A stretch of DNA of 64,000 bases, from NCBI RefSeq assembly GCF_041320705.1, contig NZ_JBGGTQ010000003.1, positions 124,001-188,000 of the forward strand, in the 5' to 3' direction. Position 1 is the first letter of the stretch; every line of letters starts with the position of its first letter. This document shows, piece after piece, positions 1 to 64,000 of the stretch. A program made the translations under genes and the position numbers. The notes under the pieces were generated by a model that worked only from the letters and a program-made list of their open reading frames with translations, was not told the DNA's origin and ran no database searches. Source of the stretch: Kineococcus mangrovi (lineage in GTDB: Bacteria > Actinomycetota > Actinomycetes > Actinomycetales > Kineococcaceae).

Positions 1-2
1 AC

Positions 3-2794
3 CGCGTCCGCGCCACCACCGAGGTCTCGGCGGTCGTGGCCCGCCGCACGATCCTGGTCCTGTCGCTGCTGTGCTCTGCGCTCGTCGTCGGCGGGGTGGT
101 CCTCGTCGGCGACGGCCGGCTCGGCCTCGCCCAGCTCGTCACGGTGTTCCTGCTCTGCTCCGGGTTCGCCGGCGACCTGAACCAGATCGCCGAACGGCTG
201 CCCGAGGTCCAGGCCGGTCTGGGTGCCCTGCAACGCATCCGGGCGTTGCTGGGCTCGCCGTCCGAACCCGTCGGCGGCCTGCGGGCACCCGAGGGGGGCC
301 TCGGGCTCGAGTTCCGCGGCGTCGACTTCGCCCACCCGGGCGGTTTCGCGCTGCACGACGTCTCGTTCACGGTCCCCGCCGGGACGACGTGCGCCCTCGT
401 GGGACGCAGCGGGTCGGGCAAGTCCACGCTCGCGGCCCTGCTGTCCCGCGCGCTGGAACCGGCGCCGGGGCAGGCCCACCTCGGCGGCCTCGACGTCACG
501 GCCCTGGACCTGCAGGAGCTGCGGCGCTGCGTCGGCGTCGTCACCCAGCGCACGGAACTCATCGCCGGGACGCTGGCGGACAACATCACGCTGGGGGCCG
601 ACGTCGCCCCCGAGCGCGTCCGCTCGGCCGTGGAGTCCCTCGGACTGGGCGACTGGGTCGGGGGGCTGCCCGACGGTCTGCGGACCCGGCTCGGCCCCGG
701 TGGCAGCACCCTGTCCGCCGGGGAGGAGCAGCTCGTCGCCTTCGCCCGCCTCCTCGTGCGCGACGTCCGCGTCGTCGTCCTCGACGAGGCGACCGCGCGG
801 ATGGACCCCGTCACCGAGCACCGCGTCACCGCGGCCGCCGGGCGGCTGCTCGCCGGCCGCACCGGTCTGCTCATCGCCCACCGCCTGTCCACGACCGCCC
901 GGGCCGACCACGTCGCCGTCCTCGACGGCGGCCGGCTCGCCCAGCACGGCCCGCGCGCCGAGCTCGCCGCCACCCCCGGCCCCTTCGCGGACCTGCTGCG
1001 CGCCGGGGGTGGTGCGGAGCTCGACCCCGTCCACCACGCCGGCGAGGTCCTCTCCAGCCGGCCCCGCCGGCCCCGCCCCGAACCACCGGCGCAGCCGCGT
1101 CCCCGGCTCGTGCGGGCCGTGGCGACCGCGATCACCCGCCACCGGCGGTGGGGGCTGCTCGGTGCCGTCCTGTTCGCCCTGTGCTCGGTCCTCGGCACCT
1201 ACGGCGCCGTCGCGGGCTGGCTGTGGGGCCTGGTCGTGCAGGGCCTGCAGACGGGCGCGCCGACCGCGCAGGTGTGGTGGCCGGCGGCCGGGCTCGTGAC
1301 GAGCCTGGTCTGCGTGCCGTTCCTGCTGGCCGCGGCCCTGCGGGTGTACCCGCTGTGGTGGAACGCGGTCACCCTCGGCGCGCGCCTGGCGGTGCTGCGC
1401 GGGCAGACCCGCCAGCACCGCCTCGCCCGCGTCCCCGCCGGGGAGGTCACGGCCCGCAGCCTGGACTCCGAGCGGTTCGTCCTCTACGTCGACCGCTGCG
1501 TCGACCTCGTCATCGGCGCCTTCGTCGTCGCCGTCACCTCCCTCGTCGCCGGTGACCTCACCGCGGGCGCGGTCGTCGCCCTCGTCATGGCGGGCTCGGC
1601 GCTCGTCTCGGTCGGCGGGGCCCCGGTGGCCGGCCGCCGGGGCCGTGAGGCCGGGGACGCCCGCGCCGTCTTCGGCCGCGACCTCGGCTCGGCCGTCGAC
1701 GCGGCCCGCACCGTCAAGCTCGCCGCGGCCGTGCCGGACGTCCTGCGGCACCTCGTCGAGGTCGACCGGCGGCGCGTGCTGGCCTCGGTGCGCGAGCTGC
1801 GCGTGCGCGCGCTGCTGGAGGGGGTGCCGGGCGTCCTCGTCCAGCTCGGCACCGTCGCGACCTGGGCGCTGCACCTGGCCGGCTGGTGGTCGCTGGCCGA
1901 CGCCCTCCTCGTCGCCACCGCCGTCGCGGGCGCCGCCTACTACGGCACCGTGTCGGGGGCCGTCATCACCGAGGCGCCCGTCGCGCGGGAGTGGCTGCGA
2001 GCGGTCACGGCGCTCGCGGGAACGCAGGACGTCGTGCGCGTCCCGGCCGGCACCGACCTGGTCCGCGGACTCGCCCCGGTGCCCGCGGTGCCCCCGCGCA
2101 CCCCCTGCGGCACGTCGACCTCGACCACCTCACGGCCGTGCACGACGACGGGACGGTGGGCGTCCAGGACGTCGACCTGCGCGTCGAGGCGGGTGAGCTC
2201 GTCCTGCTCACCGGCCGCGTGGGGTCGGGCAAGTCGAGCCTGCTCGCGGCGCTGGCCGGGCTCGTCGACCACGAGGGGACGGTCCGCTGGAACGGGGTCG
2301 CCGTGCAGGACCCGCAGACGTTCCTGCGGCCGGGTCAGGTCAGCTACGTCGCGCAGGTGCCGCGCGTGCTGTCGGGCAGCTTCGACGACAACGTCGCCCT
2401 GGACCACGAGCTGGCCCGGTCCCTGGCCGACGACGCCGTCGCCGACGCGCGGCTGACCCGGGACGTGGCCGCGGCCGGGGGCCGGCACGCGCTCGTCGGG
2501 CACCGCGGGGTCCGGCTGTCCGGGGGGCAGGTCCAGCGGCTGGCGCTGGCCCGGGCGCTGGCCTCGGGGGCCGACCTCCTCGTGGCCGACGACGTGTCCT
2601 CGGCCCTCGACGCGAGCACCGAGCTGGAGCTGTGGCAGGCGCTGCGCGAGCGCGGGACGACCGTGGTGGGGGCGTCCTCGAAGCGGTCGGCGCTGCTCGT
2701 GGCCGATCGCGTCGTGGTGCTGGGGGAGGGGCGGGTGCAGGCCGTCGGCCCGTGGCGGGAGCTCGAGGCGGACTGGGGTCACCTGGCGGGCTGA
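3..2794 (+). pseudogene. Fused ABC exporter (TMD-NBD-TMD-NBD), 5' end outside the window, frameshifted near 2090-2106
   Basis: The reading frame is open from the left edge, so the start and most of the first membrane domain are missing. In order I see the last helices of TMD1, NBD1 (Walker A GRSGSGKST, signature LSAGE, Walker B VVVLDEAT, H-loop IAHRLST), a second multi-helix membrane domain and NBD2. NBD2 (Walker A GRVGSGKSS, signature LSGGQ) is in a different frame from everything before it. The first frame runs on as low-quality sequence to a stop at 2456, while good ABC sequence resumes in the other frame from about 2096 to 2794. One missing base in the C-runs at 2090-2106 would restore a single protein. 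This is either a real inactivating mutation or a sequencing error. The architecture resembles actinobacterial lipid or drug exporters; the substrate is unknown. Confidence 0.75.
2096..2794 (+). CDS. Second nucleotide-binding domain of the frameshifted ABC exporter
   Basis: This is the C-terminal ATPase domain in its own frame (about 233 codons), without a convincing start codon or ribosome site of its own. That argues it is the displaced end of the upstream gene and not a separate gene. Walker A is GRVGSGKSS and the signature LSGGQVQRLALARA is canonical. The Walker B region reads LLVADDVSSALD, with Asp where the catalytic Glu normally sits, and the switch region reads VVGASSKRSAL, with Ser where the H-loop His is expected. 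These substitutions match the degenerate site of asymmetric ABC exporters, paired here with the degenerate LSAGE signature of NBD1. Confidence 0.6.
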   Translation, partial: AHPLRHVDLDHLTAVHDDGTVGVQDVDLRVEAGELVLLTGRVGSGKSSLLAALAGLVDHEGTVRWNGVAVQDPQTFLRPGQVSYVAQVPRVLSGSFDDNVALDHELARSLADDAVADARLTRDVAAAGGRHALVGHRGVRLSGGQVQRLALARALASGADLLVADDVSSALDASTELELWQALRERGTTVVGASSKRSALLVADRVVVLGEGRVQAVGPWRELEADWGHLAG

Positions 2795-2820
2795 CCTCGC
2801 GGTGGACCGGGCCGGCCGCG

Positions 2821-2850
2821 ACGACGGACGACGACGGACGACGACGGACG
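2821..2850. repeat. 10-bp tandem repeat, three copies
   Basis: Three perfect copies of ACGACGGACG lie between the ABC gene and the next start at 2890. It sits upstream of a proposed leaderless promoter. No function is evident. Confidence 0.8.
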
Positions 2851-2877
2851 GGGGACGCGGGCCGTGCGCGCGGGTGC

Positions 2878-2883
2878 GAGGCT
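2878..2883 (+). promoter_or_regulatory. Putative -10 element, leaderless start of the 120-aa protein
   Basis: GAGGCT is followed by 6 nt and then ATG at 2890, with no Shine-Dalgarno between. It is a weak match to TANNNT, supported by the same spacing at many other genes in the window. Confidence 0.35.
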
Positions 2884-2889
2884 GTGCTC

Positions 2890-3252
2890 ATGTCGGACCC
2901 ACGGAACGAGAACAGGCGTCAGGGCGAGTCGATCGACGCGGTCCTGCGCGGGCTCCTCAAGCAGGGCGGGCTCGACCCGACGGCCGAGCGCCTCGCCGAG
3001 CAGGGCATCGACCGGCTCCGCTCCTTCCTCGGCAGCGGCCCCGCCCCCGGGACGACCGCGACCCCGGACGCCGGCGCGGGGCGGGGTGACGTGCAGGACG
3101 CCGAGGTCGTCACGACCGGCCGCGAGATGCTCATGCACACCATCCCGCTGCCCGACGGCACCCGCGTGGAGGTCCTCGTCCCCGAGCGCCTCACCCGCGC
3201 CGAAGCCGAGCGCGTCGCCGCCGTGCTGAGCGCCCTGGCCGTGGAGGAGTGA
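2890..3252 (+). CDS. Hypothetical protein, 120 aa
   Basis: I do not recognise a family. The N-terminal half is charged and probably helical (about residues 8-45, including SIDAVLRGLLKQGG). A Gly/Ala/Pro/Thr-rich linker follows (about 48-65), then a short C-terminal part with strand-like and helical stretches (MLMHTIPLPDGTRVEVLVPE, then an Ala/Glu-rich helix). There is no signal peptide or membrane segment, so it is probably cytosolic. The ATG at 2890 is chosen because good sequence begins there and a -10-like hexamer lies 6 nt upstream. Its stop overlaps the GTG start of the S4-domain gene (GTGA), so the two are probably co-transcribed and translationally coupled. Confidence 0.7.
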   Translation: MSDPRNENRRQGESIDAVLRGLLKQGGLDPTAERLAEQGIDRLRSFLGSGPAPGTTATPDAGAGRGDVQDAEVVTTGREMLMHTIPLPDGTRVEVLVPERLTRAEAERVAAVLSALAVEE

Positions 3253-3473
3253 GCGCGGAGGTCGTCGAGGTCACCGGAGTCGTGCGGCTCGGCCAGTTCC
3301 TCAAGCTGGCCGGGGCCGTCGACACCGGCGGGCAGGCCCGGGAGGCGCTGCTGGCCGGGGACGTCACCGTCAACGGCGAGGCCGAGGACCGGCGCGGCCG
3401 CCAGCTCGCCGACGGGGACGTCGTCGGCCTCGGCGGCGGCTCGTGGGCGGTGCGCGTGACGGACGACGCGTGA
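3249..3473 (+). CDS. S4-domain RNA-binding protein (YbcJ/RlbA-like), 74 aa
   Basis: This short protein is almost entirely one S4 RNA-binding fold: RLGQFLKLAGAVDTGGQA, then the diagnostic turn LLAGDVTVNGEAEDRRGRQL, then a final strand. Stand-alone S4 proteins of this size (YaaA/YbcJ type) bind structured RNA and are thought to act around ribosome assembly or quality control. The particular RNA partner cannot be read from sequence. The GTG start overlaps the stop of the upstream 120-aa gene by 4 nt, which supports both the start and a two-gene operon. Twenty nt downstream is the end of a convergent aldo/keto reductase. Confidence 0.85.
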   Translation: MSAEVVEVTGVVRLGQFLKLAGAVDTGGQAREALLAGDVTVNGEAEDRRGRQLADGDVVGLGGGSWAVRVTDDA

Positions 3474-3493
3474 GCACCGCCCACCGGTGAGCC

Positions 3494-4276
3494 TCAGCGG
3501 CCCAGGGCGTCGATCGCCGCGACCTCCTCGCCGCTCAGCTCGAACCCGTCGACGTCGAGGTTGCGCGCCTGCCGGTCCCGGTCGCCGGACTTGGGGATGA
3601 CGACCACCCCGTGCTGCAGGTGCCAGCGCACGACGACCTGCTCCACGCTCACCCCGTGCCGCTCGGCCGCCGCCCGCAGGGGCGCGGCCGTGCGGTCGGT
3701 GGCCTTGAGGGGGGAGTAGCCCTCCAGCACGACGCCGCGCTCGCGGTGGGCGGCGAGCAGGTCGGCGTCGTGCAGCGCCGGACCCCACTTCACCTGGTTC
3801 ACCGCGGGCGTGACGCCCGTGGCGGCCGTCAGCTCGTCGAGCTGGGCCACCGAGTAGTTCGAGACGCCCACGGCACGGACCCGGCCGGCCTCGCGGGCGG
3901 CCACCAACCGTTCCCACACGTCGGGCCGCGCCCGGCCCCCGGGCGGCCAGTGGATGAGCCACAGGTCCAGCACGTCGACGCGCAGCAGCCGCAGGCTGCG
4001 GTCCAGGAACTCGTCCTCGCGGCCGGCGTGCTCGTGGTGCAGCTTCGTCGTGATCCGGACGTCGGGCACGCCCGCGTCGGCGACGGCACGTCCCACCTCG
4101 TCCTCGTTCTCGTACATCGTCGCGGTGTCCAGCAGCCGGTAACCGACGTCGAGGGCGCCGCGCAGGGACCGGTAGCCGTCCTGCCCGCGCAGACCGTAGG
4201 TGCCGAGGCCGACGAGGGGCAGCGCCAGCGTGCCGTCGGCGGTGCGGACGTCGGTGGTCGTGGGGTGCTCGCTCAC
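3494..4276 (-). CDS. Aldo/keto reductase (AKR5-type), 260 aa
   Basis: Cytosolic NADPH-dependent carbonyl reductase with a TIM-barrel fold. The family tetrad is visible: Asp50 in RLLDTATMY, Tyr55 in the same block, Lys in ITTKLHHE and His in LWLIHWPPG. The C-terminal cofactor segment VVVIPKSGDRDRQARNLDV is present and length is normal. The closest named relatives are 2,5-diketo-D-gluconate reductase-like enzymes, but the real substrate is probably broad and unknown. Start GTG 4276 has no Shine-Dalgarno; a TAGCGT hexamer 7 nt upstream suggests a leaderless message. A strong hairpin separates it from the sugar transporter upstream, so it is probably its own unit. Confidence 0.9.
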   Translation of the reverse strand: MSEHPTTTDVRTADGTLALPLVGLGTYGLRGQDGYRSLRGALDVGYRLLDTATMYENEDEVGRAVADAGVPDVRITTKLHHEHAGREDEFLDRSLRLLRVDVLDLWLIHWPPGGRARPDVWERLVAAREAGRVRAVGVSNYSVAQLDELTAATGVTPAVNQVKWGPALHDADLLAAHRERGVVLEGYSPLKATDRTAAPLRAAAERHGVSVEQVVVRWHLQHGVVVIPKSGDRDRQARNLDVDGFELSGEEVAAIDALGR

Positions 4277-4283
4277 CTGCGCG

Positions 4284-4289
4284 ACGCTA
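4284..4289 (-). promoter_or_regulatory. Putative -10 element of the aldo/keto reductase gene
   Basis: On the minus strand TAGCGT lies 7 nt before the GTG start, consistent with leaderless transcription. Confidence 0.5.
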
Positions 4290-4333
4290 CGTCCGCTCCG
4301 CTGCGCGCGCAGCGGCGGGCACCGCGCCGGCGA

Positions 4334-4406
4334 CCCCGTCCCGCACCGACGACGCCCCCTCGCCCGTGACCGGGGAGGGGGCGTCGTCGTCGGTGCGGGA
4401 CGGGGT
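4334..4406. terminator. Long inverted repeat after the sugar ABC operon
   Basis: The left arm (4334-4361, core GCACCGACGACGCCCCCTC) pairs with the right arm (4374-4406) with one 3-nt bulge. It lies immediately downstream of the last permease gene (stop at 4418) and upstream of the aldo/keto reductase promoter. No U-tract follows. Confidence 0.75.
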
Positions 4407-4417
4407 GCGGGGGACGA

Positions 4418-5305
4418 TCAGTCCTTCAGGCCGGCGTTGATGTCGGCGTTCATGACGTAGCGCTGGAACACCAGGTAGATGAGGACCAGCGGCACGATCG
4501 AGATGACCGAGGCGCCCAGCAGGACCGACCAGTTGACGTTCTGCGCCCCGACGATGCTCTGGATCCCGATCTGCAGGGTGAACTTGCTCGGGTCGTTGAG
4601 GACGATGAGCGGCCAGATGTAGTCGTTCCACCGCCACTGGAACGAGAAGATCGCCAGCGTCACCATGATCGGGCGGGAGATGGGGAGCATGACCCGCACG
4701 AAGGTCGTCAGCTCGTTCGAGCCGTCGATCCGGGCCGCCTCGAGCAGCTCGTTCGGCACGGTGGTGAAGAACTGCCGGAACATGAAGCACCCGGTGGCGG
4801 TGATGATCGACGGGACGATGATACCGGCGAGCTGGTTGTAGAGGCCGAGGTCGCGGATGACGAGGAACGAGGGCGAGAGGATGACCTCGGTCGGCAGCAT
4901 CGTCGTGGCCAGGATGCACAGGAAGAACGCCTTGAGCCACCAGTTGGAGTACTTGGCCAGGGCGTACCCGGTCATGGCGCTGGCCAGGACGGTGAGGACC
5001 GTCGTGGTGACCGCCACGATCAGCGTGTTCGTGAAGTAGCCGGCGAAGTTGAAGCTCGTCCAGGCCTGCGCGTACCCGTCGAACGTCCACCGCTGCGGCA
5101 GCAGCGTCAACGGGTAGGAGAAGAGGTCACCGGCCGGCTTGAACGACGACAGCACGAACCACAGGACCGGGAAGCCGTAGAGGACGGCCAGCAGCCACAG
5201 CAGCACCGTGGTCCCGACGGTGCGGGCGGGCGAACCGCCCTCGCGGGCGGCGGTGCTGCGGCGCAGGGCCGGCGCCTTGGGGCGCGGCAGCGAGGACAGG
5301 GCCAT
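4418..5305 (-). CDS. Carbohydrate ABC transporter permease, MalG type, 295 aa
   Basis: One of two inner-membrane subunits of a CUT1 sugar importer. Six membrane segments are visible, starting with the block GTTVLLWLLAVLYGFPVLWF. The permease signature that docks the ATPase (EAA motif) is seen as ELLEAARIDGSNELTTF near the middle. ATG 5305 is chosen because it lies one base after the end of the other permease gene, and the sequence upstream of it is the other gene in a wrong frame. Order of transcription is binding protein, MalF-type, MalG-type. No ATP-binding subunit is encoded here; in actinobacteria such importers commonly share a MsiK-type ATPase encoded elsewhere (family knowledge, not seen). 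Confidence 0.93.
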   Translation of the reverse strand: MALSSLPRPKAPALRRSTAAREGGSPARTVGTTVLLWLLAVLYGFPVLWFVLSSFKPAGDLFSYPLTLLPQRWTFDGYAQAWTSFNFAGYFTNTLIVAVTTTVLTVLASAMTGYALAKYSNWWLKAFFLCILATTMLPTEVILSPSFLVIRDLGLYNQLAGIIVPSIITATGCFMFRQFFTTVPNELLEAARIDGSNELTTFVRVMLPISRPIMVTLAIFSFQWRWNDYIWPLIVLNDPSKFTLQIGIQSIVGAQNVNWSVLLGASVISIVPLVLIYLVFQRYVMNADINAGLKD

Positions 5306-5306
5306 G

Positions 5307-6275
5307 TCACGCCTCCCGGCGTCGGTTGACGAAGACCTGGAGCAGGGCGATGACCATGAGGACGGCCATGAGGACGAACGAGGCGGCGCTGGCGTAGCCG
5401 ATCTGCCCCTGCTGGAAGCCCGTGCGGAAGATGTACTGCACGATGAGGTTGTTCTCGGTGCCCGGGCCACCGCCGTTCAGCGACTGCAGCAGGGCGTACT
5501 CCTTCATGGCGCCCAGGCTGCCCAGCAGGATGACGATGAAGGACGTCGGCGCGATGCTCGGCAGCGTGATGTAGCGGAACCGCTGCCAGGGCGAGGCGCC
5601 GTCGATCGAGGCCGCCTCGTGGTAGGAGACCGGCACGTTGCGCAGGGCGGCCACGAACAGCAGCATGTTGAAGGCCGTCCCGCCCCACGCCGCGGCGATG
5701 GCCACGATGACCAGCGACAGGTTCGCGTTCGACTGCCACGGGACCGCCTCGCCGCCGAGGGAGGTGATGAGGTAGTTCACCAACCCGAAGTTCTCCCCGA
5801 AGATCCACCGCCAGATGACGCCGGCGACGATGGGGGAGATGAGCCAGGGGACGAAGAACAGGACGCGCGCGACGACCTTGCCCTTGGTGTGCGCGTTCGT
5901 CAGCAGCACGGCCGTCGTCAGCGACAGGACGTAGATCAGCGGCACCGACATCGCGGTGAAGAAGACGGTCCGGCCGAACGCCGAGTAGAAGGCGGAGTCG
6001 CCGAAGAGCTTCTGGTAGTTGGCCAGCCCCACCCACGGGGCCGAGCCCACCCCGGTGTAGCTGGTGAACGAGTAGTACAGACCCGTCACCGCCGGCCAGA
6101 CGAAGAACAGGGCGAAGAGCGCCACGTTCACGGCGACGAACAGCAGCGGCGCGAGGCGGTAGCGCGCCGCCCGGCGGCGGTTCGCGCGGCCCGAGGAGGG
6201 ACGCGCGGTCCGCGCGAGGGCCGCGGGGTCGTCCCCGACCGCGGCGGGGACCGGACCCGGTGTCGCGGGGGTCAT
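5307..6275 (-). CDS. Carbohydrate ABC transporter permease, MalF type, 322 aa
   Basis: Partner permease of the same CUT1 importer. A cytosolic N-terminus rich in Ala, Pro and Arg (about residues 1-35) precedes six membrane segments, beginning with APLLFVAVNVALFALFFVWP. The EAA loop reads YHEAASIDGASPWQRF. The ATG at 6275 is preceded by AGGAGG at 7-8 nt. The gene follows the binding-protein gene by 66 nt and is one base from the next permease, so it is clearly in the same operon. Substrate is not deducible from the permease; the divergent polysaccharide-enzyme candidate suggests an oligosaccharide. Confidence 0.93.
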   Translation of the reverse strand: MTPATPGPVPAAVGDDPAALARTARPSSGRANRRRAARYRLAPLLFVAVNVALFALFFVWPAVTGLYYSFTSYTGVGSAPWVGLANYQKLFGDSAFYSAFGRTVFFTAMSVPLIYVLSLTTAVLLTNAHTKGKVVARVLFFVPWLISPIVAGVIWRWIFGENFGLVNYLITSLGGEAVPWQSNANLSLVIVAIAAAWGGTAFNMLLFVAALRNVPVSYHEAASIDGASPWQRFRYITLPSIAPTSFIVILLGSLGAMKEYALLQSLNGGGPGTENNLIVQYIFRTGFQQGQIGYASAASFVLMAVLMVIALLQVFVNRRREA

Positions 6276-6341
6276 GGAACCTCCTGGGGGTGGACCCGGG
6301 CCCGCAGGCCCGGGTCCCTCGGGTGGGGCGGTCGGGGTGGG

Positions 6342-7637
6342 TCAGGCGATCTGCTCGTTGAGGAGCCGGACGATGGTGTCGACCGCCTGCTGCACGGTCT
6401 GCTGACCGTTGATGGCCTTGCCCAGCTCGTCCTTGGTGGGGTCGGTCGTGATGGCCTTGCCCATGAGGGTGAGCTTCTCACCGTTCTCGTTGCCGGAGGT
6501 GGAGATCGGGTCGGCGATCTCGATCTCCTTCTGGTAGAGCGCGTAGGCGTCCAGGGCGGTCTGGCTCGTCGCCGGGTAGGCGATGTCCAGCCCCGTCTCG
6601 ACCGGCAGCCAGCCGTTCGTGGCGGCGATCTCGGCGTAGTTGGTCGGGTCGTAGAGGAACTCGACGAACTGCATCGCGGCGTCCGCGGTGTCACCGTTGT
6701 CGAACGCGACGATCTTCCCGCCGGTGTTGATGTCGGTCGCCTGCGTGGGCTGGGCCGGGGTCGGGACGGCGGCCCACTCGAACTGGCTGATGCTCTCGGT
6801 GAAGTCGGCGACCTGCCAGACCCCCGAGAAGTAGGCGACGACCTGACCGCTCTTGAACAGCGCGTTCGGGTCGGCCCCCGACGTCCACACCGACTTGGGC
6901 ATCACCACGTCGTCGTTGAGGTCGACGAACTTCTGCAGCGCCTCGACCGTCGGGGCCTGCACGGAGAACGCGGTCCCGTCGTCGTCCAGCTGGAAGCCGT
7001 CGGCGCCGTGCTCGTAGATGAAAGCCCGGATCCGGGCGGGGGAGGCGTCGTAGACCAGGTCGTACTTGGCGCCGGTCGAGGTGCGGACCTGCGTCGCCGC
7101 GGCCAGGAACTCGTCCCACGTCCAGGTGCTCTCCGGCTCGGTGGGGTAGGCGACCCCGGCCTGCTGGAAGAGCGTGGTGTTGATGAACAGGCCCGCGGCG
7201 GTGATGTCGGACGGGATCGTGAGGATCTTGCCGTCGTCGGTCTCCTGGTACAGCTTGCTGTCGATCTTGTTCGTCGAGCTCGTCGCGACGGCCGTCAGGT
7301 CCTGCAGCTTGTTGGTCCAGATCGGGTCCAGCGAGGGTGCGCTGGCCACGTCCGGCAGCGAGTCGGCCTGGGCCGCCTGGCGCAGCTTCGTCTGGTACCC
7401 GTCGTAGGGCACGTTGACGATCTCGACCGTGATGCCCTTCTGGGCCTTGAACTCGTCGGCGAGGTCGTAGTAGCCCTTCGCCTGCGCGTCGCTGGCCGAC
7501 AGCCAGAAGGTGATCGTCGAGGCGTCCCCGCCCGAGGCGGAATCCCCCCCGCCGCAGGCGGTCAGGGCCCCTCCCGCGGTCAGGGCCCCGAGGGAGCCCA
7601 GGAGGACGGACCGTCGGCTCGTGCTGTTCTGGCTCAT
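6342..7637 (-). CDS. Extracellular solute-binding lipoprotein of the sugar ABC importer, 431 aa
   Basis: The N-terminus has a twin-arginine-like signal (STSRRSVLLGSLG), a short hydrophobic stretch and a lipobox LTAC-GGG at about residues 25-30. It is therefore probably exported folded and lipid-anchored. The mature part is a family 1 sugar-binding protein, starting with the typical strand TITFWLSASDAQAKGYYDLA and containing NVPYDGYQTKLRQAA. It captures the substrate for the two downstream permeases. ATG 7637 is preceded by AGGAAG at a suitable distance. The gene is divergent from a probable polysaccharide-degrading enzyme, and its promoter overlaps a palindrome at 7748-7768. Confidence 0.93.
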   Translation of the reverse strand: MSQNSTSRRSVLLGSLGALTAGGALTACGGGDSASGGDASTITFWLSASDAQAKGYYDLADEFKAQKGITVEIVNVPYDGYQTKLRQAAQADSLPDVASAPSLDPIWTNKLQDLTAVATSSTNKIDSKLYQETDDGKILTIPSDITAAGLFINTTLFQQAGVAYPTEPESTWTWDEFLAAATQVRTSTGAKYDLVYDASPARIRAFIYEHGADGFQLDDDGTAFSVQAPTVEALQKFVDLNDDVVMPKSVWTSGADPNALFKSGQVVAYFSGVWQVADFTESISQFEWAAVPTPAQPTQATDINTGGKIVAFDNGDTADAAMQFVEFLYDPTNYAEIAATNGWLPVETGLDIAYPATSQTALDAYALYQKEIEIADPISTSGNENGEKLTLMGKAITTDPTKDELGKAINGQQTVQQAVDTIVRLLNEQIA

Positions 7638-7745
7638 GGTGTGACTTCCTCGTCTTCCGGTCCCCAGTCGCTCCTGCGCGACCGCCGCGGACGGGTCGCC
7701 CGTGGCGGGTGCGAGGTGCGGCACCGCTGTTCCGGCGGTGCCAGG

Positions 7746-7775
7746 ACGGTAAGTGGAAAGGGCTTACCCGGTCAA
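7746..7775 (-). promoter_or_regulatory. Predicted promoter of the sugar ABC operon
   Basis: On the minus strand, -35 TTGACC (7770-7775), an 18-nt spacer and -10 TACCGT (7746-7751). This places the transcript start near 7738, about 100 nt before the ATG at 7637. Confidence 0.5.
7748..7768. promoter_or_regulatory. Candidate operator: GGTAAG / CTTACC palindrome
   Basis: Six-base arms GGTAAG and CTTACC flank a 9-nt centre. The palindrome lies between the predicted -35 and -10 and overlaps the -10, a good place for a repressor. The regulator is not encoded in the window. Confidence 0.5.
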
Positions 7776-7800
7776 GGTGTCCGGTGCTTCCTCGACCGGA

Positions 7801-7813
7801 TGACTTCACGTCA
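7801..7813. promoter_or_regulatory. Short palindrome TGACTTCACGTCA in the divergent region
   Basis: TGAC-N5-GTCA with a nearby GGTCA half-copy at 7814-7818, about 100 nt upstream of the start at 7908. It may be a GntR-like site. Evidence is only positional. Confidence 0.3.
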
Positions 7814-7907
7814 GGTCATGTGCACACTATCGTCACCGGTCGTCGCGGGTTCCCGCGCTCCCGCGCCCCGGCCGCGCCGCCCACCCCACCGTCCTGGAGG
7901 ACGCCCC

Positions 7908-9632
7908 GTGCCCGCTGCCCCCGTGGCCCCGGCGGACGACACCGCCTTCACCGCCGCCCTGGTGGCCGACCTCGACCACCGGGTGCGGGGTCTGCTCGCC
8001 GCCGGTGCGACCGACCTCGGACCCCTGGCCCACCGGGAGACGACCGCCCGCCTCAAGGGGCTCGTCACGGCCTACTCGCACCCGCGGTCGGCCCACCACC
8101 ACGACGACCGGCTCCCCGTCCTCGCGGCCCGCCTGGGGACGCTGCTCGCCGCGGCGCAGACGCCGAGCGGGCTGTTCGACAGCACGAACCTCGCCTCGCC
8201 GCCGGACACGGCCTTCACCGTCAACGACCTGTGCCTGACGGCCGAGCTCGCGGGGCGCGAACCCGCGCTGGCGGACCTGGCCGCGGGTCTGCGCGCCGTC
8301 GCCGGGCGGACGCTCCCGCCTTTGCTGACCGGCGGGGTGCACACGCCCAACCACCGCTGGGAGCTCTCGAGCGCCCTGGCCCGCCTCGGTGCGCTCCTCG
8401 GGGCGCCGGAGGCCGTGCGCGGACGGGTCGAGGAGTGGCTCGCCGAGGGGGTCGACCTGCAGGAGGACGGCATGTACTCCGAGCGCAGCCCGCTGTACGC
8501 GGGGGCGGTCACCAGCCCGTCGCTGCTCGTGATCGCCGACCTGCTCGACCGGCCCGACCTGCTGGACCCGGTCCGGCGCAACCTCGAGGCCTTCCTGCCG
8601 CTGCTCGACGAGGACGGCGCGCTGGAGTCGGTGCACTCGCGCCGGCAGGACCAGCACACCGCCGGTCACCCCGGCGCCGGGCTGCTGCTGGCGTACCGGC
8701 GGTTCGCCCTCGCCGAGGACCGCGGCGACCTCGCCGACGCCGCCCGGCTGCTGCAGTCCCGCGGCCTGGACGGCCGGTCGGTGCTGCCGGAGGTGCTGGC
8801 CCACCCGGCCCTGGGCGGGGTGCTGCCCGCGGGCACGGGGCGGGCGTGGGCGGGGGAGGCCGTCCTGGCCGCGTCCGGTCTGGCCGTCCACGCCGCCGGC
8901 CGCACCCGGACCGTCGTCTCCGGCGGCAGCGACCAGCCCGCCGTCGGCACCATCCGGTCCGGGACGGCCAACACCGCCACGTTCCTGCGCTTCCGGCACG
9001 GCGCCGCCGTCCTGGAGTCGGTGCGGCTCTCGACCGCGTTCTTCGGGCTCGGCCCGTTCCGCAGCGCCACCCTCGAACGCGACGACGACGGCGCCCTCGT
9101 GCTGCGGCAGGAGCTGCGGGCCGGCTACTACCAGCCGCTGCCCGCCGCCGACCGCGACCCCACCGGGACCTACCCGCTGGGCGACGAGGGCCGCTTCCAC
9201 GCCGCGATGGCCTTCGAGCGCCGCGCCGTCGACCCCGTCGAGCTCACGACGACCGTCCGCGTCGCGCTGCTCGACGACGGCGCCGACCTCACCGTCGAGC
9301 TGGCCGGGGCGGCGACCTCCTACGCGCTCGAGCTCTCCTTCCGCCCCGGCGGCGTCCTGTCCGGCGCCGATCCGGTGGCCGACGGCGGCCGGGTCCTCAC
9401 CGGCCCCGAGCTGCGGTACGCCGTGGGCGAGGACGAGGTGGTGCTCACCCGGGAGGGCGGCGCGGTGGGCGCGGGCGGCGAGCACCAGCCCGCGCGCTAC
9501 GACGGCGGGGAGCAGTACGACTACCTGCAGGGCAGCCACGCCGCCGGCGGCGAGCGCGTCTACCTCACGGGACGGACGCCCGGCGTGCTGCGGCTGCGCC
9601 TGCGGGGCGGCCGGGCGGCGCACGACCGCTGA
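7908..9632 (+). CDS. Probable polysaccharide lyase-like (heparinase II/III-like alpha-toroid) protein, 574 aa
   Basis: I do not recognise an exact family. The first about 350 residues are helical repeats of the alpha/alpha-toroid kind, with the motifs TGGVHTPNHRWELSSALARL and GMYSERSPLYAGAVTSPSL. The C-terminal about 220 residues look like beta-sandwich. That two-part layout and the conserved His, Arg and Tyr recall heparinase II/III-like lyases and related glycan enzymes. There is no signal peptide, so it probably acts in the cytosol on imported oligosaccharide. GTG 7908 is chosen for CTGGAGGA just upstream and the start of good coding sequence. It is divergent from a CUT1 sugar importer, which supports a shared catabolic role. 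Function remains an inference. Confidence 0.6.
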   Translation: MPAAPVAPADDTAFTAALVADLDHRVRGLLAAGATDLGPLAHRETTARLKGLVTAYSHPRSAHHHDDRLPVLAARLGTLLAAAQTPSGLFDSTNLASPPDTAFTVNDLCLTAELAGREPALADLAAGLRAVAGRTLPPLLTGGVHTPNHRWELSSALARLGALLGAPEAVRGRVEEWLAEGVDLQEDGMYSERSPLYAGAVTSPSLLVIADLLDRPDLLDPVRRNLEAFLPLLDEDGALESVHSRRQDQHTAGHPGAGLLLAYRRFALAEDRGDLADAARLLQSRGLDGRSVLPEVLAHPALGGVLPAGTGRAWAGEAVLAASGLAVHAAGRTRTVVSGGSDQPAVGTIRSGTANTATFLRFRHGAAVLESVRLSTAFFGLGPFRSATLERDDDGALVLRQELRAGYYQPLPAADRDPTGTYPLGDEGRFHAAMAFERRAVDPVELTTTVRVALLDDGADLTVELAGAATSYALELSFRPGGVLSGADPVADGGRVLTGPELRYAVGEDEVVLTREGGAVGAGGEHQPARYDGGEQYDYLQGSHAAGGERVYLTGRTPGVLRLRLRGGRAAHDR

Positions 9633-9634
9633 GG

Positions 9635-9707
9635 CGCGCTCGGAGGGATTCGAACCCCCAACCAACCGGGTAGAAGCCGGTCGCTCTGTCCGTTGAGCTA
9701 CGAGCGC
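9635..9707 (-). tRNA. tRNA-Arg (anticodon TCT)
   Basis: Cloverleaf on the minus strand: acceptor GCGCTCG/CGAGCGC, T-arm GGTTCGAATCC and anticodon stem CCGG/CCGG with loop CTTCTAC. No CCA is encoded. It reads codon AGA, rare at this GC content. It starts 2 nt after the stop of the convergent upstream gene. Confidence 0.95.
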
Positions 9708-9787
9708 AGGGCGCCGGCGGACCGGCTGGTGCAGCTGGCCGTCAGCGTAGCGACCCCGCGGGTGGCGGGCGCCCCGGCGCGGGCGAC

Positions 9788-9793
9788 TAGCCT
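9788..9793 (+). promoter_or_regulatory. Putative -10 element of ettA (leaderless)
   Basis: TAGCCT, then 6 nt, then GTG at 9800, with no Shine-Dalgarno. Among the clearest examples of the pattern in this window. Confidence 0.6.
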
Positions 9794-9799
9794 GGGGCC

Positions 9800-11482
<1,683 letters not shown>

Positions 11483-11520
11483 GGGTCACCGCCGATCGGC
11501 GCGGGGTCGGGACCGGGGGC

Positions 11521-11549
11521 GCACCCGGCTCACCGGGTGAGCCGGGTGC
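11521..11549. terminator. Bidirectional hairpin between ettA and the thioesterase
   Basis: Perfect 12-bp stem GCACCCGGCTCA / TGAGCCGGGTGC with a 5-nt loop, 1 nt from the convergent thioesterase stop. No U-tract. Confidence 0.75.
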
Positions 11550-11550
11550 G

Positions 11551-12489
11551 TCACCGACCCCGCTGCCCGGGCGCCGGGAGACGGACCATTCCCTCCTGCG
11601 CGACGGTGGCCACGAGCCGGCGCTGCCGGTCGTACATCCGCCCCGTCGCCAGCCCCCGCGCCCCGGAGGCGTTGGGGCTCTCGGACACGTACAGGACCCA
11701 CTCGTCGGCCCGCGCGGGCCGGTGCCACCACATCGCGTGGTCCAGGCTCGCCACGCTCATCCCCGGGGTGGACCACGCCATCGCGTTCCGGCGCAGGACC
11801 GGCTCGAGGATGCTCAGGTCGCTCGCGTAGGCCAGGGCGCCCCGCTGCAGCAGGTCGTCGCCGGGCAGCGGGGCGTCGAGCCGGAACCAGACCGCCTGCC
11901 GGGCGCGGCGCTCGGGGTCGGGGGCCGTGTAGAGGGTCGGTTCGACGTGCCGCAGCTCCACGTGCCGGCCCCGGCCCAGCTGCCGGGCCAGCGGGTGGTC
12001 GGAGGCGTCGAGCACCGCGTAGTCGCTGACGACGTCCTCGGGGTCGGGCACGTCGGGGGCCGGTTCGGCGTGGTCCAGGCCCTCGGCGGGCGTCTGGAAC
12101 GAGGCGATGGCGGACAGGATCGGCACCCCGTCCTGCACCGCCTGCACGCGGCGCGCGGAGAAGGAGCGCCCGTCGCGCAGCCGCTCGACGGCGAACGCGA
12201 CGGGGACGAGCGGGTCACCGGGCCGCAGGAAGTAGGCGTGCAGCGAGTGCAGGGACCGGTCCGCGTCGACCGTGCGTCCGGCGGCGACCGCCACCTGCCC
12301 CAGCACCTGGCCGCCGAACAGCCGCTGGCGCCAGTGCGGCAGGTTCGGGCCGGTGAAGACGTCCGCGGCCCCGTCGCCGGGGGCGTCGGCGGGGTGGACG
12401 TCGAGGACGTCGAGCAGCGGGGACACGTGGTGGTCTCGGTGGTGGTCTCGGTGGTGGTCTCGGTGGTGGTCTCGGTGGCGGTCGGGCAC
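11551..12489 (-). CDS. tesB: Acyl-CoA thioesterase II (TesB-like) with N-terminal RDHH repeat, 312 aa
   Basis: Hydrolyses acyl-CoA to free fatty acid and CoA. The double hot-dog layout is clear: the first domain has GGQVLGQVAVAAGRTV and LHSLHAYFLRPGD, the second LAYASDLSILEPVL and SLDHAMWWHRP. A catalytic Asp lies in YASDLS and the Gln/Thr network is family-like. Two starts are possible. GTG 12426 begins at VSPLLDVL, where homology starts, but has no ribosome site. GTG 12489 has TACGGT exactly 6 nt upstream, the window's leaderless pattern, and adds VPDRH followed by four in-frame RDHH units (residues 6-21). I prefer 12489 with moderate confidence. The divergent gene begins 63 nt away. Confidence 0.85.
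   Translation of the reverse strand: MPDRHRDHHRDHHRDHHRDHHVSPLLDVLDVHPADAPGDGAADVFTGPNLPHWRQRLFGGQVLGQVAVAAGRTVDADRSLHSLHAYFLRPGDPLVPVAFAVERLRDGRSFSARRVQAVQDGVPILSAIASFQTPAEGLDHAEPAPDVPDPEDVVSDYAVLDASDHPLARQLGRGRHVELRHVEPTLYTAPDPERRARQAVWFRLDAPLPGDDLLQRGALAYASDLSILEPVLRRNAMAWSTPGMSVASLDHAMWWHRPARADEWVLYVSESPNASGARGLATGRMYDRQRRLVATVAQEGMVRLPAPGQRGR
12427..12474. repeat. 12-bp tandem repeat, four perfect copies, in frame with tesB
   Basis: Unit GTGGTGGTCTCG on the plus strand; on the minus strand it encodes Arg-Asp-His-His. It lies inside the longer tesB reading frame or, if the shorter start is used, in its leader. Because the unit is four codons, copy-number changes would preserve the frame. 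Confidence 0.9.
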
Positions 12490-12495
12490 CTCGGC

Positions 12496-12501
12496 ACCGT
12501 A
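12496..12501 (-). promoter_or_regulatory. Putative -10 element of tesB
   Basis: Minus-strand TACGGT, 6 nt before GTG 12489. It supports the longer TesB start. Confidence 0.5.
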
Positions 12502-12540
12502 CCGAGCGCCGCAGCGCGGGTGCGGCGGCACGGTCGGGGG

Positions 12541-12546
12541 TAGCGT
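12541..12546 (+). promoter_or_regulatory. Putative -10 element of the zinc-type oxidoreductase gene
   Basis: TAGCGT, 6 nt, then GTG 12553. It faces the tesB promoter across about 40 nt. Confidence 0.6.
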
Positions 12547-12552
12547 CGGCGC

Positions 12553-13518
12553 GTGCTCGCCGCCCGCGCCGTCCGCGCCAGCTCCGACGACCCCCTGTCC
12601 GCCCTCGAGGTGGCCGACGCCCCGGCCGCCGAGCCGCCGGCCGGCTGGGTCCGCGTCGACGTGCAGGCCGCCGCGCTCAACCGGCACGACCTGTGGAGCC
12701 TGCGCGGGGTGGGCCTGCCCGCCGACCGCCTCCCGATGGTGCTCGGCTGCGACGCGACGGGGACGCTGGAGGACGGGTCGGCGGTCGTCGTGCACGCCGT
12801 CGTCTCCGACGAGGACTTCCGCGGGGACGAGACGCTCGACCCGCGACGGACGCTGCTGTCGGAGCGGCACCCGGGGACGATCGCCGAGCACGTCTGGGTC
12901 CCGCGCCGCAACGTCCTGCCCCGGCCGGACGGCTGGTCGCCCGAGCGCGCGGCCTCCCTCGGGACGGCGTGGCTGACGGCCTACCGGATGCTGTTCACCC
13001 AGGCGCGGGCCGTGCCGGGGCAGACCGTGCTCGTCCAGGGCGCCGCCGGCGGCGTCTCCAACGCGCTGGTCGCGCTCGGTGCGGCGGCGGGTCTGCGGGT
13101 CTGGGTGACCGGGCGTTCGCCCGAGCGGCTGGAGAAGGCCCGCGCCTGGGGCGCGGCGGCGACGTTCGCCGCGGGGGAGCGGCTGCCCGCCCGCGTCGAC
13201 GCGGTGTTCGAGACGGTCGGCGAGGCGACGTGGAAGCACTCGGTGCAGTCGCTGAAACCCGGCGGGTGCGTCGTCGTGGCCGGCGCGACCACGGGCGGGG
13301 ACGCGCCCGCGATGCTGGAGAACGTGTTCTTCAAGCAGTTGCGCGTCCTGGGCTCGACCATGGGCACGCGCGAGGAGTTCGAGCGGCTGCTGCAGTTCTG
13401 CGACAGCGCCGGACTGGCCCCCGAGGTCGACTCGGTGCACGCCCTCGCCGACGCCCGCGACGCCTTCGCCCGGCTGGAGTCCGGCGAGGCCGTCGGCAAG
13501 GTCCTCGTGCGCGTCTGA
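12553..13518 (+). CDS. MDR-family NAD(P)-dependent oxidoreductase (quinone oxidoreductase-like), 321 aa
   Basis: Medium-chain dehydrogenase/reductase. The GroES-like N-terminal domain (about 1-125) contains AALNRHDLWSLRG and VLGCDATGTL. The Rossmann domain follows, with VLVQGAAGGVSNALVALG (the nucleotide-binding Gly-rich loop of the quinone-reductase branch) and VTGRSPERLEKARAWGA. The C-terminus EAVGKVLVRV closes as in QOR proteins. It lacks the structural zinc Cys cluster, so it is probably zinc-free despite the usual 'zinc-binding dehydrogenase' label. Likely a cytosolic NADPH-dependent reductase of enones or quinones; substrate unknown. A leaderless start at 12553 is supported by TAGCGT. 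It is convergent with pckG across a long hairpin. Confidence 0.88.
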   Translation: MLAARAVRASSDDPLSALEVADAPAAEPPAGWVRVDVQAAALNRHDLWSLRGVGLPADRLPMVLGCDATGTLEDGSAVVVHAVVSDEDFRGDETLDPRRTLLSERHPGTIAEHVWVPRRNVLPRPDGWSPERAASLGTAWLTAYRMLFTQARAVPGQTVLVQGAAGGVSNALVALGAAAGLRVWVTGRSPERLEKARAWGAAATFAAGERLPARVDAVFETVGEATWKHSVQSLKPGGCVVVAGATTGGDAPAMLENVFFKQLRVLGSTMGTREEFERLLQFCDSAGLAPEVDSVHALADARDAFARLESGEAVGKVLVRV

Positions 13519-13529
13519 GCGCGGGAGGT

Positions 13530-13584
13530 CACCGCCGTCACGTCCTCCCGGCGAGCCCGGTGCCCGGTGGACGTGACGGCGGTG
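13530..13584. terminator. Bidirectional hairpin between the oxidoreductase gene and pckG
   Basis: 16-bp perfect arms CACCGCCGTCACGTCC (13530-13545) and GGACGTGACGGCGGTG (13569-13584) around a 23-nt loop, between convergent genes. Confidence 0.75.
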
Positions 13585-13625
13585 GTTCGTGGGGAACCCC
13601 GGTCGGGGGTTCGGGTCCGGACGGC

Positions 13626-15545
13626 TCAGTCGGTCGTCCACTCCGCCCAGCGGCGCTGCTCCCAGCGGGCCGCGCGCAGCTCGCCGCGGACCTCCTCCAG
13701 GCGGCGCGTCAGGTCGCGGGGCAGCTTGTCCCCGAACCGCGCGAAGTACGTCTCCAGCTCGTCGAGCTCCGCGGTCCACGTCGCCGGGTCGATCGCGAAC
13801 AACTCGGCCAGGTCGGCCGCGGGCACGTCCAGCCCGGCCACGTCCAGGTCGCCGGGGACCGGGACCAGGCCCACCGGGGTCGGCAGCGCGCCGACCTGCC
13901 CGGCCAGCCGGGCGCAGATCCACGCGACCACGCGGGAGTTCTCCCCGAACCCGGGCCACAGGTACCGCCCGTCCTCACCCCGGCGGAACCAGTTCACCCC
14001 GAACACGGCGGGCGGCTGCGACAACCGGTCGGCCATGCCCAGCCAGTGCGCGAAGTAGTCGGCCATGTCGTACCCGGAGAAGGGCAGCATCGCGAACGGG
14101 TCGTGCCGCAGCTCACCGACCGTGCCCTCGGCCGCGGCGGTCTGCTCGCTGGAGATCGAGGCCCCCAGGAACACCCCGGCCCGCCAGTCCGGCGCCTGCG
14201 ACACCAGCGGCACGTTCGTCCGGCGCCGCCCGCCGAACAGCACCGCGTCGACCACGACGCCGGCCGGGTCGTCGAGGTCGCCGGCGATGGAGGGGCACTG
14301 CGCCGCCGCCACGGTGAACCGGGCGTTGGGGTGCGCGGCCGGGGTGGCCGAGGCCGGGGTCCAGTCCCGCCCGCGCCAGTCGGTCAGGTGCTCGGGGACC
14401 TGCTCGGTCATGCCCTCCCACCACACGTCCCCGTCGTCGGTGAGCGCGACGTTGGTGAAGATGACGTCCCGGTCCAGCATCTGCATCGCCGTCGGGTTCG
14501 TCGACCATCCCGTGCCCGGGGCGACCCCGAAGAACCCCGCCTCGGGGTTGATGGCCCGCAACCTGCCCTGGTCGTCGGGGCGCATCCAGGCGATGTCGTC
14601 GCCGATCGTCTGCACCTGCCAGCCCGGCAGCGTCGGGCGCAGCATGGCCAGGTTCGTCTTCCCGCACGCCGAGGGGAACGCCGCGGCGAGGTGGAACACC
14701 CGCTGGTCGGGGTCGGTCACCTTGACCAGCAGCATGTGCTCGGCCAGCCAGCCCTCCTCCCGGCCCATGGCCGAGGCGATGCGCAGCGCGAAGCACTTCT
14801 TGCCCAGCAGCGCGTTCCCGCCGTAGCCGGAGCCGAAGGAGAAGATCTCCCGGGACTCGGGGAAGTGCGCGACGTACTTCAGGTCGTTGCAGGGCCAGGC
14901 CACGTCCGGGCGGGCCCGGCCGACGGCGTCCACCAGCGGGAACCCCACCGAGTGCACCGCCGGCACCCAGGCGGTGCCCGGGCCGATCGCGGCGAGGGCG
15001 TCGGTCCCCGTCCGGGTCATGACCCGCATCGAGACCACCGCGTACGGGGAGTCGGTGACCTGCACGCCGAGCTGGGAGATCGGACCGCCGACCGGGCCCA
15101 TCGAGAACGGCACCACGTACATCGTGCGGCCGCGCATCGAACCGTCGAACACCCCGGCCAGCTCCTCGCGCAACGCGGTCGGCTCGCGCCAGTTGTTCGT
15201 CGGGCCGGCGTCCTCGCGGCGGCGGGAGGCGATGAACGTGCGCGACTCCACGCGCGCCACGTCCGTCGGGGCCGACCGGGCCAGGAACGAGCCGGGCCGC
15301 AGGTCCTCGTTCAGCCGGATCAACGTCCCCGCCTCGACCATCTGCGTCGTGAGCCGGTCGAACTCCTCGGCCGAGCCGTCGCACCACACGACGGCGTCCG
15401 GCTGCGTGAGGGCCGCGACCCGCCGCACCCACGCCACGACGGACGGGTCGGCACCGGGGTGCTGGACGCTCAGCCGGGCGGGCCGGTGGGGGAGCGGGGT
15501 CCCCGCCGGCTGGACGGGTGCGTCACGCGTCAACTCGATGGTCAC
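13626..15545 (-). CDS. pckG: Phosphoenolpyruvate carboxykinase (GTP), 639 aa
   Basis: Converts oxaloacetate and GTP to PEP, GDP and CO2, the entry to gluconeogenesis. Family marks are all present: [13 protein letters not shown] (P-loop with the reactive Cys of the GTP-class enzymes), GDDIAWM, the metal-binding region [15 protein letters not shown] and the substrate block [11 protein letters not shown]. Length fits the monomeric GTP type, unlike the about 530-aa ATP type. GTG 15545 is chosen because GAAGGAGG lies 9 nt upstream. It is divergent from a RamB-type regulator that in corynebacteria controls acetate and gluconeogenic genes, so direct control is plausible (inference). Confidence 0.97.
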
Positions 15546-15663
15546 GTCGGCGTGCCTCCTTCGGGAGCGGTGGTCGGCGGTGGATCGGTGGTGCGTCGTC
15601 TTCCGATCCTGTGGTGCACGCACCCCCCGGACAACGACTCAGGTGGGTGAAGATCCCCCGTTC

Positions 15664-15678
15664 TTCACCTACGGTGAA
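15664..15678. promoter_or_regulatory. Perfect palindrome TTCACC-TAC-GGTGAA at the ramB-like start
   Basis: The 15-bp palindrome ends 4 nt before ATG 15683 and overlaps an alternative GTG. It lies in the 137-bp region shared with divergent pckG. Good candidate autoregulatory operator; it does not look like the published corynebacterial RamB box as I remember it. Confidence 0.45.
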
Positions 15679-15682
15679 CCGC

Positions 15683-17200
15683 ATGGCCCCGCTGCGCGTC
15701 GCTGCGCTGGAACCCCTGACCGATCCCGCGCTCGCCCCGCCGGCTCCCGAGACGGGTCTGGACGCCCTGACCGTGGGCCGCCGCATCCGTCACCACCGAC
15801 AGGCCAGGGGGTGGACGCTGGCCCAGCTCGGGGAGCAGGTCGGGGCCGCGCAGAGCCAGCTCTCGCAGGTGGAGAACGGCAAGCGCGAACCCCGGCTGTC
15901 CCTCATCACCGCCGTCGCCCGCGCGCTCGGCGTACCGCCCGCGGACCTGCTGGACCCCGCGCCCCCGCCGAGCCGGCGCGCGGCGCTGGAGATCGAGCTC
16001 GACCACGCCCAGCGCACGCCGCTGGCGCGCGCGCTGGGGCTGCCGGAGGTGCGCTCGAGCCGGAAACTGCCGACGGACGCGCTCGAGGCGCTCGTCGGGC
16101 TGCACCGCGAACTCGTCCGCCGGCACGACGCCTCCAACGCCACCCCGGAGGAGGCGCGGCGCGCGAACACCGAGATCCGCCTCCTCATGCGGGCGGTCGA
16201 CAACCAGCTGCCCGAGATCGAGGAGCTCGCCGAGGACCTCGTGCGCTCGGCCGGGTACACGGTCGGGGCGCTCACCCACCGCCAGGTGGCGCGGATGGCC
16301 ACCGACCTCGGGTTCAGCATCATCCACGTCGACGACCTGCCGCACTCCACGCGCACCGTCACCGACCTGGCCAACGGCCGCATCTACCTGCCGCCCGCCT
16401 CCATCCCCGGCGGCCACGGGCTGCGGTCCCTGGCGCTGCAGGCCATCGCGCACCGCGTGCTGGAGCACCAGCGGCCCGCCAGCTACACGCAGTTCCTGCG
16501 CCAGCGGCTGGAGATCAACTACTTCGCGGCGTGCTGCCTGCTCCCGCGCAGTGCCGCGGTGGAGTTCCTGTCCGCGGCCAAGGCCGACAAGGACCTCGCC
16601 GTGGAGGACTTCCGCGACGCGTTCGGCGTGACCCACGAGGCCGCCGCGCACCGCCTGACGAATCTGCTGACCTCCCACCTCGGGATCCCCGTGCACTTCC
16701 TGCGCGTCGGCGACGACGGCGCGCTGTACCGGGGGTACGAGAACGACGGGGTGCCCTTCCCGCAGGACTCCTCCGGCGCCATCGAGGGGCAACCGGTGTG
16801 CCGGGAGTGGACCGCTCGCACGGTGTTCGACGTGCGGAACCGCACGACGGAGAACTACCAGTACACCGACACCCCCGCCGGGACGTTCTGGTGCTCGAGC
16901 CAGACGGGCGCCAGCGACGACGGCGGGTTCTCCATCACCGTCGGCGTCCCGTACGCGCACGCCAAGTGGTTCCGCGGCCGCGACACCCGGGTGCGGACCA
17001 GGAGCACCTGCCCCGAGGCCGCGTGCTGCCGCCGGCCGCCGCAGGCGGTGGCGGACCGCTGGGCCGAGCACGCCTGGCCCAGCGCGCGGCTGCACGCCCA
17101 GACGCTGGCGCCGCTGCCGTCGGGACGCTTCCCCGGTGTCGACGACCTCGAGGTGTACTCCTTCCTCGACTCCCACGCCCCGCGCACGCCGCCGGCCTGA
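15683..17200 (+). CDS. ramB: RamB-like transcriptional regulator (XRE HTH + ImmA/IrrE-like + DUF2083), 505 aa
   Basis: DNA-binding regulator. An XRE helix-turn-helix spans about residues 31-90 (VGRRIRHHRQ, then QSQLSQVENGKREPRLSLI). A middle segment resembles the IrrE/ImmA domain, and the C-terminus is the DUF2083 region found in RamB and related short-chain acyl-sensing regulators. The metallopeptidase motif is degenerate (AHRVLEH where HExxH would stand), so proteolysis is unlikely. Near the C-terminus is a Cys cluster (CPEAACC) with an upstream FWC. In Corynebacterium glutamicum RamB represses acetate and glyoxylate genes; the role here is inferred from homology and adjacency to pckG. The start could also be GTG 15674. 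No clear ribosome site. Confidence 0.82.
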   Translation: MAPLRVAALEPLTDPALAPPAPETGLDALTVGRRIRHHRQARGWTLAQLGEQVGAAQSQLSQVENGKREPRLSLITAVARALGVPPADLLDPAPPPSRRAALEIELDHAQRTPLARALGLPEVRSSRKLPTDALEALVGLHRELVRRHDASNATPEEARRANTEIRLLMRAVDNQLPEIEELAEDLVRSAGYTVGALTHRQVARMATDLGFSIIHVDDLPHSTRTVTDLANGRIYLPPASIPGGHGLRSLALQAIAHRVLEHQRPASYTQFLRQRLEINYFAACCLLPRSAAVEFLSAAKADKDLAVEDFRDAFGVTHEAAAHRLTNLLTSHLGIPVHFLRVGDDGALYRGYENDGVPFPQDSSGAIEGQPVCREWTARTVFDVRNRTTENYQYTDTPAGTFWCSSQTGASDDGGFSITVGVPYAHAKWFRGRDTRVRTRSTCPEAACCRRPPQAVADRWAEHAWPSARLHAQTLAPLPSGRFPGVDDLEVYSFLDSHAPRTPPA

Positions 17201-17282
17201 ACGTCCCGCGGGTGCGTCGGGCGAGAGCGCGTGCGAAGGTGACGACGAGGCCAGGACCTGGCCCCACGCCGACCCGCGGTCC

Positions 17283-17296
17283 CCGGACCGGTCCGG
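17283..17296. promoter_or_regulatory. 14-bp palindrome upstream of egtA
   Basis: CCGGACCGGTCCGG is a perfect palindrome 23 nt before the egtA GTG. It could be an operator or a small hairpin in the leader; nothing else identifies it. Confidence 0.3.
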
Positions 17297-17318
17297 ACCT
17301 GGAAGGGGCTGCACCACC

Positions 17319-18572
17319 GTGTCGCTCACCGCCCCCCACGCCGACGAGGTGACCTCGCCGGCCCCGCCCGACGCCCTGCGCGCCCACGTCGCCGCCGCCG
17401 CGCTGCGGCCCTCGGGCACCGGGTCGGTCGGTCTGGAGCTCGAACGCCACGTCGTCGACCTGCGCGCCCCGCGGTGCCGGGTGGGCTGGGACCGGTTGAC
17501 CTCGCTCGTCGCGGGGTTCGCGCCTCCCGGCGGGTCGCGGCTGACCCTCGAACCCGGCGGGCAGGTCGAGCTGTCCACCCCGCCGGGAGACCTGGTCGGC
17601 ACCGTCGCGGTCCTGGAACGCGACGCGGCCGCCGTCGACGCGCTGCTCGCCGCCGACGGGCTGGCCGCCCTCGCCACCGGGCTCGACCCGGTCCGCGCCC
17701 CCGTCCGCGTCCACCCCGGGTCCCGGTACCGGGCGATGGAGGCGCACTTCGACGCCGTCGGCCACCACCTCGACGGCGCGACGATGATGGCCTCGACCGC
17801 CTCCCTGCAGGTCAACCTCGACGCCGGGCCCGCCGCGGGCTGGGCCCTGCGGCTGCAGCACGTGCGCCGGCTGACGCCCGTCCTCGTCGCGCTGGCGGCG
17901 ACCTCGCCGTTGCGGCGGGGAGTCCCCGCGGGTGCGGTCTGCGGCCGCCAGGAGGTGTGGGGCCGGCTGGAACCCGGCCGCTGCCGGGCCCCCGGGGCCG
18001 GGACGGACCCGGTGGCGGAGTGGGTGGAGTTCGCGTTCGCGGCCCCCGTCATGTTCGTGCGGGCGCAGGCGACGGGGGAGTGCGAGCCCGTGCGCGCGCA
18101 CGTCCCGTTCGGCGACTGGGCCGCCGGTGAGGTCCTGCTCGACGGCCGCCGCCCCGGCACCGACGACGTCGAGGCTCACCTCACGACGCTGTGGCCGCCG
18201 GTGCGGCTGCGGGGCTTCGCCGAGCTGCGGTTCCTCGACGCCGTGCCCGCGGCGCTGCGCCCGGGGCTGGCCGCCGTCGTCGCGACCGTCGTCGACGACC
18301 CCGTGGCCGCGGACGCCGCCGCGGACGCCGCCGGACCCGTGGCCCACCGCGGGGCCGACGCGGTCCGGCTCGGGCTCGTCGACCCGGAGCTGCGCCGGGC
18401 CGCGCTCGGCGTGCTCGACGCGGCCGCCGCCCGGGTCGACCCCGCGCTCGTGCCCGCCGTCCACGCCTGGACGGACCTGCTCGCGGCGGGCCGCGGCCCC
18501 GCCGACCTCGTGACCGACCGGTTCCGCGACCAGGGACCGGACGCCTGCCTGACCGCGGAGGAGCTCCGGTGA
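17319..18572 (+). CDS. egtA: Ergothioneine biosynthesis glutamate-cysteine ligase EgtA, 417 aa
   Basis: ATP-dependent ligase making gamma-glutamyl-cysteine, the sulfur donor used by EgtB. GCS2-type motifs are visible: an acidic block at the start of the catalytic domain ([12 protein letters not shown]), [13 protein letters not shown] and [12 protein letters not shown]. These correspond to the Glu and Asn ligands of the metal-ATP site. Length matches actinobacterial EgtA. GTG 17319 is preceded by GGAAGGGG. The gene ends in GTGA shared with egtB, which fixes the order and suggests translational coupling. Function is assigned from family plus the egtB-egtC neighbours. Confidence 0.93.
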
Positions 18573-19888
18573 CCGCCCTGGACGACCACACCACGGACCA
18601 CACCCTCGAGGTGGCCGTCGCCGCGCTCCAGGCGGGCCGGCGCACGACGACCCGCCTCACGGACGCCGCCGACGCCGAGCTGACGGTCCAGCACTCCCCG
18701 CTCATGAGCCCGCTGGTGTGGGACCTCGCCCACGTCGGGCAGCAGGAGGAGCTGTGGCTCCTGCAGCAGGGCGCGGGGGTCGAGCGGACCCCCGTCTTCC
18801 ACCCCACGATCGCCTGCCTGTACGACGCCGCCGAGCACCCGCGCGCGAGCCGGACGCAGCTCCCGCTGCTGGACCCGCGCGAGTCCCGGCGGGCCGTGGC
18901 GGACGTCCGCAACCGCGTGCTCGACCGCGTCGCGCGCGTCCGGGCGCAGGACCCGCAGCAGGCCGCCTTCGCCGTCGCGATGGTCGCCCAGCACGAGCAC
19001 CAGCACGACGAGACGATGTTCGCGACGCACAACCTGCGCTCGGGCGACCCGCTGCTGGCCGCCGCGCCGACCCCGCCCGGCCGGGTGGTGCCGGCCGAGC
19101 CCGTCCTCGTGCCCGCCGGTGAGTTCCTGCTGGGGGTCGACCCGGTGCAGGAGCCGTGGGCCCTGGACAACGAGCACCCCCAGCACCGCGTCCACGTCCC
19201 GGCGTTCCGCATCGGCCGGGTGCCGGTGACGAACGGGGAGTGGGCCGCCTTCGTCGACGACGGCGGGTACGAGGACCCGCGGCACTGGACGCGCGCAGGG
19301 TGGGCGCACCGGCGGGAGGCCGGGATCGTCGCCCCCCTCGGCTGGTCCCGCGACGGCGCGGGCGGCTGGACGCAGCGGCGGTTCGCCGTCGAGGTCGCGC
19401 TCGACCCGGCCGCGCCCGTGCAGCACGTCGACTGCCACGAGGCGGAGGCGTTCGCCCGGTGGGCCGGCGCCCGGCTGCCCACCGAGGTCGAGTGGGAGAA
19501 GGCGTGCGCCTGGGACCCGGTGCTGGGTCGCCGCCGACGCTGGCCGTGGGGCCAGGAGGCGCCCACCGCCGACCGCGCCAACCTCGGCGGCCACGCGCTC
19601 GGGCCCGCGCAGGTGGGGGCGTACCCGGCCGGGGCCAGCGCCTACGGCGTCGAGCAGCTCATGGGCGACGTCTGGGAGTGGACGTCCTCGGACTTCGCGC
19701 CGTGGCCGGGGTTCTCACCGATGCTCTACGACACCTACTCCGCGCCGTTCTTCGGCGGCGGCTACCGGGTGCTGCGCGGCGGCTCCTGGGCCAGCACGCC
19801 CGTCTCGGTGCGCCCGTCGTTCCGGAACTGGGACTGGCCGGTGCGCCGGCAGATCTTCACCGGTCTGCGCCTGGCCTGGGACGCCTGA
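18569..19888 (+). CDS. egtB: Ergothioneine biosynthesis sulfoxide synthase EgtB, 439 aa
   Basis: Non-haem iron enzyme that couples gamma-Glu-Cys to hercynine with O2, giving the sulfoxide intermediate. The N-terminal DinB-like helical domain carries the iron triad: His55 in [11 protein letters not shown] and the HxxxH pair His142/His146 in [10 protein letters not shown]. The C-terminal FGE-sulfatase domain (about residues 190-439) contains [39 protein letters not shown] and the closing RVLRGGSWA. Start GTG 18569 overlaps the egtA stop by 4 nt. egtC follows after only 2 nt. Confidence 0.95.
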
Positions 19889-19890
19889 GC

Positions 19891-20580
19891 GTGTGCCGGC
19901 ACACGGCCTGGCTGGGTGCCGAGCGGACCCTGGCCGACCTGCTCCTGGAGCGCGAGCACGGTCTGCTGCAGCAGAGCTGGGCCCCGCGGCGGCAGCGGCA
20001 CGGGACGGTCAACGCCGACGGCTGGGGGGCCGCCTGGTGGACCGCCGCCGGTCCCGGACCCGCCCGCTGGCGCCGCGCGGCCCCGCTGTGGGCGGACGCC
20101 TCGCTCGCCTCCGTCGCCCCGCACGTCGCCTCCGGGTGTGTCCTGGGTGCCGTGCGGGACGCGACCGTCGGGATGCCGCCGGACGAGACGGCGTGCGCGC
20201 CGTTCGTCCGCGGCGCCTGGGCGCTGTCGCACAACGGCCGCCTCGACCGGTCCGTGCTGCCGGCGGACGCCTGGCCCGCCGCGGAGTCCGTCTGCGACTC
20301 CGCCGTGCTCGCCGCCTGGCTGCTGCAGGCCCCCGAGGAGATCGGGCCGCGCGTGCGCGCGGCGGGGGAGGCCGACCCGACCGCCCGGCTCAACGTGCTG
20401 GCCGCCGACGGCACGCGCCTCGTCGCCACCGCGTGGGGGGACACCCTCAGCGTCCTGCGGACCGACGACGGGGTCGTCGTCGCGAGCGAACCCCACGACG
20501 ACGACCCGCGGTGGCAGGACGTCCCGGACCGCTCCCTCGTCGAGGTCGACGCCCGGGGCGCCCGCGTCAGCCCCCTGTGA
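19891..20580 (+). CDS. egtC: Ergothioneine biosynthesis amidohydrolase EgtC, 229 aa
   Basis: Class-II glutamine amidotransferase-like Ntn hydrolase that removes the gamma-glutamyl group from the EgtB product. Cys2 directly after the start residue (V/M-CRHTAWLG) is the expected N-terminal nucleophile once the initiator is removed. Supporting motifs are NADGWGAAWW, the Ntn core ACAPFVRGAWALSHNGRL and CDSAVLAAWLL. Length is typical. It begins 2 nt after the egtB stop. The usual next genes, egtD (histidine methyltransferase) and egtE, do not follow: a convergent haemoglobin gene does. Confidence 0.93.
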   Translation: MCRHTAWLGAERTLADLLLEREHGLLQQSWAPRRQRHGTVNADGWGAAWWTAAGPGPARWRRAAPLWADASLASVAPHVASGCVLGAVRDATVGMPPDETACAPFVRGAWALSHNGRLDRSVLPADAWPAAESVCDSAVLAAWLLQAPEEIGPRVRAAGEADPTARLNVLAADGTRLVATAWGDTLSVLRTDDGVVVASEPHDDDPRWQDVPDRSLVEVDARGARVSPL

Positions 20581-20598
20581 GGGACGGCCCCGACGTCC

Positions 20599-20644
20599 CC
20601 GGGCTCAGGCGGCCGAGCAGCAGCCGACCGCCCGGGGAGCCCGG
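20599..20644. terminator. Possible hairpin between egtC and glbO
   Basis: 8-bp arms CCGGGCTC / GAGCCCGG with a 30-nt interval, between convergent genes. Weaker than the other hairpins in the window. Confidence 0.35.
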
Positions 20645-20706
20645 CGGTCACCGGTGCGGGGTGAAAGGCCCAGGGCGACCGGTGCCGCGGGACGGAACGG
20701 CCCGGC

Positions 20707-21156
20707 TCAGTCCTCGAAGGTGTTGAGCATGCTGTGCGCGGCCCGGTCGAGGTAGTCCCACAGGACACCCTCCTGCGCGGGCGGCAGGCCGAGGGACTCG
20801 ACGGCGGCGCGCATGTGCGTCAGCCACCGGTCCCGGGCGTCGGGGTTGACCTTGAACGGGGCGTGCCGCATCCGCAGCCGCGGGTGGCCCCGCTGCTCGG
20901 AGTACGTCGAGGGCCCGCCCCAGTACTGCTCCAGGAACAGCAGCAGGCGTTCCCTGGCCGGGCCGAGGTCCGCCTCGGGGTACATGGGGCGCAGCACGTC
21001 GTCGGAGGCGACCCCGTCGTAGAACACGTCGACGAGCCGGACGAACGTCTCGTGCCCGCCCACCTCGTCGAAGAACGTGCGCGTGCCGCCGCCCGGTCCC
21101 GCGGGCGCACGCCCCAGGAGGTTCTGCGGGCGGACGAACGGCAGGTCGGGACTCAC
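20707..21156 (-). CDS. glbO: Truncated haemoglobin, group II (GlbO-like), 149 aa
   Basis: Small cytosolic haem protein thought to handle O2, NO or peroxide. The two-over-two globin fold is recognised by FFDEVGGHETFVRLVDVFY (helix A/B with the distal Tyr), PMYPEADLGPARERLLLFLE, QYWGGPSTY, the proximal His in RMRHAPF and the group II Trp in DRWLTHM. Length is slightly longer than the about 130 aa of GlbO because of a short N-terminal tail. The GTG start overlaps the stop of the upstream SDR gene (GTGA), so the two are coupled. Confidence 0.93.
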   Translation of the reverse strand: MSPDLPFVRPQNLLGRAPAGPGGGTRTFFDEVGGHETFVRLVDVFYDGVASDDVLRPMYPEADLGPARERLLLFLEQYWGGPSTYSEQRGHPRLRMRHAPFKVNPDARDRWLTHMRAAVESLGLPPAQEGVLWDYLDRAAHSMLNTFED

Positions 21157-22739
21157 CGCACCAGTGTCGCCCCCGGGCGCGCGTCCACCGACGTCGGGGC
21201 GTGCCCGGCCCGCCGGCGGGCCAGCGCCTCGGCCGCCTCCTTCACGTTCTCCTGCATCCCGCCGAAGACGACGCCGTGGAACGGGCTGATGGCCGCCCAG
21301 TACGCCTGGCCGGCCAACCCCTTGGGGTGGAACAGGGCGCGCTGCTGGAACAGCGTGCGCCCCACCGGGTCCCGGCTCACCCGGAGGTCCAGCCACGCCA
21401 GCCCCGGCAGCTTCATCTCGGCGCGCAACCGCAGCAGCGCGTCCTCGTGGCGCTCCTCCACGCGCCACCAGTCGACGGCGTCCCCGACCCGCAGGCGTCG
21501 CGGATCGCGGCGGCCGCGGCGCAACCCGGGCCCCCCGGAGAACCGGTCCATGACCCCGCGCACCGCCCACGCCATCGGCCAGGAGTACCAGCCCTGGTCC
21601 CCGCCGATCCCCTCCAGCACCTGCCACAGCTCGTGCGGGGAGGCGTCCACGACGGTGGTCCGCTCGTCGACGTAGAGGTTGCCACCGGCCCAGTCCGGGT
21701 CGGTCGGCAACGGGTCGCTCGGGGCGCCCGGCACCGAGGCCGAGCTCCAGCGCGTCGTGACGTCCGCCTCCTGGATGCGCTTCAGCGCCAGCTCGACCGC
21801 GCGACGGAACGGGATGAGCCCCTCCGGCGGGTCCGGCACGTACTGCTCGACGTCCTTCTCCTTGCACACCACCTCGTGGACGAGGCTCTCCACCAGCGGG
21901 CGGGCGATCGAACCGGGGACGGGGGTGATCGTGCCGACCCAGTGGCTCGACAGGCGCGGGGACATGACCTTCACCGGCAGCACGTGCCGCTTGGGCAGGC
22001 GCGCGACCTCGGCGTAGCCGCGCATCATGTCCAGGTAGGTCACCACGTCGGGCCCGCCGACGTCGAACGTGCGGTTCACGTCGTCCGGCATCGAGGCGGA
22101 CCCCACGAGGTAGCGCAGCACGTCGCGCACCGCGATCGGCTGGATGCGGTTGTAGACCCACGCCGGGCACACCATGACGGGCAGGCGCTCGGTGAGGTAC
22201 CGCATCATCTCGAAGCTCGCCGAGCCCGACCCCAGGATGACCGCGGCCTGCAGCACCGTGGCCGGCACGGGCGCGTCGAGGAGGATCTCCCCGACCTCCC
22301 GGCGCGACTCCAGGTGGGTCGAGAGCTCCTCGTCCTCGGGGTGGATGCCCCCGAGGTAGACGATGCGACGCACCCCCTGGTCGGCCGCCGCCCGCGCGAA
22401 CGTGCGCGCGGTGCGGCGGTCCTTGGCCGCGAAGGACGACCCCCCGCTCATGGCGTGGATGAGGTAGTAGGCGACGTCGACGCCCTCCATCGCCGCGCTC
22501 ACCTGGTCGCGGTCGGAGGCGTCGGCCCCGACCACCTCCACGTCGTCGATCCACGGCCGGTCGCGCAGCTGCTCGGGCCGCCGGGCCAGCGCGCGCACCC
22601 GGAAGCCCGCCTGCAGCAGCTCGGGCACGAGACGGCCACCGATGTACCCGGTCACCCCCGTGACCAGGGCGAGGCGCCCGTCGCCGGCCAGGACGTCGTC
22701 GAGGGACCCGCGGGGGGCGTCGGGGGAGGGCTCGCTCAT
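21153..22739 (-). CDS. SDR family NAD(P)-binding protein with C-terminal DUF2867, 528 aa
   Basis: The N-terminal half is an atypical short-chain dehydrogenase with the Rossmann motif LVTGVTGYIGGRLVPELL and an extended-SDR core (VAYYLIHAM, VRRIVYLGGIHPE). From about residue 340 a DUF2867 domain follows (WAGGNLYVDERTTVVDAS, GWYSWPMAWAVRGVMDRF). This pair is common in actinobacteria and its substrate is unknown; ubiquinone-subunit-like or lipid/polyketide reductases have been suggested for similar proteins. No signal peptide. ATG 22739 follows the mscS gene by 45 nt, so this belongs to the minus-strand series ending in glbO. Confidence 0.85.
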   Translation of the reverse strand: MSEPSPDAPRGSLDDVLAGDGRLALVTGVTGYIGGRLVPELLQAGFRVRALARRPEQLRDRPWIDDVEVVGADASDRDQVSAAMEGVDVAYYLIHAMSGGSSFAAKDRRTARTFARAAADQGVRRIVYLGGIHPEDEELSTHLESRREVGEILLDAPVPATVLQAAVILGSGSASFEMMRYLTERLPVMVCPAWVYNRIQPIAVRDVLRYLVGSASMPDDVNRTFDVGGPDVVTYLDMMRGYAEVARLPKRHVLPVKVMSPRLSSHWVGTITPVPGSIARPLVESLVHEVVCKEKDVEQYVPDPPEGLIPFRRAVELALKRIQEADVTTRWSSASVPGAPSDPLPTDPDWAGGNLYVDERTTVVDASPHELWQVLEGIGGDQGWYSWPMAWAVRGVMDRFSGGPGLRRGRRDPRRLRVGDAVDWWRVEERHEDALLRLRAEMKLPGLAWLDLRVSRDPVGRTLFQQRALFHPKGLAGQAYWAAISPFHGVVFGGMQENVKEAAEALARRRAGHAPTSVDARPGATLVR

Positions 22740-22784
22740 GGCGACCAGTCTCGGAGCGGGCGACCCGGCGCGCGAGCCGACCGC

Positions 22785-23867
22785 TCAGAGCCCCCGGTCG
22801 GTCCGCGCCGGGTCGGCGGCCGCGGCGTCCTCCTTGGCGACGTCCGCCTCGCTCGGCGGCGGCGGCTGCGGGTCGACGGCGGCCGAGCGCTGCGCCGGGG
22901 GAGCCACCTGGCGCGGCTCGTCGTCGTGGCGCAACCACACCGTGCGCTGCGGGAAGGGGAACTCGATGCCCTCGGCGTCGAACACGGCCTTCGTCCGGCG
23001 CCGCAGCTCCCGCTGCACGGCCCACTGCTGCAACGGCTTGGTCTTCACGACCAGGCGCAGGACGATCCCGTCGGCCCCCATCTGCTCCACGCCCCACACC
23101 TCCGGGGCGTCGACCACCAGGTCCTTCCACGCCTCCTCGGCCACGAGGTCGTCGGCGACCCGCTGCAGCACCCGCTGCGCGTGGCTGAGGTCCTCCCCGT
23201 AGGCCACCGAGACGTCGAGCAGGGCCCGCGCCCAGCCCTGGCTCTGGTTGCCGACCCGCAGGATCTCGCCGTTGCGGACGTACCAGACGGTGCCCTTGAC
23301 GTCGCGCAACCGGGTCACGCGCAGGCCGACCGCCTCGACCGTGCCGACGGCGTCCCCGAGGTCGACCACGTCCCCGACGCCGTACTGGTCCTCGGCGAGC
23401 ATGAAGATGCCGGACAGGAAGTCCTTCACGAGGGCCTGCGCCCCGAACCCCAGCGCCACTCCGGCGATCCCGGCCGAGGCCAGGAACGGGCCGATGGCGA
23501 TGCCGACGGTGTCCAGCACCATGAGGATCGCCAGCAGGCCCAGGACGAAGGTCACGGTGCTCTTGAGCACCGAGGCCAGGGTCTCGGCGCGCTGCTGGCG
23601 TCGTTCGTTCAGCAGCGGGGAGGATTCCAGCAGGCCGTTGCGGCGCCCACCGCCCAGCTTGCCGGCGCCGGTCGAGATGCCCGAGGCGATGCGGCCGATG
23701 AGGCGCATCGCCAGGAACCGCGCGATCCAGCACACCAGCAGGATGACGACGACCTTCAGCGGCTTGTCCAGCAGGAAGGCCACGGCGCCGGACGCCCCGG
23801 CCTGGGCCTCCTCCGCCGCGCTGCTGCCGAGGGCGTCCGTGATCGAGTCCAGCACGAGGTGGGACAA
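22785..23867 (-). CDS. mscS: Small-conductance mechanosensitive channel (MscS family), about 360 aa
   Basis: Inner-membrane tension-gated channel. Membrane segments are KVVVILLVCWIARFLAMRL, VLKSTVTFVLGLLAILMVL and the pore helix GIAGVALGFGAQALVKDF, which has the Gly/Ala packing pattern of MscS TM3. The beta domain follows (GVGDVVDLGDAVGTVEAVGLR, then VRNGEILRVGNQSQ). The extreme C-terminus is charged and Pro/Gln-rich. The reading frame opens with TTG 23867, directly after AAGGAG with almost no spacing; the GTG at 23855 is a possible alternative start. It lies 15 nt behind the oligopeptidase gene. Confidence 0.93.
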   Translation of the reverse strand: MSHLVLDSITDALGSSAAEEAQAGASGAVAFLLDKPLKVVVILLVCWIARFLAMRLIGRIASGISTGAGKLGGGRRNGLLESSPLLNERRQQRAETLASVLKSTVTFVLGLLAILMVLDTVGIAIGPFLASAGIAGVALGFGAQALVKDFLSGIFMLAEDQYGVGDVVDLGDAVGTVEAVGLRVTRLRDVKGTVWYVRNGEILRVGNQSQGWARALLDVSVAYGEDLSHAQRVLQRVADDLVAEEAWKDLVVDAPEVWGVEQMGADGIVLRLVVKTKPLQQWAVQRELRRRTKAVFDAEGIEFPFPQRTVWLRHDDEPRQVAPPAQRSAAVDPQPPPPSEADVAKEDAAAADPARTDRGL

Positions 23868-23882
23868 CTCCTTCTCAGGTCC

Positions 23883-26060
23883 TCAGACCTGCTCGTCGAG
23901 GTGGTCCAGCGCGAGACCGGTGGCCCGCGCCGCGAAGGCGAGGGTGTCACGCACGAGCCCCGCGCTGCGCGAGACCGAGCGTGCGCCGTGGCCGACGTCC
24001 CTCTCCCGGCGCAACAGCACCGGCCGTCGGGCGGGGTCGGAGGACGTCGCGTGCTGCAGCGCGGCGCACAGCTTGCGCGCGTGCAGCGGGTCGACGCGGC
24101 TGTCCCCGTCGAAGACCGTGAAGAGCACCGACGGGTACGCGGTGCCCTCCACCACCCGGTGGTAGGGGGAGTAGGCGTGCAGCCAGCCGAACTCCTCGGC
24201 CACGGCCGCCGTGCCGTACTCGTCGCTCCAGGTGGCGCCCAGTCCGTGCAGCTCGTAGCGCACCATGTCCAGCAGCGGCGCCGAGCACACGACGCCGGCG
24301 AACAGCGACGGCTCCTGGGTGGCGGCGGCGCCCACGAGCAGGCCGCCGTTGGACCCGCCGTGCACGCACAGCTGCGACGGCGTGGTGAACCCCCGGTCCA
24401 CGAGCCAGCGGGCCGCGGCGTGGAAGTCGTCGAAGACGTTCTGCTTGTGCCCGCGCATCCCGGCCCGGTGCCAGTCCTCGCCCTCCTCCCCGCCGCCGCG
24501 CAGGTTCGCCACGGCGTACGCGCCGCCGGCCTCGACCCAGGCGAGCGCGTCGGGGGCGTAGTGCGGGGACAGGCTGATGCCGAACCCGCCGTAGCCGTAG
24601 AGGATCGTCGGCGCCGGGCGGCGGGGGACGCCGTCGTCGTCGAGCAGGTCGGCGCGCGCCGTCACCTGCAACCGGACGAGCGTGCCGTCGGCGCTGGGGA
24701 ACTCCAGCAACCGGCTCACCACGGCGGGCACCCGCACCGCCCCCGGCGGGGCGGCCTCCACCGCGAGGTCGCGGGTGCGGGCGTCGAAGCGCCACACGTG
24801 CGAGGGCGTCGTGGTGTCGGTGTAGGCGAACCACAGCTCGTGACCGCCTTCGGGCCGGCCCACGAGCCCGCCGATCGCGCCCGCCCCGGGCAGGTCGACA
24901 CGACCCGCCGCGCCCTCCAGCCGCCGGCCGGTGGCGAGGTCGTGCACCGTCACCGAGCTGACCGCGTGCTCGGTCCAGCCCACGACGAGCAGCGGCGCGG
25001 GCAGCTCCGGGCCGTCGAGGACGGCGACGTCGTCCAGCAGCGCCTCGGCCTGCGGGACGAGGTCGGTCCAGCGCTCCACCCCCGGCTGCGCCGGGTCGGC
25101 CACCGCGAGGCGGCCGCGCGGGGCGTCGAGGTCGGTGAACAGGTACAGCCGCCCGTCGCGGCCGACCCAGGCGCTCGTGCTCGCGTCCTCCCCCTCGACG
25201 ACGGCCCGGAACTCCGGACGGGCCGGGTCGCCGCCCTCGAGGTCGGCGATCCAGACGTCGTTGCGCGGGGCCGTGCCCTCGGCGGCGCTCACGACGAGCC
25301 AGCGGCCGTCGCGGGAGGTCCAGACGCCGTAGTAGTTCGTCATCGCGCGACCGGCGCCGAACACCTCGACGTCGGTGTCGGGGTCGGTGCCCACGACGTG
25401 CAGGTGCACCCGCCGGTGGTACTGCCGCTCGTCCTCGGGCACGGTCCCCGGCGGCTGCCGGCGCACGTAGTAGAAGGAGCGCACCCCGTCGCGGGCGGGC
25501 AGCCAGGCGACGGGGGAGTAGCGGGCCCGGTCGACCGGGCCGTCGACGACCTCGCCCGTCGTGGCGTCCAGGACGCGCAGGACGCTCTCCTCGCTGCCGC
25601 CCTCGGACAACTGGTAGGCGACGAGGTCGCCCTCGACGTCGGGCCGCCACGCGTCCAGCGTCGTCGTGCCCGACGGGTCCAGCGCGACCGGGTCGACGAG
25701 CACGCGCGGCGGCGCCCCCGGGTCCTGCACGGTCAGCACCCCGTGCTCGGCGTCGGGGTCCCGCCGCGTCCGGAAGACCCGCTCGCCCCGGTGCACGGGC
25801 GTCCCGACCGACCCCGTCGCCATGAGCTCGCGGACGCGGCGCTCCAGCCCGGCGCGCCCGGGCAGCTGCCCGGCCCAGCGCTCCCACGCCCCGTCCTGCC
25901 ACTGCGACCACGCCCGTGTCCGCGGGTCGTCCGCGTCCTCCAGCCAGCGGTAGGGGTCGGCGACGGGCACGCCGTGCAGCTCCTCGACGAGGTCGAGGCG
26001 CGGCGCCACGTCGGGGCCCGGACCCGCGGGCGGGCCGGAGCGGGGCGGCTGGGTGTCCAT
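23883..26060 (-). CDS. Prolyl oligopeptidase family serine peptidase (S9A), 725 aa
   Basis: Cleaves short peptides, typically after proline. The N-terminal half is a seven-bladed propeller that limits access; the peptidase domain is an alpha/beta hydrolase. The catalytic residues can be placed: Ser570 in GGSNGGLL, Asp653 in FDGDSRVDP and His691 in RDVGHGA. The N-terminal block HGVPVADPYRWLED is the signature of the POP subfamily. No signal peptide, so cytosolic. ATG 26060 is the first start consistent with homology. With mscS 15 nt downstream it may head a minus-strand series of four genes, although the functions are unrelated. Confidence 0.94.
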   Translation of the reverse strand: MDTQPPRSGPPAGPGPDVAPRLDLVEELHGVPVADPYRWLEDADDPRTRAWSQWQDGAWERWAGQLPGRAGLERRVRELMATGSVGTPVHRGERVFRTRRDPDAEHGVLTVQDPGAPPRVLVDPVALDPSGTTTLDAWRPDVEGDLVAYQLSEGGSEESVLRVLDATTGEVVDGPVDRARYSPVAWLPARDGVRSFYYVRRQPPGTVPEDERQYHRRVHLHVVGTDPDTDVEVFGAGRAMTNYYGVWTSRDGRWLVVSAAEGTAPRNDVWIADLEGGDPARPEFRAVVEGEDASTSAWVGRDGRLYLFTDLDAPRGRLAVADPAQPGVERWTDLVPQAEALLDDVAVLDGPELPAPLLVVGWTEHAVSSVTVHDLATGRRLEGAAGRVDLPGAGAIGGLVGRPEGGHELWFAYTDTTTPSHVWRFDARTRDLAVEAAPPGAVRVPAVVSRLLEFPSADGTLVRLQVTARADLLDDDGVPRRPAPTILYGYGGFGISLSPHYAPDALAWVEAGGAYAVANLRGGGEEGEDWHRAGMRGHKQNVFDDFHAAARWLVDRGFTTPSQLCVHGGSNGGLLVGAAATQEPSLFAGVVCSAPLLDMVRYELHGLGATWSDEYGTAAVAEEFGWLHAYSPYHRVVEGTAYPSVLFTVFDGDSRVDPLHARKLCAALQHATSSDPARRPVLLRRERDVGHGARSVSRSAGLVRDTLAFAARATGLALDHLDEQV

Positions 26061-26207
26061 GGGCGTCCACCCTAGGTCGGTGCGACGACACCGCGGGGGC
26101 CTCCTCCACAGGCCTCCCGCAGTCCCTGCGCGGGCCCCCTGTGTGACGTCCACGTGAACCCTCGCGCCGCCACCGCGTTCGGACGCGCCGCCACCCGGCG
26201 CGTCTGG

Positions 26208-26213
26208 CACAGT
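26208..26213 (+). promoter_or_regulatory. Putative -10 element of malQ
   Basis: CACAGT, 6 nt, then GTG 26220. It supports the internal start over the GTG at 26154. Confidence 0.4.
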
Positions 26214-26219
26214 CGGCGG

Positions 26220-28361
26220 GTGGCCACCGACTCCTCGACCGCCGAGCTCGGCGCCGAGCTCACCGACTTGGCGACGGCCTGCGGGGTCGCCACCACCTTC
26301 ACCGACTGGCGGGGGCGGCAGACGACCGTCCCGGCCTCCACGGTCACCGCGGCGCTGAGCGCGATGGGCCTGGACGTGTCCTCGCGCGAGGCCGTCCGCG
26401 ACGCGCTGCACGAGGTCAAGCTGCGCCCCTGGCGCCGGGTCCTGCCGCCCGTGGTCGTGGCCCGCGAGGGCCGTCCCCACGCCGTGCCGGTGCACGTGGC
26501 GCACGGCGACCCCGTCGACGTCACCGTCGAGCTGGAGGACGACCAGGGCTGGGCGCCCCTGCGCCAGCTCGACCGCTGGGTCGACCCCGTGCGCGTCGAC
26601 GGCCGGCTCACCGGCCGGGCGACGTTCGAGCTGCCCGACGACCTCCCGCTGGGCTGGCACGTCCTGACGGCCCGCACCCCCGAGGGGGAGTCGAGCTGCC
26701 CCGTCGTCGTCACCCCCGACGTCCTGGAGCTGCCCGCGGCGCTGCGCACCGGCCGCAGCTGGGGCTACCAGACGCAGCTGTACTCGGTGCGCTCGTCGCG
26801 CTCCTGGGGGGTCGGTGACCTCGCGGACCTCGCCGAGCTGTCCGCCGTGGCCGCCGACCAGGGCGCCGGCTGGGTCCTCGTCAACCCGCTCGCCGCGGCC
26901 CAGCCCGTCCCGCCCATGGAGGCCTCGCCGTACCTGCCGACGACGCGGCGGTTCGTCAACCCCCTCTACCTGCGCGTGGAGGACGTCCACGAGGTCGCCT
27001 ACCTCTCGCCGGCCGACCGCGCCCTCCTCGAGCGCCTCGCCGAGCAGGTCCGGCCCGCCGTCCACGACAGCTCCGAGATCGACCGCGACGCCGCCTGGGC
27101 CGCCAAGCGCCAGGCCCTCGAGGTCGTCTTCGCGCACGGTCGCACCGCCGCCCGCGACGCGGCCTTCCGCCGCTACGTGGCCGCCGAGGAGCCGGGGTTG
27201 TCGGGGTTCGCGACGTGGTGCGCCCTCGCCGAGCGCTACGGGCTGCCGACCGCGGACTGGCCCGCCGAGGCGTCCTCGCCGCGGGCCGTGCACGACAGCG
27301 GTCTGCTCGACGAGCTCGCCGAGCGCATCGACTTCCACCGCTGGCTGCAGTGGCAGTGCGACGAGCAGCTGCGCACCGCCCAGGACGCGGCCACCGCCCC
27401 CGGGACCGGACCGGGCATCGTCCACGACCTCGCCGTCGGCGTGCACCCCGACGGCGCCGACGTCTGGTCCCTCGGCGACGCCCTCGCCCACGGCGTGACG
27501 GTCGGGGCCCCGCCGGACGCGTTCAACCAGCAGGGCCAGGACTGGAGCCAGCCCCCGTGGCGGCCCGACCAGCTCGCCGAGGTGGCCTACGCCCCCTTCC
27601 GCGACATGGTCCGCACCATCCTGCGGCACGCCGGCGGCCTGCGGATCGACCACGTCATCGGCCTGTTCCGGCTGTGGTGGATCCCCCGGGACGCCGAGCC
27701 GTCGGCCGGTACGTACGTCCGCTACGACCACGACGCGCTCATCGGCATCCTCGCGCTGGAGGCCCAGCGGGCCGGGGCCGTCCTCGTGGGCGAGGACCTC
27801 GGCACCGTCGAACCGTGGGTCCGCGACTACCTCGCCGACCGCGGCGTCCTCGGCAGCGCCGTCCTGTGGTTCGAGTACGACGGGGACCGCCCCAAGGCCC
27901 CGGAGGCCTACCGCGAGCTCGCCCTGGCCAGCGTCACCGTCCACGACCTGCCCCCCACCGCGGGCTACCTCGCCCAGGAGCACGTCGCCCTGCGCGACCG
28001 GCTCGGCCTGCTGACGCGGCCCGCGGCCGAGGAACGGGCGCAGGACGCCGCCGAGCAGGAACGCATCCTCGGTCTCGTCCGCGACCGCGGGCTGCTGGCC
28101 GAGGGCGCCGACGAGCAGGCCACCGTCGAGGCGCTGCACCGCTACCTGGCGCTGTCCCCCTCGCTCATGGTCGGCGTCTCCCTCGTCGACGCCGTGGGCG
28201 ACCGGCGCACCCAGAACCAGCCCGGCACGTCCGAGGAGTACCCGAACTGGCGGATGCCGCTGACGGGCCCGGACGGGAAGGTCGTGCTGCTCGACGACCT
28301 CGCGGGCGACGTCCGCGCCCAGTCGCTGGCGCGCGCCGTCGACGAGGCCCTGCGCCCCTGA
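26220..28361 (+). CDS. malQ: 4-alpha-glucanotransferase (amylomaltase, GH77), 713 aa
   Basis: Transfers alpha-1,4-glucan segments between maltodextrins. GH77 marks are visible: SWGVGDLADL, SPYLPTTRRFVNPLY, the nucleophile region GGLRIDHVIGLFRLW (Asp in RIDHV), the acid/base region LVGEDLGTVEPWVRD and the third acidic site in the TVHDLPPTAGYL block. The about 150-residue N-terminal beta domain is typical of actinobacterial MalQ. The reading frame also allows GTG 26154, which would add 22 Arg/Ala-rich residues; I prefer 26220 because homology begins near it and CACAGT lies 6 nt upstream. Cytosolic, glycogen/maltodextrin metabolism. No other maltose genes adjoin it. Confidence 0.94.
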   Translation: MATDSSTAELGAELTDLATACGVATTFTDWRGRQTTVPASTVTAALSAMGLDVSSREAVRDALHEVKLRPWRRVLPPVVVAREGRPHAVPVHVAHGDPVDVTVELEDDQGWAPLRQLDRWVDPVRVDGRLTGRATFELPDDLPLGWHVLTARTPEGESSCPVVVTPDVLELPAALRTGRSWGYQTQLYSVRSSRSWGVGDLADLAELSAVAADQGAGWVLVNPLAAAQPVPPMEASPYLPTTRRFVNPLYLRVEDVHEVAYLSPADRALLERLAEQVRPAVHDSSEIDRDAAWAAKRQALEVVFAHGRTAARDAAFRRYVAAEEPGLSGFATWCALAERYGLPTADWPAEASSPRAVHDSGLLDELAERIDFHRWLQWQCDEQLRTAQDAATAPGTGPGIVHDLAVGVHPDGADVWSLGDALAHGVTVGAPPDAFNQQGQDWSQPPWRPDQLAEVAYAPFRDMVRTILRHAGGLRIDHVIGLFRLWWIPRDAEPSAGTYVRYDHDALIGILALEAQRAGAVLVGEDLGTVEPWVRDYLADRGVLGSAVLWFEYDGDRPKAPEAYRELALASVTVHDLPPTAGYLAQEHVALRDRLGLLTRPAAEERAQDAAEQERILGLVRDRGLLAEGADEQATVEALHRYLALSPSLMVGVSLVDAVGDRRTQNQPGTSEEYPNWRMPLTGPDGKVVLLDDLAGDVRAQSLARAVDEALRP

Positions 28362-28406
28362 CCCGCCACCGCGAGGTCGTCGCCGACCCCGCCGAGGTCC
28401 TCGCAG

Positions 28407-28444
28407 CACCGTCCCGGGGTGGTCCGCACCGCCCCGGGACGGTG
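28407..28444. terminator. Bidirectional hairpin between malQ and pepN
   Basis: 13-bp perfect arms CACCGTCCCGGGG and CCCCGGGACGGTG with a 12-nt loop, between convergent genes. Confidence 0.75.
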
Positions 28445-28448
28445 GGGC

Positions 28449-31007
28449 TCACCGCTGGGCGTCGCGCTCCTGCGCCCGCAGGGCGCGGGCCACCCCGTCC
28501 CGGTTCTCCAGCACCAGGCGACGCAGCGCCGGGGGCGCGTCCGGTTCGGCCTCCAGCCAGGCGTCGGTGCGCTCGACGAGGGCGTGGTCGGCCAGGTCGA
28601 GGGGGTAGAGCCCGGTGACGATCTGCTGGGCCATCTCGTTCGTCCGCTCCGCCCACACGGTGCGCAGCGCCGCGAAGTACGGCTCGACGAAGGGCCGGAG
28701 CAGCTCCTCGTCGTGGATCCGGGAGAACCCGCCGATGACGGAGGCCTGGACCGCGTTGGGCAGGTCGCCGCGCTCGACGACGTCGGCCCACGCCTGCTGC
28801 TTGGCCTCGGCGGTGGGCACCGCGGCGCGTGCCGCGGCGGCCGAGCGCTGACCCGTCGCGGTGGCGTCCCGCTCCAGCTCGGCCTCGACCGCCCCGGTGC
28901 CCCGGACACCACCGGCGACGAGCGCGGTGAGCAGCGCCCAGCGCATGTCCGCGTCGACCTCGAGGCCCTCGATGACGTGCGAGCCGTCGTACAGCCCCCC
29001 CACGACGGCGAGGTGCTCGGAGCTGCGGGCTGCCGAGGCGAACGCCCGGGCGAACTGCAGCTGCGTGTCGCTGCCGGGGGCCGCCGCCCGCAGCAGTTCC
29101 AGCAGCGTGCTCGCCGTGCGGGCGCGCACCTCCTCGCGGTGCGCGGGCGCCGCGTAGAGCTCGACGGTCGTCGTCAGCTGGCGCAGCAGCACGAGCGCGA
29201 CGGTGGAGTCGGCCCGGGCCGCGTCGCCGGGCAGCAGCGTCGTCAGCAGCAGGTCGACGTAGTCGCGGGCGGGGGACTCCCCGTCGCGCGTCATGTCCCA
29301 CAGGGCGGCTGCGACGAGCGAGCGGGGCAGGGAGTCGCGGAACGCGTCCAGGTGCTGCAGCGCGGTGGCCAGCGAGACGGCGTCCAGGCGGATCTTGGCG
29401 TAGGCGAGGTCGTCGTCGTTCACCAGGAGCAGGTCCGGACGCTTCCGGCCCACGAGCTGGGGCAGGTCGGTGCTCGCCCCCGCGGCGTCCAGCTCGACGC
29501 GCTCGGTGCGCTCGAAGCTGCCGTCGACCAGGTCGTAGCAGCCCAGCGCGATCCGGTGGGCCCGCAGGTGCGGGTGCGCCGCGGGCGCCTCCTGCAGCAA
29601 CCGGGCCGCGGTGATCGTGTCGTCGGCGTCGGTCTCCAGGACCGGTCGCAGCGTCGCCACGCCCGCCGTCTCCAGCCACTCCCGGGACCAGGCCGACAGG
29701 TCGCGGCCGGAGGTGGTCTCGAGCTCGCGCAGGAGGTCGACGAGTTCGGTGTTGCCGAACGCGTGCCGGGCGAAGTACGCCCGCACCCCGGCCAGGAACT
29801 CCTCGCGGCCCACGTAGGCGACGAGCTGCTTGAGCACGCTCGCGCCCTTGGCGTAGGTGATGCCGTCGAAGTTCACCTCGACGTCCTCGAGGTCGTTGAT
29901 CTCGGCGACGATCGGGTGGGTCGTCGGCAGCTGGTCCTGCCGGTAGGCCCAGGACTTCTCGAGGGAGTTGAAGGTCGTCCACGACCCCTTCCACTCCGTG
30001 GCCTCGGCCGCGGCCAGCGTGGAGGCGAACTCCGCGAAGGACTCGTTGAGCCACAGGTCGTTCCACCAGCGCATCGTCACGAGGTCGCCGAACCACATGT
30101 GCGCCAGCTCGTGCAGCACGGTGACGACGCGGCGCTCGACCGTGGCCCGCGGGACCTTGGAGCGGAAGACGTAGCTCTCGACGAAGGTGACCGCGCCGGC
30201 GTTCTCCATGGCACCGGCGTTGAACTCCGGCACGAACACCTGGTCGTACTTGGCGAACGGGTACGGCCGGTCGAACTCGCGCTCGAAGAACTCGAACCCC
30301 TGCTTCGTGGCGCGCACGACGTTCTCGGCGTCGAGGTGCTGGGCGAGGGACTTGCGGCAGTAGACCCCCAGGGGGATCGTCCGGCCGTCGGAGGAGACGA
30401 GGGAGTCCTGGGACCCCTCGTACGGGCCGGCGATGACCGCGGTGACGTACGACGACAGCCGCGGGGTGCGCTCGAACGTCCACCGGCTGCCCGTCTCGAC
30501 GGGTTCGCGGTGCTCGACGGGGGAGTTGGACACGACGCGCCAGTGCTCCGGGGCCGTCACCGTGAAGGTGAACTCGGCCTTGAGGTCGGGCTGCTCGAAC
30601 ACGGCGTAGACGCGGCGGGAGTCGGCGACCTCGAACTGGGAGTAGAGGTACACCTCGTCGTCGACGGGGTCGACGAAGCGGTGCAGCCCCTCGCCGGTGT
30701 TCATGTAGCGGCAGTCCGCCACGACGCGCAGCTCGTTCTCGGCCGCGAGGTCCTCGAGCTGGATCCGCACGCCGTCGTCCACGGCCGCCACGTCCAGGGC
30801 GGTGCCGTTGAGGACGACCTCGTGCACCGCGGCGCTGATGAGGTCCACGAACGTCGAGGCGCCGGGGGTGGCCGTGAACCGCGCCGTCGTGGTCGAGCGG
30901 AACGTCTCCGGTCCCGTCGTCAGGTCCAGCTCCACCCCGTAGTGCTCGACCTGCACCAGGCCGGCCCGCGTCCGGGCCTCCTCGCGCGTCAGGTTCTCGC
31001 CAGGCAC
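28449..31007 (-). CDS. pepN: Aminopeptidase N (M1 zinc metallopeptidase), 852 aa
   Basis: Removes N-terminal residues from peptides. Zinc-binding HELAH sits at residues 299-303 with the third ligand Glu322 in NESFAEF, and the substrate-recognising GAMEN at 265-269. A beta-rich N-terminal domain precedes, and a long helical ERAP1-type C-terminal domain fills the rest. There is no signal peptide, so it is a cytosolic enzyme for peptide turnover, fitting with the Clp protease and oligopeptidase genes in the same window. Start GTG 31007 has GAGAGG upstream. Confidence 0.95.
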
Positions 31008-31123
31008 CGCACGTCCTCTCCTCGAACTGTCCAGGCCGGTCGCCCGCGGCGGCCGGTGTCTCCGACGACTCTGCCACGCCGCTGCGACACCGCCCCCTGC
31101 GACCGGGTGCCGGACCCCGGGAG

Positions 31124-31129
31124 CAGGAT
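31124..31129 (+). promoter_or_regulatory. Putative -10 element of the Rv2466c-like gene
   Basis: CAGGAT, 6 nt, then ATG 31136; no Shine-Dalgarno. Confidence 0.4.
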
Positions 31130-31135
31130 GAGGGC

Positions 31136-31771
31136 ATGACGACTCCGACGACTCCGACGAGCCCGCAGAGCAAGGCCCAGGCCGACTTCTGGTTCGACCC
31201 GCTGTGCCCGTGGGCCTGGATGACCTCCCGCTGGATGCTGGAGGTCGAACAGGTCCGCGACATCTCCGTGCGCTGGCACGTCATGAGCCTGTCGGTCCTC
31301 AACGAGGGCCGGGACCTGCCCGAGGAGTACCGGGAGCTCATGACGAGGGGGTGGGGGCCGGTGCGCGTCGTGACCGCGGCCCGCCTCCTGCACGGCGAGG
31401 ACGTCGTCCTGCCCCTCTACACCGCGATGGGCACCCGCATCCACCCCGGCGGGAACAAGGACTTCGACACCGTGATCGCCGAGTCCCTGGCGGAGGTCGG
31501 CCTGCCCGCCGACCTGGCCGCGGCCGCGCACTCCTCGACCTACGACACCGAGCTGCGCGCCTCCCACACCGAGGGGATCACCAAGGTGGGCGAGGACGTC
31601 GGGACGCCCGTGGTGGCCTTCGACGACGTCGCCTTCTTCGGTCCCGTCGTGACGCCCACGCCCCGGGGCGAGGCCGCCGGCCGGCTCTGGGACGGCTGCG
31701 TCCTCGTCGCGGGGGTGCAGGGGTTCTACGAGCTCAAGCGGACCCGCACGCAGGGCCCCGTCTTCGACTGA
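31136..31771 (+). CDS. DsbA-family protein of the mycothiol-dependent nitroreductase Rv2466c group, 211 aa
   Basis: Thioredoxin-fold oxidoreductase with a helical insertion. Similarity to mycobacterial Rv2466c runs over the full length: [19 protein letters not shown], then [15 protein letters not shown], then [20 protein letters not shown], then [20 protein letters not shown] and the end [10 protein letters not shown]. Rv2466c uses a CPWC active site and mycothiol. Here the motif is CPWA: Cys24 is kept but the resolving cysteine is Ala27. That would force a one-cysteine mechanism, with mycothiol completing the cycle, or a changed role. Probably cytosolic, oxidative-stress related by family. 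Confidence 0.88.
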
Positions 31772-31777
31772 CCCGCA

Positions 31778-31789
31778 CCGCCGCGGCGG
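31778..31789. terminator. Short palindrome between convergent genes
   Basis: CCGCCGCGGCGG between the Rv2466c-like gene and the DUF429 gene, inside a 29-nt gap, with flanking CCCGC/GCGGG that could lengthen the stem. Confidence 0.35.
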
Positions 31790-31800
31790 CGGGCCGCGGG

Positions 31801-32529
31801 TCAGACGACGATCCGCATCGGGAGCCCGCGCTCGTCCTCGTCCCCGCCGAGGACGCGCGCGGGACCCCCGGGGGACCACCCCGCCCACCGCAGCGCCGAC
31901 CACGCGCACGCGCCGGCGTCGAGGTGGTCGTCGCCGGGTGGGGCCGGCGGTCCCTGCAACCAGGTGCCGAGGGCGCTCGCACGCGCCGCGCGCCCCTCGG
32001 CGGTCTTCTTCGACGGCAGGACGTGGCCGGTCATCGCGGCGAAGGACAGCTCCGGGTGGGTCTCCACGACCAGCCCGCGGGCGTCCGGGGCCGCGGCCAG
32101 GGCCTCGTCGAGCGCCAGCACCGGCCCGCGCAGCCCCCACGTCTGCGCCGACAGCCCTTTGCCGTCGAGCAGCTCGCGGCAGCGGGTCCGGGCGGCGGCG
32201 TAGCCGGGCTGGGCCAGGACGTCGCGCGGGGGGACCAGGAAGACGCGCGGGTGAGCGCGTCCCAGGGCCCGCTTGGCGATCAGGTCGACCGGTCGCCACC
32301 CGTGCGCGGGCAGCCCGACCGGGACGTCGAGCCCGACGGCCACGGCACCATGGCGGCGGGCGAGGTCCAGGACGGCGCCGGCGTCCTGCCCGGCCAGGCT
32401 CTCCCAGCCGCGCAGGCGCGCCCGGTGCGCGCCGCCCTCGACGACGGCGACGGCCCAGCCGCCACGACGGCCGTCGACCCCCAGCACCACGACGCCCGGG
32501 GACACGCCCGGGGACACGTCCGACCCCAC
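31801..32529 (-). CDS. DUF429 domain protein (predicted RNase H-like nuclease fold), about 242 aa
   Basis: Conserved protein of unknown function with an RNase H-like fold by family. Visible features: an N-terminal strand with an acidic residue (VVLGVDGRRGGWAVAVVE), AVGLDVPVGLPAHGWRPVD, the arginine-rich segment AKRALGRAHPRVFLVPPR, VVETHPELSFAAM and a C-terminal DAGACAWSALRW. Start choice: GTG 32529 has GACGAT 6 nt upstream (leaderless pattern); GTG 32517, four codons inward, would also read well. The leading residues include a short duplicated VSPG. It is divergent from rpiB with only 36 nt between starts. Confidence 0.8.
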   Translation of the reverse strand: MGSDVSPGVSPGVVVLGVDGRRGGWAVAVVEGGAHRARLRGWESLAGQDAGAVLDLARRHGAVAVGLDVPVGLPAHGWRPVDLIAKRALGRAHPRVFLVPPRDVLAQPGYAAARTRCRELLDGKGLSAQTWGLRGPVLALDEALAAAPDARGLVVETHPELSFAAMTGHVLPSKKTAEGRAARASALGTWLQGPPAPPGDDHLDAGACAWSALRWAGWSPGGPARVLGGDEDERGLPMRIVV

Positions 32530-32535
32530 GGCGCG

Positions 32536-32541
32536 ATCGTC
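32536..32541 (-). promoter_or_regulatory. Putative -10 element of the DUF429 gene
   Basis: Minus-strand GACGAT, 6 nt before GTG 32529. It faces the rpiB -10 across 12 nt, so the two promoters must interleave their upstream parts. Confidence 0.4.
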
Positions 32542-32553
32542 GCACCGGGCTGC

Positions 32554-32559
32554 CAAGCT
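32554..32559 (+). promoter_or_regulatory. Putative -10 element of rpiB
   Basis: CAAGCT, 6 nt, then ATG 32566; no Shine-Dalgarno. Confidence 0.4.
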
Positions 32560-32565
32560 GACCCC

Positions 32566-33045
32566 ATGCGCGTCCACATCGGCACCGACCACGCCGGGTT
32601 CGAGCTCAAGGAGCACCTCGTGGCCCACCTGCGCGGGCAGGGCCACGACGTCGTCGACCACGGTGCCACCGCCTACGACGGGCAGGACGACTACCCGCCG
32701 TTCGTCCTGCGGGCCGCGCACGGCGTGGCCGGCGACCCCGGCAGCCTCGGCATCGTCATCGGCGGTTCGGGCAACGGGGAGCAGATCGCGGCGAACGTCG
32801 TCCCCGGGATCCGCTGCGCCCTGGCCTGGTCGGTCGAGACGGCCCGGCTCGCGCGCGAGCACAACGACGCGCAGTGCGTCGGCATCGGGGCGCGGATGCA
32901 CACCCTGGAGGAGGCCACCCTCCTCGCGGACACCTTCCTCACCACCCCCTTCTCCCAGGACCCGCGCCACGTCCGGCGCATCGAGATGCTCGACGAGTAC
33001 GCGCGCACGGGGGAGCTGCCCCCGTTGCCGGCCGCCGACGCCTGA
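32566..33045 (+). CDS. rpiB: Ribose-5-phosphate isomerase B, 159 aa
   Basis: Interconverts ribose 5-phosphate and ribulose 5-phosphate in the pentose phosphate pathway; cytosolic dimer. RpiB/LacAB marks: IGTDHAGFELKEHLVAHL at the N-terminus, the phosphate loop VIGGSGNGEQIAANVVPG and AREHNDAQCVGIGARMHT. The length is typical of the mycobacterial-type enzyme. Leaderless start as described for its -10. It is followed 10 nt later by nei in the same direction, so the two are probably co-transcribed. Confidence 0.95.
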   Translation: MRVHIGTDHAGFELKEHLVAHLRGQGHDVVDHGATAYDGQDDYPPFVLRAAHGVAGDPGSLGIVIGGSGNGEQIAANVVPGIRCALAWSVETARLAREHNDAQCVGIGARMHTLEEATLLADTFLTTPFSQDPRHVRRIEMLDEYARTGELPPLPAADA

Positions 33046-33055
33046 CGCGCGGGGC

Positions 33056-33853
33056 ATGCCCGAGGGGCACACCGTCCGGCGCGACGCCCACCGGCTGGCC
33101 GCGCGCTTCGCGGGGTCGCCGGTCGTCGTGAGCAGCCCGCAGGGGCGCTTCGAGCAGGGCGCCGCCCTGCTGGACGGGCGGACCCTCGTCTCGACCGACG
33201 CCCACGGCAAGCACCTGCTCGCCGCCTTCGACGACGGCCGCGTCCTGCACGTCCACCTCGGGCTCTACGGGAAGTGGACGGAGGGGGACGGGGTCCCCGA
33301 CGCGCCGCGCGGTCAGGTCCGCCTGCGGCTGGAGGGCGAGCGGGGCTGGGCCGACCTGCGCGGGCCCACGGCGTGCGAGGTGCTCGACTCCGGCGGGGTC
33401 GACGCCCTGCGCTCCCGCCTCGGTGCGGACCCGTTGCGCGCCGACGCCGACCCGGCGGTGGCGTGGGCCCGTGTCCACCGCAGCCGCTCGAGCACCGCGG
33501 GTCTGCTGATGCAGCAGGAGGTCGTCGCCGGTGTCGGGGTCGTCTACCGCGCGGAGGTCCTCTTCCGCGCCGGGATCAACCCCTACCGGCCCGGTCGCGA
33601 GCTGGGCGAGGGCGAGTGGGTGGCCGTGTGGGACGACCTCGTCACGCTCATGGCGGCCGGGGTGCGGGCCGGCCGGATCGTCACCACCCGGCCCGAGCAC
33701 CGCGCCCGCCGCACGGGACGGCCGACCCGGGCGGACTCCTGGTACGCGTACCGCCGTCAGGGGCAGCCCTGCCGGGTCTGCGGGACGGAGATCGCGTACG
33801 CGCAGCTGGCGCAGCGGCACCTCACGTGGTGCCCCTCGTGCCAGCCCCGGTGA
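33056..33853 (+). CDS. nei: Fpg/Nei-family DNA glycosylase (endonuclease VIII-like), 265 aa
   Basis: Bifunctional DNA glycosylase/AP lyase that removes oxidised bases. The protein begins MPEGHTVRR: Pro2 is the catalytic nucleophile after Met removal and Glu3 the general acid, and His5 marks the Nei2-like branch. The helix-two-turn-helix region is SSTAGLLMQQEVVAGVGVVYRAEVLF. A C-terminal zinc finger has four cysteines (CRVC and CPSC around a basic hairpin). Length is normal. It follows rpiB by 10 nt and ends 3 nt before the convergent glycerate kinase gene, leaving no room for a terminator. Confidence 0.93.
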   Translation: MPEGHTVRRDAHRLAARFAGSPVVVSSPQGRFEQGAALLDGRTLVSTDAHGKHLLAAFDDGRVLHVHLGLYGKWTEGDGVPDAPRGQVRLRLEGERGWADLRGPTACEVLDSGGVDALRSRLGADPLRADADPAVAWARVHRSRSSTAGLLMQQEVVAGVGVVYRAEVLFRAGINPYRPGRELGEGEWVAVWDDLVTLMAAGVRAGRIVTTRPEHRARRTGRPTRADSWYAYRRQGQPCRVCGTEIAYAQLAQRHLTWCPSCQPR

Positions 33854-33856
33854 ACG

Positions 33857-35110
33857 TCACCCCGCCGGGGTCGACGTCGCCGCCGGGCCCGTCCTCGTCC
33901 AGGTCGCCGCGACCCGGGCCCCGTGCTCGGCGCCCAGCGTCGCGGCGAGCTCGGCGAGCAGCCGGCGCGCGTCCCGCACGCACACCGCCGGGTCCGGTTC
34001 GAGGTCGGTGAGCGCGCGGGCGTCGCTGAAGCCGGCAGCGCGCCACCGCTGCTCGGGCAGGGTCCGCCGCCCGCTGACGACGACGACGGGAGCGGGGACG
34101 CGGGCCGCCGCGGCCGCCACGCCGACGGGCGTCTTGCCCCCGAGGGACTGCTCGTCGAAGCTGCCCTCCCCGGTCACCACGAGCGAGGCGTCGCGCGCCC
34201 GGTGCTCCCAGCCCGCCAGTTCCAGGACGACCTCCACGCCGGGTCGGCGGGTCGCGCCGAGCAGCCCCAGGGCCAGGAACCCGACCCCACCGGCCGCCCC
34301 GGCGCCGGGTTCGTCGCGGGCCTCGGTGCCCGTGGCCGCCGCGAGGACGTCGGCGAAGCGCGTCAGCGCCCGGTCCAGCAGGGCGACGTCGGCCGGGCCG
34401 GCGCCCTTCTGCGGCCCGAAGACCGCCGCCGCCCCGCGCGGGCCGAGCAGGGGGTTGTCGACGTCGGCGGCGAGCGTCCAGCGCACCGACGCCAGCCGCG
34501 GGTCCAGACCGGACAGGTCGAGGCGGTCCAGGTCCAGCAGGGCCGCGCCGCCGTCGGGCAGGTCGCGCCCGGCGGCGTCGAGCAGCCGCCCGCCGAGGGC
34601 CCGGAGGATGCCCGCGCCGCCGTCGGTGCTCGCGCTCCCGCCCACGGCCAGCACGACGTGCCGCGCGCCCGCGTCCAGCGCCAGCCGCACGAGGTCCCCG
34701 GTGCCGCGCGTGGAGGCCGTCAGGGGGGCGCGCACGCCACCGGGCAACCGGTCCAGGCCCGAGGCCTGCGCCATCTCGACGATCGCGGTGTCCCCGTCGC
34801 GCGCGTACGTCGCCTCCACGGGGGAACCCGTGGGCCCGGGCACCTGCGCGCCGACGGGGCGGAAGCCCGCCGAGCGGACCGCGGCCTCGACGGTGCCCTC
34901 GCCGCCGTCGGCGACGGGCAGTTCGACGGAGACGACGCCCCAGCCGGTGGTGTCCAGCCCGCGGGCGCGGGTCCCCTCGTCCAGCGCGTGCCAGAAGCCC
35001 CCGACGAAGTGCTCGGCGATCGTGTGCGCCACCTCGGTGGCCGTGAGCGACCCCTTGAACTTGTCGGGCGCCACGACGAGGTGGAACGCCGTCTGCTCGG
35101 GGGTCGGCAT
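33857..35110 (-). CDS. glxK: Glycerate kinase (GlxK family), 417 aa
   Basis: Phosphorylates glycerate, linking glyoxylate or serine breakdown to glycolysis. Family blocks: VVAPDKFKGSLTATEVAHTI at the N-terminus, ELPVADGGEGTVEAA, the phosphate-binding VLAVGGSASTDGGAGILRAL and VVTGEGSFDEQSLGGKTPVGVA. Length is slightly above the usual about 380 aa, with an insertion around residues 45-60. ATG 35110 is chosen because TAGGGT lies 7 nt upstream and homology begins just after it; the frame extends further without conserved sequence. Confidence 0.93.
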   Translation of the reverse strand: MPTPEQTAFHLVVAPDKFKGSLTATEVAHTIAEHFVGGFWHALDEGTRARGLDTTGWGVVSVELPVADGGEGTVEAAVRSAGFRPVGAQVPGPTGSPVEATYARDGDTAIVEMAQASGLDRLPGGVRAPLTASTRGTGDLVRLALDAGARHVVLAVGGSASTDGGAGILRALGGRLLDAAGRDLPDGGAALLDLDRLDLSGLDPRLASVRWTLAADVDNPLLGPRGAAAVFGPQKGAGPADVALLDRALTRFADVLAAATGTEARDEPGAGAAGGVGFLALGLLGATRRPGVEVVLELAGWEHRARDASLVVTGEGSFDEQSLGGKTPVGVAAAAARVPAPVVVVSGRRTLPEQRWRAAGFSDARALTDLEPDPAVCVRDARRLLAELAATLGAEHGARVAATWTRTGPAATSTPAG

Positions 35111-35117
35111 GGCGCGG

Positions 35118-35123
35118 ACCCTA
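35118..35123 (-). promoter_or_regulatory. Putative -10 element of glxK
   Basis: Minus-strand TAGGGT, 7 nt before ATG 35110. Confidence 0.55.
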
Positions 35124-35192
35124 CCGATCACGGGTCCGGGAACGACGCAGCGGCCGGTCCCCGGGGACCGGCCGCTGCGCGCTGACCTGGAG

Positions 35193-35263
35193 AGCGGGCG
35201 ACGGGAATCGAACCCGCGTAGCTAGTTTGGAAGACTAGGGCTCTACCATTGAGCTACGCCCGC
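35193..35263 (-). tRNA. tRNA-Gly (anticodon TCC)
   Basis: Minus-strand cloverleaf: acceptor GCGGGCG/CGCCCGC, D-arm AGCTCAATGGTAGAGC, anticodon stem CTAGT/ACTAG with the TCC loop, T-arm GGGTTCGATTCCC. No CCA encoded. Confidence 0.96.
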
Positions 35264-35375
35264 ATGCGGTCACGGGTGACCACGCGGTCGAGACGCCCTC
35301 GTGGAGCGCCTCGGGGGACAGCCTAGCGGGTCGTGAGCGGTAGCCTGCTGCCTGTGCCGCCCGTGCGGTGGTGCG

Positions 35376-35449
35376 CGGGGTGTGGCGCAGCTTGGTAGCG
35401 CGTCCGCTTTGGGAGCGGAAGGCCCCCGGTTCGAATCCGGGTACCCCGA
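35376..35449 (+). tRNA. tRNA-Pro (anticodon TGG)
   Basis: Plus-strand cloverleaf: acceptor CGGGGTG/TACCCCG with one wobble pair, anticodon stem CCGCT/AGCGG with loop TTTGGGA, T-arm CCCGGTTCGAATCCGGG. No CCA encoded. Confidence 0.96.
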
Positions 35450-35510
35450 CGGACGCGCGTCCGTCCGCCGTGCGGTCGGTCGCGCAGTGATGGGCCCCGG
35501 CGCGGACGGC

Positions 35511-35516
35511 TACGCT
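35511..35516 (+). promoter_or_regulatory. Putative -10 element of tig
   Basis: TACGCT about 90 nt upstream of the tig GTG, between tRNA-Pro and tig; it gives a leader with an AGGAG ribosome site. Confidence 0.45.
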
Positions 35517-35603
35517 TTCGCGGTACGTCGGGGCTGACCCGGCGCACCGCACGCCTGACCACGACCTCCGCCGTGCGCGGAGAGACCCCAGGAGACCCCT
35601 GCT

Positions 35604-37025
35604 GTGAAGAGCGACGTCGAGACCCTCAACGCGACCCGGGTGAAGTTCACCGTCGAGGTCGGCTACGACGAGCTGAAGCCCAGTCTCGACCAGGCCTACA
35701 AGTCGATCGCGGGTCAGGTGCAGGTCCCGGGCTTCCGCAAGGGCAAGGTGCCCCCGCGCGTCATCGACCAGCGCTTCGGCCGGGCCGTCGTGCTCGAGGA
35801 GGCCGTCAACGACGCGCTGCCGAAGTTCTACCAGCAGGCCGTCGAGGCCTCGGACTTCCTGCCCCTGGGCGCCCCGACCGTCGACGTCTCGCAGGCGCCG
35901 GACCCGGCCACCGGCGGGGACCTGAAGTTCTCCGTCGAGGTGGACGTGCGCCCGACCCTGGAGCTGCCCGACCTGTCGACCATCGAGGTCGCGGTCGACG
36001 ACCTGGAGGTGCCGCAGGAGGAGGTCGAGACCCGGCTGACCTCGCTGCGCGAGCGCTTCGGCACCCTGACCGGCGTCGACCGCCCCGCCGCCGACGGCGA
36101 CTTCGTCTCCATCGACCTGCTCGCCGAGATCGACGGCGAGGAGATCGAGAGCGCCAAGGGCATCAGCTACCGCATCGGCCAGGGCAACATGATCGACGGC
36201 CTCGACGAGGCCCTCACCGGTGTCGCCGCCGAGGGCACCACGACCTTCACCGCGCCGCTGGCCGGCGGGGACCGCCAGGGCGAGGACGCGCAGATCACCG
36301 TCACCGTGCAGTCGGTGAAGGAGCGCGTGCTGCCCGAGGCGGACGACGACTTCGCCCAGCTGGCCAGCGAGTTCGACACCCTCTCCGAGCTCAAGGCCGA
36401 CCTGCTCCAGCAGGTCGAGCAGTCCAAGAAGTTCGAGCAGGGCCTGCAGGCGCGCGACAAGGTCCTCGACAAGCTCCTCGAGGTCGTCGAGGTGCCGGTC
36501 CCGGCCTCCCTCGTCGAGGCCGAGATCCAGGCGCACCTGGAGCGCGAGAACCGCCTCGAGGACGCCGAGCACCGCGCCGAGATCGCCGAGTCCACCGAGC
36601 AGGCCATCCGCAGCCAGCTCCTGCTGGACGCGCTCGCCGAGCGCGAGGAGATCGGCGTCGAGCAGGGCGAGCTCATCGAGTACCTCGTCGGGCAGGCCCA
36701 GCAGTACGGCATGGACCCGAACCAGTTCGTCCAGATGGTCGATGGCGCCGGTCAGGTGCCCTCGATGGTCTCCGAGGTCCGCCGCCGCAAGGCGCTCGCG
36801 GTCGCCATGGAGCAGGCCACCGTGAAGGACGCCTCGGGCAACGCCGTCGACCTCGAGGAGCTCGTCGGCGGCGACGACGAGAGCACGGACGAGAGCACCG
36901 ACGAGGCCGTCGAGAGCCCCGCCACCGAGGCCGGCGAGACCGTCGACCCGACCGGTGAGGACGAGCAGGCCGCCGCCGAGCAGACCGCGGCGCAGGAGCC
37001 GGCGCAGGAGTCGGACAAGAGCTGA
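35604..37025 (+). CDS. tig: Trigger factor, 473 aa
   Basis: Ribosome-bound chaperone with peptidyl-prolyl isomerase activity. The N-terminal ribosome-binding domain carries the signature VPGFRKGKVP (the FRK loop that docks at the exit tunnel). An FKBP-type PPIase domain follows (about 160-245), then the helical C-terminal substrate cradle. The last about 50 residues are a Glu/Asp/Thr/Ala-rich low-complexity tail, longer than in E. coli but common in actinobacteria. GTG 35604 has AGGAG upstream. It is followed by a strong hairpin and then clpP1, an order conserved in bacteria. Confidence 0.96.
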   Translation: MKSDVETLNATRVKFTVEVGYDELKPSLDQAYKSIAGQVQVPGFRKGKVPPRVIDQRFGRAVVLEEAVNDALPKFYQQAVEASDFLPLGAPTVDVSQAPDPATGGDLKFSVEVDVRPTLELPDLSTIEVAVDDLEVPQEEVETRLTSLRERFGTLTGVDRPAADGDFVSIDLLAEIDGEEIESAKGISYRIGQGNMIDGLDEALTGVAAEGTTTFTAPLAGGDRQGEDAQITVTVQSVKERVLPEADDDFAQLASEFDTLSELKADLLQQVEQSKKFEQGLQARDKVLDKLLEVVEVPVPASLVEAEIQAHLERENRLEDAEHRAEIAESTEQAIRSQLLLDALAEREEIGVEQGELIEYLVGQAQQYGMDPNQFVQMVDGAGQVPSMVSEVRRRKALAVAMEQATVKDASGNAVDLEELVGGDDESTDESTDEAVESPATEAGETVDPTGEDEQAAAEQTAAQEPAQESDKS

Positions 37026-37033
37026 TCCCCGCC

Positions 37034-37068
37034 GCTGTGGGCGCACCGCTGCCCGGTGCGCCCACAGC
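37034..37068. terminator. tig terminator hairpin
   Basis: 15-bp perfect stem GCTGTGGGCGCACCG / CGGTGCGCCCACAGC with a 5-nt loop, 8 nt after the tig stop. It is followed by GAAAAG, not by a T-run. Confidence 0.85.
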
Positions 37069-37110
37069 GAAAAGGGCCTGGTCCCGACATGGTCGTCGAG
37101 GCCTGCGCGT

Positions 37111-37116
37111 TAGGGT
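37111..37116 (+). promoter_or_regulatory. Putative -10 element upstream of clpP1
   Basis: TAGGGT about 87 nt before the clpP1 GTG and after the tig hairpin, suggesting clpP1P2 has its own promoter. Confidence 0.4.
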
Positions 37117-37202
37117 CGAACGAGATCGGCGGAGCATCCGCCGGACCCTCCCGGACACGTCCGGGGTGGGTGGTCGACGCCAGGAGAGGGCCAGGGAACA
37201 GC

Positions 37203-37841
37203 GTGAGCGAGATCTTGAGCGCACCGGGACTGGTGACGCCGCAGGCCCGCACGGGTCAGCCGGGCATGGGCCTGGATGACAACGTCTACCAGCGGCTGCT
37301 GCAGCAGCGGATCATCTGGCTCGGGACCGAGGTCCGGGACGACATGGCCAACGCCATCTGCGCGCAGCTGCTGCTGCTGGCCGCGGAGGACCCGGACGCG
37401 GACATCTTCATGTACATCAACTCGCCCGGCGGCTCGGTGTCCGCCGGCATGTCGATCTACGACACGATGCAGTACATCAAGCCGGACGTGGCGACGATCG
37501 CCACGGGCATGGCGGCCTCGATGGGCCAGTTCCTGCTGTGCGCGGGGGCCGCGGGCAAGCGCTCGGCGCTGCCGCACGCGAAGATCATGATGCACCAGCC
37601 GCTCGGCGGTCTGGGTGGTTCGGCCTCGGACATCAAGATCCTGGCCGAGCAGATCATCGCGACGAAGCGGCAGATGGCCGAGCTCATCGCGCAGCACTCC
37701 GGCCAGACGTTCGAGACCATCACCCGCGACTCCGACCGCGACCGCTGGTTCTCGGCCCAGGAGGCGAAGGAGTACGGCCTCATCGACCACGTCGTGGGCC
37801 ACACCAGCGAGGTCGAGGGCGGGGGCGGCACCGGTGCCTGA
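37203..37841 (+). CDS. clpP1: ATP-dependent Clp protease proteolytic subunit ClpP1, 212 aa
   Basis: Serine peptidase subunit that in actinobacteria assembles with ClpP2 into a mixed 14-mer capped by ClpX or ClpC. The catalytic triad is visible: Ser in [11 protein letters not shown], His in IMMHQPLGG and Asp in [10 protein letters not shown]. The N-terminal axial region [20 protein letters not shown] is standard. The frame is open further upstream; GTG 37203 (VSEILSAPG) is chosen because a purine-rich AGGAGAGGG lies upstream and the sequence before it is not conserved. A short propeptide is likely removed (family knowledge). It overlaps or directly precedes clpP2. Confidence 0.95.
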
Positions 37842-37887
37842 GCTGTTCCGCCCGCCGTTCACGACCGCCCCGAGGGGAGACCGCCCG

Positions 37888-38541
37888 ATGAACCCGCAGT
37901 CCCGGCTGAACCCGGCCCACGATCAGTCCGCCCGCTACGTGCTCCCGCAGTTCGAGGAGCGCACGTCCTACGGCATGAAGCGCTCGGACCCGTACACGAA
38001 GCTCTTCGAGGACCGCATCATCTTCCTCGGCGTGCAGGTGGACGACGCCTCGGCCGACGACATCATCGCCCAGCTCATCGTCCTGGAGTCCCAGGACACC
38101 GAGCGGGACATCATCATGTACATCAACTCCCCGGGCGGGTCCTTCACCGCCCTCACGGCGATCTACGACACGATGATGTACATCCGTCCGGACATCCAGA
38201 CGTACTGCATGGGCCAGGCGGCCTCGGCCGCCGCGGTCCTGCTGGCCGCCGGGGCTCCGGGCAAGCGCTTCGCGCTGCCCAACTCCCGCATCCTGATCCA
38301 CCAGCCGGCCATGGCCGGTGGTGACTACGGGCAGGCCTCCGACCTGGAGATCCAGGCCAACGAGATCCTGCGGATGCGGTCCTGGCTGGAGAGCACGCTC
38401 GCGTTCCACTCGAACCGGACGGCCGACCAGGTCCGCGAGGACATCGAGCGCGACAAGTTCCTCACCGCCAACGAGGCCGTCGAGTACGGGCTCATCGACG
38501 AGGTGCTGACGAGCCGGAAGGCTTCCGCTCCGTCTCTGTGA
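37888..38541 (+). CDS. clpP2: ATP-dependent Clp protease proteolytic subunit ClpP2, 217 aa
   Basis: Second ClpP paralogue, partner of ClpP1 in the mixed complex. Triad: Ser in MGQAASAAAVLL, His in ILIHQPAM, Asp in REDIERDKFL. The handle region [19 protein letters not shown] is present. The N-terminal segment up to RYVLPQFEERTSYGMKRSDPY is typical of actinobacterial ClpP2 and includes a processed propeptide. ATG 37888 has GAGGGGAG at good spacing. An upstream in-frame GTG at 37834, which overlaps the clpP1 end, would add 18 residues and cannot be excluded. Confidence 0.95.
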   Translation: MNPQSRLNPAHDQSARYVLPQFEERTSYGMKRSDPYTKLFEDRIIFLGVQVDDASADDIIAQLIVLESQDTERDIIMYINSPGGSFTALTAIYDTMMYIRPDIQTYCMGQAASAAAVLLAAGAPGKRFALPNSRILIHQPAMAGGDYGQASDLEIQANEILRMRSWLESTLAFHSNRTADQVREDIERDKFLTANEAVEYGLIDEVLTSRKASAPSL

Positions 38542-38549
38542 GCACGAAG

Positions 38550-38577
38550 CGTCACTCGTGCGCAGCATCGAGTGACG
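38550..38577. terminator. Hairpin after clpP2
   Basis: 9-bp perfect arms CGTCACTCG and CGAGTGACG with a 10-nt loop, 8 nt after the clpP2 stop. It may end or attenuate the clpP1P2 message before clpX. Confidence 0.55.
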
Positions 38578-38659
38578 AGATGCCGAGCTTCCGGGGGGCC
38601 GGTCTGGCACCGTGTCCCCCGGGGGCGTCTAATGAGTCGGGCGAGGCGGACCCGGCAGG

Positions 38660-38665
38660 TAGCGT
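38660..38665 (+). promoter_or_regulatory. Putative -10 element of clpX
   Basis: TAGCGT about 90 nt upstream of the clpX GTG, within the 214-nt gap after clpP2. The rest of that gap contains the hairpin above and nothing else I can name. Confidence 0.35.
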
Positions 38666-38755
38666 GGACCGGACCGGCCGGACACGACGGACCGGTGGCC
38701 CGGACGCCGTGGCCGCCGCCGGCAGCACCCCGTACGTCGAGGAGAGGATTCGTCG

Positions 38756-40057
38756 GTGGCACGCATCGGTGACGGTGGCGACCTGCTGAAGTGCTCGTTC
38801 TGCGGCAAGAGCCAGAAGCAGGTCAAGAAGCTCATCGCGGGCCCAGGTGTCTACATCTGCGACGAGTGCATCGACCTCTGCAACGAGATCATCGAGGAGG
38901 AGCTCGCCGAGGCCAACGACCTGGGCCTGGTGGAGCTGCCGAAGCCGAAGGAGATCTTCGACTTCCTCGACCAGTACGTCATCGGCCAGTCCTCGGCGAA
39001 GAAGTCGCTCGCCGTGGCCGTCTACAACCACTACAAGCGCATCCAGGTCGGCGAGGCCGCCGGCAGCGGGAAGGCGCGCGGCGAGGACGCCGTCGAGATC
39101 TCCAAGTCCAACATCCTGCTCATCGGGCCGACGGGCTGCGGCAAGACGTACCTGGCCCAAACGCTCGCGAAGATGCTCAACGTCCCCTTCGCCATCGCCG
39201 ACGCGACGGCGCTGACCGAGGCCGGCTACGTCGGTGAGGACGTCGAGAACATCCTCCTCAAGCTCATCCAGGCCGCCGACTACGACGTCAAGAAGGCCGA
39301 GACGGGCATCATCTACATCGACGAGGTCGACAAGATCGCCCGCAAGTCCGAGAACCCCTCCATCACGCGGGACGTCTCGGGCGAGGGGGTGCAGCAGGCG
39401 CTGTTGAAGATCCTGGAGGGGACGACGGCCTCGGTGCCGCCGCAGGGCGGGCGCAAGCACCCGCACCAGGAGTTCATCCAGATCGACACGACGAACGTGC
39501 TGTTCATCGTGGGTGGTGCCTTCGCCGGCCTGGACCGCATCATCGAGGCCCGCTCCGGCAAGCAGGGCCTCGGCTTCGGGGCGCAGCTGCGCTCCACTAC
39601 CGACAAGCAGGCCGAGCCGTCCTTCGCCGACGTCATGCCCGAGGACCTCATGAAGTTCGGGCTCATCCCCGAGTTCATCGGTCGCCTCCCGGTCATCACG
39701 AGCGTCGAGAACCTCGACCGCGACGCCCTGGTGCAGATCCTCACCCAGCCCCGCAACGCGCTCGCCAAGCAGTACCAGCGGATGTTCGAGCTGGACGGCG
39801 TGGAGCTGGAGTTCACCGACGACGCCCTCGAAGCCGTGGCCGACCAGGCCATCCTGCGCGGCACCGGCGCCCGCGGGCTGCGCGCCATCATCGAGGAGGT
39901 CCTGCTCCCGGTGATGTTCGACGTGCCCAGCCGCGACGACATCGCCCGCGTCGTCGTGACGCGCGAGGTCGTGCTGAAGAACGTCAACCCCACGCTGGTC
40001 CCGCGCGAGGCCCCGGCCCGCAAGTCCTCCCGGGAGCGCCGCGACAAGTCGGCCTGA
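38756..40057 (+). CDS. clpX: ATP-dependent Clp protease ATP-binding subunit ClpX, 433 aa
   Basis: AAA+ unfoldase that feeds substrates to ClpP1P2. The N-terminal zinc-binding domain has four cysteines (LKCSFCGKS and ICDECIDLC, about residues 13-42). The AAA+ core has Walker [16 protein letters not shown], Walker [12 protein letters not shown], sensor/arginine-finger regions and the ClpP-docking loop [10 protein letters not shown] (IGF-type). Length is typical. The GTG start follows a GGAGAGGA ribosome site. Terminated by a 20-bp hairpin shared with the convergent YceI operon. Confidence 0.97.
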
Positions 40058-40066
40058 CCGGACCCG

Positions 40067-40124
40067 CCCGCACGACGAAGGGGCCCTCGCGCCGTCCGGT
40101 GCGGGGGCCCCTTCGTCGTGCGGG
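40067..40124. terminator. 20-bp bidirectional hairpin between clpX and the YceI operon
   Basis: Perfect 20-bp arms (40067-40086 and 40105-40124, core GCACGACGAAGGGGCC) with an 18-nt loop, between convergent stops at 40057 and 40130. Confidence 0.85.
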
Positions 40125-40129
40125 CCGGG

Positions 40130-40984
40130 CTACTGCTGCAGCACCGCCTCGACGTCGATCTGGACCTTCAGCGTCGTGCCGAAGACGGCGACACCGATGC
40201 CGACGGCCTGGTTCCAGTTCATCGCGAAGTCGTCGCGGTGCAGCTCCGTCGTCGCGGTGAACGCGGCGCGGGTGCCGCCCCACGGGTCCGGGCCGGACCC
40301 GGCGTAGGACAGCTGCAGCTGCACCGGGCGGGTCGTGGCCAGCAGCGTCAGGTCACCGGACAGGACCCACCCGTCCGCGCCGCGCTGCACCCCCGTCGCG
40401 GTGAAGGTGAGGGTGGGGTGGTGGTCGGTGTCCAGGAAGTCCGCCGACCGCAGGTGCTCGTCGCGCTGGGCGTTGCCGGTGTCGATGGACGTGGCGTCGA
40501 TCTCGACCTGCACGCTCGCACGGGTGACGTCCTCCGGGACCGTGATGACCCCGGAGAAGCCCGTGAACCGCCCGTTGACCGCGGCCAGGCCGAGGTGGTG
40601 GGCGCGGGCCGAGATCGAGGAGTGCGTGACGTCGATGGCCCACACGCCGGCCGGCGGCACGTCGCTGCCGCCCTGTCGGCGCAGGCGGACCTCGCCGATG
40701 CGCCAGGCGCCGGCGCCGGGGACGACGACGCTCGTGGCGCGCGGTTCGTGGGCCGCGGCGGCGACGAGCATGGTCGCCGCCCCCGCGGGCACCCCGAGAA
40801 GGGCGAAGCCGCCGTCACCGCCGGTGACGGCGCGCGCCACCTGCGACCCGTCGGCACCGAGGAGCGTCACCGACGCCCCGGTGACGGGCCAGCCCTCGCG
40901 GTCGACGACGCGACCCTCCCCGGTGGCGCCGCCATCGGCCGTGCTGACGGCGACCCGCGGGGCCGCCGCCGGGTCCGGGCTCAC
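40130..40984 (-). CDS. Carboxypeptidase-regulatory-like domain fused to YceI, 284 aa
   Basis: Two-part protein. Residues about 15-100 form a carboxypeptidase-regulatory-like beta-sandwich ([20 protein letters not shown], then [15 protein letters not shown]). Residues about 108-282 are a YceI lipocalin-like barrel: [66 protein letters not shown]. YceI proteins bind isoprenoid or other long lipophilic ligands and are often secreted; here there is no signal peptide, so it should be cytosolic. Its GTG start overlaps the stop of the MFS gene (GTGA). The N-terminal domain resembles those at the end of that transporter, including a shared AAAH...P.AT.V pattern, suggesting a joint function. The fusion is seen; the ligand and mechanism are inference. 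Confidence 0.85.
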
Positions 40985-43578
40985 CGCTGCTCCGCGCGGG
41001 ACTCGAACCGGGTCAGGTCCAGCGTGGTGCCGCCCTCGCCGGCGCCGAGCGTGATCCGAGCGGCGGACACGGTGTCCTCCTCGACGTCGACGGCCGTGGC
41101 GACGGGCGCGTACCCGGCGGCGGTCAGCGTGTAGTGGCCGCCGGCCAGGTCCTCGAAGGAGTAGCTGCCGTCGAGGGCGGTGACGACCGAGCCGACCACC
41201 TCGCCGTCGGCGTCCACGAGGGTCACCGTCGCCTCGCGCAGGACCCGGCCGTCGCTGGCGGCGACGACGGTCCCGGTGAGGCGGCCGCCGCCGGTGAGGA
41301 CGAGGTCGCAGGCGATCGCCCCGGAGTCGGGGACCTCGATGCTGCGGGCCAGCGGCCGGTGCGACTCGTTCTGCGCGGTCAGCACGTAGGTGCCGCCCAT
41401 GAGCTGGTCGAAGGAGTACCCGCCGCCGTCGTCGCTGCGGGCGGAGCCGACGACCTCCCCGGTGACGTCCGTGAGGGTCACCAGGGCCCCCTGGACGCCG
41501 GTGGCGCGACCGTCGTGCCCGTCCAGGCCCTGGGGCAGGACGTGCGTCAGGACGCGGCCGGTGATGGCCGAGCGGCCGGCGAGCACGACGTCGCGGGTGA
41601 CCGGGGTGTCCCCGACCCCGACGAGCGTGGCCGAGGGGGCCACGTGGGCCGCGGCGACGATGAGCAGGTAGGTGCCACCGGTCGGCAGGTCCAGCCGGTA
41701 GCCCCCGTCGTCGCGGGTGCTGGTGCGGGCGACCTGCTGCCCGGACTGGTCGGCGAGGGTCACCACGGCACCCGGCAGCGGCCGGCGGTCGTGGTGGCTG
41801 ACGGTGCCGGACACCGACAGGCCGGTGTCGGTGCGCGAGGACTGGGCGGGCACGCTGGGGATCTCCTCCCGGTCGGGGTGCGGGCGACCGTTCGCCGACC
41901 CGTCGAGCGAGCCGTCGCCGTGCACGGCCGTTCCGCCGATCCTCGCACTGCGGACGCCCTCCTGGCCCGTCGTGGCCGCGACGGCCGTGGCCGAGGTGCG
42001 GTCCGAGGCCTCCGGCGCGTCGTCGTCCGTGCGCAGCGCGCGCTCCTTGAAGAAGAGCGTGATGAGGAAGGCGATGAGCGCGAACGGGGCGGCGATGAGG
42101 AAGACGTCGGCGATGGAGGAGCCGTAGGCCGACTGCACGATCGAGCGCACGGGCTCGGGGATCGCACGCAGGTCGGGGACGCCGGTCGCGGAGCCCATCG
42201 ACGACAGGGCCTGGCCGGGGTCGATGCGGGCGGCGCGCAGGCCGCTCTCGAGGTGGTCGGTGACCCGGTGGCCGAGGACGGCGCCGAGCGCGGAGACGCC
42301 GATGGCACCCCCGAGGCTGCGGGCGAAGGCGATGAAGGAGCTGGCCGAGCCGAGGTCGCGGGGTTCGGCGACGTTCTGGACCGCCAGGACGAGGTTCTGC
42401 ATCATCATGCCGACGCCGAGGCCGACGAGGGCCATGAAGGGGGCGACGACCCAGTAGTCCGTGTCGTACTCGATGGTGCCCATGAGACCGAGGCCGGCGG
42501 TGAGCAGGACGCCGCCGGTGACCAGCCAGCCCTTCCAGCGGCCGGTGCGGGTGATGAACTGCCCGGCGATCGTGGAGGCGAGGAAGAGCCCGACGATCAT
42601 CGGGATGGTCATGACGCCGGCCATGGTCGGGGTCTCCCCGCGGGCCAGCTGGAAGTACTGGCTGAGGAAGATCGTGGCGCCGAACATCGCGACGCCGACG
42701 AAGAGGCTGGCCGCGGCCGACAGGGCGATCGTCGGGTTGCGGAAGAACTTCAGCGGGACGATCGGCTCGGCGGCACGTCGCTCGGCGACGACGGCCAGGC
42801 CGAGGAGGACGACACCGCCGGCGACGAGGCCGACGGTCCACCACGAGGCCCAGTCGAACTGGTTGCCGGCCAGGGAGACCCAGATGAGCAGGGCGGAGAT
42901 CCCGGCGGCCAGCAGGAGGGCGCCGAGGTAGTCGATCGAGACGTCGCGCTGGGGCTGGGCGGGCAGCTTCAGGCGGGTCTGGAGCACGATGAAGGCGGCG
43001 ATGGCGAACGGGATGCCGACGTAGAAGCACCAGTGCCAGGACAGGTGCTGGGTGAGGACCCCGCCGATGAGGGGGCCGCCGACCGTGGCCAGGGCGAAGG
43101 TGGCGCCGAGGTAGCCGGAGTACCGACCGCGCTCGCGGGGGGTGACCATCGAGGCGAGGATCACCTGCGCCAGGGCGAGCAGTCCGCCACCGCCCAGGCC
43201 CTGGAAGACGCGCAGGGTGATGAGCATGCCCATGCTGGTCGACAGGCCGGCGACGGCCGAGGCGACGACGAAGATGACCAGGGCGATCTGGACGAGCAGC
43301 TTCTTGGAGAAGAGGTCGGCCAGCTTGCCCCAGATGGGCGTGGAGATGGTGGTGGCCAGCAGGGCGGCGGTGACGACCCAGGTGTAGCCGGACTCGGTGC
43401 CGTGCAGGTCGTTGACGATGCGCGGCAACGCGTTCGAGACGACCGTGGAGGACAGGATGGCGACGAACATCCCCAGCAGCAGGCCCGAGAGCGCCTCCAG
43501 GACCTGCGCGTGGGTCATCTTCGGGGCACCGCCGGTGCCGGTGCTGGACGTCGGTGGGACGTCGGTGGTGCTGCTCAT
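40981..43578 (-). CDS. MFS drug exporter (DHA2, EmrB/QacA type) with three C-terminal beta-sandwich domains, 865 aa
   Basis: Proton-driven 14-helix exporter. Residues about 20-525 are a full DHA2 transporter: LEALSGLLLGMFVAILSSTV with helix 1, WGKLADLFSKK (motif A), QGLGGGGLLALAQVILASMV and LGATFALATVGGPLIGGVL (motif C). A hydrophilic linker (about 526-585) leads to three carboxypeptidase-regulatory-like repeats at about 586-670, 675-765 and 766-850, each with a G-x-V...GA-V-L core and a D-GGY/S-F...GGxY strand pair. With 14 helices the C-terminus should be cytosolic, unusual for this domain type, and consistent with the signal-less YceI partner. ATG 43578 overlaps the marR stop. Substrate unknown, probably lipophilic. 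Confidence 0.88.
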   Translation of the reverse strand: MSSTTDVPPTSSTGTGGAPKMTHAQVLEALSGLLLGMFVAILSSTVVSNALPRIVNDLHGTESGYTWVVTAALLATTISTPIWGKLADLFSKKLLVQIALVIFVVASAVAGLSTSMGMLITLRVFQGLGGGGLLALAQVILASMVTPRERGRYSGYLGATFALATVGGPLIGGVLTQHLSWHWCFYVGIPFAIAAFIVLQTRLKLPAQPQRDVSIDYLGALLLAAGISALLIWVSLAGNQFDWASWWTVGLVAGGVVLLGLAVVAERRAAEPIVPLKFFRNPTIALSAAASLFVGVAMFGATIFLSQYFQLARGETPTMAGVMTIPMIVGLFLASTIAGQFITRTGRWKGWLVTGGVLLTAGLGLMGTIEYDTDYWVVAPFMALVGLGVGMMMQNLVLAVQNVAEPRDLGSASSFIAFARSLGGAIGVSALGAVLGHRVTDHLESGLRAARIDPGQALSSMGSATGVPDLRAIPEPVRSIVQSAYGSSIADVFLIAAPFALIAFLITLFFKERALRTDDDAPEASDRTSATAVAATTGQEGVRSARIGGTAVHGDGSLDGSANGRPHPDREEIPSVPAQSSRTDTGLSVSGTVSHHDRRPLPGAVVTLADQSGQQVARTSTRDDGGYRLDLPTGGTYLLIVAAAHVAPSATLVGVGDTPVTRDVVLAGRSAITGRVLTHVLPQGLDGHDGRATGVQGALVTLTDVTGEVVGSARSDDGGGYSFDQLMGGTYVLTAQNESHRPLARSIEVPDSGAIACDLVLTGGGRLTGTVVAASDGRVLREATVTLVDADGEVVGSVVTALDGSYSFEDLAGGHYTLTAAGYAPVATAVDVEEDTVSAARITLGAGEGGTTLDLTRFESRAEQR

Positions 43579-44033
43579 GCGTTCCCCTGCAACTGCTTCT
43601 GGTGGGTGGACGGGGGGCTGGACGGGACCGGGGCGGCGACGAGGCGGCCGAGGAGGCGGGTGAGGTCGCCGACCTCCTCGTCCCGCCAGCCGTCGAGGTG
43701 GTCGAGGAGCCGGTCGACGACGGCGCGGCGGAAGGTGCGGATCTCCTGCACGCCGGCCGGGGTGAGGCTGAGGCGCTGGGAGCGGCCGTCGGCGGGGTCG
43801 GGGCAGGAGACGAGCAGTCCGCGCTGCCGGAGGTGGCTGACCTGCCGGCTGACGGTCGACAGGTCGAGGGAGAGGTGCTCGGCGACCTCGCTGACGCGCA
43901 GCGGTCCGTGCTGGAGGACGACGGCCAGCGCGGCGACGGCCGGGGTGTGGTGCGTGCCCACCAGCTCCCGGTGGGCCCGCAGGAGGTCCGGGAAGACGTC
44001 GGCGAGCGCTGCGCACGCGTGCGGTGTGGCCAT
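43575..44033 (-). CDS. MarR-family regulator of the MFS-YceI operon, 152 aa
   Basis: Winged-helix regulator. The recognition region is PLRVSEVAEHLSLDLSTVSRQVSHLRQRGLL, followed by the wing DPADGRSQRLSLTPAG. ATG 44033 (MATPHACAA) is preferred over the upstream TTG 44066 because a strong promoter (-10 at 44070-44075) puts the transcript start near the TTG. Its stop overlaps the transporter ATG (ATGA), so it is the first gene of the operon. An inverted repeat over its -10 is a likely autorepression site; MarR proteins usually release DNA on binding small aromatic or lipophilic compounds, possibly the pump substrate. Confidence 0.9.
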   Translation of the reverse strand: MATPHACAALADVFPDLLRAHRELVGTHHTPAVAALAVVLQHGPLRVSEVAEHLSLDLSTVSRQVSHLRQRGLLVSCPDPADGRSQRLSLTPAGVQEIRTFRRAVVDRLLDHLDGWRDEEVGDLTRLLGRLVAAPVPSSPPSTHQKQLQGNA

Positions 44034-44062
44034 GACGACCTCGATCGGCTCGGTTGGTGTGT

Positions 44063-44089
44063 GCAAGCAACATTAAGTGTGTTGGTTGC
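44063..44089. promoter_or_regulatory. Candidate MarR operator over the -10 element
   Basis: Inverted repeat GCAAGCAACA (44063-44072) and TGTTGGTTGC (44080-44089), 9 of 10 positions complementary, with a 7-nt spacer. It covers the -10. A second small repeat, GTTGC/GCAAC at 44085-44099, overlaps the -35. Confidence 0.65.
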
Positions 44090-44098
44090 TCCATGCAA
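44070..44098 (-). promoter_or_regulatory. Promoter of the marR-MFS-YceI operon
   Basis: Minus-strand -35 TTGCAT (44093-44098), exactly 17 nt, then -10 TAATGT (44070-44075). It is the best sigma-70-type match I found in the window and AT-rich against its surroundings. Confidence 0.75.
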
Positions 44099-44135
44099 CT
44101 CGATCCGGTCGGGCCGGTCGGTCCGGGCAGGGGGG

Positions 44136-44179
44136 CGCGGTGGCGGCCCGCCCGGGGGAGCGGGCGCGCCACCACCGCG
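44136..44179. terminator. Probable hairpin after the second marR gene
   Basis: Arms CGCGGTGG (44136-44143) and CCACCGCG (44172-44179) with inner GCCCG/CGGGC pairing, between marR2 and the operon promoter. Confidence 0.5.
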
Positions 44180-44223
44180 TGCCGCGGCCGGCGCCGCGCG
44201 GGCGGGGGTGTCCCCGCCGCGGG

Positions 44224-44652
44224 TCAGATCGCGGAGTTCAGGCGGTGCAGGAGGTCGGCGAGAGCGGTCATGTCCTCCTCCGGCCAGCCCTCCAGGCGGG
44301 TGTGCAGCCGCTGCCGGCGCGCGGCGCGGGCGGCGTGCACCTTCTCCAGGCCGTCGGGGGACAGGGTGAGCCGCACGGCGCGCCCGTCGGTCGGGTCGGC
44401 CTCGCGGCTGACGAGGCCGAGGCGTTCGAGGAGCTGGACCTGCCGGGACAGCGTGGGCTTGCCGATGCCGAAGAACGTCGCCAGGTCCGAGGGCCGCGAC
44501 TCCCCGACGTCGTCGAGGCGCACCAGCAGGCTGTAGGCCTCCGGCTCCAGGTCCGGGTGCACGTTGCGCGCGGTCTCCCGGTTGATGGCGCGAGAGCGCC
44601 GCAAGAGCACGGCGAGTTCGCGTTCCAGCGCTTCAGCAGGGCCACTGACCAT
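44224..44652 (-). CDS. MarR-family transcriptional regulator, 142 aa
   Basis: Second, clearly different MarR protein. Winged helix: SRPSDLATFFGIGKPTLSRQVQLLERLGLV, then the wing ADPTDGRAVRLTLSPDG. It has typical dimerisation helices at both ends. Leaderless start at ATG 44652: TAGGTT lies 6 nt upstream. Its target is not evident; it lies in the same direction upstream of the marR-MFS-YceI operon, but a hairpin and a separate strong promoter lie between. It is divergent from padR-ino1 at about 180 nt. Confidence 0.88.
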   Translation of the reverse strand: MVSGPAEALERELAVLLRRSRAINRETARNVHPDLEPEAYSLLVRLDDVGESRPSDLATFFGIGKPTLSRQVQLLERLGLVSREADPTDGRAVRLTLSPDGLEKVHAARAARRQRLHTRLEGWPEEDMTALADLLHRLNSAI

Positions 44653-44658
44653 CCCCGG

Positions 44659-44664
44659 AACCTA
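44659..44664 (-). promoter_or_regulatory. Putative -10 element of marR2
   Basis: Minus-strand TAGGTT, 6 nt before ATG 44652. Confidence 0.55.
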
Positions 44665-44775
44665 CCGGCACCGCGAGCGCCGCGGACGACCCGCCCACCA
44701 CCGGCCCACCAGTCGCCCACCGCGTGCTCGCCGCGCACCGGGGCCCGCGGGTTGTCGCAGGGAGCCCGCACCGCC

Positions 44776-44781
44776 TACTGT
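44776..44781 (+). promoter_or_regulatory. Putative -10 element of padR-ino1
   Basis: TACTGT just upstream of the palindrome at 44790-44810; it predicts a transcript start near 44788, inside or next to the operator. Confidence 0.45.
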
Positions 44782-44789
44782 CGCGATCG

Positions 44790-44810
44790 GATGCATCGAA
44801 TCGATGCATC
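44790..44810. promoter_or_regulatory. Perfect 21-bp palindrome, likely PadR operator
   Basis: Arms GATGCATCGA and TCGATGCATC around one central base. It lies between the predicted -10 and the padR ribosome site, the position expected for autorepression of padR-ino1. Confidence 0.7.
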
Positions 44811-44832
44811 GAAAGCGAGCTGAGGAGCTGTC

Positions 44833-45414
44833 GTGGTCCGCAAGCGCGGTGACGTCGTCCTGCTGGCCGTCCTGGCGCTGCTGGCCGACGGCCCGATGCA
44901 CGGCTACGAGGTGCGCAAGCGCCTCGACCAGCGGCTGGGGGTGCTCCGGGCCCTGAGCTACGGGACGCTCTACCCCGCGCTGCGCGCCCTGCAGGCCGGC
45001 GGTTGCATCACCGAGACGACCGAGCAGCGGCTGCCGGGCACCATCAGCCCCAAGCGGGCCCGCGTCGTCTACGAGATCACCGCGCACGGCCGGGACCGGC
45101 TCGCCGGCATGCTCGAGGAGTCCGGCCCCGAGGCGTGGGAGGACGACGCGTTCGGCGTCCACTTCGCCCTCTTCGCCCGGGTCGCCCCCCGCACCCGGTT
45201 GCGCGTCCTGGAGGGCCGCCGCGCGCGGCTGCTCGAACGCCTGGAGCAGATGAACCGGTCCATCGAGCGCACCCAAGCCCAGCTCGACGTCTACGCGCTG
45301 GAGGCCCAGCGGCACGGTCTGGAGACCGTGCGCAGCGAGGTCGACTGGCTCGAACGCCTCATCACCGCCGAGCACCACCCCACACCCACCCCCACCCCGA
45401 AGGAGACCCCCTGA
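44833..45414 (+). CDS. PadR-family transcriptional regulator, 193 aa
   Basis: Winged-helix repressor with the PadR N-terminal block [24 protein letters not shown] and [20 protein letters not shown] wing follows in [18 protein letters not shown]. The C-terminal half is the long vinculin-like dimerisation helix pair ([18 protein letters not shown]). The GTG start follows GAGGAG. Its stop TGA shares a base with the ATG of ino1, so the two are one operon. A PadR gene next to ino1 is also known in mycobacteria (Rv0047c beside Rv0046c, family knowledge). Probable effector: a polyol or phosphate metabolite; unknown. Confidence 0.92.
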
Positions 45415-46496
45415 TGGCTGGTCCCATCCGCGTCGCGATCGTCGGCGTCGGCAACTGCGCCGCCTCGCTCGTCCAGGGCGTGCACCACTACCGCGACGCC
45501 GACCCGGCACAGCCCGTCCCCGGGCTCATGCACGTGCGGTTCGGCGACTACCACGTGGGCGACGTCGAGTTCGTCGCCGCGTTCGACGTCGACGACAAGA
45601 AGGTCGGCCTCGACCTCGCCGACGCCATCGGCGCGTCGGAGAACAACACGGTCAAGATCTGCGACGTCCCGGCCACGGGTGTGACCGTGCAGCGCGGCCA
45701 CACCCTCGACGGTCTCGGCAAGTACTACCGCGAGACGATCAGCGAGTCCGCGGCCGAACCGGTCGACGTCGTCGCCGCCCTGCGCGAGGCGAAGGCCGAC
45801 GTCCTCGTCTGCTACCTGCCCGTGGGGTCCGAGGACGCGGCGATGTTCTACGCCCAGTGCGCCATCGACGCGAAGGTCGCCTTCGTCAACGCCCTGCCCG
45901 TCTTCATCGCCGGCACCCCCGAGTGGGCGCAGAAGTTCACCGACGCCGGTGTCCCGATCGTCGGCGACGACATCAAGTCCCAGGTCGGCGCGACCATCAC
46001 CCACCGCGTCCTGGCCAAGCTGCTGGAGGACCGCGGGATCAAGCTGGAGCGGACCTACCAGCTGAACGTCGGCGGGAACATGGACTTCAAGAACATGCTC
46101 GAGCGCGACCGGCTGGAGTCCAAGAAGATCTCCAAGACGCAGGCCGTCACCTCCAACGTCGAGGCCGACTTCGGCACCCGCAACGTCCACATCGGTCCCA
46201 GCGACTACGTCCAGTGGCTCGACGACCGCAAGTGGGCCTACGTCCGGCTGGAGGGCAAGGCGTTCGGCGACGTCCCGCTGAACCTGGAGTACAAGCTCGA
46301 GGTGTGGGACTCCCCGAACTCCGCCGGCGTCATCATCGACGCCGTCCGCGCCGCCAAGATCGGCCTGGACCGCGGGATCGGCGGCCCGCTGCTGTCCCCG
46401 TCGGCCTACTTCATGAAGTCCCCGCCGGAGCAGCGCGACGACGAGACCGGCCGCGCCGGCGTCGAGGCGTTCATCGCGGGCACCGTCGAACGCTGA
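45414..46496 (+). CDS. ino1: Inositol-3-phosphate synthase, 360 aa
   Basis: NAD-dependent conversion of glucose 6-phosphate to inositol 3-phosphate, precursor of mycothiol and phosphatidylinositol in actinobacteria. The N-terminal Rossmann motif is [17 protein letters not shown]. Active-site blocks include [30 protein letters not shown] (bacterial Ino1 signature) and KISKTQAV. The short about 360-aa form is the actinobacterial type, not the about 530-aa eukaryotic one. ATG 45414 has GAAGGAG upstream and overlaps the padR stop by one base. Confidence 0.96.
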
Positions 46497-46508
46497 CGAG
46501 CCCACCCC

Positions 46509-46547
46509 GCGGGGGCCCGGCCGGCAGGAGCACCGGCCGGGCCCCGC
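46509..46547. terminator. Bidirectional hairpin between ino1 and valS
   Basis: Arms GCGGGG(G)CCCGGCCGG (46509-46524) and CCGGCCGGGCCCCGC (46533-46547), one bulged base, 8-nt loop, between convergent genes. Confidence 0.75.
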
Positions 46548-46553
46548 GGCGGT

Positions 46554-49202
46554 TCAGCCCTCGGCCGGGGCGATCTGCGCGACCGCGGTGAGGCCCTCGG
46601 CCCCCTCGACGACGACCCACTCGATCGAGGCGGCCCGCGAGGCCGCGAGCACGTCCGCCTCGGCACGACGGCCCGCCTCGACGAGGTGCGCGGGGCCGGA
46701 GACCGTCGCCGCGCCCAGCGGCGTCTTCTGCGAGACCTTCGCCTCGCTCTTGACCTTCCGCAGCGCCGAGAGCGCCTGCCCCGCAGCGGGGAGCACGAGC
46801 GTCGTGCCCTCGTCCACCGAGCCGAGCTCGCGCACCACCGGCCACGGCGCGGTGTGGACGGACCCGTCCTGCCACCACGACCAGACCTCCTCGGCCGCGA
46901 AGGGCAGGAACGGCGCGAACAACCGCAGCAGGGTCCGCAGGGTCAGCGCCGCCGTCGCCCGCGCCGAGGCCGCCGGGCCCTCCCCGCGCGAGCCGTAGGC
47001 GCGGTCCTTGACCAGCTCCACCCAGTCGTCGCAGAAGTTCCAGAAGAACCTCTCGGTGACGTCGAGGGCGGTGGCGTGGTCGTAGCGCTCGAACGCGTCG
47101 GTCGCCTGCGCCACGACCGTCGCCAGCCCCGCGAGGCCCCCCGCGTCGATCGGTTCGGTCACGGCGGCCGGGTCGGCCGCGGTCCCGCGCTCGACGCCGA
47201 GACCGAGGACGAACTTCGAGGCGTTGAGCAGCTTCATCGCCAGCCGACGGCCGATCTTCATCTGCCCGGTGTCGAACGTCGCGTCCGTCCCGAGCCGGGA
47301 GGAGGCCGCCCAGTAGCGCACCGCGTCGGAGCCGAACTCCTCCAGCAGCGCCAGCGGCGTCACGACGTTGCCCTTGGACTTCGACATCTTCTTGCGGTCC
47401 GGGTCGAGGATCCAGCCCGACAGCGCGGTCCGCTTCCACGGCAGACCGTCGAACTCCAGGTGCGAGCGCACGACGGTGGAGAACAGCCAGGTGCGGATGA
47501 TGTCCTGGCCCTGCGGGCGCAGGTCCATCGGGTAGACGCGGGAGAACAGGTCCTCGTCGCGCTCCCAGCCGCCGGCCAGCAGCGGGGTCAGCGACGACGT
47601 CGCCCACGTGTCCATGACGTCGGGGTCGGCCGCGAAACCGCCCGGCACGCCGCGCTGGTCCTCGCTGTAGCCCGGGGCCGGTTCGGCGGCCGGGTCCACC
47701 GGCAGCGCGGACTCGGCGGGCACCACGGGGGAGTCGTAGACGGGTTCGCCGTCGGCGTCCAGCGGGTACCAGACGGGGAACGGGACGCCGAAGAACCGCT
47801 GCCGGGAGATCAGCCAGTCGCCGTTGAGCCCGGAGACCCAGTGGTCGTACCGGTGCTTCATGTGCTCGGGGTGCCAGGCCAGCTCGCCGCCGCGTTCGAG
47901 CAGCGCCGAGCGCAGCTGCGCGTCGCGGCCGCCGTTGCGCAGGTACCACTGCCGGGTGGACACGATCTCGAGCGGGCGGTCGCCCTTCTCGTAGAACTTC
48001 ACCGGGTGCGTGATCCTCTTCGCCTCCCCGACCATGTCCCCGGAGGCCTGCAACGCCTCCACGACCGCCTTCTGCGCCGAGAACACCGTCTGGCCGGCCA
48101 GCGTCGCGTAGAACTCCGCACCCGCCCCGGACAGCCACGCCGGGGTCTCGCGCAGCAGCCGGCCGTCGCGGCCGATGACGGCGCGGTTGGGCAGGTTCAG
48201 CTCGCGCCACCACGTGATGTCGGTGGTGTCGCCGAAGGTGCAGATCATCGCGATGCCGGACCCCTTCTCGGGGTCGGCCAGCTTGTGCGCCACGACGGGC
48301 ACCTCGACGCCGAACAGCGGCGTGCGCACGGTCGTGCCGAACAGCGGCTGGTAGCGCTCGTCGTCGGGGTGGGCCACGAGGGCGACGCACGCGGGCAGCA
48401 GCACGGGCCGGGTCGTCTCGATGAACACCGGGTCACCACCGGCGGTGGGCGCGAAGCCGAGCCGGTGGTAGGCGCCCTCGGTGTCCTTGTCCTCCAGCTC
48501 GGCCTGCGCGACCGCGGTGCGGAACGTCGTGTCCCACAGCGTCGGGGCCTCGGCCGTGTACGCCTCGCCGCGGGCCAGGTTGCGCAGGAACGCCCGCTGG
48601 GCCGTGGCCCGGGAGGTCTCCGAGATCGTGGAGTAGGTGTGCGACCAGTCCACCGACAGACCCAGGCGCCGCCACAGGGACTCGAAGACCTGCTCGTCCT
48701 CGGCCGTCAGCCGGTCGCACAGCTCCACGAAGTTGCGGCGCGAGACCTGCACGAAGTCGCGGTCGTTCTTCGGCGCCTTCTCCGGCGGCACGAACGAGGC
48801 GTCGTACGGCAGCGCCGGGTCGCAGCGCACGCCGTAGTAGTTCTGCACGCGCCGCTCGGTCGGCAGGCCGTTGTCGTCCCAGCCCATCGGGTAGAAGACG
48901 GACTTGCCGCGCATCCGCTGGAAACGGGCGACGACATCGGTGTGGGTGTAGCTGAAGACGTGCCCCACGTGCAGCGACCCGGAGACCGTGGGCGGCGGGG
49001 TGTCGATGGAGTAGACGTCGGCGCGCGGGACGGAGCGGTCGAAGGCGTGGGTGCCGCGGTCCTGCCAGGCGGGGGCCCAGCGCTCCTCCAGACCGTCGAC
49101 CGTCGGACGGTCGGGTACCTCGACGCCGGGTGCGGTGGTCGCGCGGAACTGCGCGGGCGCGGGGGCTGCGCCGTCGGTGGAGGGGGTGCTGGCGTCGGAC
49201 AT
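46554..49202 (-). CDS. valS: Valyl-tRNA synthetase, 882 aa
   Basis: Class Ia synthetase charging tRNA-Val. HIGH-type motif SGSLHVGHVFSY near the N-terminus, KMSKS in DRKKMSKSKGN, and an editing domain between. The N-terminal about 35 residues are a Ser/Thr/Pro/Ala-rich tail. ATG 49202 is chosen over the frame-open ATG 49220 because GATGAT lies exactly 6 nt upstream, the leaderless pattern also seen at the divergent cyclase gene. No T-box precedes it, unlike ileS at the end of the window. Confidence 0.95.
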   Translation of the reverse strand: MSDASTPSTDGAAPAPAQFRATTAPGVEVPDRPTVDGLEERWAPAWQDRGTHAFDRSVPRADVYSIDTPPPTVSGSLHVGHVFSYTHTDVVARFQRMRGKSVFYPMGWDDNGLPTERRVQNYYGVRCDPALPYDASFVPPEKAPKNDRDFVQVSRRNFVELCDRLTAEDEQVFESLWRRLGLSVDWSHTYSTISETSRATAQRAFLRNLARGEAYTAEAPTLWDTTFRTAVAQAELEDKDTEGAYHRLGFAPTAGGDPVFIETTRPVLLPACVALVAHPDDERYQPLFGTTVRTPLFGVEVPVVAHKLADPEKGSGIAMICTFGDTTDITWWRELNLPNRAVIGRDGRLLRETPAWLSGAGAEFYATLAGQTVFSAQKAVVEALQASGDMVGEAKRITHPVKFYEKGDRPLEIVSTRQWYLRNGGRDAQLRSALLERGGELAWHPEHMKHRYDHWVSGLNGDWLISRQRFFGVPFPVWYPLDADGEPVYDSPVVPAESALPVDPAAEPAPGYSEDQRGVPGGFAADPDVMDTWATSSLTPLLAGGWERDEDLFSRVYPMDLRPQGQDIIRTWLFSTVVRSHLEFDGLPWKRTALSGWILDPDRKKMSKSKGNVVTPLALLEEFGSDAVRYWAASSRLGTDATFDTGQMKIGRRLAMKLLNASKFVLGLGVERGTAADPAAVTEPIDAGGLAGLATVVAQATDAFERYDHATALDVTERFFWNFCDDWVELVKDRAYGSRGEGPAASARATAALTLRTLLRLFAPFLPFAAEEVWSWWQDGSVHTAPWPVVRELGSVDEGTTLVLPAAGQALSALRKVKSEAKVSQKTPLGAATVSGPAHLVEAGRRAEADVLAASRAASIEWVVVEGAEGLTAVAQIAPAEG

Positions 49203-49208
49203 GCCCCC

Positions 49209-49214
49209 ATCATC
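49209..49214 (-). promoter_or_regulatory. Putative -10 element of valS
   Basis: Minus-strand GATGAT, 6 nt before ATG 49202. Confidence 0.45.
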
Positions 49215-49279
49215 CCGCAACCGCGCGGCGGGGCCGGCGACCCCCGGACGGCCCGCTCAGGCCGACCCCGGCGCGCGCC

Positions 49280-49285
49280 GATGTT
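49280..49285 (+). promoter_or_regulatory. Putative -10 element of the first diguanylate cyclase gene
   Basis: GATGTT, 6 nt, then GTG 49292; divergent from the valS promoter at about 65 nt. Confidence 0.45.
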
Positions 49286-49291
49286 CCCCTG

Positions 49292-50836
49292 GTGAGCCGG
49301 CTCCTGCGACGTCCGCCCCCGTGGGTGAGCTACCTCCTGCTCGGCGGGACGGTGGCGCTGGCGTGCCTGCTGACGACCGGCACCCTGCACGACGCGCTGC
49401 TGGCCGCCGTCGGGTGCAGCAGCGCCGTCGCCGTCGCGGTCGGCGTCCGCACCCACCGGCCCGTGCAGCCGCGCGCCTGGTGGGCGATGGCCGCCGGGAT
49501 GCTCTGCTGGGGCACCGGTGACGCGCTGTACGTCCTGGTCTACGACGTCGGCGGCTCGCAGGCGTACCCGGCGTGGCCGGACGCCGCCTACCTGCTGGCC
49601 TACCCCTTCCTGGGGTTCTCCCTGCTGGCGCTGGCCCGCAAGGCCCGTCCGGGCCGCGACGTCGAGGGCGTCATCGACGCCACGGTCCTGTCCGTGGGCG
49701 CCGGCCTGCTGAGCTGGGTGTTCCTGCTCGAACCGGCGCTGCGGACCCTGTCCCAGGACCTGCTCGGCGGGGCGGTCTCGGCCGTGTACCCCGTGGCGGA
49801 CGTCTTCGTCCTGGCGATGCTCGTCCGGCTCACCTCGGCGGCCGGTGCCCGGTCGCCGAGCTTCGCCCTCCTGTGCTCCGGGACCGTCATGATGCTCGTC
49901 GCCGACGCCTCGTACCAGGTCGCGTACGCCGCCGCCGGCTACGACGGGCTCGGCCTGGACCCGGCCTGGCTGCTGGCGTACCTGCTGTGGGGGGCCAGCG
50001 CCCTGCACCCCTCGATGCGCCGCCTGTCCGACCCCGCCCCCGGGACCGGCCACGGCGAGCTGGGCGGCGGGCGGCTGGTGCTGCTGGCCGGTGCCAGCCT
50101 GCTGGCCCCGGCGACCCTCACGCTGCAGCTCCTGCTGCAGCAGCACCCCTCCTCGTGGGCGGTGGCGATCACCTCCGCGGTGCTGTTCCTGCTCGTCGTG
50201 ACCCGCATGTGGACGTTGCTGCGGCGCCTGCGGGTGCAGGCCGAGCAGCTCGGCGACCTGGCCCGCACCGACCCCCTCACGGGTCTGCTCAACCGCCGCA
50301 GCGGCGACGCCGTGCTGGCGCGCACCAGCGCCCGGTGCGCCCAGGACGGGTCCGACCTCGTCGTCGTGCTGCTCGACCTGGACCACTTCAAGGCGTTCAA
50401 CGACACGTACGGGCACCCCGCGGGAGACCGGTTGCTCGTCGGGGCGGCGCGCGCGTGGGGCGAGGTCCTGGCCGGCGCGGGCGGTCAGCTGGCCCGCTGG
50501 GGCGGGGAGGAGTTCCTCGTGGTGCTCGTCGGGCTCGAGCGCGCGGGCGTGGACGCGGTCCTGGACCGGATGCGCGGGGTCGTCCCCGCGGGCCGCACGT
50601 TCTCGGCCGGCGCGGCGCGCTGGAACGTCGGCACCGGCGGGGTCGTGGACCTCGCCGCGCTCGTCGCCGCGGCCGACGAGGCCCTGTACGCGGCCAAGGC
50701 GGCCGGGCGCGACCGGACGTGCTGGGCGCCGGAGCCCGCCGGGCCGGTCACCGGGCAGGACGCGGGGACCTCGGCGGTCCCCGCGGTCCCCGTCCGCACC
50801 GCCCACCGAACGGCCCAACCCGCCCCGCGGGGCTGA
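49292..50836 (+). CDS. Membrane diguanylate cyclase (GGDEF), first of a tandem pair, 514 aa
   Basis: Makes c-di-GMP from two GTP. About nine membrane segments fill residues 10-320 (for example WVSYLLLGGTVALACLL and AAYLLAYPFLGFSLLALA), with a conserved ALHPSMRRLSDPAP turn before the last helices. The GGDEF domain follows a short helical stalk: RTDPLTGLLNRRSGDAVL, DLDHFKAFNDTYGHPAGD, and an active GGEEF at 404-408. The inhibitory RxxD site expected nine to six residues before GGEEF is absent (Gly at both positions). The C-terminal about 40 residues are Ala/Pro-rich. No EAL domain. What the membrane part senses is unknown. Confidence 0.9.
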   Translation: MSRLLRRPPPWVSYLLLGGTVALACLLTTGTLHDALLAAVGCSSAVAVAVGVRTHRPVQPRAWWAMAAGMLCWGTGDALYVLVYDVGGSQAYPAWPDAAYLLAYPFLGFSLLALARKARPGRDVEGVIDATVLSVGAGLLSWVFLLEPALRTLSQDLLGGAVSAVYPVADVFVLAMLVRLTSAAGARSPSFALLCSGTVMMLVADASYQVAYAAAGYDGLGLDPAWLLAYLLWGASALHPSMRRLSDPAPGTGHGELGGGRLVLLAGASLLAPATLTLQLLLQQHPSSWAVAITSAVLFLLVVTRMWTLLRRLRVQAEQLGDLARTDPLTGLLNRRSGDAVLARTSARCAQDGSDLVVVLLDLDHFKAFNDTYGHPAGDRLLVGAARAWGEVLAGAGGQLARWGGEEFLVVLVGLERAGVDAVLDRMRGVVPAGRTFSAGAARWNVGTGGVVDLAALVAAADEALYAAKAAGRDRTCWAPEPAGPVTGQDAGTSAVPAVPVRTAHRTAQPAPRG

Positions 50837-50867
50837 AGCCACCCGGCGCGGTGGTCGATGCCCCACC

Positions 50868-52343
50868 GTGGACCGGTGCTCTGGGGCGAGGCGGGTGGTG
50901 CGCTCGCCGTGGTGCGCCTACGCGCTGGTCGGGGCCCTGCTCGCCCTCGGCGTCCAGCTGGTCCCGCAGGGCCCCGTCCGCGACGGTCTCGGCGCCCTCA
51001 CCGGGTGCGCGGCCGGGGTCGCCACCGTCGTCGGTGCTCGTCTGCACCGCCCCCGGCACCCCCGCGCCTGGTGGCTGCTGGCGGCCGGCCTGGGGTCCTG
51101 GGCGCTCGGTGACGTCACCTACTGGGTCTGCTGGTGGTTGCTCGACGTGCGCGGCTTCCCCGGCCCCCCGGACCTGCTCTACCTCGCCGCCTACCCCCTC
51201 GTGGCCGCCGGCCTGCTGCGGATGGCGCGCCTGGCCCGGCCCGGCCGGGACGTCGAGGGCGCCGTCGACGCCGCCATCCTCGTCGCCGGCTGCGGTCTGG
51301 TGTCGTGGACCTCCCTCATCGCGCCGACCCTCGCCGGGTTCTCCGCCGACCCCGCCAGCGCGGTCGTCTCCGCGGCCTACCCGGTGGCCGACGTCGTCGT
51401 CCTGGGCGCCCTCGTGCGCCTCTTCGCGGCCACCGGGCACCGGTCGGTGTCGTCCCGGCTGCTGGCCTCGGCGGCCCTCGTCCTGCTCGTGGCCGACTCC
51501 GTCGACCAGTACGCCACGTCGTTCGGCCCCGGCGACGGCTCCGGAGCCGACTGGATGTGGCAGGCGGCGTACGTGCTGTGGGGCTGCGCCGCCCTGCACC
51601 CCTCGATGCGGCGGCTGTCCGACCCCGCCCCCGCACCGGGGTCCGCGGGGTTGTCCACCTCCCGGCTGCTGGTCCTGACCGGGGCGAGCCTGCTGGCCCC
51701 GGCCACGCTCGTCCTCCAGCTGCTGCTCGGCCTGCCCCCGCAGGGCTGGGCCTACGTCGTCGGGTCCACCGTCCTCTTCCTGCTCGTCGTGCTGCGGATA
51801 CACGTGCTGCTGCGGAGGGTGCGCGCGCAGGCGGACCTGCTCGCCGACCTCGCCCGCACCGACCCGCTGACCGGTCTGCTGAACCGGCGCAGCGCCGACG
51901 CCGAGCTGCGCCGCCTGCGCGACCGGGCCCGGCTCGACGGCACCGACCTCGTCGTGGCCCTCCTCGACCTCGACCGGTTCAAGGTCTTCAACGACACCCG
52001 CGGCCACCCCGCCGGGGACCGGTTGCTCGTCGGGGCCTGCACGGCGTGGCGGGGGGCGCTCGCGGGCACGGGGGTGGCGCTGGCCCGGTGGGGCGGGGAG
52101 GAGTTCGCCCTCGTCGCGACCGGGATCGCCCCCGCCCGGGTGGAGCAGGTCCTCGCCGACCTGCGGGCGGTCACGCCCGAGGGGCAGACGTTCTCGGCGG
52201 GGCTGGCGGTCTGGGACGGCGCCGAACCGCTGGACGCGCTCGTCGCCCGCGCGGACGCCGCGCTCTACGCGGCCAAGCACGCCGGGCGGGCCTGCACCCG
52301 GACGGCCGACCGCGGTGCCGGGCCGGTGCACACCACCGCCTGA
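50868..52343 (+). CDS. Membrane diguanylate cyclase (GGDEF), second of a tandem pair, 491 aa
   Basis: Paralogue of the preceding gene, 31 nt downstream. The same order of membrane helices, the same AALHPSMRRLSDPAP block, the same LARTDPLTGLLNRRS entry to the cyclase domain, DLDRFKVFNDTRGHPAGDRLLVG, and GGEEF at 409-413 are seen. It too lacks the inhibitory RxxD site. The similarity extends over the whole length, so this is a gene duplication, and divergence is greatest in the loops of the membrane part. Start GTG 50868 lies just after the first gene, so they are probably co-transcribed. Confidence 0.9.
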   Translation: MDRCSGARRVVRSPWCAYALVGALLALGVQLVPQGPVRDGLGALTGCAAGVATVVGARLHRPRHPRAWWLLAAGLGSWALGDVTYWVCWWLLDVRGFPGPPDLLYLAAYPLVAAGLLRMARLARPGRDVEGAVDAAILVAGCGLVSWTSLIAPTLAGFSADPASAVVSAAYPVADVVVLGALVRLFAATGHRSVSSRLLASAALVLLVADSVDQYATSFGPGDGSGADWMWQAAYVLWGCAALHPSMRRLSDPAPAPGSAGLSTSRLLVLTGASLLAPATLVLQLLLGLPPQGWAYVVGSTVLFLLVVLRIHVLLRRVRAQADLLADLARTDPLTGLLNRRSADAELRRLRDRARLDGTDLVVALLDLDRFKVFNDTRGHPAGDRLLVGACTAWRGALAGTGVALARWGGEEFALVATGIAPARVEQVLADLRAVTPEGQTFSAGLAVWDGAEPLDALVARADAALYAAKHAGRACTRTADRGAGPVHTTA

Positions 52344-52394
52344 CGTGTGCGAAGCTGCACGCAACCAGCGACGACGACGTCCGCAGGAGAGCAG

Positions 52395-53909
52395 ATGCAC
52401 AGCTTCGCCAGCGTCCTCACCGAGCACGCGCGCACCCGCCCCGACGAGGTCGCGGTCCGCCTCGACGACCACGCCCTCACCTGGGCCGCGCTCGACGACG
52501 CCACCGCCCGCGTGGCGGCCCTGCTGCGCGCGCAGGGCGTGCGGCGGGGGGACCGGGTGGCGCTGATCGCGCCCAACGTCCCGCACTTCCCGGTGCTCTA
52601 CCACGGCATCCTGCGCGCCGGCGCGGTCGTCGTGCCGATGAACCCCCTGCTGCGGGGCCGGGAGGTGAACCACCACTTCACCGACTCCGGCGCCGTGCTC
52701 GCCCTCGTCTGGCACGCCGTCGCCGAGGCCGCCCACGCCGGGGCCGTCGGCACGCCCACCCGCGTCGTGGAGGTCGACCCGGAGGGGACCGCGGCCCTGC
52801 TCGCGGGGGTCGAGCCCGATCACGACGACGTGCGCGACCCCGACCCGCAGGACACCGCCGTCATCCTCTACACCTCCGGGACGACGGGGGCGCCCAAGGG
52901 CGCGGAACTGACCCACCACAACCTCCTCAGCAACGCGGTCACCTCCCAGGAGCAGCTCGTCCGGATGGGTGCGGGGGACGTCATCCTCGGGGCCCTCCCG
53001 CTGTTCCACGCCTTCGGCCAGACCTGCGCCATGAACACCGCGCTCGTCGCGGGCCGCACCATGTCGCTGCTGCCCCGGTTCACCGCGGAGGCGGCGCTGG
53101 CCGTCGTCGAACGCGACCGCGTCACCCACTTCGCCGGAGTCCCCACGATGTACGTGGCGATGCTGGGTGAGCCCACCGCGGCCGGCCGGGACCTGTCCTC
53201 CTGGCGCATGGCGGTCTCGGGCGGTGCTTCGCTGCCCGTGGAGGTGCTGCGGGGTTTCGAGGAGAGGTACGGGGTGCAGGTCTTCGAGGGGTACGGCCTG
53301 AGCGAGACCTCGCCCGTCGCCTCGTTCAACCTCCCCGACCTCCCGCGCAAACCCGGCACGATCGGCGTCCCGGTCCGCGGCTGCGAGATGGACCTGCGCT
53401 CGGCCGACGGTTCCCCCGTGGCCCCGGGAGAGGTCGGCGAGATCGTCGTCAAGGGGGAGAACGTCATGAAGGGTTACTGGCGCAACGAGACCGCCACGGC
53501 CCAGGCGATCACCGACGGCTGGTTCCGCAGCGGCGACCTCGCGACGCGGGACCCCGAGGGGTACTACACGATCGTCGACCGGGCCAAGGACATGATCGAC
53601 CGCGGTGGGTACAACGTGTACCCGCGCGAGGTCGAGGAGGTCCTGTACGAGCACCCGGCCGTCGAGCAGGCGGCCGTCGTGGGTTTCCCCGACCCCCTGG
53701 TGGGCGAGGAGATCGGGGCGGCGGTGGTCCTCAAGCAGGGCGCGAGCGCCACCCCGGAGGAACTGCAGCAGCACGTCAAGGCGCAGCTCGCCGCGTACAA
53801 GTACCCGCGGCGGGTCTGGATCGTGTCGGACCTGCCGAAGGGCCCCACCGGCAAGATCCTCAAGCGCGAGATCACACCCCCTGCACGGACGGAGGACACC
53901 CCGGCATGA
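52395..53909 (+). CDS. fadD: Fatty-acyl-CoA ligase (AMP-forming), 504 aa
   Basis: Activates a carboxylic acid with ATP and CoA. ANL-family motifs: P-loop LYTSGTTGAPKGAELTH, the adenine-binding YGLSETSP, the hinge DGWFRSGDLATRDPEGYYT and IVDRAKDMIDRGGYNVYP, and the catalytic Lys in PTGKILKRE near the C-terminus. Chain-length preference cannot be read with certainty; size and motifs suit medium/long-chain ligases. ATG 52395 has GCAGGAGAG upstream. Its end overlaps the acyl-CoA dehydrogenase start (ATGA), giving a two-gene operon. Confidence 0.93.
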   Translation: MHSFASVLTEHARTRPDEVAVRLDDHALTWAALDDATARVAALLRAQGVRRGDRVALIAPNVPHFPVLYHGILRAGAVVVPMNPLLRGREVNHHFTDSGAVLALVWHAVAEAAHAGAVGTPTRVVEVDPEGTAALLAGVEPDHDDVRDPDPQDTAVILYTSGTTGAPKGAELTHHNLLSNAVTSQEQLVRMGAGDVILGALPLFHAFGQTCAMNTALVAGRTMSLLPRFTAEAALAVVERDRVTHFAGVPTMYVAMLGEPTAAGRDLSSWRMAVSGGASLPVEVLRGFEERYGVQVFEGYGLSETSPVASFNLPDLPRKPGTIGVPVRGCEMDLRSADGSPVAPGEVGEIVVKGENVMKGYWRNETATAQAITDGWFRSGDLATRDPEGYYTIVDRAKDMIDRGGYNVYPREVEEVLYEHPAVEQAAVVGFPDPLVGEEIGAAVVLKQGASATPEELQQHVKAQLAAYKYPRRVWIVSDLPKGPTGKILKREITPPARTEDTPA

Positions 53910-55114
53910 GCACCCCCCAGCACGCGAGCACGAGCGCCACCAGCGACGCGGTCCCCACCGGCGTCGACTACTACGACATCGCCGCCGACCTCACCGACGC
54001 CGAGCGCGAGACCTGGGCCACCGTCCGCGCGTTCGTGGACGAGAAGGTGGTCCCGGTCGCCGGCGGGTACTGGGAACGCGCCGAGATGCCCATGGACCTG
54101 CTCAAGGAGTACGGGCAGCTGAACCTCGTCGGCGACGGTCTGGAAGGACCGGGGGTCCCGCGCTTGAGCCACACCGCCGCGGGCCTGGTGACGATGGAAC
54201 TCTCGCGCGGCGACGGCAGCTTCGCCACCATGCTCGGCGTCCAGGCGGGTCTGGCGATGCGGTCCATCGAGTTCCTCGGGTCGCAGGAGCAGAAGGAGCG
54301 CTGGCTGCCGCCCATGGCCCGGTTGGAGGTGCTCGGGGCGTTCGGGCTCACCGAACCCGACCACGGCTCCGACGCCGTGGCCCTGGGGACCACGGCCCGC
54401 CGGGACGGTGACGAGTACGTCCTCGACGGCGCCAAGCGCTGGATCGGGTTCGGGACCGTCTGCGACGTCTGCGTCGTGTGGGCACGCGGGGAGGACGGCC
54501 AGGTCCAGGGGTTCCTCGTGGAGCGGGGGACGCCCGGGTACGAGGCGACCGTCATCGAGGGCAAGGCGTCGCTGCGGGCGATCCACAACGCGGCCATCAC
54601 GCTGGACGGCGTGCGGGTGCCGGCCGAGAACAAGCTCCCGGGGGCGCGCAGCTTCCGCGACACCGGCCGCGTCCTGTCCGCCACCCGCGCCGGCATCGCG
54701 TGGGGCGCGCTCGGGCACGCGACCGCCGCGTACGAGACGGCCCTGGCGTACTCGCTGGAGCGCCGGCAGTTCGGTCAGCCGCTGGCGAGCTTCCAGCTCG
54801 TGCAGGACAAGCTCGTGCAGATGCTCGCCGAGGTGACCGCGATGCAGCTGTTCTGCCTGCGGGTCGGCAAGCTCGCCGACGCCGGCCGCCTCACCGACAC
54901 CCAGGCCTCCCTGGCCAAGGTCAACGCGACCCGCAAGGCCCGCGCCGTGACCGCGATGGCGCGCGACCTGCTGGGCGGCAACGGGATCCTGCTGGAACAC
55001 CGCGTCGCGCGGCACATGGCCGACGTCGAGGCCCTGCACACCTACGAGGGCACCGAGTCGATCCAGACCCTCATCGTCGGACGCCACCTCACGGGGGTCT
55101 CCAGCTTCACCTGA
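53906..55114 (+). CDS. Acyl-CoA dehydrogenase (glutaryl-CoA dehydrogenase-like), 402 aa
   Basis: FAD enzyme that oxidises acyl-CoA to enoyl-CoA. Marks: FGLTEPDHGSDAVALGTTAR for flavin and substrate, RRQFGQPLASFQLVQDKL, and the catalytic Glu in the ALHTYEGTESIQTL segment, placed as in glutaryl-CoA and isovaleryl-CoA dehydrogenases. Overall similarity favours the glutaryl-CoA branch, but glutaryl-CoA itself need not be the substrate. It overlaps the ligase by 4 nt. A 21-bp hairpin follows. Confidence 0.92.
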   Translation: MSTPQHASTSATSDAVPTGVDYYDIAADLTDAERETWATVRAFVDEKVVPVAGGYWERAEMPMDLLKEYGQLNLVGDGLEGPGVPRLSHTAAGLVTMELSRGDGSFATMLGVQAGLAMRSIEFLGSQEQKERWLPPMARLEVLGAFGLTEPDHGSDAVALGTTARRDGDEYVLDGAKRWIGFGTVCDVCVVWARGEDGQVQGFLVERGTPGYEATVIEGKASLRAIHNAAITLDGVRVPAENKLPGARSFRDTGRVLSATRAGIAWGALGHATAAYETALAYSLERRQFGQPLASFQLVQDKLVQMLAEVTAMQLFCLRVGKLADAGRLTDTQASLAKVNATRKARAVTAMARDLLGGNGILLEHRVARHMADVEALHTYEGTESIQTLIVGRHLTGVSSFT

Positions 55115-55125
55115 GCGCCCGCCCC

Positions 55126-55171
55126 CACGGCGCAGGCCCCCGGACCGCACGGTCCGGGGGCCTGCGCCGTG
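55126..55171. terminator. 21-bp bidirectional hairpin after the acyl-CoA dehydrogenase gene
   Basis: Perfect 21-bp arms (55126-55146, 55151-55171; core GCGCAGGCCCCCGGACC) with a GCAC loop, between convergent operons. Confidence 0.88.
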
Positions 55172-55179
55172 CGGGGCGC

Positions 55180-57231
55180 TCAGCCCTGGTGGAACCGGCG
55201 GCCCGTGACCCGCTCGCCGGCGCCGACCCGGTCCAGGTACGGCGTGATCCCGCCCGTGAACAGCGGGTGCCCCGTGCCCAGGACCAGGCACACGTCGACG
55301 TCCTCAGGGCCGGCGACGACGCCCTCGTCCAGGACGCGGCGGATCTCGTCGGCGAGGGCGTCCTGCACGTTCCGCAGGACCTCCTCGCGCGTCAGCGGCG
55401 CGTCGCCCCCCTGGAACAGGCCCTCGTGGGCGCCGGTCAGCGCGACCGGGCCCTTCGGCGTGACGAGTTCCGGTCCGCCCGCCTCGACCCAGCGCCGCAG
55501 GTTGTCCGAGACCGTGTACCGGTCGGGGAAGGCGGCGGCCAGCGTCTCGTGCACGTGCAGCATGACGGCGGGCCCGACGAAGTGCCCGAGGCGGAACGGC
55601 GTCATCGGCAGCCCCAGCTCGTCGAGGCTGTGCTCGACGTCGAGCAGCGGCGTGCCCGCGTCGACGGCCTTGACGACCTCGTCGAACATGCGCGTCGAGA
55701 TGCGGTTCACGACGAACGCGGGCGCGTCCCGGACGAGCACGCACGTCTTCTTCAGCTTCTTCCCGACCGCGAACGCCGTCGCCAGGGCGACGTCGTCCGT
55801 CGCCTGAGTCCGCACGACCTCGACGAGGGGCAGCACGGCGACGGGGTTGAAGAAGTGGAAGCCGACGAACCGCTCGGGGTTCTCCAGCACCGACGCCATC
55901 TCGGTGACCGACAGCGAACTGGTGTTGGTGGCGAGGACGGCGTCCTCGCGCAGCAGGGGTTCCAGTTCGCGCAGGACGTCCTGCTTGACCGACATCTCCT
56001 CGAAGACGGCCTCGATGACGAAGTCGCAGTCGGCCAGGGCCTTCTTGTCCACCGACCCCGACACCGACGCCGACAGCCGGTTGGCCGTGTCGGAGGAGAT
56101 CCGGCCCTTGGTCAGCAGGTCGGCCACTCCCTGGCGGACGAACCCGACGCCCTTCTCCACGCGCTCGGCCGAGACGTCGGTGAGGACGACGGGGACCTGC
56201 AACCGGTGCAGGAACAGCAGCGCGAGCTGGGAGGCCATGAGGCCCGCGCCGACGACGCCGACCGAGGTCACCTTGCGCGGGTCCACCTGCGGCGCACCGG
56301 TCGGCTTGCGGCCGTAGCGCTGCACGAGGTCGAACGCGTACAGGCCCGCCTTCAGCTCGGGGGAGACCCCGAGGTCCGCCAGCGCCTGGTCCTCGGCGGC
56401 GAAGTGGGTGTCCCGGTCGTTCGTGCGGGCGGCCTCCAGGAGGTCCAGCGTCCGGTACGGCGCCGGGGCTGCACCGTGGACGCGGGCGTCGGCGACGGCC
56501 CGTCCCCGGGCGAGCGCCGCCGTCCACGTCGCCTCGTCGGCCGGTTCGGCGCGCTCCACCGCCGTCTCGCCCGCGAGGACCGTCCCGGCCCAGCGCAGCG
56601 ACTGCACGAGGAAGTCGGCCGGCTCGAACAGCGCGTCGGCGATGCCGGCTTCGAACGCCTGCGGACCGGACAGCGTCTTGTTGTTCGCGAGCGCGTTCTC
56701 GATCGCGACCTTGACCGCGACGTCCGGGCCGGCCAGGCGGGGGAGCAGGTACGTCCCGCCCCACCCGGGCACGAGACCCAGGTACGCCTCGGGCAGCCCG
56801 ATGCCGCGCACGGCGCCCGAGACCGTCCGGTAAGTGCAGTGCAGCGCCGTCTCCAGGCCGCCGCCGAGGGCCAGGCCGTTGACGAACGCGAACGTCGGCA
56901 CGCCCGCGTCCGCGAAGCGGCGCAGCACCCGGTGGCCGAGGGCCCCGACGGCCCGGCTGGACTCCAGGTCGGCGATCGAGGCGACGGCCTTGAGGTCGGC
57001 CCCGGCGCAGAACACGTGGTGCGCGCCGGTGACGCCGAGCGCGACGACGCCCTCCTCGCGCACGAGACGCTCGGCGACGTCCAGGGCCGCGTCGAGGTCG
57101 CCCAGCCCGGGCTGGCCGAGGACGAACGGCCGGCGCGGGTCGCCGGAGTCGAGGGTGAGCAGGGCCATCGTGCCGGGCTTCGTGCCGCCGGGGGTGCGGG
57201 GCAGGTCGAGGGTGCGGACGTGGACGGTCAT
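55180..57231 (-). CDS. fadB: Fatty oxidation multifunctional protein (enoyl-CoA hydratase / 3-hydroxyacyl-CoA dehydrogenase), 683 aa
   Basis: Second and third steps of beta-oxidation in one chain. The N-terminal crotonase domain has GAHHVFCAGADLKAVA and FVNGLALGGGLETALHC (oxyanion loop) and GIGLPEAYLGLVPGWGGTY with the catalytic Glu. From about residue 325 an NAD-binding dehydrogenase domain follows: VGVVGAGLMASQLALLFL, ATNTSSLSVTEMA and FHFFNPVAVLPLVEVVR with the catalytic His. The C-terminal helical part is complete. It overlaps the thiolase gene by one base, the usual fadA-fadB pairing. Confidence 0.94.
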   Translation of the reverse strand: MTVHVRTLDLPRTPGGTKPGTMALLTLDSGDPRRPFVLGQPGLGDLDAALDVAERLVREEGVVALGVTGAHHVFCAGADLKAVASIADLESSRAVGALGHRVLRRFADAGVPTFAFVNGLALGGGLETALHCTYRTVSGAVRGIGLPEAYLGLVPGWGGTYLLPRLAGPDVAVKVAIENALANNKTLSGPQAFEAGIADALFEPADFLVQSLRWAGTVLAGETAVERAEPADEATWTAALARGRAVADARVHGAAPAPYRTLDLLEAARTNDRDTHFAAEDQALADLGVSPELKAGLYAFDLVQRYGRKPTGAPQVDPRKVTSVGVVGAGLMASQLALLFLHRLQVPVVLTDVSAERVEKGVGFVRQGVADLLTKGRISSDTANRLSASVSGSVDKKALADCDFVIEAVFEEMSVKQDVLRELEPLLREDAVLATNTSSLSVTEMASVLENPERFVGFHFFNPVAVLPLVEVVRTQATDDVALATAFAVGKKLKKTCVLVRDAPAFVVNRISTRMFDEVVKAVDAGTPLLDVEHSLDELGLPMTPFRLGHFVGPAVMLHVHETLAAAFPDRYTVSDNLRRWVEAGGPELVTPKGPVALTGAHEGLFQGGDAPLTREEVLRNVQDALADEIRRVLDEGVVAGPEDVDVCLVLGTGHPLFTGGITPYLDRVGAGERVTGRRFHQG

Positions 57232-58460
57232 CAGGCGGCCGCCCCCTCGTGAGCGAACCCTTCCCAGGCGGGGTTCTCCCAGACCACGGAACCGCCCTGG
57301 CCCAACCCGACGCACATCGCCGTGAGGCCGAAGCGGACCTCGGGGTGCTCGGCGAACTGGCGCGCGAGCTGGGTCATGAGGCGCACGCCGGACGCCGCCA
57401 GCGGGTGGCCGATCGCGATCGCGCCGCCGTAGAGGTTGACGCGCGGGTCGTCGTCGGCGATGCCGAAGTGGTCCAGGAAGCTGAGGACCTGCACGGCGAA
57501 GGCCTCGTTCAGCTCGAACAGACCGATGTCGTCGATGCTCAACCCCGTGCGCTGCAGCACCTTCTCGGTGGAGGGGACCGGGCCCAGGCCCATGACCCCC
57601 GGTTCGACGCCGGCGAACCCGAACCCGACCAGGCGCATCTTCGGCGTCAGCCCCAGCTCGGCGGCCACGTCCTCGGCGGCCAGGACGCACGCGGTGGCGC
57701 CGTCGGTCAGCGGGGAGGCGTTGCCCGCGGTGACGCGCCCGTGCGGGCGGAACGGCGTCCGCAGGTTCGCCAGGCCCTCCATCGTCGTGCCGGGCCGCGC
57801 GAGCTCGTCGGCCGTGGCCAGGCCCCAGCCCCGCTCGGCGCTCGCGGACGCGACGGGCACGAGGTCGGCCTCGACCTGCCCGTTCGCGACGGCCTTGGCG
57901 AACTTCTCCTGGCTGGCGACGGCGAACGCGTCGGCGCGCTCCTTCGTCAGCTGCGGGAACCGGTCGTGCAGCGCCTCGGCCGTCTTGCCCATGTCCAGGG
58001 CGTCGGGGGAGACGATGCGCTCGGTGAGGAAGCGCGGGTTCGGGTCCATGCCGGCGCCCAGCGGGTGGTGACCCATGTGCTCGACCCCGCCGGCCAGTGC
58101 CACGTCCAGGGCGCCGACGGCGATCGAGGCCGCGCTCGTCGTCACGGCCGTCATGGCGCCGGCGCACCAGCGGTCGATGGCGTACCCGGGCGTCGTGACG
58201 GGCAGGCCCGCCAGCAGGGCGGCGCTGCGGCCGAGCACGAGGCCCTGGTCACCGGACTGGGTGGCCGCCGCGACGGCGACCTCCTCGATCCGCTCGGGCG
58301 GCAGGGACGGGTTGCGGCGCAGCAGTTCGCGCAGGCACGCGACGACGAGGTCGTCGGCGCGGGTCTGGGCGTGGACGCCGTCGGGGCGGGCCTTGCCGAA
58401 CGGGGTGCGGACGCCGTCGGCGAAGACGACGCTCCGTCCGGGGGCGGGCGTGTGGACCAC
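57231..58460 (-). CDS. fadA: Acetyl-CoA acyltransferase (thiolase), 409 aa
   Basis: Last step of beta-oxidation. Thiolase catalytic residues: the nucleophilic Cys in IDRWCAGAMTAV, His in GGAIAIGHPLAASG and the second Cys in AMCVGLGQGG. The block LFELNEAFAVQVL is present. GTG 58460 is preceded by GAGGAGG at short spacing. It starts the operon; a palindrome lies 21-41 nt upstream. With fadB and the divergent ligase and dehydrogenase genes this gives a nearly complete fatty-acid degradation set. Confidence 0.95.
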   Translation of the reverse strand: MVHTPAPGRSVVFADGVRTPFGKARPDGVHAQTRADDLVVACLRELLRRNPSLPPERIEEVAVAAATQSGDQGLVLGRSAALLAGLPVTTPGYAIDRWCAGAMTAVTTSAASIAVGALDVALAGGVEHMGHHPLGAGMDPNPRFLTERIVSPDALDMGKTAEALHDRFPQLTKERADAFAVASQEKFAKAVANGQVEADLVPVASASAERGWGLATADELARPGTTMEGLANLRTPFRPHGRVTAGNASPLTDGATACVLAAEDVAAELGLTPKMRLVGFGFAGVEPGVMGLGPVPSTEKVLQRTGLSIDDIGLFELNEAFAVQVLSFLDHFGIADDDPRVNLYGGAIAIGHPLAASGVRLMTQLARQFAEHPEVRFGLTAMCVGLGQGGSVVWENPAWEGFAHEGAAA

Positions 58461-58480
58461 AGGACCTCCTCGTCGCGGGT

Positions 58481-58501
58481 GCGTACGACGACACCGTACG
58501 C
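58481..58501. promoter_or_regulatory. Palindrome upstream of the fadA-fadB operon
   Basis: 7-bp arms GCGTACG and CGTACGC around ACGACAC. It is placed like a repressor site just before fadA; a TetR-type fatty-acid regulator would fit, but none is encoded nearby. Confidence 0.5.
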
Positions 58502-58864
58502 GTCGTGCGAGGTAAGCGGTACCGGCGGTCCCTGGTAATCGCCCGGGTGAGGGCGCCGGGTCGAACCAGTCCGCGTCGTGGGACGGCAGCCGCCGGTCAC
58601 CGCGTCGCGCTGCGAGGCTGACCAGCACCAGCACCAGCGGCCAGCACCGCGAGGCCGCGCCGGACGCGGGGTCCACCCGGGAGCACCGGGCACAGGTGCC
58701 GACCCCACCCCGGTGCCCACCTCGCCCGCCGCGCGATCGCCACGGACCCGGTGCCGTGCGAGGCTCGGGCTCCCGGCCAGGTCCGCGGTCTCGCGCCGCA
58801 CGTCCGACGCGACCCGGCGCCCGGACGGCACCAGGACACCACCAGCGCACGCGGAGGAGGGGCC
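58502..58864. other. Intergenic region between fadA and the ROK gene
   Basis: About 360 nt without a convincing gene. It contains a CAG/CCAGCACC-rich short repeat run near 58619-58650 and the GGAGGAGG ribosome site of the ROK gene at its right end. Open frames crossing it have no conserved sequence. I see no RNA structure I can name. Confidence 0.4.
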
Positions 58865-59809
58865 ATGCAGACGGTCGGGGTCGACGTGGGAGGCACCAAC
58901 ATCGAGGTCGGACTGGTCGGGGACGACCACGAGGTTCTCGGGAACGCCAAGCGGAACACCCCGGTGGAGGGGCCCGGAGCGGTCCTGGACGTCATCGCCG
59001 AACTGGTGGCCGAGGTCGGGGGCGATCCCGTGGGCATCGGGCTCGGCATCCCCGGCGTCGTCCACGAGGGACGGGCGCTGACCGTGCCCAACCTGCCGGG
59101 CTGGGACGACCCCGTCGACCTGGTCGAGGGGTTGTCCGACCGCACCGGGCTGCCCGTCGTCCTGGGCAACGACGGCAACGTGGGTCTGCTCGGGGAGTGG
59201 CTGCACGGAGCCGCGAAGGGCCACGACGACGTGCTGGGCGTGTGGCTGGGCACCGGGGTCGGTGGCGGGCTCGTGCTGGGTGGTCGTCCGTACCTGGGGT
59301 CGCACGGAGCCGCGGGCGAGATCGGGCACGTCGTCGTCCGGGACGGCGGTCAGCTGTGCGGCTGCGGGCGCCGCGGGTGCGTGGAGGCCTACGCCGGGCG
59401 CCGGTCGATGCAGACCGCCGTGCGGGCCTTGGTGGACGCCGGGCGCACCACGACCCTGGAGGAACTGCGGATCGACAAGGGCAAGGAGTCGATGACCTCC
59501 AGCGTCTGGGAGGCCGCCCTCGCGAACGGGGACGAGCTGGCGCAGGAGGTCTTCGGCACGGGCGTGGACGCGCTCGGGGTCGGGATCGGTGCCGTCCTGA
59601 ACGTGCTGGACGTCGACCTCGTCGTCATCGGCGGGGGTCTGGCGGAGAAGCTCGGCTCGGACCTGGCGGACCGGATCGAGGAGTCCACCACGCCCTGGGT
59701 GATGCGTCCGAGCCCGGACCTGCGCTTCTGCGTCGCTGCCCTGGGTGACGACTCCGGAGTGGTGGGCGCGGCGGCGCTGTCCCGGTCCGCCGTGATCGCC
59801 GGCTCGTGA
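58865..59809 (+). CDS. ROK-family sugar kinase (glucokinase-like), 314 aa
   Basis: Probable cytosolic hexose kinase. N-terminal ATP-binding strand GVDVGGTNIEVGLVGDD, the catalytic Asp in LGNDGNVGLLGEW, GVWLGTGVGGGLVLGG and the zinc-binding ROK signature GEIGHVVVRDGGQLCGCGRRGCVEAYAG are all present. There is no helix-turn-helix at the N-terminus, so it is an enzyme and not an NagC-type repressor. Substrate could be glucose, mannose or N-acetylated sugars; glucokinase is the default guess. ATG 58865 has GGAGGAGG upstream. A 15-bp hairpin follows. Confidence 0.9.
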   Translation: MQTVGVDVGGTNIEVGLVGDDHEVLGNAKRNTPVEGPGAVLDVIAELVAEVGGDPVGIGLGIPGVVHEGRALTVPNLPGWDDPVDLVEGLSDRTGLPVVLGNDGNVGLLGEWLHGAAKGHDDVLGVWLGTGVGGGLVLGGRPYLGSHGAAGEIGHVVVRDGGQLCGCGRRGCVEAYAGRRSMQTAVRALVDAGRTTTLEELRIDKGKESMTSSVWEAALANGDELAQEVFGTGVDALGVGIGAVLNVLDVDLVVIGGGLAEKLGSDLADRIEESTTPWVMRPSPDLRFCVAALGDDSGVVGAAALSRSAVIAGS

Positions 59810-59937
59810 GCTGAGGCACGGGGTGCGGCGAGTGGTCGGTGGTGTGGCGCGTCCTGGCGGGCGGCACCGTCACCCGCGTCACCGTCGTGGTGGCGGGCGT
59901 CATCGCGCACGCCGTCCCGGCACCGCGGTCCGGGGAC

Positions 59938-59958
59938 GGCGAACGGCGAACGGCGAAC
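59938..59958. repeat. 7-bp tandem repeat, three copies
   Basis: GGCGAAC repeated three times, running directly into the left arm of the following hairpin. Confidence 0.8.
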
Positions 59959-59988
59959 GGCCCGGACCTGACGAGGTCCGGGCCGTTC
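59955..59988. terminator. 15-bp bidirectional hairpin between the ROK and glycosyltransferase genes
   Basis: Perfect arms GAACGGCCCGGACCT and AGGTCCGGGCCGTTC with a GACG loop, between convergent genes. Confidence 0.85.
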
Positions 59989-60002
59989 GGGGGAGTCCTG
60001 GC

Positions 60003-61496
60003 TCAGGCGGTGAGCCCGCGGGTCGGGCGGAGCAGCTTGATGACGAGCAGGGCGCTCGCGACGATCGTCAGGAAGGCGAGCGAGCGCCAGCCGACGGTCA
60101 GGACGACGCGCTGGAACTCGACGCTGGCCTGCGTCAGCCAGTACCAGGCGCCGACCGAGGAGACGACGACCGAACCGACGATCGTGCCGAGCAGGGCGCC
60201 GGCCCCGCCGCCGGTGCGCTTGCCGGCCTCGGCCGCGGCCTGCGCGGCCCACAGGTCGCGGCGGGTGCCGAGCAGGTGCGTCACCCAGGACTTGGCGGTG
60301 TTCCAGCCCGAGAACCACAGCCACAGCTCACCGGGCAGCCACAGCGCGGCGAACAGGTAGTCGGCGCCGCGGCGGTGGGGGGACAGGTGCGCCATCTTCA
60401 GCTGGTAGAGGGCGGCGAGCGCGGTCGGGGTGATCCACCACCAGGACCAGACGAACTGGTGGGTGGAGACCGAGGCGGCGAGCAGCGCGACGAAGGCCAG
60501 GCGCATGAAGACGTTCAGGCCCAGGCCGATGTGCTGCAGCCAGAACGGCAGCGTCCGCTTGGACAGCGGCGTGCTCGTCATGAGGGCGATGAGCCCGGCG
60601 TTCCACTTGGCGCGCTGGCCGGACAGGGCGCGGACGGTCGGCATGGCGCCGACCTGGGCGCGGGCGGTGGCCGACATGACCGTCGTCCAGCCGATCTCCT
60701 GCAGCTCCAGGCCGAGCTGGGCGTCCTCGGTCGCGGTCTCGTTCGTCCACGGGGCCGCGCGGCGGTGCCGGCGGGTCACCTCGTCGACGGCGGCGAACCG
60801 GAACGCCGAGCACTGGCCGCCGACGATCGTGGTGCGGCGGGCGCGCTCATTGGCGCGGACCTGGAACTGGGTGAAGTCCATCTTCTGCGCCCGCACGAGC
60901 TGGCGGTTGAACCAGCCGCCCTGGCCCTCGGCGAAGTGGTACTTGGCGGAGACGGCCGCCGCGCTGGGCGTCTTGAGGAGCTCGGCCTCGAGGTCGGCGA
61001 GGCAGTCGGGGTCGAGGACGACGTCGGCGTCCATGCTCACCATGACGTCGAAGGCGCCGCCGGCGAGGAACTCGGCGTACCCGGTCGCGAGCGCCCCGAC
61101 CTTGGCGTCGGTGTTGCCGGAGGTCTCGATGACCTTGATGCCCCGGTACCGGCGGGCGATCTTCACGGTGTCGTCGGTGCAGTTGTCGGCGATGACGACG
61201 ATGAGGTCCGGGGTGCGGGTCTGCGTCACGAGCGAGTCCAGGCACGCCTCGATGTCGGACTCCTCGTTGTGCGCCGGCAGCAGGACGGCCATCTTCGCCA
61301 CCCGCCGGGTCGCGGGGCGGTAGCGCAGGCGGTGGATCGTGACCTCGAGCGCGCGCCGGGCGTTGACGGCGGTGTCGGCGAGGCGGTCGGCGAGGCTGGC
61401 GCGGGGGGCGGGGACGGTCGTCCGGGGCAGGACGGTCCCCTCGACGACCCGGGGCTCGGGCTGGACGAGGAGCGGAGCGAGGTCTTGAACGGCCAT
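60003..61496 (-). CDS. Membrane glycosyltransferase, family 2, 497 aa
   Basis: Processive-type GT2 enzyme. The cytosolic GT-A domain starts at about residue 68 (AKMAVLLPAHNEESDIEACL), with VMVSMDADVVLDPD (DxD metal site), ATEDAQLGLEL (the ED base) and SGQRAKWNAGL (QRxKW-type acceptor motif). That set is typical of cellulose synthase/hyaluronan synthase-like polymerases. At least four membrane helices follow (for example LGLNVFMRLAFVALLAASV and LLGTIVGSVVVSSVGAWYWL). It probably makes or exports a surface polysaccharide; the sugar is unknown. ATG 61496 has GGAGGCAG upstream. Confidence 0.88.
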   Translation of the reverse strand: MAVQDLAPLLVQPEPRVVEGTVLPRTTVPAPRASLADRLADTAVNARRALEVTIHRLRYRPATRRVAKMAVLLPAHNEESDIEACLDSLVTQTRTPDLIVVIADNCTDDTVKIARRYRGIKVIETSGNTDAKVGALATGYAEFLAGGAFDVMVSMDADVVLDPDCLADLEAELLKTPSAAAVSAKYHFAEGQGGWFNRQLVRAQKMDFTQFQVRANERARRTTIVGGQCSAFRFAAVDEVTRRHRRAAPWTNETATEDAQLGLELQEIGWTTVMSATARAQVGAMPTVRALSGQRAKWNAGLIALMTSTPLSKRTLPFWLQHIGLGLNVFMRLAFVALLAASVSTHQFVWSWWWITPTALAALYQLKMAHLSPHRRGADYLFAALWLPGELWLWFSGWNTAKSWVTHLLGTRRDLWAAQAAAEAGKRTGGGAGALLGTIVGSVVVSSVGAWYWLTQASVEFQRVVLTVGWRSLAFLTIVASALLVIKLLRPTRGLTA

Positions 61497-61770
61497 GGGG
61501 GCTGCCTCCGTGGGCGGGGCTCTGGGCTCGGGCTGTCGTGGTGCTGCGGGGCTCGTCAGTGACGTTAGGTAGCCGATTGCTCCTCCAACAGCTCCGTTCC
61601 GCCGCTAGAGGTAACGCTGTGCTCATTCATCGACCATGTGGACCGCTGGCCGTCACTCCTCGTCACGAACCATCACGCCATTCCTCGCCCGTCGTCACGC
61701 AGCGTCGTTGCCGGTGATCGGGGGTCGGGAGTGCGGGCCGAACGGGGAAGACCGGTGGGCGCGCGCCGGT
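61497..61770. other. Intergenic region between the glycosyltransferase and the ileS leader
   Basis: About 270 nt, less GC-rich than the genes around it. It should hold the glycosyltransferase promoter (minus strand) and the upstream part of the ileS promoter. No gene is convincing here; the open frame across 61636-61872 overlaps the T-box and has no family features. Confidence 0.4.
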
Positions 61771-61776
61771 TACGAT
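61771..61776 (+). promoter_or_regulatory. Putative -10 element of the ileS leader
   Basis: TACGAT, which would start transcription about 6 nt later, just before the T-box stem. Confidence 0.55.
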
Positions 61777-61781
61777 GGGCG

Positions 61782-62010
61782 CACAGGCGTCGATCCGGCC
61801 ATCACCGGTGAGCCTCCGGAAGAACGGGTGCCCCCGGGTGCCTCACTAGAACCGGACGGGTGCGGCCCGTGACAGCCGGACGAGAGCGGTCGTCCCCGCT
61901 CTCCCCCGTGGGGGAGGGTGCGGGCGGCAAGCGGGGTGGTACCGCGGCACCGCCGGCCCCGGCGGGCGTCGTCCTCGCGGCTGGAGCGGTTCAGTCGAGG
62001 AGACGAGCAC
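61782..62010 (+). promoter_or_regulatory. Translational T-box riboswitch controlling ileS
   Basis: Senses uncharged tRNA-Ile. The specifier codon ATC (61801-61803) sits in a loop closed by CCGG/CCGG, followed by GAGCCTCCGGAAGAAC, the actinobacterial ileS stem I pattern. The conserved T-box GGGGTGGTACCGCGG lies at 61933-61947 with the TGG bulge that pairs to the tRNA acceptor end. Downstream, CGTC-G-TCCTCG (61967-61977) can pair with CGAGGAGACG (61996-62005), which contains the Shine-Dalgarno. That means control of translation initiation, not termination. I see no terminator hairpin with a U-run. This class is known in actinobacteria. Confidence 0.9.
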
Positions 62011-62011
62011 G

Positions 62012-64000
62012 GTGTCCGAGGACGTGACGGAAACCCCCCAGACCGGCGAGGTCGCCGGTGACGTGGCCGCGGAGACGACGAGCGGCCCGAGCTTCCCCGA
62101 GATCGAGCGCGCCGTGCTGGACTCCTGGGCCCGGGACGACACCTTCCGCGCCAGCGTCGACGCGCGCAGGGGGTCCGCGGCCGGGGAGTTCGTCGTCTAC
62201 GACGGCCCGCCCTTCGCCAACGGCCTGCCCCACTACGGCCACCTGCTCACCGGGTACGTCAAGGACCTCGTGCCGCGCTACCGGACGATGCGCGGTCACC
62301 AGGTCGAGCGCCGCTTCGGCTGGGACACCCACGGCCTGCCCGCCGAGGTGGAGGCCGAGAAGCAGCTCGGTATCACCCACAAGTCGCAGATCGACGCGCT
62401 CGGCGTCGCGGCCTTCAACGACGCCTGCCGCACCTCCGTGCTCAGGTACACGAAGGAGTGGGAGGAGTACGTCACCCGCCAGGCGCGCTGGGTGGACTTC
62501 GAGAACGACTACAAGACCCTCGACACCGACTACATGGAGTCGGTCATGTGGGCCTTCAAGACGTTGTGGGACAAGGGTCTGGTCTACGAGGGGTTCCGCG
62601 TCCTGGCCTACTGCTGGCGGTGCGAGACGCCGCTGAGCAACTCCGAGACCCGCCTGGACGACGTCTACCGCAACCGCCAGGACCCCGCCGTCACCGTCGG
62701 GTTCCGGTTCACCGACTCCGGCGACGACCTCGACGGCGTCCTCGGCCTCGTCTGGACGACGACGCCGTGGACGCTGCCCAGCAACCTCGCGATGGCCGTC
62801 CACCCCGACCTGGAGTACGTCGTCGTCACGGGCACCGGCGACCACGAGGGTCGGCGGTTCCTGCTCGCCGCCGACCGGCTGGCCCACTACGCCCGCGAAC
62901 TGGGCGAGGACGCCGCCGACCGCGTCGTGGCCCGCAAGCGCGGCGCCGACCTGCTCGGCCGCCGCTACGTCCCGCCCTTCGACTACTTCGCGGGCCGGGA
63001 GAACGCCCACCAGGTCCTCGCCGCCGACTACGTCACCACCGACTCCGGCACGGGGATGGTCCACATCGCCCCGGCCTTCGGCGAGGACGACAAGCTCGTC
63101 ACCGACGCGGCCGGGATCGTCCCCGTCGTCCCCGTCGCCTCCAACGGGACGTTCACGGGCGAGGTCCGCGACTTCGCCGGGATGCACGTCTTCGACGCGA
63201 ACAAGGAGATCAACCGCGCGCTGCGCGACGGGGTGCCCTCGGGCGCGCTGCTGCTGCGCCTGGAGACGTACGACCACTCCTACCCGCACTGCTGGCGGTG
63301 CGGGAACGCGCTGATCTACCGCGCCGTGTCGAGCTGGTTCGTCAAGGTCACGGCGATCCGGGACCGCATGGTCGAGCTCAACGAGCAGATCACCTGGGTC
63401 CCCGACCACGTGCAGCACGGGTCCTTCGGCAAGTGGCTGGAGGGGGCGCGCGACTGGTCCATCAGCCGCAACCGCTACTGGGGCAGCCCCATCCCGGTGT
63501 GGGTGTCGGACGACCCGGCGTACCCGCGCGTCGACGTCTACGGTTCGCTCGACGACCTCGAACGCGACTTCGGCGTCCGGCCGGCCGACCTGCACCGGCC
63601 GTTCGTCGACGAGCTGACCCGGCCCAACCCCGACGACCCGACGGGGCGCTCCACCATGCGCCGCGTCCCGGAGGTCCTCGACTGCTGGTTCGAGTCGGGG
63701 TCGATGCCGTTCGCCCAGGTGCACTACCCGTTCGAGAACACCGACTGGTTCGAGAGCCACTACCCGGGCGACTTCATCGTCGAGTACATCGGGCAGACCC
63801 GCGGCTGGTTCTACACGCTGCACGTCCTGGCCACGGCGCTGTTCGACCGGCCGGCGTTCCGCACGTGCGTCTCGCACGGGATCCTGCTCGGCGACGACGG
63901 CCGCAAGATGAGCAAGTCGCTGCGGAACTACCCGGACGTGTCCGAGGTCCTGGACCGCGACGGCTCGGACGCCATGCGCTGGTTCCTCATGAGTTCCCCC
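62012..64000 (+). CDS. ileS: Isoleucyl-tRNA synthetase, 3' end outside the window
   Basis: Class Ia synthetase charging tRNA-Ile; 663 codons are visible and the frame is open at the right edge. HIGH-type HYGH at residues 74-77 in [12 protein letters not shown], a large editing domain with [18 protein letters not shown], and KMSKS at 632-636 in [11 protein letters not shown]. Cysteine pairs AYCWRCE and PHCWRCG are seen. The sequence [18 protein letters not shown] is the IleRS type of large actinobacterial/eukaryote-like form. GTG 62012 lies 8-9 nt after GAGGAGA, which the T-box can mask. The N-terminal about 20 residues are a non-conserved acidic tail. Confidence 0.97.

Follow-up and report, generated by a model that had tools for sequence, protein, structure and literature searches.

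A predicted cytosolic three-domain tail on DHA2-type exporters is linked to a CPD-YceI protein in a widespread actinobacterial operon

A DHA2-type exporter of Kineococcus mangrovi ends in a tail of three CarboxypepD_reg (CPD) domains, R1-R2-R3, and the linkage of this tail to a CPD-YceI fusion protein encoded next to it is well supported across actinobacterial genomes. The operon that joins the two genes to an upstream MarR-family gene is widespread and present in many actinobacteria of the soil. We hypothesize, at somewhat less than even confidence, that the operon is induced by drugs or other lipophiles and serves the cytosolic capture and export of hydrophobic compounds, with R1-R2-R3 and CPD-YceI cooperating.

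Results

The window, a stretch of 64,000 nucleotides from K. mangrovi, carries the whole operon on its minus strand, as seen from the listing of open reading frames and from the sequence; the preliminary description names no strand. The MarR-family repressor P0003 (43575..44066, minus strand; PF12802, 43.1 bits; PF01047, 38.4 bits) has 163 amino acids from a TTG start at 44066 or 152 from ATG at 44033, the likelier true start. It is followed by the exporter P0001 (40981..43578, minus strand; 865 amino acids) and by P0002, the CPD-YceI fusion (40130..40984, minus strand; 284 amino acids, GTG start). The junctions, ATGA and GTGA, are overlaps of 4 nucleotides each, and both coordinates and sequence bear out the three overlapping genes of the preliminary description. 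A clpX-like gene, recognized by eye, and a second MarR gene neighbor the operon. The gap between the operon and the convergent clpX-like gene contains a checked 20-bp perfect inverted repeat (40067..40124), which is perhaps a terminator shared by both.

P0001 scores above the curated cutoff of TIGR00711 (DHA2/EmrB efflux MFS; 245.5 versus 230.2 bits), matches Pfam MFS_1 at residues 33-427 and has 14 segments ahead of the tail on a simple hydropathy scale. EmrB (8zal_J) is its best fold match, and the Rv1410 homologue MHAS2168 is among the best. P0001 shares sequence family and fold with the DHA2 exporters EmrB, QacA and EfpA; however, TIGR00711 covers only residues 30-509 and the CPD tail lies beyond. 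Because that match stops at 509 and the top eight fold matches span only 470-510 residues, we regard the tail as an extra part.

Pfam CarboxypepD_reg (PF13620) finds three stretches in P0001 (116.1 bits versus a gathering cutoff of 32.3), and our own HMM places the domains at residues 583-668, 668-765 and 763-847. The three tandem beta-sandwich repeats first noticed at about residues 586-850 are thus three CPDs, domains of the transthyretin-like kind, within 583-847 (41038..41832, minus strand, coordinates checked). The AlphaFold model has pLDDT values of mostly 80-94 for R1-R2-R3, except in the loop 682-689 and at the end. Linker 519-584 ahead of it is modeled with low confidence; it is probably disordered, with the tail flexibly tethered.

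Of 11 tailed MFS proteins, 9 have 14 hydropathy segments before the tail, and L064 and L145 have 15. Their positive-inside charge parity, with counts that include the tail itself, agrees with a cytosolic tail, and free-standing cassette proteins show no signal by eye. A cytosolic position, which the preliminary description had expected from the 14-helix topology, is therefore well supported as a prediction for the MFS pumps. MMPL proteins are expected to have 12 helices. The two counted here gave 13 and 15 segments, and in L202 the charge counts (23 to 24) favored neither side; for MMPL exporters the topology is hence taken from general knowledge.

In P0002, Pfam identifies CarboxypepD_reg at residues 23-91 (42.0 bits versus 32.3) and YceI (PF04264) at 115-280 (150.8 bits versus 23.7), in agreement with the earlier reading as a similar beta-sandwich fused to YceI. 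The AlphaFold model (mean pLDDT 83) matches E. coli YceI, PA0423, TT1927b, BcnB and BcnA, and 1y0g aligns with a TM-score of 0.88 by target length, as expected for the lipocalin-like YceI fold. By eye, we saw no signal peptide in P0002 or in a 28-row alignment and no lipobox in P0002. A crude hydropathy test exceeded 1.0 in 12/77 YceI open reading frames, 11 of which show by eye a Gly/Thr/Pro/Ala-rich stretch and not a signal. P0002 and its relatives hence appear signal-less, as first proposed.

We fetched the best 80 of 309 confirmed loci, and this set favors tailed pumps because it holds the best matches of a search made partly with tail peptides. Genes in these loci were called from GC position with an in-house program, which cut starts short and overlooked some genes: the YceI genes of L154 and L155, later recovered, and the tailed gene of L235, not recovered. 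A MarR gene lies upstream of the pump in 80/80 of these best loci and YceI adjoins the pump in 77/80; L045 and L071 have tailed pumps without YceI. With the window added, three CPDs are present in 81/81 pumps and a CPD in 77 of the 78 downstream YceI frames (in the exception, L047, it is encoded in another frame), and the pairing of CPD with CPD is therefore beyond chance. A fused pump-YceI protein was found at 0/78 loci. Between pumps, the repeats correspond by position in all but 1 of 90 comparisons, which by sequence makes R1-R2-R3 one cassette, orthologous by position. The CPD of YceI scores best with R1, reaching up to 52 bits versus 31-32 bits for CPDs of YceI paralogues, a modest difference; it is also similar to R2 and R3, the scores with the repeats of one pump clade being 49, 47 and 45 bits.

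Genome samples give a fairer check of the linkage than the fetched loci; their searches score the best candidates per genome, so that counts are lower bounds. Pump and CPD-YceI are adjacent in 11/11 genomes of the genus. Among the matches listed for 51 genomes of one family, at least 25 of 34 CPD-YceI proteins (E ≤ 1e-42) are encoded directly downstream of a tail. These 25 are the strongest matches (E < 1e-65) and the remaining 9 (E 1e-45 to 1e-53) represent paralogues that have no tail beside them, a division chosen after the gap in E-values was visible. In the same family, CPD-YceI adjoins 21/22 tailed versus 0/26 tail-less close relatives of the pump, and the pairing is kept on a second DHA2 clade (36% identity) and with a free-standing cassette protein, encoded directly upstream of CPD-YceI (8/9 genomes; in the ninth, G442, CPD-YceI has no adjoining tail). 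A 47-pump tree points to repeated change: at least 6 changes on the starred branches are required to explain the state of tail plus YceI, with unsure placement of the long branches L213, L145, L246 and L227. The tail-less pump L095 falls among tailed pumps of one clade, and G143, the genome that carries it, shows only a weaker CPD-YceI elsewhere. Co-conservation in loci, genus and family backs the idea of one functional unit.

Could pump and CPD-YceI simply confer resistance in parallel? CPD-YceI would then be an independent cytosolic sponge that reduces the amount of free drug and the pump would export alone, with nothing in common except the MarR switch and the ancestry of the CPDs. Co-regulation alone would account for the operon, some CPD-YceI paralogues occur without any pump just as tails occur without YceI, and a YceI relative has been reported, in the part of the source available, to sequester antibiotics (PMC5350466). 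We nevertheless consider this explanation rather doubtful: the pairing follows the cassette, as the tail-less relatives illustrate, and persists when the cassette is free of a pump.

Tails without YceI make up 59/84 of the tail matches listed in one family (20 of the 33 other tails in the family sample were fetched) and 26/40 in the class sample; G081, G028 and G107 show them as well, as do other MFS and MMPL pumps. Docking YceI is therefore not the only role of the tail. An external tail, fused domains missing from every homologue or a pair that is not co-conserved would have spoken against the preliminary description; the tail is predicted inside and recurs in homologues and the pair is co-conserved, but the many tails without YceI leave the proposed association less than general. 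The cassette is carried by several MFS clades including DHA2, by MMPL exporters and by the free-standing protein, and the tailed MFS and MMPL exporters often have a MarR or TetR-type neighbor and no YceI. Such position-orthologous cassettes would fit a tail that serves exporters structurally or regulatorily (by oligomerization, positioning or gating), the YceI pairing being secondary in some lineages. We judge this unlikely, as it leaves the near-constant place of the strong CPD-YceI type beside the cassette unexplained. In the open-access literature we found no description of a three-domain cytosolic module on MFS or MMPL exporters.

At L204, in a single case, a polyprenyl synthetase gene follows a tailed MFS gene. 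A further tailed pump of Streptomyces is preceded by an SRPBCC (PF10604) gene, which was considered as a second pairing with a hydrophobic carrier. This gene adjoins a tailed pump or remnant in at least 26 genomes, and we treat the pairing as weak because, in the 51-genome family sample, the gene is present in 49/51 genomes and no tail adjoins it at 24/50 of its loci.

Just upstream of the MarR gene lies a 13-bp palindrome, TTGC-N5-GCAA (44086..44098, minus strand), the sole one of its kind in the window and likely the MarR operator, judging from core conservation. The core is found upstream of MarR in 80/81 loci and at 0.002 per kb elsewhere in those loci. The published SAV4189 operator TTGCCYKHRSCAA is present upstream of MarR in 73/81 loci; the window has the core only, and two positions of its operator deviate from the published consensus.

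SAV4189-SAV4190 of Streptomyces avermitilis and SCO4032-SCO4031 of S. coelicolor consist of a MarR gene and a co-transcribed MFS gene, and repression by SAV4189, which has a palindromic TTGC-type operator, is relieved by antibiotics (PMC6036246). In the window operon, likewise, MarR is immediately followed by the gene of a DHA2-type pump, and operator core and layout make it a probable ortholog of SAV4189-SAV4190. Its first two genes are therefore not undescribed, contrary to the earlier belief that no such system was known. The available part of PMC6036246 reports that deleting sav_4190 raises the yield of avermectin and shows no drug-susceptibility result for this deletion. YceI and sav_4191 have 0 occurrences in that text, and no mention of a C-terminal tail was seen there, in contrast to the window operon. 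The deletion construct, with flanks that end at +104 and start at +2446 (PMC6036246), implies a SAV4190 gene roughly as long as that of a tailed pump. The pair SCO4121-SCO4122 (Nag and Mehra 2021, as described in papers citing it) was at first considered as the ortholog and set aside for SAV4189-SAV4190. This was because the Streptomyces loci match the latter, with its homologues SCO4032/SCO4031, in layout and operator. Another reason was that the S. scabiei locus L042 has two sigma-factor-like genes upstream (by eye).

Discussion

How might the three proteins work together? By analogy with the Streptomyces relative, MarR is probably drug-sensing and would keep the operon off through the TTGC-N5-GCAA operator until a toxic compound enters, which the derepressed DHA2 pump would export. 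Topology and model place R1-R2-R3 in the cytosol, where it would hang by its flexible linker. The fold of P0002 and its Burkholderia relative point to a cytosolic lipocalin that would capture hydrophobic molecules there. We infer that the CPD of YceI works with R1-R2-R3, most likely by binding, and that this docking would hold the cargo close to the cytosolic opening of the pump for hand-off. The arrangement suggests that the barrel protein may pick up compounds in the cytosol to supply the pump.

P0002 shares its barrel fold with BcnA, BcnB and PA0423 of the YceI family, and the part of PMC5350466 available reports hydrophobic-ligand binding by BcnA and BcnB and sequestration of rifampin, polymyxin B, norfloxacin and ceftazidime by BcnA. 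By analogy, P0002 probably binds hydrophobic molecules; unlike the secreted BcnA and the single-domain BcnA, BcnB and PA0423, it is predicted to be cytosolic and is fused to a CPD. A soluble lipid-binding partner of an MFS exporter is known from mycobacterial LprG-Rv1410 (P55), which resembles pump plus CPD-YceI; however, LprG is a periplasmic lipoprotein according to the available parts of PMC10576003 and PMC4709180, whereas P0002 shows no signal and the pump tail is predicted inside.

An endogenous lipid or isoprenoid, sensed by MarR, carried by YceI and exported by the pump as with LprG and Rv1410, seems an improbable cargo. Octaprenyl ligands are held by YceI relatives (title of 1wub; available part of PMC5350466), MHAS2168 is one of the pump's best fold matches, and the polyprenyl synthetase gene of L204 would fit. 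That gene is a single case, though, the window offers the clpX-like and second MarR genes as neighbors, and it is by antibiotics, hygromycin B and thiostrepton, that the Streptomyces relative is reported to be induced, about 70-143-fold (PMC6036246). Isoprenoid as the cargo is unsupported, and there is better motivation for a cargo of the antibiotic type. Counting against the proposed capture of hydrophobic compounds, hygromycin B is not hydrophobic.

More broadly, and only tentatively, R1-R2-R3 may be a transferable cytosolic adaptor of actinobacterial exporters that docks soluble binders of hydrophobic cargo, such as CPD-YceI and possibly further proteins, on the cytosolic side of unrelated pumps and so delivers cytosolic drugs or lipids for export, a cytosolic counterpart of the LprG-type extracytoplasmic lipid carriers.

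In summary, our work defines a recurring three-domain module, predicted to be cytosolic, on MFS and MMPL exporters, independent of its mechanism, and connects a Streptomyces operon that responds to antibiotics with a third gene that has been overlooked, YceI. If the proposed capture and export is true, some multidrug pumps would be fed by a dedicated soluble intracellular carrier, and the picture of how substrates gain access to MFS transporters would change.

Results

A MarR-exporter-YceI operon

Three genes on the minus strand of the window, with a 4-nt overlap at both junctions, encode a MarR regulator (44066-43575), a DHA2/EmrB-type exporter of 865 aa (43578-40981) and a 284-aa protein (40984-40130). 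According to Pfam and NCBIfam, the exporter matches MFS_1, the EmrB subfamily (above its cut-off) and three CarboxypepD_reg domains (CPDs; R1-R2-R3), and the 284-aa protein has one CPD and one YceI domain in Pfam. Gene calls and domain searches thus bear out the three overlapping genes, the three-repeat pump and the CPD fused to YceI of the preliminary description. The closest named relatives are from Kineococcus (70-76% identity), the genus to which the window most probably belongs. A second MarR-family gene (44224-44652, minus) lies just 5' of the operon on the same strand, and four of the fetched Kineococcus loci (L005, L006, L059 and L064) likewise show a second, weaker MarR match upstream. 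A PadR-like regulator gene and then a gene resembling, by eye, that for inositol-3-phosphate synthase occupy 44833-46496 (plus).

The published operator of Streptomyces avermitilis SAV4189 precedes MarR in 73 of 81 loci, and the TTGC-N5-GCAA core, almost absent elsewhere, does so in 80 of the 81; the window has the core alone, in a single copy at 44086-44098.

Conservation of the operon

Among the best 80 loci of 309 confirmed relatives, MarR is upstream of the pump in all 80 and YceI downstream in 77; one of the three remaining loci (L062) ends at a contig border, and no YceI was found beside the pump in the other two (L045 and L071). With the window included, there are three CPDs in every one of the 81 pumps; a CPD is also present in 77 of 78 YceI ORFs, none of which is fused to the pump. 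Pump and CPD-YceI stand side by side in 11/11 genomes of the window's genus, and neither was detected, at the thresholds used, in the one genome of a sister genus. Extra pump copies occur in the Kineococcus-group genomes G152 and G156 (loci L197 and L198; 74% and 71% identity); the tail is kept in one and absent from the other, and neither fetched locus has a YceI match.

The tail profile gave 40 matches in 24 genomes of the class sample (148 genomes). The 14 strongest CPD-YceI matches (E < 1e-59) all lie directly 3' of one of these tails; no neighbor of this kind was seen beside the remaining 26. CPD-YceI accompanies 14 of 17 examined relatives of this pump and is missing from those in genomes G081, G028 and G107; MarR is downstream rather than upstream in three genomes (L154-L156). 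The tailed pump of G081 (L144, 4324-7551) has a frameshift near the tail end and no YceI neighbor. In the phylum sample (198 genomes), just 10 genomes had the tail, every one of them from this class.

YceI linkage follows the tail

A sample of one family (51 genomes) listed 48 close relatives of the pump, and CPD-YceI lies alongside 21 of the 22 with a tail and 0 of the 26 without one, with the same outcome when all matches were used. Co-conservation of pump and YceI holds in the fetched loci and within Kineococcus, and in this comparison it follows the tail. Because the Fisher statistic (p about 1e-12) ignores relatedness, we built a tree of 47 pumps, in which the tail-plus-YceI state changes at least 6 times on starred branches, some long branches being unsure in placement by the program's own warning. 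Locus L095, from the Streptomyces family, has no tail though it lies inside a tailed clade, and the best match to the window's CPD-YceI in its genome is a weaker CPD-YceI at another place; locus L246 has both tail and YceI inside a tail-less clade. Among the family's 34 CPD-YceI matches, each of the 25 strongest adjoins a tail, and none of the 9 weaker matches does.

Of the 84 tails in this sample, 25 are with CPD-YceI, 26 lie behind an SRPBCC gene and 33 have neither. The SRPBCC-like gene adjoins a second tailed Streptomyces pump in 26 genomes (fetched loci L209-L211, L213 and L214, the last retaining only the tail; the PF10604 match was tested in L210). Among 20 fetched loci of tails without YceI, the gene immediately 5' encodes a MarR protein in 7, and a TetR-like neighbor was noted by eye in at least 5. 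Just one tailed MFS gene, in L204, has a polyprenyl synthetase gene behind it (PF00348; 5435-6451).

The tail as a cassette

Repeat profiles were compared between this pump and tailed exporters of two other DHA2 clades, of other MFS groups and of the MMPL type. In 89 of the 90 comparisons the top score went to the repeat at the same position, with a median of 80 bits, whereas repeats at other positions had a median of 40. Judged by sequence, the three-repeat tail is a cassette whose repeats correspond by position. The window's own genome has R1-R2-R3 tails on an MMPL exporter (L199, C2:482500-492500, at 2260-5991) and another MFS exporter (L200, C6:90500-99500, at 4289-7072). Three CPDs also occur in locus L236 (1597-4869), on a membrane protein of 1090 aa that by eye may be FUSC-like.

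In a second family, CPD-YceI (E <= 1e-50) occurs in 9 of 121 genomes. The MarR-pump-tail-YceI order is found there with pumps that share 49% and 36% identity with the window's pump. In four of its genomes (L250-L253) a free R1-R2-R3 protein, overlapping or abutting, directly precedes CPD-YceI, and these pairs stand beside distant tailed MFS genes; one CPD-YceI has no adjacent tail. R1-R2-R3 and CPD-YceI thus adjoin in 8 of the 9 genomes, even when the cassette is free, and nothing else in the data points as strongly to a joint role for the two.

Discussion

Several lines of evidence, taken together, argue well for a cytosolic location of both tail and YceI, as the preliminary description had predicted for the tail. 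By simple hydropathy, 9 of 11 MFS proteins have 14 segments ahead of the tail (15 in the other two), and the predicted inside loops are more positively charged in all 11. No signal-like start was found by eye in free cassettes or YceI proteins, in line with the claimed signal-less YceI; of 77 YceI N-termini, 12 exceed the threshold for a helix in a crude hydropathy test, 11 of them in apparent Gly/Thr/Pro/Ala-rich stretches. In the AlphaFold model of the pump (mean pLDDT 79), an exporter fold is joined to three folded CPDs by a linker of low confidence (519-584). The model of CPD-YceI is good overall (mean pLDDT 83), but how its two domains are oriented is uncertain (pTM 0.60).

How might the two proteins cooperate? 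CPD-YceI may dock on the tail via the CPDs and, once docked, would hand its cargo to the pump. Its CPD scores up to 52 bits against tail R1 and 31-32 bits against the CPDs of YceI paralogues, and with some pumps R2 and R3 score only slightly lower than R1. Its fold matches include BcnB, BcnA and PA0423 (the last named by PDB listing title alone), and BcnA is reported to sequester antibiotics (PMC5350466). However, many tails, including MarR- or TetR-like-flanked ones, have no YceI, and CPD-YceI paralogues exist without pumps, which speaks against docking and hand-off. Four such paralogues (L148, L149, L152 and L153) have neighbors that look, by eye, like holA, rpsT and lepA. The earlier interpretation is supported in part, for linkage and cytosolic placement; docking and hand-off are our inference.

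The known part is a MarR-controlled multidrug-type MFS operon. SAV4189 is reported to repress its own gene and the MFS gene sav_4190 and to be released by hygromycin B and thiostrepton, and deletion of sav_4190 to raise avermectin yield (PMC6036246); YceI does not occur in the available text of that paper. The Streptomyces coelicolor genes SCO4031/SCO4032 are listed among those rising upon chromosome relaxation (PMC6637917). The apparently new part is the cytosolic accessory module: we found no description of YceI or CarboxypepD_reg joined with MFS pumps in the mostly open-access literature searched. The best-supported reading of the operon is an inducible cytosolic capture-and-export unit.
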